A stretch of 32,238 bases of DNA from Chitinophagales bacterium. GTDB taxonomy: Bacteria > Bacteroidota > Bacteroidia > Chitinophagales > UBA2359. Below are positions 1 through 32,238 of the stretch, piece after piece. Position 1 is the first letter of the stretch; every line of letters starts with the position of its first letter. The notes under the pieces were generated by a model. The model did no database searches. It was not told the DNA's origin and saw nothing but the letters and a program-made list of their open reading frames with translations. The DNA lies in the NCBI GenBank assembly GCA_016787295.1, contig JAEUUX010000296.1, positions 1 through 32,238 of the forward strand, given 5' to 3'. A program made the position numbers and the translations under genes.

Positions 1-30
1 TTCGTAAGCGTTACCATATTTTTTTTGTGG

Positions 31-38
31 CAAAGATA
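31..38 (-). promoter_or_regulatory. Leftward -7 promoter box for a gene beyond the left edge
   Basis: Read on the minus strand this is TATCTTTG, an exact match to the Bacteroidota -7 consensus TAnnTTTG. A -33 TTTG at the usual spacing is not clear. If it is real, it drives a gene that begins left of position 1 and runs out of the window, divergent from the gene at 203. Confidence 0.4.
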
Positions 39-130
39 AGGCTGTTTTGGGGATTTTAAAAACACTAATTTTTAAATATCTAAACAAAATTAAATCGCGC
101 AATAATAATATAATTGAAAACCTGAACTGT

Positions 131-161
131 TTTGACTATAACTCAAAAAAACGTACCTTTA
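131..161 (+). promoter_or_regulatory. Bacteroidota-type promoter for the repeat protein gene
   Basis: TTTG at 131-134 is followed after 19 bases by TACCTTTA at 154-161, one mismatch from the -33 TTTG / -7 TAnnTTTG consensus with ideal spacing. Transcription would start near 168, leaving a leader of about 35 bases before the ATG at 203. Confidence 0.6.
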
Positions 162-202
162 AACCAAATTTCTATTTTTTTTTACAACAATTTTTTTAAT
201 CC

Positions 203-913
203 ATGTCAAAGAAAAATATCTTAGATATATTGGGTGATGCCGTCGACGATTTGATGAAACCCAACAACGAATCAACCAACAATGATTCTAATAATGACTC
301 AAAACCTACTATTTTTGACCAAGCCAAAGAAGTGTTGAAAGACCTTAAGGGCGGCAATCAAAACGAAACTCCTACCAAAATCCCTGCTAACAAAGGTAAA
401 GATTTGCCCCAAAATTCCGAAACGGTATTGGAAGACATCAAAGGCAATCCAAAAAGCGAAACTCCCACCAAAGTTCCCGACGGCAAAACACCACCCAAAA
501 AAGGCGGCTTGCTCGATGTGATAGACGATGTGTTGGACGCGGTCAAAGGCAATCCCAAGAACGAAACTCCCACCAAAGTTCCCGACGGCAAAACACCACC
601 TAAAAAAGGCGGCTTGCTTGATGTGATAGACGATGTGTTGGACGCGGTCAAAGGCAATCCCAAGAACGAAACTCCTACCAAAGTTCCCGACGGCAAAACA
701 CCACCTAAAAAAGGCGGCTTGCTCGATGTGATAGACGATGTGGTGCAGGATATAAAAACTGGCAATGTCAAAGAGGTGATCAATGACATCAAGGAGGCGG
801 TCAATAATGTTAAGGGAAAAACCACCCCTAAACAAACAAATCCCACTATTGAAAAACCACCTGTGGCAGGCAATAGCGGAAAAATAAAAGCAAAATCCAA
901 AATTAAAGAATAA
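203..913 (+). CDS. Repeat protein of unknown function with three 35-residue repeats
   Basis: I do not recognise this 236-residue protein. It has no signal peptide or membrane segment. Residues 81-185 hold three near-identical 35-residue units, each a proline/lysine-rich linker (NETPTKVPDGKTPPKKGG) followed by a short amphipathic helix (LLDVIDDVLDAVK). More diverged helix-plus-linker segments lie before (about residues 4-18, 33-49 and 68-80) and after the array (DVVQDIK, VINDIKEAVNNVK), so the whole protein reads as a chain of acidic-amphipathic helices joined by basic linkers. The DNA units are also almost identical, which points to recent expansion. It has its own promoter and a terminator. 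Composition is rich in K, D, P, T and N. A binding or scaffold role is possible, but nothing in the sequence fixes a function. Confidence 0.75.
   Translation: MSKKNILDILGDAVDDLMKPNNESTNNDSNNDSKPTIFDQAKEVLKDLKGGNQNETPTKIPANKGKDLPQNSETVLEDIKGNPKSETPTKVPDGKTPPKKGGLLDVIDDVLDAVKGNPKNETPTKVPDGKTPPKKGGLLDVIDDVLDAVKGNPKNETPTKVPDGKTPPKKGGLLDVIDDVVQDIKTGNVKEVINDIKEAVNNVKGKTTPKQTNPTIEKPPVAGNSGKIKAKSKIKE
443..757 (+). repeat. In-frame 105-bp tandem repeat, three units
   Basis: Units begin at 443, 548 and 653, exactly 105 bp apart. They differ at only a few positions, for example a variable codon pair near the start and a C/T change in the GGLLD part. The third unit diverges in its last 15 or so bases. 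The period is a multiple of three, so copy-number change keeps the reading frame. Confidence 0.9.
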
Positions 914-940
914 GGTAGTCAATAATGTCAGTAGCACAAA

Positions 941-976
941 GTCGTAAAAGTCAGTAACGATTTTTACGGCTTTTTT
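941..976 (+). terminator. Intrinsic terminator after the repeat protein gene
   Basis: GTCGTAAAA (941-949) pairs with TTTTACGGC (962-970), allowing one G-T pair, and is followed by six T (971-976). It ends directly before the -7 box of the next gene, so terminator and promoter are packed together. Confidence 0.6.
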
Positions 977-978
977 CG

Positions 979-986
979 TACCTTTG
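979..986 (+). promoter_or_regulatory. -7 promoter box for the ABC exporter gene
   Basis: TACCTTTG is an exact TAnnTTTG match, about 58 bases before the ATG at 1045. No good TTTG lies at the -33 position. An ATG at 1019 opens a nine-codon reading frame whose TGA (1046-1048) overlaps the ABC start codon as ATGA, so a short coupled leader peptide is possible. Confidence 0.5.
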
Positions 987-1044
987 CACCGAAAATTCAA
1001 AAAAACAAATCTATACAAATGGCAATTATAATGCCTCTTAATCT

Positions 1045-2787
1045 ATGAACAAAATTTTTGATTGGCAAAAACTCAAACCTGTTATCGCACTCACAAACCC
1101 CTATAAAAAAACATTTCTATTTACCATATTTTTGTCTATTATCACGGCAGCATTGGGTCCTTTGCGTCCCTATCTTATCCAAAACACCATAGACAATTAT
1201 GTGTTGGTGGGCGATTATGCTGGTTTGACTCGCATGACTTTGCTATTGGTGGGAGTGTTGGTCTTGGAAAGTTCCTTGCAATATAATTTCAACTATGCCG
1301 CCAATTGGCTCGGACAAACGGTCATTAAGGATTTGCGTGTGCGCGTTTTTGACAAAATTGTTAATTTTCGGCTACGTTATTTCGATACCACCCCCGTCGG
1401 CACGTCCACCACACGAGCTATCAACGATGTGGAAACCATCAACGATATTTTTTCGGAAGGCATGATTAATATTGCTGCCGATTTGCTAACTATCGTCATG
1501 GTTTTTGCCATTATGTTTTACAGCGATTGGCGTTTGGCATTGGTCTCGCTCATTCCTATTCCTATGTTGTTCTATGCCACTTATTGGTTCAAAGAATCGG
1601 TGAATAAATCGTTTCAGAGTGTCCGCAACCAAGTGGCACGCCTCAATACTTTTTTGCAAGAACACATTAGTGGTATGAATGTGGTGCAAATTTTTGGCGC
1701 TGAACAAGCCGAATACAAAAAATTTGAGGAAATTAATCGCGAACACACTGCTGCCCACATTCGTTCTATTTGGGCATATTCGGTTTTTTTTCCTGCGGTC
1801 GAGATCATTGTGGCTTCGGCTTGGGGTTTGTTGGTGTGGTTTGGTGCAGGCTGGGTCATTCACGGACAAACAAGTCTGGGCATGTTGGTTGCTTTTTTGA
1901 TGTATCTAAATATGCTTTTTCGTCCGCTGCGAATGCTCGCCGACAAATTCAATACCTTACAAATGGGACTTGTGGCATCGGAGCGCGTTTTTAGCCTCCT
2001 AAACCGTCAAGAAAATATACCCAACAATGGCACCATACAGCGTCGTGTGAAAGGTGATATTGTGTTTGACAAAGTGGATTTTGCATATGACGAAGAAAAT
2101 TTGGTGTTGCGTGAGTTAAGTTTTAACCTCGAAGCAGGCAAAACCTTAGCTATTGTAGGCGCAACAGGCGCAGGTAAATCGTCTATTATCAACATTTTGA
2201 ATCGTTTTTATCAAATCCAGAAAGGAACTATCGCCGTAGATGGTATTCCGATAGAACAATACGAGCTACATGCTTTGCGTGCTAATATTGGTTTGGTGTT
2301 GCAAGATGTGTTTTTGTTTACAGGTTCTATTTATGACAATATTACGTTGCGAAATCCTAGTATTGACCCCAAAATTGTGGAACAAGCTGCCCGAATGGTA
2401 GGCGCGCACGAGTTTATAGAGCAATTGCCCGATGGTTATCACCACAAAATTGTGGAGCGCGGTGCTACGCTATCTGTTGGACAAAGGCAGTTAATTTCTT
2501 TCATTAGAGCGTTGGTCTATAATCCACGTATCTTGATATTGGACGAAGCAACTGCGTCTATTGACACACAAACGGAGACATTGGTGCAAGCCGCCGTAGA
2601 AACTTTGGTCAAAAACCGCACAGCTATTGTTATTGCACACCGCCTTTCTACTATCCAAAATGCTGATTATATTATGGTGATGGAAAAAGGTAAGATGGTG
2701 GAATTTGGTGCGCCCGACGACCTGCTGCAACTGCCCGATGGTCATTTCAAACGCCTTTATGAAAGTCAAAAATTGGTGGCTGCGTAA
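1045..2787 (+). CDS. ABC exporter, MsbA-like (membrane domain fused to ATPase)
   Basis: This 580-residue half-transporter has the normal length for a type IV (MsbA/Sav1866-like) ABC exporter, which works as a homo- or heterodimer in the inner membrane. Residues about 20-310 form a six-helix membrane domain. Residues about 335-570 form the ATPase, with Walker A GATGAGKS (372-379), Q-loop VLQDVFLF, signature LSVGQ (476-480, a common variant of LSGGQ), Walker B ILILDE ending at D500-E501, and H-loop H532 in IAHRLST. All catalytic residues are present. The substrate cannot be read from the sequence; lipid A core, another lipid, a peptide or a drug are all possible. It stands alone between its own promoter and the xerC gene 96 bases downstream. 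A tiny upstream frame (1019-1048) overlaps its start codon and may couple translation. Confidence 0.9.
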   Translation: MNKIFDWQKLKPVIALTNPYKKTFLFTIFLSIITAALGPLRPYLIQNTIDNYVLVGDYAGLTRMTLLLVGVLVLESSLQYNFNYAANWLGQTVIKDLRVRVFDKIVNFRLRYFDTTPVGTSTTRAINDVETINDIFSEGMINIAADLLTIVMVFAIMFYSDWRLALVSLIPIPMLFYATYWFKESVNKSFQSVRNQVARLNTFLQEHISGMNVVQIFGAEQAEYKKFEEINREHTAAHIRSIWAYSVFFPAVEIIVASAWGLLVWFGAGWVIHGQTSLGMLVAFLMYLNMLFRPLRMLADKFNTLQMGLVASERVFSLLNRQENIPNNGTIQRRVKGDIVFDKVDFAYDEENLVLRELSFNLEAGKTLAIVGATGAGKSSIINILNRFYQIQKGTIAVDGIPIEQYELHALRANIGLVLQDVFLFTGSIYDNITLRNPSIDPKIVEQAARMVGAHEFIEQLPDGYHHKIVERGATLSVGQRQLISFIRALVYNPRILILDEATASIDTQTETLVQAAVETLVKNRTAIVIAHRLSTIQNADYIMVMEKGKMVEFGAPDDLLQLPDGHFKRLYESQKLVAA

Positions 2788-2883
2788 GAGCAATGGTTGT
2801 TTTTGAGTTTCGTATTAAAGTTTGAATGATGATTTGTTTTTAATAAAAAAAGTATTTTCTAAATTTTTCATTTCCTTATAGCC

Positions 2884-3783
2884 ATGCAACACCGCCTTGC
2901 TTTTATACAATACATCACATCTGAAAAACGTTATTCTCCGCATACCATTAATGCTTATACAAAAGATTTGGAGCAGTATAACGATTTTTTAATGGAGCAT
3001 TTTCTTGATGTAACCCAAGATGATGCTTTGGTGAAATTGCGTCATATTCGCCGTTGGATAAGCCAATTGTCGACCGACAAATTATCTGCTGCCTCTATTC
3101 ATCGCAAAATTTCGGCGCTGAAATCGTATTATCGCTTTTTGCTCAAAAAAAGGTTGATTGAAAATAATCCTACTGACGCTTTGTTTCTGCCTGAAATACC
3201 TAAACGCCTGCCAACAGTCATTGAAGCAAGCAAAATGAAGCAGTTATTGGACGAATCGCCTTGGGCGGAGGACTGGTGCAGTGTGCGCGACAAGTTGGTG
3301 ATAGAATTGTTATACAGTTTGGGTATTCGGGTGGGTGAGTTGGTGGCTTTGAAAACAAAAGATTTTGATTTTTCGCTGCAAATTGTTCGCATTTGGGGCA
3401 AAGGTGGTAAACAACGCAACCTACCTTTGTTGCCGCACCTTATTGTGTTGGTACAACAGTATATAGCTTTGAAAAATGCCACTTTTCCGACCCTCGACCA
3501 TGATTATTTGCTGCTTTCGAATACTGCTAAACCGATTTATGCCAAAAAAATCCATCAAATCACAACAGAATACTTATCTATAGTCACTACTGCCAACAAA
3601 AAGAATCCGCATGTTTTGCGCCATAGCTTTGCTACCCATCTTCTTGATGGAGGTGCAGACCTCAATGCTATTAAAGAGCTTTTGGGACACAGCGATTTGT
3701 CTTCTACTCAAATTTATACGCACAACAGCATAGAGCGTTTGCGGGAAGTTTATCAACAAGCACACCCTAAAGGCGAAAAATAG
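2884..3783 (+). CDS. xerC: Tyrosine recombinase XerC
   Basis: This 299-residue protein has the housekeeping Xer layout. The N-terminal SAM-like core-binding domain (residues about 1-90, with RYSPHTINAYTKDL) is followed by the catalytic domain. The catalytic set is complete: R149 (SLGIRVGEL), K173 (GKGGK), H243 and R246 (HVLRHSFATH), H269 (LGHSD) and the nucleophile Y278 (QIYTH). XerC acts with XerD at dif to resolve chromosome dimers. The N-terminus and the C-terminal VYQQAHPKG tail resemble the XerC branch of Bacteroidota more than XerD, but that assignment is by recall. It lacks the arm-binding domain of phage integrases and has no attachment site or island genes nearby, so it is not evidence of a mobile element. 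Confidence 0.87.
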   Translation: MQHRLAFIQYITSEKRYSPHTINAYTKDLEQYNDFLMEHFLDVTQDDALVKLRHIRRWISQLSTDKLSAASIHRKISALKSYYRFLLKKRLIENNPTDALFLPEIPKRLPTVIEASKMKQLLDESPWAEDWCSVRDKLVIELLYSLGIRVGELVALKTKDFDFSLQIVRIWGKGGKQRNLPLLPHLIVLVQQYIALKNATFPTLDHDYLLLSNTAKPIYAKKIHQITTEYLSIVTTANKKNPHVLRHSFATHLLDGGADLNAIKELLGHSDLSSTQIYTHNSIERLREVYQQAHPKGEK

Positions 3784-3805
3784 GTTTATTTACAACCCTA
3801 CAATC

Positions 3806-3813
3806 TATCTTTT
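3806..3813 (+). promoter_or_regulatory. Possible -7 box for the small barrel protein gene
   Basis: TATCTTTT is one mismatch from TAnnTTTG and sits 21 bases before the ATG at 3835, inside the 51-base gap after xerC. A TTTA at 3785-3788 lies at a slightly short spacing of 17. Read-through from xerC is the alternative. Confidence 0.3.
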
Positions 3814-3834
3814 AATAATAAAAATTACTTAGCG

Positions 3835-4290
3835 ATGCAAAAAAAACTTGCGTTCTTTTTAGCTACTTTCGTACTTTCTTTTTGTTTGGCTACCACGCAA
3901 GCCACCGCTCAATACACTAATGCTATTGGCGTACATGTGGGCGCACCTGCGGGCATTACTTACAAACATTTTATGTCGGACCGTACTGCACTTGAGGCAA
4001 TTGCTGGTGCTTATTTTGGTGTGAATGGCGGTGGTAGCCTCACTTTGCTGGTGGAGCAACATGCTGAATTGTTTATGCCCAATCTTAATTTGGTGTATGG
4101 ACTTGGTGGTCATGTTGGTGTTGCTAGTAGCTCGCTGATGCTGGGTGCCGACGGTATTGTGGGTTTTGAATATACCTTTGATGCCCCTATCAATTTTATG
4201 TTTAATGTTAAACCTACTTTGGGCTTACAAGACCGACGTTTTATGTTTACTATGGGAGGCGGACTTGCACTTCGCTATATCCTTAATTAG
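3835..4290 (+). CDS. Small secreted outer-membrane-barrel-like protein
   Basis: This 151-residue protein starts with a clear Sec signal peptide (KKLAFFLATFVLSFCLATTQ, cleavage probable after ATAQ near residue 26). The mature part alternates hydrophobic and glycine/aromatic residues (TNAIGVHVGAPAGITYKHF, then several Gly-rich strands), as in small eight-strand outer-membrane barrels, and ends GGGLALRYILN, a barrel-type closing strand. I do not recognise a specific family. It lies 51 bases after xerC and is closed by a strong hairpin terminator. The context says nothing about its job beyond the envelope. Confidence 0.7.
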   Translation: MQKKLAFFLATFVLSFCLATTQATAQYTNAIGVHVGAPAGITYKHFMSDRTALEAIAGAYFGVNGGGSLTLLVEQHAELFMPNLNLVYGLGGHVGVASSSLMLGADGIVGFEYTFDAPINFMFNVKPTLGLQDRRFMFTMGGGLALRYILN

Positions 4291-4365
4291 TTTTTTAGTT
4301 GCCTTCTTGCGGGGCTATAACAGTGTGTTTATCTATTTTGCTTTTTTGTAATAAATATTATGCTT

Positions 4366-4414
4366 AAAAACCTTGCCTTTTTGTGCTTTGTGCGCAAAGG
4401 CAAGGTTTTTTTTT
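4366..4414 (+). terminator. Strong intrinsic terminator
   Basis: A perfect 15-bp stem joins AAAAACCTTGCCTTT (4366-4380) to its complement at 4396-4410, and T residues continue to 4414. The A-rich left arm makes it able to act in both directions. It closes the gene ending at 4290. Confidence 0.85.
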
Positions 4415-4503
4415 GCGCTTAGGCATCGGTTGTTTCTTGTTATTAACAAAAAATAATTTTGTTGCAAAGCATTGTTGCATATAATAAGTTCGGTTTTTTG
4501 GTG

Positions 4504-4511
4504 TACCTTTG
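4504..4511 (+). promoter_or_regulatory. -7 promoter box for the M48 protease gene
   Basis: TACCTTTG matches the TAnnTTTG consensus exactly. It covers a TTG codon at 4509 that would otherwise extend the reading frame upstream, so it supports the ATG at 4554 as the true start with a leader of about 35 bases. A matching -33 TTTG is not clear. Confidence 0.55.
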
Positions 4512-4553
4512 CTAATTGATTCCGCTTTTTCATTATCTAACAATACCTTTCAA

Positions 4554-6746
4554 ATGAGAAAACAATTACTTTGTTGGAGTTTTTTGTTGATGAGCCTTTG
4601 TTTGTATGCACAAAGCTCTTCTGACAAATATACTCCATTAAAAAACACGGGCAAACTGCCTAAAGAAGTTACAACGCCTTCATCGGTGAAATACAAAAAG
4701 CAAATTAGCGAGTTAGATGCTAAAAAATCTCAAACGACAGCCCAAGCAAGTGAGAAGGCTGACAAAAAGTATTTTTATTTAGAAACTGCTTTTGCCATAG
4801 ATAATTTAATGCAAAGTGGTTTAATCGTTTTTAACGAGGAATGGAATGGTTATCTCAATCAGGTTGTTGATGTTTTGTTGCAAAATAATCCTGATTTGCG
4901 CAAAAAAATCAATGTCTACATTATGCGTTCTAATGTGGTGAATGCTTTTGCTAATGACAATGGTAACATTTTTATAAGTCTTGGTTTGTTGGCACAAATC
5001 GAAAATGAAGCGCAATTAGCCTATATCTTGAGCCACGAAATTACGCATGTTGAGAAAAAACATGCCCTCGATTTGTTTCAAGAAGTGCAGCGAATTGATA
5101 AAAATAGCAATGAGCGCGATGTGTTGAACAATGAGGGTTTTGATAAAAGACTGTTGGCTAAAAATTACTATTCACGTGGTCTTGAAATGGAAGCAGATAA
5201 GGTGGGTTTGGAGCGTTTTTTACTGACTAACTACTCTACGGCAAGTTTAGATAGGGTGTTTGATATTCTACAGTTTGCTCATCTACCTTTTGATGAGGCT
5301 AAGTTTGATAAAGCATTTTTGGAGGGCAACGATATTCATTTTCCTGATACTTATTTGTTGGATAAGGTGCGCGAAATCGATGTTGACCCTATTACTGATA
5401 GCCTTAGTACGCACCCTGATGTGGAACAACGCCGCAATGCTTATCAAGATTTGGTGGGAAATGTAACTACACAAGGCAAACAGCAGTATATTGTGTCGGA
5501 AAAACAATTTGATGCTTTGCAAACGATGGCGCGTTATGAAATGCCGATGGTTTTTTTGCACAATCAGCAGTTTCAGGAGTCTTTGTATCACTCTTTTTTG
5601 TTGCTTAGGAATAATCCTACGGACGAGTATTTGCATACAACAACGCTTAAGGCTTTGTGTGGTTATACTTTGTTTAGGAATGAAGAAAATGAAACGACCA
5701 TAGCAGAAGAAATTGTGGTGGATTCGGTGCAAGGCGAATTGCAGCGAGTTTATGCTTTGTTTGACCGCCTTAGTGCCAGAGAAATGAATGCGGTTGCTTT
5801 GGCATACGGTTGGGAATTGAAAAAAAGGTTTCCCGAAAATAAAGAAATCGCTATGTTTAGCAAAGATTTGTTTATTCAATTGGGTATGTTTCATTATAAA
5901 GATAAAAAAGAACTGGCAGAACCCAGCCCGAAAGAAGACGATGACGACGATGATGATGACAAAAAAACAGCGACAGAAGGTAGTTTTATAGATGTTGCTA
6001 TGAAACAATACTTGAATGATACGGCTTTTGTACGTCAGTTTGAGGCTGCACAAAAAATTGCTCAAAAAAGAATGGATAGTCGTAAGCGTTTTGTAACAAA
6101 GGCAGGGAGAGAGAAGTCGCGAGACCTGTATTATAAGCGTCAAAAAAAGGGTGCGCGCTTGGGGGTTGATAAAATTTTGGTGGTGAATCCTTTTTTCGCA
6201 AGTATTGATTTGCGAAAGAAACACAAAATGCAGTTTATCGAAGCAGAAAAAAAGCAAGTCGAGTTTAAGAAGGTGCTTAAGAAGTGCGCAGATATGACTG
6301 ATTTGGACATGAAAATCTTAGATGTAAATGAGCTTAAAACAGATGACACGGAAACATTTAATGATATAGTGTTGCTCAATCAATGGATGAGTGAGCAGGT
6401 AGATTTGGGGATGATTGATGGGCATGGCTATAATCAGCAAACTGTTAACGAAATTGCGCGTAAATATAAAGCGGAGTATGTGCTGTGGACAGGCTGGGTG
6501 AGTGTGAAAGAGGGGAACTTTAGGGCTGGTAGAAATATCTCTATGTCTTTTGCTGTGCCTACTTTGTTTCCTGTGGCTTTTGTTAATGCTTTTTATCCTG
6601 CCCATACAGCCGCATACATTGCGATACTGTATAATGTTAAAACGGGGAGCTATGATATGGTGAGTTATAATATGTTTGAGCAAAAAGTTACTAGAACTTT
6701 GTTAAATTCTTCTGTTTATGACACTCTTAATCAAATCGTTAAATAA
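4554..6746 (+). CDS. Secreted M48-family metalloprotease
   Basis: The ATG at 4554 gives a 730-residue protein with a proper signal peptide (MRKQLLCWSFLLMSLCLYAQ). The frame stays open upstream to a TTG at 4509, but that lies in the promoter. The zinc motif is HEITH (H161, E162, H165) with the third ligand in EMEAD (E211 to D215), the M48 arrangement, so the protease should be active in the periplasm. The family includes BepA-type proteases that degrade or help assemble outer-membrane proteins. A long helical region follows, then an acidic run of eight Asp near residues 462-469. After it comes a C-terminal domain of about 230 residues that I do not recognise (DKILVVNPFFASIDLRKKHK onwards). The next gene, a probable barrel protein, begins 4 bases after the stop, so the pair is co-transcribed. 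A role in outer-membrane quality control is inferred. Confidence 0.8.
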   Translation: MRKQLLCWSFLLMSLCLYAQSSSDKYTPLKNTGKLPKEVTTPSSVKYKKQISELDAKKSQTTAQASEKADKKYFYLETAFAIDNLMQSGLIVFNEEWNGYLNQVVDVLLQNNPDLRKKINVYIMRSNVVNAFANDNGNIFISLGLLAQIENEAQLAYILSHEITHVEKKHALDLFQEVQRIDKNSNERDVLNNEGFDKRLLAKNYYSRGLEMEADKVGLERFLLTNYSTASLDRVFDILQFAHLPFDEAKFDKAFLEGNDIHFPDTYLLDKVREIDVDPITDSLSTHPDVEQRRNAYQDLVGNVTTQGKQQYIVSEKQFDALQTMARYEMPMVFLHNQQFQESLYHSFLLLRNNPTDEYLHTTTLKALCGYTLFRNEENETTIAEEIVVDSVQGELQRVYALFDRLSAREMNAVALAYGWELKKRFPENKEIAMFSKDLFIQLGMFHYKDKKELAEPSPKEDDDDDDDDKKTATEGSFIDVAMKQYLNDTAFVRQFEAAQKIAQKRMDSRKRFVTKAGREKSRDLYYKRQKKGARLGVDKILVVNPFFASIDLRKKHKMQFIEAEKKQVEFKKVLKKCADMTDLDMKILDVNELKTDDTETFNDIVLLNQWMSEQVDLGMIDGHGYNQQTVNEIARKYKAEYVLWTGWVSVKEGNFRAGRNISMSFAVPTLFPVAFVNAFYPAHTAAYIAILYNVKTGSYDMVSYNMFEQKVTRTLLNSSVYDTLNQIVK

Positions 6747-6750
6747 TTTT

Positions 6751-7497
6751 ATGAACCAACTAAATAGTATAATGTTTTGTAAGATGCCAAAAATAGCAGC
6801 TATTTTTTGGTGTTTTGTGTTTGTTTTTCTTTTATGTAGTCCTGTTCATGGACAAGTATCGGGTTATATGGGCAAAAGGGGACTTATTATGGCAGGCGCT
6901 ATACCGTCTCTTAATATAGCAGAATATGCAATGGGAAAGCCTACATCTGTTTTTGTTATGCGTTATAGTGTTGTAGGAGAGTATTTGGTTAAACGCAATT
7001 TGGCTATTAGTACTGAATACACTTTGCTTCCTAATATCGGCGGTCGGTATAGTTTATCTTCTAATACTTCTGATAATATAGTAGATGGCAGTACGGATAC
7101 ACATGAAATTTGTCTGGGTATTACAGGTAAGGCAAGGCTACTTATGGGGCGGAATAATTTGTTGCCTATGGGGTTTTATAGTAACCTCTCGGCTCGTTAT
7201 ATTTTGGCTAATACGCATTTTGATATGCCGAATTATGAAGACTATTCTTTAAAATCGGCTTCTATTAATTCGCATTTTTTAGGGGCTTCTTATTCTTTTG
7301 GATTCAAAGGTATTATTGCTCATTCGTTTATTATAGATACGGGTACGCAATTGGCGTATCAAATTAAACTACCCGTAAAGACAACAGATGATCCGGTGCT
7401 TAGTCATAACTTGTATAAAATGAGCTATAGTATTAATCAATTTAATTTTAATTCTGGTATTTTTCGTTTTTATCTTCGCTTTGGTTTTATGTTTTAA
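6751..7497 (+). CDS. Secreted, probably outer-membrane barrel protein
   Basis: The product is about 248 residues. Start codons in the same frame are at 6718 (overlapping the protease gene), 6751, 6772 and 6784; I use 6751, 4 bases after the upstream stop. The cleanest signal peptide begins at 6784 (MPKIAAIFWCFVFVFLLCSP, cleavage after VHGQ), so 6784 is a fair alternative. The mature part shows amphipathic strands with Tyr, Phe and Gly (GYMGKRGLIMAGAIP, VVGEYLVKRNLAISTEYTLL) and ends in RFYLRFGFMF. A terminal Phe is the classic signal for insertion by the BAM complex. The family is not recognised. Coupling to the M48 gene suggests the two act together or the protease handles this barrel, which is inference. 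A terminator follows. Confidence 0.65.
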   Translation: MNQLNSIMFCKMPKIAAIFWCFVFVFLLCSPVHGQVSGYMGKRGLIMAGAIPSLNIAEYAMGKPTSVFVMRYSVVGEYLVKRNLAISTEYTLLPNIGGRYSLSSNTSDNIVDGSTDTHEICLGITGKARLLMGRNNLLPMGFYSNLSARYILANTHFDMPNYEDYSLKSASINSHFLGASYSFGFKGIIAHSFIIDTGTQLAYQIKLPVKTTDDPVLSHNLYKMSYSINQFNFNSGIFRFYLRFGFMF

Positions 7498-7514
7498 GTT
7501 GTTGTTAATGCCGC

Positions 7515-7558
7515 AAAATCTCCCGTCATTGCTTGTTGCATGGTGGGAGATTTTTTTT
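7515..7558 (+). terminator. Intrinsic terminator of the M48/barrel operon
   Basis: AAAATCTCCC (7515-7524) pairs perfectly with GGGAGATTTT (7545-7554), followed by more T to 7558. It sits 18 bases after the stop codon. Confidence 0.8.
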
Positions 7559-7655
7559 GTGTGTGCTTTGCGCGAAGCAGGGTTTTAATTGTTAATGGTT
7601 AATGGTTAATTATTAATTGTTAATGGTTAATTATTAATGGGGGTGTGTGGCTTGT

Positions 7656-7758
7656 GAGTGTCAGTGTGTACTTGTCGAGTGTCAGTGTGTACTTGTCGAG
7701 TGTCAGTGTGTACTTGTCGAATGTCAATGTGTACTTGTCGAATGTCAATGTGTACTTT
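7656..7758. repeat. 21-bp minisatellite, about five units
   Basis: Units start at 7656, 7677, 7698, 7719 and 7740 (the last is incomplete). The core is GAGTGTCAGTGTGTACTTGT plus C. The last two units change two G to A (GAATGTCAATG). There are no spacers. The sequence differs from the 21-bp array at 14.1 kb, but the period is the same. Confidence 0.92.
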
Positions 7759-7764
7759 GTGTAA

Positions 7765-8522
7765 GGGAATATTGTGTTTTTGTTTTTATGATTTTTGAGG
7801 GTTTTGGAGAGTAGTTTTTGTTGTTTTTGGTGGTTTTTGAATTATGTCACCCCTTCGGGGTTTTTTCTGAAGATTGGGTTGTTGGATTTTGCTATAAACT
7901 TGTCACCCCTTCGGGGTTTTTTGATTGTTGGTAGGGCTTTTGTGGTTGTTAATTGTCAATTGTTAATTGTTAATGGTTGTGTGTGTTTTGTGTAAGGGAA
8001 TATTGTGTTGATAATTATTAATTGTTAATGGTTAATTGTTAATGTTTTTTTTGAGTGTGGGAATATTGTGTTTTTGTTTTTATGATTTTTGAGGGTTTTT
8101 GAGAGTAGTTTTTGTTGTTTTTGGTGGTTTTTGAATTATGTCACCCCTTCGGGGTTTTTTCTGAAGATTGGGTTGTTGGATTTTGCTATAAACTTGTCAC
8201 CCCTTCGGGGTTTTTTGATTGTTGGTGGGGCTTTTATGGTTGTTAATTGTCAATTGTTAATTGTTAATGGTTGTGTGTGTTTTGTGTAAGGGAATATTGT
8301 GTTGATAATTATTAATTGTTAATGGTTAATTGTTAATGTTTTTTTTAAGTGTGGGAATATTGTGTTTTTGTTTTTATGATTTTTGAGGGTTTTGGAGAGT
8401 AGTTTTTGTTATTTTTGGTGGTTTTTGAATTATGTCACCCCTTCGGGGTTTTTTCTAAAGATTATGTTGTTTGATTTTGCTATAAACTTGTCACCCCTTC
8501 GGGGTTTTTTGATTGTTGGTGG
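7765..8522. repeat. 294-bp tandem repeat, 2.6 units
   Basis: Units begin at 7765, 8059 and 8353, exactly 294 bp apart, and are nearly identical (a handful of substitutions). The third stops near 8522. Each full unit carries two CCCC-TTC-GGGG hairpins followed by T runs, a direct TCAATTGTTAATTGTTAATG stretch and a TTAATGG-rich tail. Matching 66-codon frames in units 1 and 2 begin with TTG and are a by-product of the repeat. Confidence 0.92.
7847..8510 (+). repeat. Six CCCC-TTC-GGGG hairpin elements
   Basis: TCACCCCTTCGGGGTTTTTT occurs at about 7847, 7903, 8141, 8197, 8435 and 8491. Every second copy is preceded by TATAAACTTG. The element folds as ACCCC/GGGGT around TTC with a downstream T run, so each copy resembles a short rightward terminator. 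Related copies with GTC or ATC in the loop occur at 14.56-14.68 kb, which makes this a dispersed family. Confidence 0.8.
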
Positions 8523-8792
8523 TTAATGGTTAGTTATTAATAGGTGTGGGTGGTTCATTTATGATGATATTTTTGTTTGGTTTTTTATAATGATTGAGTT
8601 GTTTTGAAATGTTGTTTTGCTGTTGTTGAGGTTCATTGATGTAAATATTAGTGTTAATTGATGGAATAATTAGGTGTTAATTATTTGTGATTATTTTGGA
8701 GGTTATTTTTTTGTTGTTCTTTTTAAGGTGTGTTTTTTGTGCTTTTTGTCGTTTATTTTTTGGTATGATGATTTAATAGTGTTGTTAATTAC

Positions 8793-8834
8793 AAAAGTCT
8801 CCTTTCTATATTGGTAGAAAGGAGACTTTTTGTT
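8793..8834 (-). terminator. Terminator of the porU2 gene at 8926-14007
   Basis: A perfect 16-bp stem joins AAAAGTCTCCTTTCTA (8793-8808) to 8815-8830 around a 6-base loop. The A and T ends make it bidirectional. It lies about 95 bases beyond the stop codon of the leftward gene. Confidence 0.85.
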
Positions 8835-8925
8835 TAAGTTAGGGTTTGTTTGGTGTAGTTATGTGTGTCTATTTTGTGTTGTTTTGTGAGCTTGTTAGTA
8901 TAAAGTGAATGATGTGGCTTGTGGT

Positions 8926-11900
8926 TTATCGCATTAGGTACATTTTACCTAAGTTGTTTTCAAAAAAACGGTCGGCAGGTGTGTCATAGTGTTGCAAGGT
9001 CTGCCCATTTAGGTGGTTGGTTACTTTATAGAGGTATAGACCGTTGCCAAGTTTGTTTCCATATTGGTCTGTGCCGTCCCATGCAAATTCTGTTATGTTT
9101 TTGCCTATGTGAATGTTGCCTAATTCGGTGGTAGATATTTCGCGCACTACCTTGCCTGATACGGTCATTATTTGAATTCGGAGGTCTTGTGGGACTTCGG
9201 CTCCTGTTAGGGTGAAAACAAAACGGGTTGATGTGGTAAAGGGGTTGGGATAGTTGAGCAGGTTGGAAATGGCAGGGCGATTGTCTACTGTAAAGCTGAT
9301 TCGGTAGGCATCATTAGCAAAATTGTTGTTGCTTCGGTCTTTTGCTTCTACTTTTAGGACATGTGTGCCATCGGGTAGGGTTGGACGGTAGCTTATGGTA
9401 GCTATATTGTTGTTGTTGGTTGCGGCTTGGTCGGTGGCGGGCGTGAAGGTTATGTTAGGATTGTTGAAATAGATGCGTTGCTCAATAGACCATAGGTTTA
9501 GACTGTCTTTATTGACTAAAAATAGGCGATAATCGCTGGTGTCGTTTAGCTCAAGGTTTCGGTTGTCGTCCTTAATGCGAATATTAATGGTGGGTTTGGC
9601 GGCAATGAGTTCGCCGTCTATGATGTGTCTGCCATCAAAGGTAACGTCTATGTTGGGATTTATTTTGTCGGTTGTGACAAAGAATGGTAGGTACATGACG
9701 TTGTTAAACTTGAATTTTTCTATTTGTTCGTCGTTTGGATTAATGACAACTGCGAGGATATTGTGTCCAATCATGTTGTCGGTTGAATAAGAAAATTGGG
9801 CGGTAGTGGTGCTTTGTGGGTTGATAGGTGGGAGAGCGGGCGGCGTAAGTTGGTAAACTTGTCCGTTTTCGGTGGTTATTTGGTAGTGAATGTTGACAGA
9901 GTCGGTGGCGTGTATCTCGGGATTTGTGATGCTGTATAGCAATGAAAGGTCTTCGCCTTGATTTAGGGTGTCGTTGTAGAAAACAAACTGGTTGGTTAGG
10001 TTAATAGCCATTTCGGGGGCGCGATGGAACAAGACTCTCCAATGTTGTAGCTGCGGTGGGGTGTTGTTGATGGTATCTTTGGTGTTGAGTTGTAGGCGAA
10101 TGAATCGGTATTGGTTGGCAGCTATGGAGCTGATGTCAATGGGGCTGTTGTTGGTGGTGAAAAGTAGGGTTTCTTGGTTGTTTTGTATGCCAAAAACCTG
10201 TACAGTTTGTTCGTCAGCAGAGGGATTTTCGTGGGGTATTGTTTGCCATTCGACGGTCTGCCATTGTGTAGCGGGACCAATAAGGGGCGTTTTAAAGTTG
10301 CCATTGTTGGCGGTGGTGATGGGTGTGATATTGAGTGTTGTGGGTGCTTCAGGTGTGGCAGAGATGGTAGCTTGTCCGCTGTTGGGTTTGTTTTTGATGC
10401 CAAAAGCCACAAAAGCCTTGGAAGTGTCTAAGTTGTTGAGGTTGTTGATGCCCATTTGTGTAAAAAATTGCTCCAATATGTCAGAATTTGGGCTGTCGAA
10501 GCGGTGATTTTTTACACTATAGACAAGAACATAGTAGTCATTGGGGACAATGTTTTGGATAAAATTATTGATATTGTTCCAATGTTCAGGTGTTTCGTTG
10601 GGAAATTCAAAAACGTATTTGGTTGAGAAGTCGCAATGGATATTATTGTATTGTCCCAAACCATTGCAGCCAAATTGTTGGTTGATATTTTGTGATGTCC
10701 ATGGAGTTAAGGGGAAATTGGGTGGCATTATGGCAAAAGCAATGCCATTTGTGCAGGAGTTTTGGAGGCAAGTATTTTGCTGTAGGACTTGGTTGTTGAG
10801 CAGGAACTGTAGGTTTGTAACAGCGCCTGTTTGTCGAGGGTTGTGGAGGTAGAGGGTATTGGTGTCGGTGACGTATTGGAATTGACGGGTAATGGGATTT
10901 ATTTCGGTGTTGTTGTAGTTGTTGTAGTTGTATTGGTAGTAGTGGGATTGGTTCCAGCCTTCGCTGCTTGTTGGGAGATAGATGAAAGAGGTATTTTTCC
11001 AACGTTCGGCTTCTCCTACTGCTGCTTTTCGGGCTGTTCGCCAATAGTAGACTTTGTTTGGCTGATAGTTGATGTCGGGCTGCCATGTTAATACGCCACC
11101 AATACTATTTTGCTGGTGTGTTTTGAGGGCGGGACTGTTAAAGGCTTCGGTGGTGTCTATTTGGAAAACATAGTCGAGTGGTGTGAGGTGTGGCTGTCCT
11201 GTGGAGGCATATAGTGTAATGGGCGGGTTTTGTGTAACGATAGAAAAGTTGCAAGGCGCAATAGGAATTAACAAATCGGCAAAGATGTAGAAGGTGAGTT
11301 CGGCTTGGTTGTTGTCTTCGCAAGATTCGGCAATTTCGTTGTTGGCATCGATGGTAATTAGCAGTCGATTTTCGCCTGCTGCAATAGCGGGGTCGCCTGT
11401 TGTTATGTATATTTGAAGGGTATCGTTGTAGACGGTTGCGGGTATGTGCCTTTGGTAGGTTTGTTGTGTGCCGTCGGGGAGTGTTCTTTTGATTTGGAGT
11501 GAGAAAGAATCGTTGACTGCTTTGCCTAAGTTACTGACGTTGATTTTTACGAGAAAAGAATCTAAATCAGTGGTGAGGTTTTGGGGAAATAAACTGATGT
11601 CGGTTCGGTTTGTGTTGTTTTCGATGATGTATTCGGGCAGGTCAAAGGTGCGAAGTCGGAGTGCGGGGTCTCCTGTGAGGGTGTATTCTTGGGCTGTTAT
11701 TTTTGCGCCTTTGTCATTGAGATATTGTAGGCTGATTTCGCTGATGGTTTGCTGTATGGATTTGCCAATTCCGTCGGTATAGTTGTCGTCGCAAAAATTA
11801 TTGTAGAAACGGCTTAGATAAGCATACAAATAGGTGGGAAATCCAAGCGAGGCGGTGCCAAGAAAACCAATTGAACCCAAGTTGTCTGCAAAAACATAGT

Positions 11901-14007
11901 CTTCGGGGAGGGTTGTTATTTCGGGTCTGCCGTCGTGTATGTCGCCTACGGAACAAGAGCCTGTTATAAAGAAAGGAAATTTGCCGTAATTGCTGTATTG
12001 GTAGGGATTATTGAGATTGACGTTGAGGAGTTCGCCAGAAGAATGCCCAAAAAAGGTGATAAGGTTTAATCCTGGGTTAATGTATTCGTGCAAGTCTTCG
12101 TCTTCGATGACTTGTTCGGAGATTCTGTTGTAGGTATGTATGACGTTTCCGCCCATTAGTGTGTCTTCATAGATATTTTTGTAGGCATTGAGGGTGCTAA
12201 TGAATTCGTTGGACTCGCTTAGGTTATATCCCCCTGCAATATGTAGGGCATCTTTCATCCAAGTTCGGGCTTCGCGGGTGCAAGGTGCATTTTGGTATTG
12301 GTCTTCATAAAGCATTAGTTTGTCTAAGTATATTCGTACTTGTTCGCTGCTGCGCGCGGGAACGCGTCCTACGGCTAATTGTGGTACATACGTGATGTTG
12401 GTAGATGTGGCGAGCATTTCGTCGGAGGCAACATTGCCATAGGTGGGAACTAAGCAGCGTTCGTAGATGTCTGTTATGCCAAAATCTTTGTATGCTATGC
12501 CTTTTCCCAATAATAAAAGATAGTCGGGGTCTGTAGTCCACGTTTGGAAGCAATGATTGATGAAGTTTCGGACGGCTAAGGGGTGTTTTCTTATGCCATA
12601 GCTAAATTGGTCGTATAGTTCTTCGGTGTTGACGATGAGTGTTTGGTGGTTGCCGCCTGCTGTGGAGGCGCGGTAGTCGCTGTATCGCTGGACTTGGTCG
12701 ATGTCGCCGCTGCGGAGGCTTGGGTGTGTGAGAATGAGGTAGTTGCCTTGATTTTGGGTTAAGCTATAGTCGGTGAAATGGGTTGTTTGGAGTTGTGGGA
12801 GGTTGTACATATTTTGGTTGCAGACGGGCGAGATGGTGCCATAGTCGCAAATATTGTCGGTGTTGATGACGTATATTTTGCGTTTGGTGGCGGTGGTGCT
12901 GGCGGGTGGCAGTAAAAATTTGATTAAGCCTGCTTCAAGTGTTGGCGTGAGGCGAAGTTGGTTGGTGAGGTCATATACGATGGGATTGCTGCCTGCATTG
13001 AAGCTGCTCATCTCGATGTATTTTTCGGTGTTGTTGTCTATTTCGAAAAGAAAGGCTTTGGTATTACTAAAATTGTAGTTGTGTGGATAAGTGATGGTGG
13101 CATAAGCGAGGCAGTTTTTGTTTTGTTCGACATTGGGCATATTAACAGACTCAACATTTAGGACGGAATTAGGAGGTGTGAGAGTGTTAATGGGAACTTT
13201 GAATTGGTGTTGATTGAGTTGGTAGCCTTCGAAAGTTGTGTCGATGTATATGGTGTTGTTTAGTTTGATTTTTACATGGTGGTCGATAAGTGTGCCTAAA
13301 ACGTTGGAGCGTCCAATGATTTTGGTGTATACTCTGGCGCTGTCGGTGGTGTTGGTATAGATGTCTGGGGTTGGGAAATTGAAATCGGCGTTTTGTCCTA
13401 TATTGATGTCGGTGCTAACATAGCCTTCGCCCGCTTCAAAATCGGAAAGGTTGCGGTATATGCCTGAAATGGAGGCAGGAAGTCCTTCGTAATAGGCTGA
13501 AAGGCTAATGTTGATGGGGTTTGTGTGCCAAAAGTGGGTTTCTTTGGCAGGAGGGTTGCTGATATTGTTGTTGGTGGTGGTGTAACGTTTGTTGGGTTGG
13601 TCGGGAATGGTGGTTAGGAAGTAGGTAGTGCTGTCTGTAAACAAGCTTCTATCAGGGTTTGGTTGCCATTGTGGATAGATGTAGAGCTGTGTGTCGAAGT
13701 TGCCGTTGTTTTTTTCACCAAAAAACTCTATGTAGTCGTTGTTGGAGAAGGTGTTGTCGGTGGTTACGTAGATGGGAATTTCTTGCCCGTTTTTGTAGAG
13801 ACGAAAATGGCTGCCTGTGAGAGACAAAGTGGTGGCAGTTAAGGCTGTATAGGGTATTCTATACAAACCTGTTTTGTGGATTTTGACTTTGTAGTAGGTT
13901 TTAGTAAAGTCTATCCAAGCATCGGTGCTTTGGGCGGAGGTTGTGCTGGTGAATATGCAGCTCATGATGAGCATGGTGCATAGGTAGAAATAATTTAGGG
14001 CTTTCAT
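8926..14007 (-). CDS. porU2: PorU2-like C25 (gingipain-fold) peptidase/sortase with T9SS domain, copy A
   Basis: This 1693-residue secreted protein opens with a signal peptide (about 25 residues, ending STTSAQ). An N-terminal PorU-like domain follows (NGQEIPIYVTT, then DYIEFFGEKNNG). The C25 peptidase domain spans about 420-790, with the catalytic His in FFGHSS (H655) and Cys in TGSCSVGD (C685). A CARDB-like domain (about 810-910), a long beta-rich region and a C-terminal T9SS sorting domain (about 1580-1693, beginning NYPNPFTTSTRF, ending KMYLMR) complete it. Family knowledge: PorU removes the sorting domain from T9SS cargo and attaches the cargo to the cell surface. Proteins of this size and layout are called PorU2. 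A secreted gingipain-like protease is the alternative. Its paralogue lies upstream at 15415-20490. The coding strand is rich in A and C (Thr, Asn, Gln codons). No -7 box is visible within about 90 bases of the start. Confidence 0.8.
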   Translation of the reverse strand: MKALNYFYLCTMLIMSCIFTSTTSAQSTDAWIDFTKTYYKVKIHKTGLYRIPYTALTATTLSLTGSHFRLYKNGQEIPIYVTTDNTFSNNDYIEFFGEKNNGNFDTQLYIYPQWQPNPDRSLFTDSTTYFLTTIPDQPNKRYTTTNNNISNPPAKETHFWHTNPINISLSAYYEGLPASISGIYRNLSDFEAGEGYVSTDINIGQNADFNFPTPDIYTNTTDSARVYTKIIGRSNVLGTLIDHHVKIKLNNTIYIDTTFEGYQLNQHQFKVPINTLTPPNSVLNVESVNMPNVEQNKNCLAYATITYPHNYNFSNTKAFLFEIDNNTEKYIEMSSFNAGSNPIVYDLTNQLRLTPTLEAGLIKFLLPPASTTATKRKIYVINTDNICDYGTISPVCNQNMYNLPQLQTTHFTDYSLTQNQGNYLILTHPSLRSGDIDQVQRYSDYRASTAGGNHQTLIVNTEELYDQFSYGIRKHPLAVRNFINHCFQTWTTDPDYLLLLGKGIAYKDFGITDIYERCLVPTYGNVASDEMLATSTNITYVPQLAVGRVPARSSEQVRIYLDKLMLYEDQYQNAPCTREARTWMKDALHIAGGYNLSESNEFISTLNAYKNIYEDTLMGGNVIHTYNRISEQVIEDEDLHEYINPGLNLITFFGHSSGELLNVNLNNPYQYSNYGKFPFFITGSCSVGDIHDGRPEITTLPEDYVFADNLGSIGFLGTASLGFPTYLYAYLSRFYNNFCDDNYTDGIGKSIQQTISEISLQYLNDKGAKITAQEYTLTGDPALRLRTFDLPEYIIENNTNRTDISLFPQNLTTDLDSFLVKINVSNLGKAVNDSFSLQIKRTLPDGTQQTYQRHIPATVYNDTLQIYITTGDPAIAAGENRLLITIDANNEIAESCEDNNQAELTFYIFADLLIPIAPCNFSIVTQNPPITLYASTGQPHLTPLDYVFQIDTTEAFNSPALKTHQQNSIGGVLTWQPDINYQPNKVYYWRTARKAAVGEAERWKNTSFIYLPTSSEGWNQSHYYQYNYNNYNNTEINPITRQFQYVTDTNTLYLHNPRQTGAVTNLQFLLNNQVLQQNTCLQNSCTNGIAFAIMPPNFPLTPWTSQNINQQFGCNGLGQYNNIHCDFSTKYVFEFPNETPEHWNNINNFIQNIVPNDYYVLVYSVKNHRFDSPNSDILEQFFTQMGINNLNNLDTSKAFVAFGIKNKPNSGQATISATPEAPTTLNITPITTANNGNFKTPLIGPATQWQTVEWQTIPHENPSADEQTVQVFGIQNNQETLLFTTNNSPIDISSIAANQYRFIRLQLNTKDTINNTPPQLQHWRVLFHRAPEMAINLTNQFVFYNDTLNQGEDLSLLYSITNPEIHATDSVNIHYQITTENGQVYQLTPPALPPINPQSTTTAQFSYSTDNMIGHNILAVVINPNDEQIEKFKFNNVMYLPFFVTTDKINPNIDVTFDGRHIIDGELIAAKPTINIRIKDDNRNLELNDTSDYRLFLVNKDSLNLWSIEQRIYFNNPNITFTPATDQAATNNNNIATISYRPTLPDGTHVLKVEAKDRSNNNFANDAYRISFTVDNRPAISNLLNYPNPFTTSTRFVFTLTGAEVPQDLRIQIMTVSGKVVREISTTELGNIHIGKNITEFAWDGTDQYGNKLGNGLYLYKVTNHLNGQTLQHYDTPADRFFENNLGKMYLMR

Positions 14008-14096
14008 TTTTAATTTTTTTGGTTTATTATTGTTGATTTTTGTTTTATTGTTTTTAATCTTCCGCTTGCTTTTTTTTAGCGTGAAGGGTTATTTTT

Positions 14097-14393
14097 GTTT
14101 TGGGTTGTGAGTTCTAATGTTTGGGTTGTGAGTTCTAACGTTTGGGTTGTGAGTTTTAATGTTTGGGTTACGAGTTCTAATGTTTGGGTTGTGAGTTCTA
14201 ACGTTTGGGTTGTGAGTTTTAATGTTTGGGTTGTGAGTTTTAATGTTTGGGTTGCGAGTTCTAACGTTTGGGTTGTGAGTTTTAATGTTTGGGTTGCGAG
14301 TTCTAATGTTTGGGTTGTGAGTTCTAACGTTTGGGTTGCGAGTTCTAACGTTTGGGTTATGGGTTTTAATGTTTGGGTTATGGGTTCTATTTA
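14097..14393. repeat. 21-bp minisatellite, 14 units, upstream of porU2 copy A
   Basis: Fourteen contiguous 21-bp units of the form GTTTGGGTTGTGAGTTCTAA plus C, without spacers. Variable positions are almost all transitions (GTG/GCG/ACG/ATG, TCT/TTT, AAC/AAT). The plus strand stays open as repeats of VWVVSSN, but most changes alter the residue, so there is no sign of selection for protein. The array lies about 90-390 bases upstream of the porU2 copy A start codon. Confidence 0.92.
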
Positions 14394-14557
14394 AGTGATA
14401 GTGTTCTGTGTTATTTGGTTTGTCGAAAAAAAGTTGTTTTTACTTTGGTAACGACATTATTAAGTGGTACTTATGAAAATAGCAACGATAAGAAAGTGTT
14501 CAAATAAGCTTTGAAAGGGTGATAGGTTTATGGCAAAAAAACGGAGCAAAAAAAGGT

Positions 14558-14675
14558 ATAAACCCCGATGGGGTGAAATGTGTCATGTTTTGTTGGATAA
14601 TGTGTCACCCCGTCGGGGTTTATGTTAATTATTCTATTATTTTGAGGCTATAAACTTGTCACCCCATCGGGGTTT
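14558..14675. repeat. Three more CCCC-N-TCGGGG palindromic elements
   Basis: ATAAACCCCGATGGGGTGA at 14558-14576 is inverted relative to TCACCCCGTCGGGGTTTAT at 14605-14623, so the pair can form one large cruciform. A third copy, TATAAACTTGTCACCCCATC followed by GGGGTTTTT, is at 14649-14677. They share the TATAAAC-TTGTCACCCC context with the elements at 7.8-8.5 kb. Confidence 0.8.
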
Positions 14676-14723
14676 TTATTATTTTGAGCTGGTAATCTTG
14701 TTAGTTAATTGGTTTGTTTTGAT

Positions 14724-14990
14724 GTTACCTTTCGCTAAAAAATATTGGCAAAAAACAAATTGAAATACTTAGCTTAAAGCCACATTTTACGCCTCAAATA
14801 CGTGAAAATAATGCGTAGAACGCTAAAATGCTGTCACTTTTGACCTATTTTTGTTGTAATAGGGCTTCAACAATACAATATATTGGTTAGCACATCTACC
14901 CATCTGAGTAAAAAAGTGCCCTTTCATGCTAAATGTAGCCTAAAAACACCCGAATCTTTTTTTCGAGTTAATTTTTTAGCGAAAGGTAAG
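14724..14990. mobile_element. MITE-like element with 19-bp terminal inverted repeats
   Basis: TTACCTTTCGCTAAAAAAT at 14725-14743 is perfectly inverted at 14971-14989. The 6-bp direct repeat TTTGAT flanks the pair at 14718-14723 and 14991-14996, one base outside each inverted repeat, as expected for a target-site duplication. The interior of about 225 bp has no coding frame, but imperfect symmetry continues inward (ACATTTTA-like and TAAATGT-like segments). This is the structure of a non-autonomous miniature inverted-repeat transposable element. No transposase with matching ends is in the window. Confidence 0.72.
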
Positions 14991-15136
14991 TTTGATAGTA
15001 ACAAATAACATCTTGATAAGGTTGTTATCGGATTGTCATTATCAAAATATCATTTCGCATTTGTCATTTTTTTAAAACAGCACAAGTTAAAACTACTTTT
15101 TAATGTTGTTATCAAACTGTAAAAGGATAAGGGTGT

Positions 15137-15260
15137 TTTTGTTCGAGTGGCGAAGCGCGTTAGGGATGCGGAGGGTGGCGTTAGCCAGTGCGTAGCTTGC
15201 GAAGCACCGCAGCGTAGCGAAGCCCGTAGCAGCCCGACCCGCAGGGGAACGCCCAAAAAA
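15137..15260 (-). repeat. ~125-bp dispersed GC-rich element, copy A
   Basis: On the minus strand it begins GGGCGTTCCCCTGCGGGTCG and ends in CGCTTCGCCACTCGAACAAA. It matches the plus strand at 22696-22818 at nearly every position except a central block of about 20 bases. It is clearly more GC-rich than the DNA around it. A chance 68-codon frame crosses it. It lies in the 3' region of porU2 copy B, just beyond that gene's terminator. Confidence 0.85.
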
Positions 15261-15324
15261 TATTAATGTATTATTATTGGGTTATTTAACTCAAATGGAT
15301 TGCTATTATTGTTTGTTTAATTAG

Positions 15325-15374
15325 AAAAGGTTGCTCCAAACGCTTTGGGTAGTTTGTGAGCAACCTTTTTTTAT
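15325..15374 (-). terminator. Terminator of porU2 copy B
   Basis: AAAAGGTTGCTC (15325-15336) pairs perfectly with GAGCAACCTTTT (15358-15369). On the minus strand the stem ends in TTTT followed by CTAATT. It lies about 45 bases past the stop codon at 15415. Confidence 0.75.
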
Positions 15375-15414
15375 TTTGTTTGGGGTTGGTGTAAGATTGC
15401 AAACTGGGGTTTGT

Positions 15415-18400
15415 TTATCGGACAAGATACATTTTTCCTATACCATTTTTGAACATGCTGTCTATGTTTTGGTTGTCATAGTGGTCGAGTTCTTTCTGGT
15501 CTAATTTGGCTATGATGCGGTATAGGTATAAGCCGTTGGCTAATGGGCTGCCAAATTCGTCTGTTCCGTCCCAGCGGTATTGTGTAATGTTTTTGCCGAT
15601 GTAAAGCGGGCCGAGTTCGTTTTGAGTTATTTCGCGCACGACTTTTCCGCTTGGTGTAAAGATTTGTATTCGGAGGTTTTGGGGTATGGAGCTACCTGTG
15701 AGGGTGAATACAAACTGTGTGGAGGTGGTAAATGGATTGGGGTAGTTGAGCATATTGGATATGGCGGGCTTGGTGTCGATTTCAAAGTCTATTTGGTAGG
15801 CTTTGTTGTTGCTGGCAAAGTTGTTGCTGCTTCGGTCGCGCGAACGGATGTAGAGTCTGTAGGTGCCGCTTTGGGTGAGGGTGGGTGTGAATATGACTTT
15901 GGCAATGTTGCTCTGGTCGGCGGCATTTTGTTGGGTTGCGGGTGTGAATTGTAGGTTTGGATTGTTGAAGTAGATGGGGATAGTGGTGTTGTCGGATAGT
16001 TTTGTGAGGTAGATTTGGTAGGTTGCGGTGTCGTTGAGGGCGAGGTATGGGTTTTCGTCTTTGGTTGTTATTTGGATTTGGGGCTTTGCGGATACTATTT
16101 CGCCGTTGGCGATGTGTCTGCCGTCGAAAGTTACGTCGATGGTAGGGTTAATTTTGTCGTTGGTTACAAAGAAAGGAATGATAAGGACGTTGTTGAAGCG
16201 GAATTTTTCGAGTTGGTCGTTGTTGGGGTTGACTTCCATGACTAAGTAGCAGTTGCCTGAGAGTCCTTCGGTGGAATAGTTCATGGCTGTGATGATAGAT
16301 TGTCCTGCGGGGACGGGGGCTTGTCGGGGTATTGGCAGGACGTGTGCGACGTTGTTGGCATCTATAAAAGTGTATTTGATTAATACGCTGTCCATGTTGA
16401 CGCTGCTAACGTTGGTTAGTCCTATTTCGAGGGTGAGGTTTTGTCCTTCTTGGAGGGTGTCGGATCGGAAAAGGAAGTGGTAGGCTTTGTTGAGGGCAAG
16501 CTCGCCTGCCATGTCGTGGAGTATGCGCCAATGTTGTAGCTGCTCGGCGCTTTGATAAGTGGAGTCTGTTACGATGGCTCGGAGTTGGATATAGGGATAT
16601 TGTATGGCATCAATGCTGCTGATGTCGGTGTCGACGGGCTGGTTGATGGTCATCAATAGGTTTTGGTTTCCGTTGGTGTCTTTGCCGTAGATTTGTATGT
16701 CTATGTTATCGGCTTCGGGTGTATTGAAGATGTTGTGTTGCCATTGTAGGGTTTTCCATTTGTGAGAAGGGCCGATGAAAGGAGAGGTTATTGTGCCATA
16801 AGGATTAGGAAGGGCGACTTGTGCTTCGAGGTTGATGATTTCGTTTCCGACAGCGGTGACGATTTGTGCGGGATATTCGGCTACATTTTTTCGTCCAAAG
16901 CCAATAAAAGCGGTATTGCTGCTCAAATTGTTGATGGGAGACATGCCCATTTGCTCGAAAAAGGCGTGAATTTGGGGTAGGTAGTTGAATATTGGCTCGT
17001 TGGGGTCTGTGGTGCCGAGGCGGTGGTTGGCGACGCTGTAGACAAGGACGTAGTATCCGTTTTCTATGATATTGTTCATCACATTGACCATCGCATCGAG
17101 TTGTTCGGTGGTGCCTGTGTGAAATTCGAGGGCATAAATAACGCCGGGAGAGCATTGTACGTTGCCATAGGTGCCGCGCCCGTCGCAACCTGTGAGGGTG
17201 TTTTGTTTGGTGGTCGGCATGGGGCTAAGAGTGGGGCCTGGTTTGTAGACAACGAAGACGAGTCCGCCGTTGCAGGTGCTTCCAAAGAGACAAGAGTTGA
17301 TCGATGTTGTGCTGGCTACGTTGTAGGTGGATTGGATAGCGCTGGGATTTGAGTAAGCGTTTCGGGCTTGTATGAGGTTGATGTTGTTGTCGAAATGAAA
17401 TTTGCGGGAAGTTGAGTCGAGTTGCATTTGATAGTATTGGTCGTTTTTGAATTGGTAATAGTGTGATTGGTTCCAACCTGTTGGGGAGTCGGGTTTGTAG
17501 ATAAATGAGCTATTTTGCCAATTAAAACTGTCGCCTGGATTGGGGATTTGGCTTGTTCTCCAGTAGTAGACGGTGTTTGGCAATAGAGGCGTTGTGGGAG
17601 TCCATTGGACTACGCCTGATTCGCTATTCTGGACGTTTTGACGAAACAAGGTGCTGTTGAATAAAGCGGTGGTGTCTAACTGAATGATATATGGCAGGGA
17701 GGCTAATAGGGGTTGTCCTGTGGAGGCTTTAAGTGTGGGCAATGGGTTGTTGATGATGGTATAGTTGCAGGGGGCGACGGGGACGAGGAGGTCGTTGAAT
17801 ATAAAGGTATTTACTTTGGCAATGTTGTTATCTTCGCAATCTTCGGTGGCTTCGTTGTCGGAGTCGATGAAAACTTCTATTTCGTTGTCGCCTGCGGCTG
17901 CTTGACGGTCGCCCATTTGTATGTAATAGAACAAAGTATCGGTGTTGAGGGGTGCGGGTCGGCGGTCTGTGTGTGCAATAATGCTTTGTCCGCTGGGCAG
18001 TTTGCGGGTTATTTTGATGTTGATGGAATCACCTGTTGCTTTGCCAATGTTGGTGACAATGACGCGGACTGCGAAGGAGTCGAGGTTAACAGTGATTTGC
18101 TGGGGAATGAATGTGACATCTGAATAACCATTGTTGTTGGCTTCGATGATGTATTCGGGCTTTTGCCAAGGAGCTACTTTGAGGGCAGGGTCTCCGATGA
18201 AGGTGAATTCCATAGATGTTAGCTTCACGCCTTCGGAAGTTGGGTTGATATTGACATTGTATTCAATGCCTTTTGTAAGACATTTGCCAATGGATTCGCC
18301 GTAGTTGATTTGACAAAATTGTTGGTATAGCTGGTCTACATAAGCATCCATGAAAGCGGGGAAGCCAAAGGAGACTGTGGCTAAAAAGCCGATGGCTCCG

Positions 18401-20490
18401 CGCCGTTCGGCGAACAAAAAGTCGTTGGGCATGGCATTGCCTTCGTTGTGAACATTGCCCACAAAGCAGGAGCTGGAGAACATGAAAGGATATTTGCCTT
18501 CGTTGTCATATTCGGCGGGCGGGTTTAGGGCGACGTTCCAGTAGGGTTGAGAAGAGTGTCCGATAAAGTTAATAATGTTTAACCCGTTATTAATGAGGGG
18601 GGCGATGGTGGGAATGGAGAGGGAGTCTAATCCGGGCGTTGCTAAGGAATAGGTATAAACGACGTTGCCGCTAATGAGGGTGTCTTCGTAAATATGTTTA
18701 TAGCGATTGAGGAAAGAAAGGAAGCTGTTACTTTCGCTAATGTTGTTGCCTCCTGCTATGTGGAGGGCATTTTTTCGCCAGAGTCGGTCTTCTTTGGTGC
18801 AGGCAGTTGGTGTTTCTGTTTCAATGACTTTGTCCAAATAGATGCGTACTTCGTCGGTTGTTCTGGCAGGAACACGCCCTACGCCAATTTGTTGTCGGTA
18901 GTTGTCAATGCTTCGGGCGGCTAAGGTGGCATCGGAAGGGTGCCAGCCATACGTGGGGACGGTACAAAGGGCATAATTGGTTGGATTGAAACGGGTGCGG
19001 TCGTATTGTATGGCTTTGCCAAGCAGTAACATGAGTTCGGGTTTTGTTGCCCAATTGTCTAAGGCATAGTTGACAAATTTTTGGATGCTAAGTGGGTGTT
19101 TTTCTATGCCCCAAGCAAATTGGTCGTATAAATCGTTGATGTCAGCCACGACTACTTTGTAGGCGCCGCCCTGCGCACTGCGGCGATAGTTGGCGAAACG
19201 TTCTACTTGGTCTATGTCGCCCAAGTGTAAGCTGGAGTGGCTAATGATGAGGTAGTTGCCTTGATTAGAGGCTTGGCTATAGTCGGTAAAATGGCGCTCA
19301 TGTAGGGTATTGACGGACTTCACGACAGCGTTGTCGGTGCTGCTGATATATAAACGGCGCAGGGTGCTGGGGTTGTTGCCCGCTTGCAACAATACGCGGT
19401 AGATTGTTTGTCCGCTGGCGTTGGTACTGACTTCGGGCAGGTAGCGTTGTTGGTTAGTGAGGTCGTATAAAACGGGAGCCGTTCCGCCATTGAAATTAGT
19501 GATTTCTAAGTATTTTTGTGTGCTGTTGCTTATTTCGAAGGTAAAATTGGTAGTGTTTTCAAAGTCGTAGCTGTGTGGATAGGTGAGGTAGATATAGGCA
19601 ACTTGGTTTTTGTCGACGGGAGCGATGTCGCCCACAGAAGTGAAAGTGAAAACGGTATTGCCAGTTGGGTTGAGCTGCGTAATAGGCACATTGAATTGAA
19701 AATTATAGTTGGTATAGCCTTCGTAGGTGGTATCTTTGTAGATTGTTCCTGCGATGTCGATTCGTAGATGGTGGTCGGGGATAGATGTGCCAGAGTCGGA
19801 GTTGCCGCAAACGCGCGTAAGGACGTGGGCATTGCCTCCTGCGGCTTGGTAGAGGGATTTGGTGGCAACATTATAGTTTTTGCTGTCACCTTCGAGAATG
19901 GTTGTGCCTGTGAAGCCTTCGCCATTGTCAAAAGTGGAATAGAAATTGGGAATACCACCTAAGTTGCGGAAAGATTCGCCGGGATAGTAGACGTTGTTCA
20001 GAATTTGGCGGCGTGTATAGGGAAAGTGGGTTTCAACGGTGGGTAAAGTGCCGTTAAGGTTGTTGTCGATGGGAGTATAGCGGGTGTTGTTGGTATATTC
20101 AGGAGCAGCAACGAGGTAATAGGCGCTCGTGTCGGTGAATAAACTTTTGTAGACCGAAAGTTGCCAATTGGGTTGGCTAAACAATTGAGAGTCGTATTCG
20201 CCATCGTTGGTTTGTCCGAAAAACTCTATATAGTCGGTGTCGCTAAAATTGCCGTTGGTGGAACTCCAGATAGGGATTTCTTGCCCTTTGTAGAACATTT
20301 TTAGGTTTTGGGCGTTATTGGGCAGCCCATTAGCGGCAAGTGTGGCAGCCGATATGCGATGAACAGCGTCGCTGCCCACTTTGATTTTGTAGTAGGTTTT
20401 GCTATGGTCTATCCATTGGTTGGGATTTTGTGCCAATAAAACACAACTCGTCAAGAGTGCATATAGGGTGTATAATATACTTTTTTTCAT
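15415..20490 (-). CDS. porU2: PorU2-like C25 peptidase/sortase with T9SS domain, copy B
   Basis: This 1691-residue protein is colinear with copy A but clearly diverged, so the duplication is old. It has a signal peptide (MKKSILYTLYALLTSCVLLA, cleaved near AQ), an N-terminal PorU-like domain (AVHRISAATLAANGL, GQEIPIW) and a C25 domain (about 410-780) with catalytic H645 in FIGHSS and C675 in SSSCFVGN. A CARDB-like domain (VRVIVTNIGKATGDS), a beta-rich stretch and a C-terminal sorting domain from about 1577 (NYPNPFTTSTQF) ending KMYLVR complete it. Both catalytic residues are intact. It lies 162 bases after the PorV2-like gene on the same strand, which fits the known PorU-PorV partnership in the T9SS attachment complex; co-transcription is likely. 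An ordinary secreted C25 protease cannot be excluded. Confidence 0.82.
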   Translation of the reverse strand: MKKSILYTLYALLTSCVLLAQNPNQWIDHSKTYYKIKVGSDAVHRISAATLAANGLPNNAQNLKMFYKGQEIPIWSSTNGNFSDTDYIEFFGQTNDGEYDSQLFSQPNWQLSVYKSLFTDTSAYYLVAAPEYTNNTRYTPIDNNLNGTLPTVETHFPYTRRQILNNVYYPGESFRNLGGIPNFYSTFDNGEGFTGTTILEGDSKNYNVATKSLYQAAGGNAHVLTRVCGNSDSGTSIPDHHLRIDIAGTIYKDTTYEGYTNYNFQFNVPITQLNPTGNTVFTFTSVGDIAPVDKNQVAYIYLTYPHSYDFENTTNFTFEISNSTQKYLEITNFNGGTAPVLYDLTNQQRYLPEVSTNASGQTIYRVLLQAGNNPSTLRRLYISSTDNAVVKSVNTLHERHFTDYSQASNQGNYLIISHSSLHLGDIDQVERFANYRRSAQGGAYKVVVADINDLYDQFAWGIEKHPLSIQKFVNYALDNWATKPELMLLLGKAIQYDRTRFNPTNYALCTVPTYGWHPSDATLAARSIDNYRQQIGVGRVPARTTDEVRIYLDKVIETETPTACTKEDRLWRKNALHIAGGNNISESNSFLSFLNRYKHIYEDTLISGNVVYTYSLATPGLDSLSIPTIAPLINNGLNIINFIGHSSQPYWNVALNPPAEYDNEGKYPFMFSSSCFVGNVHNEGNAMPNDFLFAERRGAIGFLATVSFGFPAFMDAYVDQLYQQFCQINYGESIGKCLTKGIEYNVNINPTSEGVKLTSMEFTFIGDPALKVAPWQKPEYIIEANNNGYSDVTFIPQQITVNLDSFAVRVIVTNIGKATGDSINIKITRKLPSGQSIIAHTDRRPAPLNTDTLFYYIQMGDRQAAAGDNEIEVFIDSDNEATEDCEDNNIAKVNTFIFNDLLVPVAPCNYTIINNPLPTLKASTGQPLLASLPYIIQLDTTALFNSTLFRQNVQNSESGVVQWTPTTPLLPNTVYYWRTSQIPNPGDSFNWQNSSFIYKPDSPTGWNQSHYYQFKNDQYYQMQLDSTSRKFHFDNNINLIQARNAYSNPSAIQSTYNVASTTSINSCLFGSTCNGGLVFVVYKPGPTLSPMPTTKQNTLTGCDGRGTYGNVQCSPGVIYALEFHTGTTEQLDAMVNVMNNIIENGYYVLVYSVANHRLGTTDPNEPIFNYLPQIHAFFEQMGMSPINNLSSNTAFIGFGRKNVAEYPAQIVTAVGNEIINLEAQVALPNPYGTITSPFIGPSHKWKTLQWQHNIFNTPEADNIDIQIYGKDTNGNQNLLMTINQPVDTDISSIDAIQYPYIQLRAIVTDSTYQSAEQLQHWRILHDMAGELALNKAYHFLFRSDTLQEGQNLTLEIGLTNVSSVNMDSVLIKYTFIDANNVAHVLPIPRQAPVPAGQSIITAMNYSTEGLSGNCYLVMEVNPNNDQLEKFRFNNVLIIPFFVTNDKINPTIDVTFDGRHIANGEIVSAKPQIQITTKDENPYLALNDTATYQIYLTKLSDNTTIPIYFNNPNLQFTPATQQNAADQSNIAKVIFTPTLTQSGTYRLYIRSRDRSSNNFASNNKAYQIDFEIDTKPAISNMLNYPNPFTTSTQFVFTLTGSSIPQNLRIQIFTPSGKVVREITQNELGPLYIGKNITQYRWDGTDEFGSPLANGLYLYRIIAKLDQKELDHYDNQNIDSMFKNGIGKMYLVR

Positions 20491-20652
20491 GGTTGATTTT
20501 TAACTGTTTGGGAATTGTTGGGTGTTATTTGGAGCAACATTGTAACAATTTTTGAATCAATATTTGTGTTGTTTTATCACAAAATTGTAGACTCACAAAA
20601 TTTGCAGCATAAACCTGTCCAGCGTATAGGTACTACTTCTGTTGCATCTATA

Positions 20653-21924
20653 TTATGGTTGCGGTTCTTGTTTTTTGTTTTTCGCTTTCTTTTTAACTGG
20701 TTTTTCAGTTGGTTCAGTTGTTTCGTTTGTTTCGTCAACTTTGGATTGTTTGTCTTTTTTCTTTTTGCTGATAGCTGTTTCGTCGTTTTGTGGGACGGTG
20801 TTAGCTGCGCTTTTTTTGTCAAAACTAATGCTCAAAGAAATGATGTGGGAATACAATTTGTTGTCGCTGCCCACATTGTTTAGTCCCGTAAAAGCATAGT
20901 CTATATTAATTTGTGGGATTCGGTGGGCTTTGTCGTCGCTAATGCGAAAACCCACGCCTGCGTTTGGCTGAATGACGGTATAATTTTTGTTGTCATCATC
21001 TTTGACTTGTTGAATGTTGTTGATTCCACCACGCAAAAATACGCGTTTATTAAAATTAAGTTCCATGCCCAAATGTGGGTCTACGGAGGCGAAATCTGAT
21101 TTGATGAGCGTATTGCGCTTGCCGTCGGTGGTAATGTCCATGTCTAAGGCGGTCAACAAAGCTGCTTTTTTGCCAAGCGGAATGTTATATGCCAAACCAA
21201 GGGTGGTGCGTTGTCCTGTAAGTTCGACCGAATTGACAGGAATAACGTTTTGGGTCAAAGCTAAGGCTTCTTTTTCTTCTTGAGTAAAATTGAACCCCCA
21301 TGTGTTGTAGGTCACGGGAAAATCTTTGAGGGTGAGACCTGCGGAGAAGTTGCCTTGACTGTACTGCACACCCAAGTCGAGTCCTGTTCCCCAAGAGGAA
21401 GCAAATTTGCCCACAATACGGTGAATAATTTTGGCATTGCCGCCGATTCTAAATCTGCCCAATTTTTGTGCATAAGATAACAAAAAAGCATAGTCGGCAG
21501 CCGAAAAAGTAGTTACGTTGTCGTAGTTAATACTGCCATCAGGGTCTAACAAAAACAAGGTATTTGGAATATCATCAACCCCAAATCGTATGATAGACAG
21601 ACCTACGGCTCTCTTTTTGTCGGCAATAGGCATGGCAAAACCTGCATAATCATACTTGGCAATACCTGCAAACCATTCGGCGTGCATCAAGCCTATTTGG
21701 GCGTGTGGCATTTGTTGCAGACCTGCAGGATTCCAATAAGCTGCTGTCACATCGTTGACAATTGCGCTTTGGGCATTGCCCATCGCTAAGGCACGCGCGC
21801 CAATGCCAATGGATAGGAATTCGTTGCTATACTTTCTAACTTCTTGAGCCATTGCTGTTGTGGAGATGAGACATGTTGCTACTGCTGCCACAAGGGTCAT
21901 TTGATAAAAACGGTACACATTCAT
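20653..21924 (-). CDS. porV2: PorV/PorQ-family outer-membrane protein (PorV2-like)
   Basis: This 423-residue protein has a signal peptide (cleavage after STTAMAQ, about residue 27). The FadL-like N-terminal signature of PorV/PorQ proteins follows: SIGIGARALAMGNAQSAIVN and AAYWNPAGL. The rest is a barrel of about 14 strands, up to about residue 372. In the T9SS, PorV shuttles folded cargo from the translocon to the PorU attachment complex. The next gene on the strand is a PorU2-like protein, which supports that role here. Unusual is a C-terminal tail of about 50 residues, rich in Lys, Glu, Thr and Pro (KKKKDKQSKV onward), which typical barrels lack, since they end in a closing strand. A minus-strand -7 box lies at 22056-22063. 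PorV and PorQ proper are alternatives. Confidence 0.8.
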   Translation of the reverse strand: MNVYRFYQMTLVAAVATCLISTTAMAQEVRKYSNEFLSIGIGARALAMGNAQSAIVNDVTAAYWNPAGLQQMPHAQIGLMHAEWFAGIAKYDYAGFAMPIADKKRAVGLSIIRFGVDDIPNTLFLLDPDGSINYDNVTTFSAADYAFLLSYAQKLGRFRIGGNAKIIHRIVGKFASSWGTGLDLGVQYSQGNFSAGLTLKDFPVTYNTWGFNFTQEEKEALALTQNVIPVNSVELTGQRTTLGLAYNIPLGKKAALLTALDMDITTDGKRNTLIKSDFASVDPHLGMELNFNKRVFLRGGINNIQQVKDDDNKNYTVIQPNAGVGFRISDDKAHRIPQINIDYAFTGLNNVGSDNKLYSHIISLSISFDKKSAANTVPQNDETAISKKKKDKQSKVDETNETTEPTEKPVKKKAKNKKQEPQP

Positions 21925-22055
21925 TATTTAATAGTAGTTTTTTATGATTTACAAAAGTTTGGTTTTTTGAACGAGTCTTATTGCTCTATAAAAACTGTAG
22001 ATGTATTTAGTAGGTAAAAGGTTGCTTGGTATAGCAAAAAAATGTTTTTTGGGTA

Positions 22056-22090
22056 CAAAGTTAAGGCTTTTTGGCATAAATTTTGTCAAA
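22056..22090 (-). promoter_or_regulatory. Promoter for the porV2-porU2 genes
   Basis: On the minus strand TAACTTTG (22056-22063) matches TAnnTTTG exactly. TTTG (22087-22090) lies 23 bases upstream, slightly longer than the usual 19-21. Confidence 0.5.
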
Positions 22091-22217
22091 TAAAGTATAG
22101 CAAGGCAAGTTCTTGTTATTATTATTGATATAATAGCTCCCAAATGGCATAAAAACCCCAATTTGGGTGGGTTGATGTTATAAATAATAGGTTTTTTTAG
22201 AAAAAAATGACATAACT

Positions 22218-22249
22218 CTTGCTTTTTTTTCTAAAAAGCATTAACTTTG
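22218..22249 (+). promoter_or_regulatory. Promoter for the DUF2795 gene
   Basis: TAACTTTG at 22242-22249 is an exact -7 match. CTTG at 22218-22221, 20 bases upstream, is one mismatch from the -33 TTTG. The leader to the ATG at 22294 is about 40 bases. Confidence 0.6.
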
Positions 22250-22293
22250 CGCTCGTCTATAAAAAATGTTTCTTTTAATACAAAAAAGTGCCT

Positions 22294-22515
22294 ATGTTTT
22301 GGACATTAGAACTAGCATCTTACTTAGAAGATGCCCCGTGGCCTGCTTCCAAAGACGAACTCATTGACTATGCTCAACGCTCAGGTTGTCCTATTGCAGT
22401 AATAGAAAACTTGCAGGACTTGGAAGATGAGGATGAGATTTATGAGGGGATAGAGGATATTTGGCCCGACTACCCTACTAACGATGACTTTTTCTTTGAT
22501 GAAGAAGAATACTAA
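22294..22515 (+). CDS. DUF2795-family small acidic protein
   Basis: This 73-residue protein begins MFWTLELASYLEDAPWPASK and continues with ELIDYAQRSG, PIAVIENLQDLEDE and IWPDYPT, ending in an acidic/aromatic tail. I recognise this as the very conserved small DUF2795 protein found across Bacteroidota; its function is unknown. A GTG two codons upstream (22288) keeps the frame open, but the ATG at 22294 gives the family's usual N-terminus. It has its own promoter and is divergent from the porV2-porU2 genes. The protein is very acidic and should be cytoplasmic. Confidence 0.88.
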   Translation: MFWTLELASYLEDAPWPASKDELIDYAQRSGCPIAVIENLQDLEDEDEIYEGIEDIWPDYPTNDDFFFDEEEY

Positions 22516-22595
22516 ATTATCGTTCCGATTCATCAGTAACATTATCGGCTTTTTTTAGCGCAATGTTGGGTTGCGTCTTTTATGTATTGCATAAA

Positions 22596-22634
22596 AATAG
22601 GTTGCCTATACAAAATGGGCAACCTATTGTTTTG
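22596..22634 (+). terminator. Probable terminator after the DUF2795 gene
   Basis: AATAGGTTGCC (22596-22606) pairs with GGCAACCTATT (22618-22628), followed by GTTTTGTT. The T run is broken by a G, so efficiency is uncertain. Confidence 0.6.
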
Positions 22635-22695
22635 TTATTGTGCATCAACATTACTGTTCCATTTTGCTTAAATAGTCCAATAATAAATTGATTTT

Positions 22696-22818
22696 TTTGG
22701 GCGTTTCCCTGCGGGTCGGGCTGCTACGGGCTTCGCTACGCTTGGTGCTGCGTTGCTCTCCGCACTGGCTAACGCCACCCTCCGCATCCCTAACGCGCTT
22801 CGCCATTCGAACAAAAAT
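22696..22818 (+). repeat. ~125-bp dispersed GC-rich element, copy B
   Basis: It begins near GGGCGTTTCCCTGCGGGTCG and ends CGCTTCGCCATTCGAACAAA. It is nearly identical to the minus strand of 15137-15260 except in the middle. A chance frame with the same peptide pattern (VGLLRASLR, LTPPSASLTRFA) crosses both copies. Confidence 0.85.
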
Positions 22819-22948
22819 ATCGTTATTTTTTTACAGCAAAAACAGCTTTTTTTTCGACAAAATAGAACACTACTGTATTTATTGCGTTTCAGTATGATTT
22901 GTTGTTATTGGAGCTACCACAAGTTATTCACCACAAATTTGTGATAGG

Positions 22949-24475
22949 TTATTTATTGGCTTTATTGCGCAATCCCATTAACATAGCACCACACAAAATA
23001 ATGCTACCAACCGCCAACACCGTTCCCATGGCAGGCGAAACATTTTGGCTTTGTATCATCAAAAATACCAAAAAACAACTGATAATGGCAATGCTAATTG
23101 GTTCGGTCCAATTCATTTTTTTCCAACGCAAAACACTTAGCAATATCACAACACCAATTGACAACAAAGGGTAGTAGTACTGGAACCATGGTACGTTGGT
23201 GTCGGGTGTCAGTACAATACCTTCGGGCATGCTCGCTTTTAGTTTTTCATAGTTGGCACTCAAAAAACTAACCACATTGAAGAACAATAATATGACAAAA
23301 GATGCTAAATAGGGACTAAACAAGGCTGTTTGTTGTCGTCCCAAAACCAATGCGACGCAATTGATGACCAACAATATGGTGCTAACAATACCCGAATAAA
23401 GAAAAGGTTGCGCGGCGATATCTGTCCCTCCGCCAAATAAGGTGTTTTTGCTATAGAAAACAAAAATGCCCAACAAAGCGGTTATAAACGGAATTGCGAT
23501 GTTTTGGGGTGCAACCGTTGCAAGTGGGAGTTCGGTCGATTCGGTGGGAGGTATTTGTTCGGCTGCAACTACTGATGTATGCCAGTGTTTAATGCGTTCT
23601 GTTTGCTGTTTGGGAGTGAGTTGTAGGCTTTTTTTATAATAAATATCAAACAATTCGTCGACCGATTGTGCGCGGTCTTTGGCAGAACGCACCAAACAAC
23701 GTTGTGCAATCGAGCGAAAAGGTTCAGGGATTTTGGCTAAATAATCTTTTAAATCTTTGTCAAAGATCTGGCGCATAATCATTTCGCGCGACAAGCCCAA
23801 AGCTGTTTTACCAAATGCTGCTTCGCCTGTGAACATTTCTCCGATGATAATACCCAACGCCCAAATGTCTAAATTGGTATTGATTTGACCATTGACCGCA
23901 AAACGTTGTGCATTAAATTGTTCAGGAGCCATATACTCGATAGACCCAATAACCAAAGATGAATTACTGCTACTGCTGGTATCTTTGAGGGCTTTGCTAA
24001 TGCCAAAGTCGGCTATTTTGGGAATAATATCGTTACCTTCGTATTGCAACAAAATATTTTCGGGTTTCAGGTCGCGATGAATAATTTGTTGTTGGTGCAA
24101 ATACTGCAAACCACTCATAATGCCCAGAACGATTTCGCTCAAAATGGCAACATTAGGTTTTTTGGCAAGAAAGGCGGTGAGGTCTCCACCGTTGACCAAC
24201 TCCAAAATGCCTACCTGAATTTTATCGCCAAAAGCAGAGGCTTCGTTCAGTTCAAAGGCATCATAGTAGCGCACCAAATTGGGGTGATTGAGGCGAATAA
24301 CACGCTTAATTTCCTCGAAAAGGCTATATTTGGCGGGCAAATTACCGCTATATTTTTTCAAAGCCACCTGCATATTGAGGTTGCGGTCTAAGGCACGATA
24401 GACTGTGCCGAAACCGCCGCGCCCAATGAGGTCGCTCTCAGGATGAAATTCGTAGGTCTTTTGGACAGTAATCAT
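22949..24475 (-). CDS. Hanks-type Ser/Thr kinase with multi-pass membrane C-terminus
   Basis: The start at 24475 gives 508 residues and places the kinase domain at the very N-terminus; an ATG at 24529 would add 18 hydrophobic residues with no match to the family. The domain (about 8-280) is complete: glycine loop GRGGFG (18-23), ATP lysine K40 in VALKK, catalytic loop HRDLKPEN (133-140, base D135), DFG (156-158) and the activation segment with EYMAPEQ. A linker leads to about six hydrophobic helices between residues 325 and 500 (for example AIPFITALLGIFVFY, GIVSTILLVINCVALVLG). Most bacterial kinases of this type have one membrane helix and an outside sensor, so the polytopic tail is less usual and may be the sensor. 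The kinase should face the cytoplasm. Substrates are unknown. Confidence 0.87.
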   Translation of the reverse strand: MITVQKTYEFHPESDLIGRGGFGTVYRALDRNLNMQVALKKYSGNLPAKYSLFEEIKRVIRLNHPNLVRYYDAFELNEASAFGDKIQVGILELVNGGDLTAFLAKKPNVAILSEIVLGIMSGLQYLHQQQIIHRDLKPENILLQYEGNDIIPKIADFGISKALKDTSSSSNSSLVIGSIEYMAPEQFNAQRFAVNGQINTNLDIWALGIIIGEMFTGEAAFGKTALGLSREMIMRQIFDKDLKDYLAKIPEPFRSIAQRCLVRSAKDRAQSVDELFDIYYKKSLQLTPKQQTERIKHWHTSVVAAEQIPPTESTELPLATVAPQNIAIPFITALLGIFVFYSKNTLFGGGTDIAAQPFLYSGIVSTILLVINCVALVLGRQQTALFSPYLASFVILLFFNVVSFLSANYEKLKASMPEGIVLTPDTNVPWFQYYYPLLSIGVVILLSVLRWKKMNWTEPISIAIISCFLVFLMIQSQNVSPAMGTVLAVGSIILCGAMLMGLRNKANK

Positions 24476-24519
24476 CGGAAAAAAGAGATAGTTTTGGTTA
24501 TGGATAATTAAGATGATAA

Positions 24520-24557
24520 GCCCACACACGATATTGCTTCCAGATGATTGTGTGGGC
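24520..24557 (-). terminator. Hairpin between the quinone reductase and kinase genes
   Basis: GCCCACACA (24520-24528) pairs with TGTGTGGGC (24549-24557). On the minus strand it is followed by TTATCATCTT, a weak T tract, so it may be a leaky terminator or a processing stem within a transcript. Confidence 0.4.
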
Positions 24558-24606
24558 AGAACAATGTTTGTGTGTTATAGAAAAAAAAGTGAATTGGCTC
24601 GATTTG

Positions 24607-25629
24607 TTACCATTCCACCACGATTTTGCCAATAGACTGCCTATTTTCGAGCAAGGCAATGGCAGCGGGAAGGTCTTGGTAGTGGAAAACCCCACCGACG
24701 GTTGGTCGAAAAACGCCTTCTTCTGCCAACCGCACACAATTTTCTAAGCAATGTTGCAAAACATCGGGCTGCTCGTCGGCAATGCGTAGCATATTAACGC
24801 CCAACAAAGCAATGGAACGCATCATTAATTGAGCAGGGTGATAGAGTCCAAATCCTAAACCTTCGCTCAACATTTTGACAGATATGGTGGGTGTTTGGGC
24901 TAAGACCGCCGCTCCATAACACACCATCTTGCCACCCGCTTGCAGCAGTTCCATACCTTTTCGCACCGAATTGCCCCCAATAGAATCGAAAATAACATCG
25001 ACTTTGCCGTTGGAGCTTAGGGTTTGTATGGCTTCGACAAAATTGCGTTGGCTATAATCGATAGGAAAATCTACACCTTGTTGCAACAGATAATGGATTT
25101 TTTCACGTCCACTGGCTGTGCCAAAAATGGTGCAACCGCGCCACTTTGCCAACTGTACTAAGGCTGTGCCTACACCACCTGCTGCCGCATGAATCAGGAC
25201 TTTTTCGCCCGGTCGCAGTTGTAAAAGGTAGGCAGCAGCATAATAAGCCGTGCAGTATTGTGTTGCCAAAGCCGCTGCCACACCATTCGAAAAATGGTCG
25301 GGAATAGCTACCACCGCCTTGCCTTTGGTGACAACTTCGGTGGCATAAGCTCCAAAACGAGTAAATGCCACTACCCGCTGCCCCACAACAAGGTGTGTAA
25401 CCTCACTGCCTATAGCCATGACGCGCCCCACCACTTCGTAGCCTACCACAGCAGGCAAAGGTGGACAGTCCTGATACTTGCCACGCATTGCCATCACATC
25501 AGCAAAGTTTAACCCAAAAGCATCGACGGCTATCAACACTTCATCAGCTTGATGAGTCGGAATAGGGTGTTCTTGTAATCGAAAAGCGGTGGCTGCTTCG
25601 CCATGTTGTACCAATACGGCTGCTTTCAT
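24607..25629 (-). CDS. Zinc-free quinone reductase, VAT-1/QOR-like MDR family
   Basis: This 340-residue protein has the medium-chain dehydrogenase/reductase layout. An N-terminal GroES-like domain (LNFADVMAMRGKY, then PAVVGYEVVG) lacks the catalytic and structural zinc cysteines, and a Rossmann domain carries the NADPH loop HAAAGGVGTALVQLA. Among MDR families, the pattern ADVMAMRGKY and the SIGGNSVRKG segment resemble VAT-1-like quinone oxidoreductases. It should reduce quinones or enones with NADPH in the cytoplasm; the natural substrate is unknown. It lies 47 bases after the cytidine deaminase gene on the same strand, so the two are probably co-transcribed, though no functional link is evident. 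Confidence 0.85.
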   Translation of the reverse strand: MKAAVLVQHGEAATAFRLQEHPIPTHQADEVLIAVDAFGLNFADVMAMRGKYQDCPPLPAVVGYEVVGRVMAIGSEVTHLVVGQRVVAFTRFGAYATEVVTKGKAVVAIPDHFSNGVAAALATQYCTAYYAAAYLLQLRPGEKVLIHAAAGGVGTALVQLAKWRGCTIFGTASGREKIHYLLQQGVDFPIDYSQRNFVEAIQTLSSNGKVDVIFDSIGGNSVRKGMELLQAGGKMVCYGAAVLAQTPTISVKMLSEGLGFGLYHPAQLMMRSIALLGVNMLRIADEQPDVLQHCLENCVRLAEEGVFRPTVGGVFHYQDLPAAIALLENRQSIGKIVVEW

Positions 25630-25676
25630 ACGATAGTAGATATAATTAGGTTGCTTTGGGGGAGTGAAGTTATGAT

Positions 25677-26180
25677 TTAGTGGTTCTGAAAACTTGATAA
25701 AACATCGCCTGAAAAGAAAAATGGTAGCAAACTGTTCATCGAACGCACCAAGTAAACTTTTTCGTTTTTGCCCAGCATATAAATTACAATTGCTTGTTTG
25801 AACTTGTATTCATATTCGACAATAGCTTGGCGACAACTGCCACAAGGTGAGATGATTTCGTCAAAATCGGGAGCGGCTTCATAGTTCACAGTCACAGCAA
25901 TAGCCTTGATAGGCGTTTTGGGATTGAGGGCAGAGGCATAAAACAAAGCCACACGTTCAGCACATAAACCGCTCGGATAGGCAGCATTTTCTTGGTTATT
26001 GCCAATAAACATTTGCCCATCGGCAAGCCAAACCGCTGCTCCTACTTGAAATTGGGAATAGGGAGCGTATGCACTATGACAAGCTTGACGGGCAAGAGAG
26101 AATAGCTTTTTTTCGTCGTCGGTAAAAGATTCGTAACTATCGTAAATTTCTACGGTAGTTTGTACCTGAATTTTTTGCAT
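25677..26180 (-). CDS. cdd: Cytidine deaminase
   Basis: This 167-residue protein converts cytidine and deoxycytidine to uridine and deoxyuridine in pyrimidine salvage. The zinc site is complete: CAE (C73, catalytic E75) and PCGSC (C113, C116). Substrate contacts of the family are seen in SAYAPYSQFQVGAA and in IGNNQENAAYPSGL. The size is slightly above the roughly 130-residue tetrameric type because of N- and C-terminal extensions. A possible minus-strand -7 box TATCTTTA lies at 26212-26219, 32 bases before the start. It probably heads a transcript with the quinone reductase gene. Confidence 0.93.
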   Translation of the reverse strand: MQKIQVQTTVEIYDSYESFTDDEKKLFSLARQACHSAYAPYSQFQVGAAVWLADGQMFIGNNQENAAYPSGLCAERVALFYASALNPKTPIKAIAVTVNYEAAPDFDEIISPCGSCRQAIVEYEYKFKQAIVIYMLGKNEKVYLVRSMNSLLPFFFSGDVLSSFQNH

Positions 26181-26211
26181 AAAAATCGGTTATGAGACAT
26201 AAAAAATCTGG

Positions 26212-26219
26212 TAAAGATA
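26212..26219 (-). promoter_or_regulatory. Possible -7 box for cdd
   Basis: TATCTTTA on the minus strand is one mismatch from TAnnTTTG and lies about 32 bases before the cdd start. The -33 element is weak. Confidence 0.35.
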
Positions 26220-26266
26220 CGAACTTGTTATGTAATGATGTACAATTATCGCATTTTTTTTTTGAT

Positions 26267-26300
26267 TTTGTTATTTTTTCATCTAAAAGTAGTATTTTTG
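26267..26300 (+). promoter_or_regulatory. Promoter for the PF04020 gene
   Basis: TTTG (26267-26270) and TATTTTTG (26293-26300) fit the consensus with a 22-base spacer. It leaves a long leader of nearly 200 bases before the ATG at 26502. Confidence 0.45.
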
Positions 26301-26501
26301 CCGAATAAAAAAAGATTTATGCAAATTTGTTGTGGCACAAAAACGCTTATTTGGTTTTTTTCTTCATTTTTTTTAGAAAAACATCACAAATCAGGAACTT
26401 TTTGATAGTCTTAATTGTTCTATAGCTACAACGTTGATAAATACAACATTGCTTCAGTTTTTTTTGTACCATACTATTCACTTTTTAAAATTAACTAACA
26501 A

Positions 26502-26849
26502 ATGAACATCAAACATCTTTTGATTTCACTTCTCGTTAATGGTTTGCTCATTTATGTGGCAGCCAATGTATTGCCCAATGTTAGAGTCGATGGTTTTTGG
26601 GCTGCTATTATGGTAGCGGGCGTTTTTGCTTTGGTTAACAATTTGGTGAAGCCTATTGTATCAGCTCTTGCCTTGCCTATTACTGTGGTCACTTTAGGGT
26701 TGTTTACATTTGTCATCAACGGGCTAATGGTATTGCTCACCGATTGGTTGCTACAAGGTTTTGAAGTTAGTAGCTTTCTTATGGCAATTGTTTTTGGTGT
26801 GGTATTGTCTGTTATCAATACCATAGCAGGTTCTTTTAGCCTCAATTAA
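26502..26849 (+). CDS. Small four-helix membrane protein, PF04020 (holin_4_2-like)
   Basis: This 115-residue protein has four hydrophobic helices and the conserved pattern of PF04020: ANVLPNVRVDGFWAAIMVAG, ALVNNLVKPI, LPITVVTLGLFTFVING and GVVLSVINT. Databases often name these phage holins, but they are common chromosomal genes of unknown function in Bacteroidota and other phyla, and no phage gene is near. It should sit in the inner membrane. A strong hairpin terminator follows, so it is probably a single-gene transcript. Confidence 0.85.
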   Translation: MNIKHLLISLLVNGLLIYVAANVLPNVRVDGFWAAIMVAGVFALVNNLVKPIVSALALPITVVTLGLFTFVINGLMVLLTDWLLQGFEVSSFLMAIVFGVVLSVINTIAGSFSLN

Positions 26850-26878
26850 AACTTATTCCATCTCTTTCCATATACCTC

Positions 26879-26918
26879 AAAGGCTTATCTATCGCAAAGA
26901 TAAGCCTTTTGTTTTTTT
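26879..26918 (+). terminator. Strong intrinsic terminator
   Basis: AAAGGCTTATCT (26879-26890) pairs perfectly with 26898-26909 around a 7-base loop, followed by TGTTTTTTT. It lies directly before the glycosyltransferase gene, which therefore may need its own promoter; none is clear. Confidence 0.85.
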
Positions 26919-26926
26919 ATTGATAT

Positions 26927-27697
26927 ATGAAAAATATACAACTTTCTGTTGTAATCATTACTTATAACGAAGCCTCAAACATTGCTAATTGCCTCAATTC
27001 GGTACTATCTATCGCAGACGATATTGTGGTAGTAGATTCTTTTTCTACGGACGGAACTTCAACCATCTGCCAACAATATCCTCAAGTTCGTTTCATACAA
27101 CACCCTTTTGCAGGGCATATTGAGCAAAAAAATTATGCCATTACTCAAGCTCGTTTTCAGCACATTTTGTCGCTTGATGCCGATGAAGTGTTATCGCCCG
27201 ACTTGCAACAGTCAATTGCTGTGGTCAAAAAAAAATGGACTGTCGATGCTTACTGGTTGAATAGGTTGAACAATTTTTGTGGAAAATGGATACGGCATGG
27301 CGATTGGTATCCTGATAGAAAACTGCGCTTGTGGGATAGCAGTAAAGGACAGTGGGGCGGCAAAAATCCGCACGACCGTTTTGTATTGCAACAAGGCTGT
27401 ACAACAGCTCATTTGAAAGGCGATTTATTGCACTATAGTTTTCATAGCCTCGAACAACATATCGAGCAAATCAACAAATTTTCAACCATTGCTGCCAAAG
27501 GATTGTTCGAAGCGGGCAAAAAAGCCACCTATTTTCACCTATTATTTAAGCCATTTTGGAAATTTTTGAATGCTTATTTTTTGCGTTTAGGTTTTTTGGA
27601 CGGCTATTATGGCTATGTTGTGTGCCGAAATTCTGCCTTTTCGATGTATTTGCGTTATGTCAAACTGCGCGAAATGTGGCGAAAAACAGCTCGATAA
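26927..27697 (+). CDS. Family 2 glycosyltransferase, WaaE-like
   Basis: This 256-residue protein has the GT-A fold signatures of family 2: VVIITYNEASNI (8-19), DDIVVVDSFSTDGT (31-44) and the metal-binding DAD (84-86) in LSLDADEVLSP. The middle motif WYPDRKLRLW and the DRF that follows is typical of LPS-core beta-1,4-glucosyltransferase-like enzymes (WaaE/KdtX group). It probably adds a sugar to lipid A core or another surface glycan, acting on the inner face of the cytoplasmic membrane; donor and acceptor are unknown. A hydrophobic C-terminal stretch (FWKFLNAYFLRLGFLDG) may tie it to the membrane. It ends only 7 bases from the end of the convergent murQ gene. Confidence 0.87.
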   Translation: MKNIQLSVVIITYNEASNIANCLNSVLSIADDIVVVDSFSTDGTSTICQQYPQVRFIQHPFAGHIEQKNYAITQARFQHILSLDADEVLSPDLQQSIAVVKKKWTVDAYWLNRLNNFCGKWIRHGDWYPDRKLRLWDSSKGQWGGKNPHDRFVLQQGCTTAHLKGDLLHYSFHSLEQHIEQINKFSTIAAKGLFEAGKKATYFHLLFKPFWKFLNAYFLRLGFLDGYYGYVVCRNSAFSMYLRYVKLREMWRKTAR

Positions 27698-27704
27698 ACT
27701 ATTC

Positions 27705-28511
27705 CTAAATATGCTTTTGGGCTAACAGAACCTGCCGCACACTGCCAAATTCTGCTAACCAAGCTAAGGCTTGTTCATGGCTACAGCCCAATTTTTCGAC
27801 CAACATATTGGCGCCGCGTTCAATGAGTTTGTTATTACTCAACTGCATATCTACCATTTTGTTGTCATGTACCCTTCCGAGCCGAATCATAACGGCGGTG
27901 CTAATCATGTTTAAGACCAATTTCTGGGCAGTACCAGCTTTCATGCGGGTACTGCCCGTTACAAATTCGGGACCTGTCACCACCACAATGGGATAGTCGG
28001 CTTGTGCTTCGACAGCGCTATTTGGATTACAAACAATGCAAGATGTGGTGATACCTGCTAATCGACAGGCGCGCAAACCTCCCACCACATACGGCGTACT
28101 GCCCGACGCAGCAATGCCCACCACCACATCGTCGGACTGAATGGCATATTGTTGAAGGTCGTTCCATGCGGCTGTTGTGCTATCTTCGGCAAACTCAACA
28201 GCTTTGCGAATTGCGCTGTCACCGCCCGCAATGATGCCAATAACCCACTCGTGTGGTACCCCAAAAGTAGGCGGACATTCGGAGGCATCAACAACACCCA
28301 AACGTCCGCTTGTGCCTGCTCCAATGTAGAACAAACGTCCGCCTTGCTGCATCTTGTCAACCACAACAACCACCAATCGTTCAATAGCTTCGAGGGTGTT
28401 TGCAATGGCAATTGGCACGCTTTGGTCTTCTTGGTTGATGTGATAGAGCAGCGTTTTGATGTCCATTTGCTCCAAATGCCTATAGTTTGAAGACGATTCA
28501 GTTATGCGCAT
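27705..28511 (-). CDS. murQ: N-acetylmuramic acid 6-phosphate etherase
   Basis: This 268-residue SIS-domain enzyme cleaves the lactyl ether of MurNAc 6-phosphate to GlcNAc 6-phosphate and D-lactate in peptidoglycan recycling. Signatures are TESSSNYRHLEQMD near the start, FYIGAGTSGRLGVVDASECP (61-80) and the GGDSAIRKAVEFAED segment. E78 and D110 align with the two catalytic residues reported for the E. coli enzyme (Glu83 and Asp115). A further SIS phosphosugar loop is IAASGSTPYVVGGL, and SRMKAGTAQKL is a family hallmark. The length suits the shorter Bacteroidota forms. Its start is 10 bases after the murF stop, so it is the last gene of an rfaE2-murF-murQ operon. This couples precursor synthesis to recycling. 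Confidence 0.94.
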   Translation of the reverse strand: MRITESSSNYRHLEQMDIKTLLYHINQEDQSVPIAIANTLEAIERLVVVVVDKMQQGGRLFYIGAGTSGRLGVVDASECPPTFGVPHEWVIGIIAGGDSAIRKAVEFAEDSTTAAWNDLQQYAIQSDDVVVGIAASGSTPYVVGGLRACRLAGITTSCIVCNPNSAVEAQADYPIVVVTGPEFVTGSTRMKAGTAQKLVLNMISTAVMIRLGRVHDNKMVDMQLSNNKLIERGANMLVEKLGCSHEQALAWLAEFGSVRQVLLAQKHI

Positions 28512-28521
28512 TTTTAGTTTT

Positions 28522-29820
28522 TTATAGATTTTCGGCTAAAAGCTGTTCCAACGCTATGCCGCGCGAGGCTTTGAGCAAGATGTGATAGCCTTCCAAATGA
28601 CTTTGGTGTAGCCATTGGCGTGCCAACTGTGGGTCGGAAAAATGTTGGAAATGGGCAGGGAACTGTGTCTTTGCAAACTCCTCGCCCACCAAGACTATTT
28701 TTTCGAGCGCTATGGTTTGGAGGTAATCGACGATAAGCTGGTGTTCTTGCAACGACCATTGCCCCACTTCGCGCATATCTCCCAAAATAACCATTTTTCG
28801 CGAAACCTGTAAGGCAGCAAAACTCTGCAAAGCCGCCTCCATACTGCTTGGGTTGGCATTATAGGCATCTAAAATAACGGTATTGTGCTGCCATTGCAAA
28901 ACTTGAGACCGCTTGTTTTGAGGAATATAAGCGGCTATGGCTTGTATGGCATTGGCAACAGACACCCCAAAATGCTTGCCAACTACTAAAGCTGCTGCCA
29001 CATTGCTGGCATTGTATTGTCCAATAAGTTGCGTTTCGAGGCGGTGTTGTTCGTATTGCAGCACCAAAAAATGTCCGCTCGCATCGACCGAAATTTTGGT
29101 ATCGGCAGGATTATTTTGGACAGTATAAGGGTGTTTTTGTGGTACTTGTTCTGCAATTTGCAGCACACGCGAATCGTCTGTGTTGACAAAAGCCAAGCCA
29201 TTGTGCTGTGCCAAATAGTCATATAATTCGCCTTCTGCCTTTTGTACGCCCTCAATATCTCCAAAACCCTCTAAATGTTCTTTGCCTATGTTGGTCACTA
29301 AGCCACAGTTTGGCTGTGCAATTTGGCAGAGTTCGGTAATTTCGTTTGGGTGGTTGGCACCAATTTCTATGACCGCAATTTCGGTATCGGAGGGCATAGC
29401 CAATAGGGTGAGCGGTACGCCAATGTGGTTGTTGAGGTTGCCTGCGGTGGCATGTGTGACAAAAGTGGTAGACAAAACGGCTTTAAGCAATTCTTTGGTC
29501 GTGGTTTTGCCATTGCTGCCTGCTACCGCCACTATGGGAATGTTTAACTTTTGGCGATGATATTGTGCCAACTGTTGCAAAGTCACAAGGCTATTGTCAA
29601 CCAAAATACAGCGCGTGTCGGTACAATAAGTAGGGTTGTCCACTATGGCTATGGCTGCTCCTTGTGCAAGGGCTTGATTGGCGTATTGGTTGCCATCAAA
29701 ATTATCACCTTTGAGCGCAAAAAATAGTGCGCCTGCAACAACATGGCGGCTGTCGGTCGTTACAACGCGATGCTGTTGATACTGTTTGTATAGTGTTTCA
29801 AGAAGGTTGTTGTTCATCAT
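28522..29820 (-). CDS. murF: UDP-MurNAc-tripeptide:D-Ala-D-Ala ligase
   Basis: With the start at 29820 the protein has 433 residues, usual for the family. The frame is open to an ATG at 29880, but that would overlap the upstream gene by 83 bases and add an unrelated tail; 29817 is an equally good second ATG. MurF adds D-Ala-D-Ala to the UDP-MurNAc tripeptide in the cytoplasm. Features: N-terminal UDP-binding domain with TTDSRHVVAGALFFALKG, ATP loop GSNGKTTTK (101-109, K105), NLNNHIGVPLTLL, EIGANHPNEI, GKEHLEGFG, and the C-terminal DAYNANPSSM. All are intact. The first 23 bases overlap the end of rfaE2, and murQ follows after 10 bases, so translation is probably coupled along the operon. Confidence 0.94.
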   Translation of the reverse strand: MMNNNLLETLYKQYQQHRVVTTDSRHVVAGALFFALKGDNFDGNQYANQALAQGAAIAIVDNPTYCTDTRCILVDNSLVTLQQLAQYHRQKLNIPIVAVAGSNGKTTTKELLKAVLSTTFVTHATAGNLNNHIGVPLTLLAMPSDTEIAVIEIGANHPNEITELCQIAQPNCGLVTNIGKEHLEGFGDIEGVQKAEGELYDYLAQHNGLAFVNTDDSRVLQIAEQVPQKHPYTVQNNPADTKISVDASGHFLVLQYEQHRLETQLIGQYNASNVAAALVVGKHFGVSVANAIQAIAAYIPQNKRSQVLQWQHNTVILDAYNANPSSMEAALQSFAALQVSRKMVILGDMREVGQWSLQEHQLIVDYLQTIALEKIVLVGEEFAKTQFPAHFQHFSDPQLARQWLHQSHLEGYHILLKASRGIALEQLLAENL

Positions 29821-30322
29821 CGGTTGTTGACTCGTTTTGCTTGATTTTGGCAATGAGATTAGTCGTTGAATAGCCTTCAAGGAAAGGCACCACCATAACG
29901 GCTCCTTCGTTTTGTGTCACAATATCATAACCAACAATGTCTTCTTCGCGATAATCCCCACCTTTGACCAACACATCGGGCAAAATTTGCTCTATAAGGT
30001 GTAAGGGGGTTTCCTCGTCAAACAACACAACAGCATCAACATAGCTTAACGAGGCTAATAGGAGCGCACGGCTGTGCTGGTCTTGGATGGGGCGTTCGTC
30101 TCCCTTAAGATGACGGATAGATGCATCGGTGTTTAGCCCCACAATAAGTTTGGTGCCTTGGTCAGCGGCATACGCCAGCGTTTGGAGGTGTCCTTGATGG
30201 ATGATGTCAAAACAACCATTGGTGAACACTATTTTTTCGTCCTTGAACCGCCATAGACTAATGAGGTTGCGCAATTTATCGGCAGGAATGATTTTGTGCG
30301 CAATAATATCAATTGTTATCAT
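29798..30322 (-). CDS. rfaE2: D-glycero-beta-D-manno-heptose 1-phosphate adenylyltransferase
   Basis: This 174-residue protein corresponds to the C-terminal nucleotidyltransferase domain of HldE (RfaE), encoded here as a separate gene, which is common in Bacteroidota. It makes ADP-heptose for LPS core or S-layer/glycoprotein glycans. Signatures: VFTNGCFDIIHQGH with the nucleotide-binding HxGH (H42, H45), GLNTDASIRHLKGDERPIQD, and VDAVVLFDEETPLHLIEQ, then PDVLVKGGDY. The kinase partner is not in this window. It is the first gene of the rfaE2-murF-murQ operon; a -7 box lies at 30368-30375 and its last 23 bases overlap murF. Confidence 0.92.
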   Translation of the reverse strand: MITIDIIAHKIIPADKLRNLISLWRFKDEKIVFTNGCFDIIHQGHLQTLAYAADQGTKLIVGLNTDASIRHLKGDERPIQDQHSRALLLASLSYVDAVVLFDEETPLHLIEQILPDVLVKGGDYREEDIVGYDIVTQNEGAVMVVPFLEGYSTTNLIAKIKQNESTTDDEQQPS

Positions 30323-30367
30323 TTAGTAGAATACTTTCAATAGGTGATAAAAGCTATAAATGGGCTG

Positions 30368-30375
30368 CAAAGCTA
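30368..30375 (-). promoter_or_regulatory. -7 promoter box for the rfaE2-murF-murQ operon
   Basis: TAGCTTTG on the minus strand is an exact TAnnTTTG match about 46 bases before the rfaE2 start. No matching -33 TTTG at 19-21 bases was found. Confidence 0.5.
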
Positions 30376-30418
30376 CTAAGATTTGCTGGTTTTTGGGATA
30401 ATTATGCTCAAAAAGCAC

Positions 30419-30453
30419 AAAAATAGCGGTTGTTCTCTCTCGAACAACCGCTA
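30419..30453 (-). terminator. Terminator of the Bax inhibitor-1 gene
   Basis: TAGCGGTTGTTC (30424-30435) pairs perfectly with 30442-30453 around a 6-base loop; on the minus strand it is followed by five T (30423-30419). It lies 24 bases past the stop codon at 30477. Confidence 0.85.
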
Positions 30454-30476
30454 ATAGGTATAGAAAACTAATTATT

Positions 30477-31238
30477 TTAGTCTCTACTTTGTAGTTTAGA
30501 TAACAAACGAAGTATTTCTACATATAACCAAATCAGGGTGACAACCAAGCCAAAAGCTCCATACCATTCCATGTGTTTGGGTAAACCTTGCTCAGAACCA
30601 CGCTCAATGAAGTCGAAATCTAACACTAAATTAAGGGCTGCAATAACCACTACAAAAAGGCTAAAGCCGATGCCGATTAAACCATTTTGGTGAATATAAG
30701 GCATTTGTATGCCAAAAATACTCAAGATAAATGTTAATAGATAGAACAAAGCGATGCCCATCGTAGCGGCAACAATACCTGCTTTGAATTGTTCGGTAGC
30801 ACGAATAATGCCAGAGCGGTAAAGGAATAACAAGGCACCCATTGTGCCAAAGGTGAGTCCTGCTGCTTGGAATGCAATGCCCGGATAGCTGGCTTCGAAA
30901 TAGATGCTGATAGCACCAATAAAAAAACCTTCAAAAATAGCATATACAGGAGCTAAATAGTTTGCCCATGTGTTTTTGAAAATGATGACTATAGCAGTAA
31001 TGAAACCACCAATAGCGCCCATAGGCATAGCAATAGATACAAGGCTCATGTCACCGGTACTAATTACGCGGTAGAACATAAAGACAGTGATACCAACAAT
31101 GATAGCCAACAGAAGAGCCGTTTTGTTGATAGTGCCTTCGATGGTCATTTGTTCGGAACGCGACACTTCGATGCCAACGTATTGCTCGAAGCGCGAGTCG
31201 CTCAAAGTAGGGTTGCTGGTTCGGGAGAATAATGCCAT
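30477..31238 (-). CDS. Bax inhibitor-1/YccA family membrane protein
   Basis: This 253-residue protein has a soluble N-terminus (about 40 residues, with MTIEGTINKTALLLA leading into the first helix) and seven hydrophobic helices. Family features include the AIFEGFFIGAIS segment and a late charged-hydrophobic helix (NLVLDFDFIERG). The E/D pair in LVLDFDFIE is typical of the BI-1 fold, whose bacterial member YetJ is a pH-sensitive calcium leak channel. In Bacteroidota the role of the YccA branch is not established; in E. coli YccA binds and restrains FtsH. It has an excellent promoter and its own terminator, so it is a single-gene unit. I see nothing unusual in it. Confidence 0.9.
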   Translation of the reverse strand: MALFSRTSNPTLSDSRFEQYVGIEVSRSEQMTIEGTINKTALLLAIIVGITVFMFYRVISTGDMSLVSIAMPMGAIGGFITAIVIIFKNTWANYLAPVYAIFEGFFIGAISIYFEASYPGIAFQAAGLTFGTMGALLFLYRSGIIRATEQFKAGIVAATMGIALFYLLTFILSIFGIQMPYIHQNGLIGIGFSLFVVVIAALNLVLDFDFIERGSEQGLPKHMEWYGAFGLVVTLIWLYVEILRLLSKLQSRD

Positions 31239-31274
31239 GATAATTGTTTTTTAAAGTAATTATTTTTTAGGCAG

Positions 31275-31306
31275 CAAAGATAGTGTTTTTTTTTGACCTA
31301 AACAAA
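31275..31306 (-). promoter_or_regulatory. Bacteroidota promoter for the Bax inhibitor-1 gene
   Basis: On the minus strand TTTG (31303-31306) is followed after 20 bases by TATCTTTG (31275-31282). Both boxes are exact and the spacing is ideal. This is the clearest promoter in the window. The leader is about 30 bases. Confidence 0.8.
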
Positions 31307-31332
31307 TTTTGGAATAAATTTTTGCTACTTTT

Positions 31333-32064
31333 TTATTGATGAAAGTATTTCAAGGTCTGAAAAATAGAAGTTAAGATGATTATTGTCAGAACAATATACC
31401 TAAATGTGGTTTCGGAAGTATATTTTAGGATTATTTTGCCAATATAGCTACCCAATATGCTGATAATAATGAGAAAAGGCATTAGGATTAAGTATTCTTT
31501 CCGAAAATAGCCATTGCTAACATATACTATGGCGCGGCTGACATCGACACCCAAATCTATCAGGGCTGATGTGGCAATAAAAATATCTTTGGACAGTTGA
31601 AAAGCGGCTAAGGTGATACCGCGTATGGCTCCACCTGTGCCAACTAATCCTGCCAAAAAACCCGATACTATGCCTCCTAAGTAAAGATTGGTATTGGTTT
31701 GTTGGACGGTTTTGTTGAAATTGATGAGCAAATAGATAGACAAAGCCACTAACAAGATGTTCATCAATAATTCCATTTTTTGAGTAGGCAAAAAAGTAGT
31801 GAACCATGCTCCTATAATGACAAATATAACAGCAGGAATACCCAATTTGAGGGCAATATTTTTGTTGACACCTTTGCGAAAAAGAGCAATTTTGGATAAA
31901 TTACTAAATACATGAAAAACCGCAGTAATACCCAATACTGTTTTGAAATCGAAAAACATTGAGGCAACAGGAACAAACAAGATAGAAGAGCCAAAGCCAG
32001 ATACGGTGCCTATGATTTCGGAAAATAAAGCAAGAATGATAAATAGGTAGTATTTTTCTAACAC
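31333..32064 (-). CDS. TauE/SafE-family permease
   Basis: This 243-residue protein has seven to eight hydrophobic helices and the two internal repeats of TauE/SafE permeases. The repeat motifs are SEIIGTVSGFGSSILFVPVA near the N-terminus and SGFLAGLVGTGGAIRGITLA in the middle; both show the G-x-G pattern. The family exports sulfite, sulfoacetate or other small organosulfur anions, but many members have no known substrate and no sulfur genes are nearby, so the substrate is open. No promoter box is obvious in the 174 bases up to the window edge. It ends 94 bases before the start of the Bax inhibitor-1 gene, which has its own promoter. Confidence 0.87.
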   Translation of the reverse strand: MLEKYYLFIILALFSEIIGTVSGFGSSILFVPVASMFFDFKTVLGITAVFHVFSNLSKIALFRKGVNKNIALKLGIPAVIFVIIGAWFTTFLPTQKMELLMNILLVALSIYLLINFNKTVQQTNTNLYLGGIVSGFLAGLVGTGGAIRGITLAAFQLSKDIFIATSALIDLGVDVSRAIVYVSNGYFRKEYLILMPFLIIISILGSYIGKIILKYTSETTFRYIVLTIIILTSIFQTLKYFHQ

Positions 32065-32238
32065 TAATTTTGTTCTTTCGTTTTAATGTGGCTATATATA
32101 TACTGAATTGAAAATACTTCTCGGATTTGATAATAGACGATGTCACGCACTCGCACCAAGATATAACATCAATTAACCACTATTTGTCGTTCCTCCAAAT
32201 ACTATTATCGTAAGTGACAAATGGTGATTCTGCTTTTT

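Follow-up and report, generated by a model that had tools for sequence, protein, structure and literature searches.

Between two large tandem genes of a draft Chitinophagales genome lies a short stretch with inverted ends and no gene, which raises the question of whether it is a mobile element and, if so, what moved it. The window, that is, the whole stretch of 32,238 nucleotides analysed here, contains a pair of long minus-strand genes (8926-14007 and 15415-20490) whose products, proteins of ~1690 aa, carry Peptidase_C25 (gingipain/PorU-type) domains together with an FlgD_ig-like C-terminal domain that, in the second protein, falls below the Pfam cut-off. This agrees with the original prediction, which had placed a MITE-like element between two copies of porU2.

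The element and its inverted ends

The MITE spans 14724-14990 (267 bp, unstranded), well within the short length (< ~600 bp) typical of such elements, and has no transposase gene, zero open reading frames of at least 80 aa overlapping it. It contains a perfect 19-bp inverted repeat, TTACCTTTCGCTAAAAAAT at 14725-14743 with its exact reverse complement at 14971-14989, which is kept in the other copies and is the sole perfect inverted repeat of at least 19 bp with arms 50-400 bp apart anywhere in the 32-kb window; simulated windows (first-order Markov, 20 runs) contained a mean of 0 perfect inverted repeats at ≥14 bp. The exact inversion is thus as predicted, although the arms are separated by 227 bp and not by the 228 bases first given. 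The outermost pair of bases is C..G in most copies and a G..G mismatch in the window copy (GTTACC..GGTAAG), so that the true ends lie one base beyond the perfect match. The MITE ends read CTTACCTTTCGC / CTTGGCTTTCGC; in the window, the left terminal inverted repeat occupies 14724-14743 on the plus strand (GTTACCTTTCGCTAAAAAAT; family consensus CTTRSCTTTCGCTAAAAAAT) and the right one 14971-14990, reading CTTACCTTTCGCTAAAAAAT on the minus strand.

Far from being unique in its genome, an outcome that the original prediction had named as counting against a transposon, the element has many related copies. A whole-genome search (5.42 Mb, 296 contigs) identified 19 other places with MITE loci, giving a genome total of ~20 copies or pieces, of which nine others are full-length or nearly so (~10 full copies counting that in the window) and ~9 are fragments; a search with the end pattern returned the same set. 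These copies are dispersed, with flanks unlike each other except for the pairs L001/L002 and L008/L014, and 15 of the 16 examined are intergenic (outside open reading frames of at least 90 codons). Identity among the full-length copies, that of the window included, is 80-94%, and since they are so diverged, most of the insertions look old, a reading that the sequences favour; a single pair at 99% identity (L004/L005) suggests a later event. As a side observation, L008 and L014 have a common flank on one side (GAGTTTATTAAACTTTA..AAACACAAAGTTATTCRTAT), suggestive of a segmental duplication or of a third repeat serving as target.

Two contigs, C170 and C32, terminate 2 bp into a MITE copy, so that repeats are missing from the assembly, as expected of a repeat that breaks short-read assembly, and a third contig, C131, terminates mid-copy. 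The biological weight of the family is modest: it causes such breaks in assembly and adds variation to intergenic regions, in this window to the one that separates two large C25-peptidase genes. The MITE was absent from all 39 relatives examined (family and order), a search of 395 genomes of the phylum with the MITE body returned only chance-level pieces of 33-36 bp outside its own genome, and the plasmids searched had no match to it. An exact 16-mer of the MITE end, sought in 85,000 genomes, gave 76 scattered matches in unrelated phyla, which is about chance for so short a word.

Insertion into a second repeat family

The window MITE sits within another interspersed repeat (14444-15116, unstranded; ~400 bp without the MITE), of which there are at least 40 copies of ~343-408 bp (window, L002 and L200-L229 among them). 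In 30 paralogous host repeats that lack the insertion there is a single target, ...GTTTTGATARTAACAAATAACA... or ...GTTTGGATAATAACAAATAA..., where the window reads TTTGAT-[267 bp]-TTTGAT. BLAST alignments to nearly all uninterrupted host repeats stop at 14723 and restart at 14991, and the boundaries of the MITE (14723/14724 and 14990/14991) are therefore defined independently of its inverted repeats. Flanking TTTGAT repeats had been predicted, and the same alignments place them directly outside the 267-bp element, at 14718-14723 and 14991-14996 (both unstranded), where uninterrupted host repeats have one TTTGAT-like site. These paralogous empty sites, of the kind that the original prediction had proposed to look for, prove the insertion. 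More generally, an insertion nested in a high-copy repeat provides its own empty-site control when a close relative is unavailable.

Four copies are bordered by exact 6-bp duplications that are unrelated in sequence, namely TTTGAT in the window, TTGTTA at L002, AATTAA at L003 and TTGCCT at L009. At L006 the duplication is 5 bp long, at two full copies (L008 and L010) none can be recognised, and the left end of L007 is damaged. L002 represents a second, independent insertion into another host-repeat copy. Two of the ten full copies (L001 and L002) lie in the same 400-bp repeat, in different copies of it, a few bases apart and in opposite orientation.

The host repeat, too, is MITE-like and has 3-bp ANT target duplications. 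In the window its ends are TTTGGTAACGACATT / TTTGATAACAACATT, with a 3-bp ACT duplication directly outside TTG..CAA, and across the family they read TTTGATARCGACATTATTARGTGG / TTTGATAACGACATTAAAAAGTAG. The A-N-T duplication outside TTGATA..TATCAA matches in 18 of 24 copies, against a mean of 6 and a maximum of 13 for shuffled partners. Terminator-like palindromes, ACCCCRTCGGGGT, occur within the host repeat at 14607-14619 and 14661-14673. A G+C-rich block (GTTCGAGTGGCGAAGCGCG...CCCGACCCGCAGGGGAACGCCC) adjoins it at 15137-15299 of the window and recurs beside the copies L202, L205, L209 and L210.

End sequences and the source of the transposase

We then sought IS1634 transposases across the order and scored the ends of the elements that encode them. 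The published consensus for the IS1634 family gives ends of the form C-----YT and direct repeats of 5-6 bp (PMC2266710, Table 1), and the MITE fits it both in its end, CTTACCTT..., and in its duplications (6, 6, 6, 6 and 5 bp in the five copies with a recognisable one, two full copies having none). A complete IS in the genome G181, whose protein combines PF14104 (DUF4277) with PF01609 and reaches 199 bits against NF033559 (cut-off 100 bits), has the ends CTCACGTTTCGCGCAAAA and is flanked by the 6-bp duplication ATCAAG; IS copies in G172 have the ends CGGTCTTTTCGCG and 5-bp duplications. In G017, which belongs to the same family as the window genome, the stop codon of a 458-aa IS1634 transposase fragment (172.9 bits against NF033559) is immediately followed by AAAATAGGCGAAAGCCAAG. 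The terminal 12 bases of this sequence exactly match the left end CTTGGCTTTCGC of five MITE copies (L004, L005, L008, L010 and L016). By a rough estimate the chance of this identity is ~2.5e-5, for an IS that is truncated by a contig end and of which one terminus was compared. Cyanobacterial relatives of this IS clade, on Nostoc and Tolypothrix plasmids, have the ends CTCACCGTTCGCGCAAT / CTTACCGTTCGCGCAATC. Set side by side, the end of the IS1634 transposase gene in the same-family genome reads GGCGAAAGCCAAG, and complete IS1634 relatives have the ends CTCACGTTTCGCGC (with a 6-bp duplication) and CTCACCGTTCGCGC. Insertion sequences with the same ends, which the original prediction had proposed as a check, are thus present in relatives.

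On the basis of its ends and duplication length, we place the MITE in the DUF4277 clade of the IS1634 group, a likeness that consists of ~12 terminal bases and the duplication length, its interior being unrelated to that of any IS seen. Like the IS1634 elements of the DUF4277/PF14104 clade (G181, G172, G017 and the Nostoc/Tolypothrix plasmids), it has a terminal motif near CTYACCKTTCGC, the C-----YT pattern and a duplication of 5-6 bp; it differs from them in having an unrelated interior and lacking a gene, whereas they are 1.5-2 kb long and encode a transposase. The MITE is real and of an ordinary, known kind, IS1634-type and nested in a second MITE-like repeat. Its gene-free layout had been predicted and is backed by the copies, the 6-bp duplications and the paralogous empty sites; a repeat that was at first unnamed now has a family and a mechanism, the additions being the IS1634 assignment and the nesting inside a second repeat family.

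What is observed is that the element is dispersed in multiple copies with precise boundaries and 6-bp duplications, that its target also exists empty and that it has an end sequence in common with the IS1634-family elements of relatives; we infer that a transposase of the IS1634 clade acted on it in trans. It seems very probable (roughly 0.9) that the element is a 267-bp non-autonomous DNA transposon whose ends are acted on by an IS1634-family (DUF4277-clade) DDE transposase, with 6-bp staggered insertion. Under this mechanism, a transposase with an N-terminal DUF4277, encoded by a larger element, would bind and cut both ends, CTTRSCTTTCGC, and would excise or copy the MITE, which would then enter new, mostly intergenic, A+T-rich sites, the 6-bp stagger at insertion giving rise to the 6-bp direct duplication.

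A MITE usually has, though it does not strictly require, an autonomous partner with matching ends in its own genome, here an IS1634 element. The 296-contig draft contains no intact IS of the matching IS1634 clade, and a PF14104 search of the assembly gave zero matches. The only IS1634-family fragment in the genome, C203 (336 aa), belongs to another clade, at 48% to G163 against 22-25% to members of the matching clade, and lacks the MITE ends, and contigs C116, C131, C5, C29 and C135 have end-like matches with no transposase nearby. We infer that this genome no longer carries the parental IS or that the draft assembly lacks it. A comparable case is MITECca01 of Cardinium (PMC9769881), which is likewise shorter than 300 bp, mostly intergenic, confined to one lineage and without a gene, with inverted ends of an IS family; that family, however, is a different one (IS982), and its parent IS is present in its genome, whereas here none was found. 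It is a tentative suggestion, and a rather doubtful one, that this MITE family, with its IS1634-type ends, has persisted here after its parent IS disappeared and that it prefers a second MITE family as its target.

The missing partner IS leaves some room for mobilisation by a different IS family whose ends look similar, in which case the resemblance to IS1634 would be coincidental. The genome does contain DDE_Tnp_1 transposases (IS4, ISAs1 and IS701-like), and these were considered as parents, but none of their loci has the ends of the MITE. Nor do the duplication lengths agree, those of ISAs1 elements being 8-9 bp. For IS4 they are 7-13 bp by subgroup and for IS701 4 bp (PMC2266710). Together with the 12-base identity to the G017 terminus, directly after a transposase stop, and the agreement of three further clade members and of the 5-6 bp duplication rule (PMC2266710), these observations make mobilisation by another family improbable.

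Folding of the element and variation of its ends

Both strands of the MITE fold better than shuffled sequences (z -3.0 and -5.8), the minus strand far more so (-5.8), and the element has a terminator-like hairpin at 14968-14948, features which, with its mostly intergenic copies, might point to a dispersed structured RNA or regulatory element, such as an sRNA or terminator cassette, and not to a transposon. We consider this highly improbable, since compensatory changes occur in only two of the 78 consensus pairs (76 have none; covariation term negligible at -0.24), an Rfam search of the MITE gave nothing at gathering score, clean 6-bp duplications and empty sites require an insertion mechanism, and a strong fold is largely an automatic outcome of perfect ends. 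Conservation as a structured RNA, which the original prediction had set against a transposon, is thus not what these data indicate, and we read the fold of the transposon as a consequence of its inverted ends and local hairpins. The imperfect symmetry that had been described as continuing inward is weak only, the excess of folding lying chiefly in the ends and in small local hairpins.

The ends themselves vary between copies. In several MITE copies they are unlike, with CTTGGC on the left and CTTACC on the right, and in L002 both carry one private change (CTCACC / GGTGAG); the ends may have been made alike through conversion or repair.
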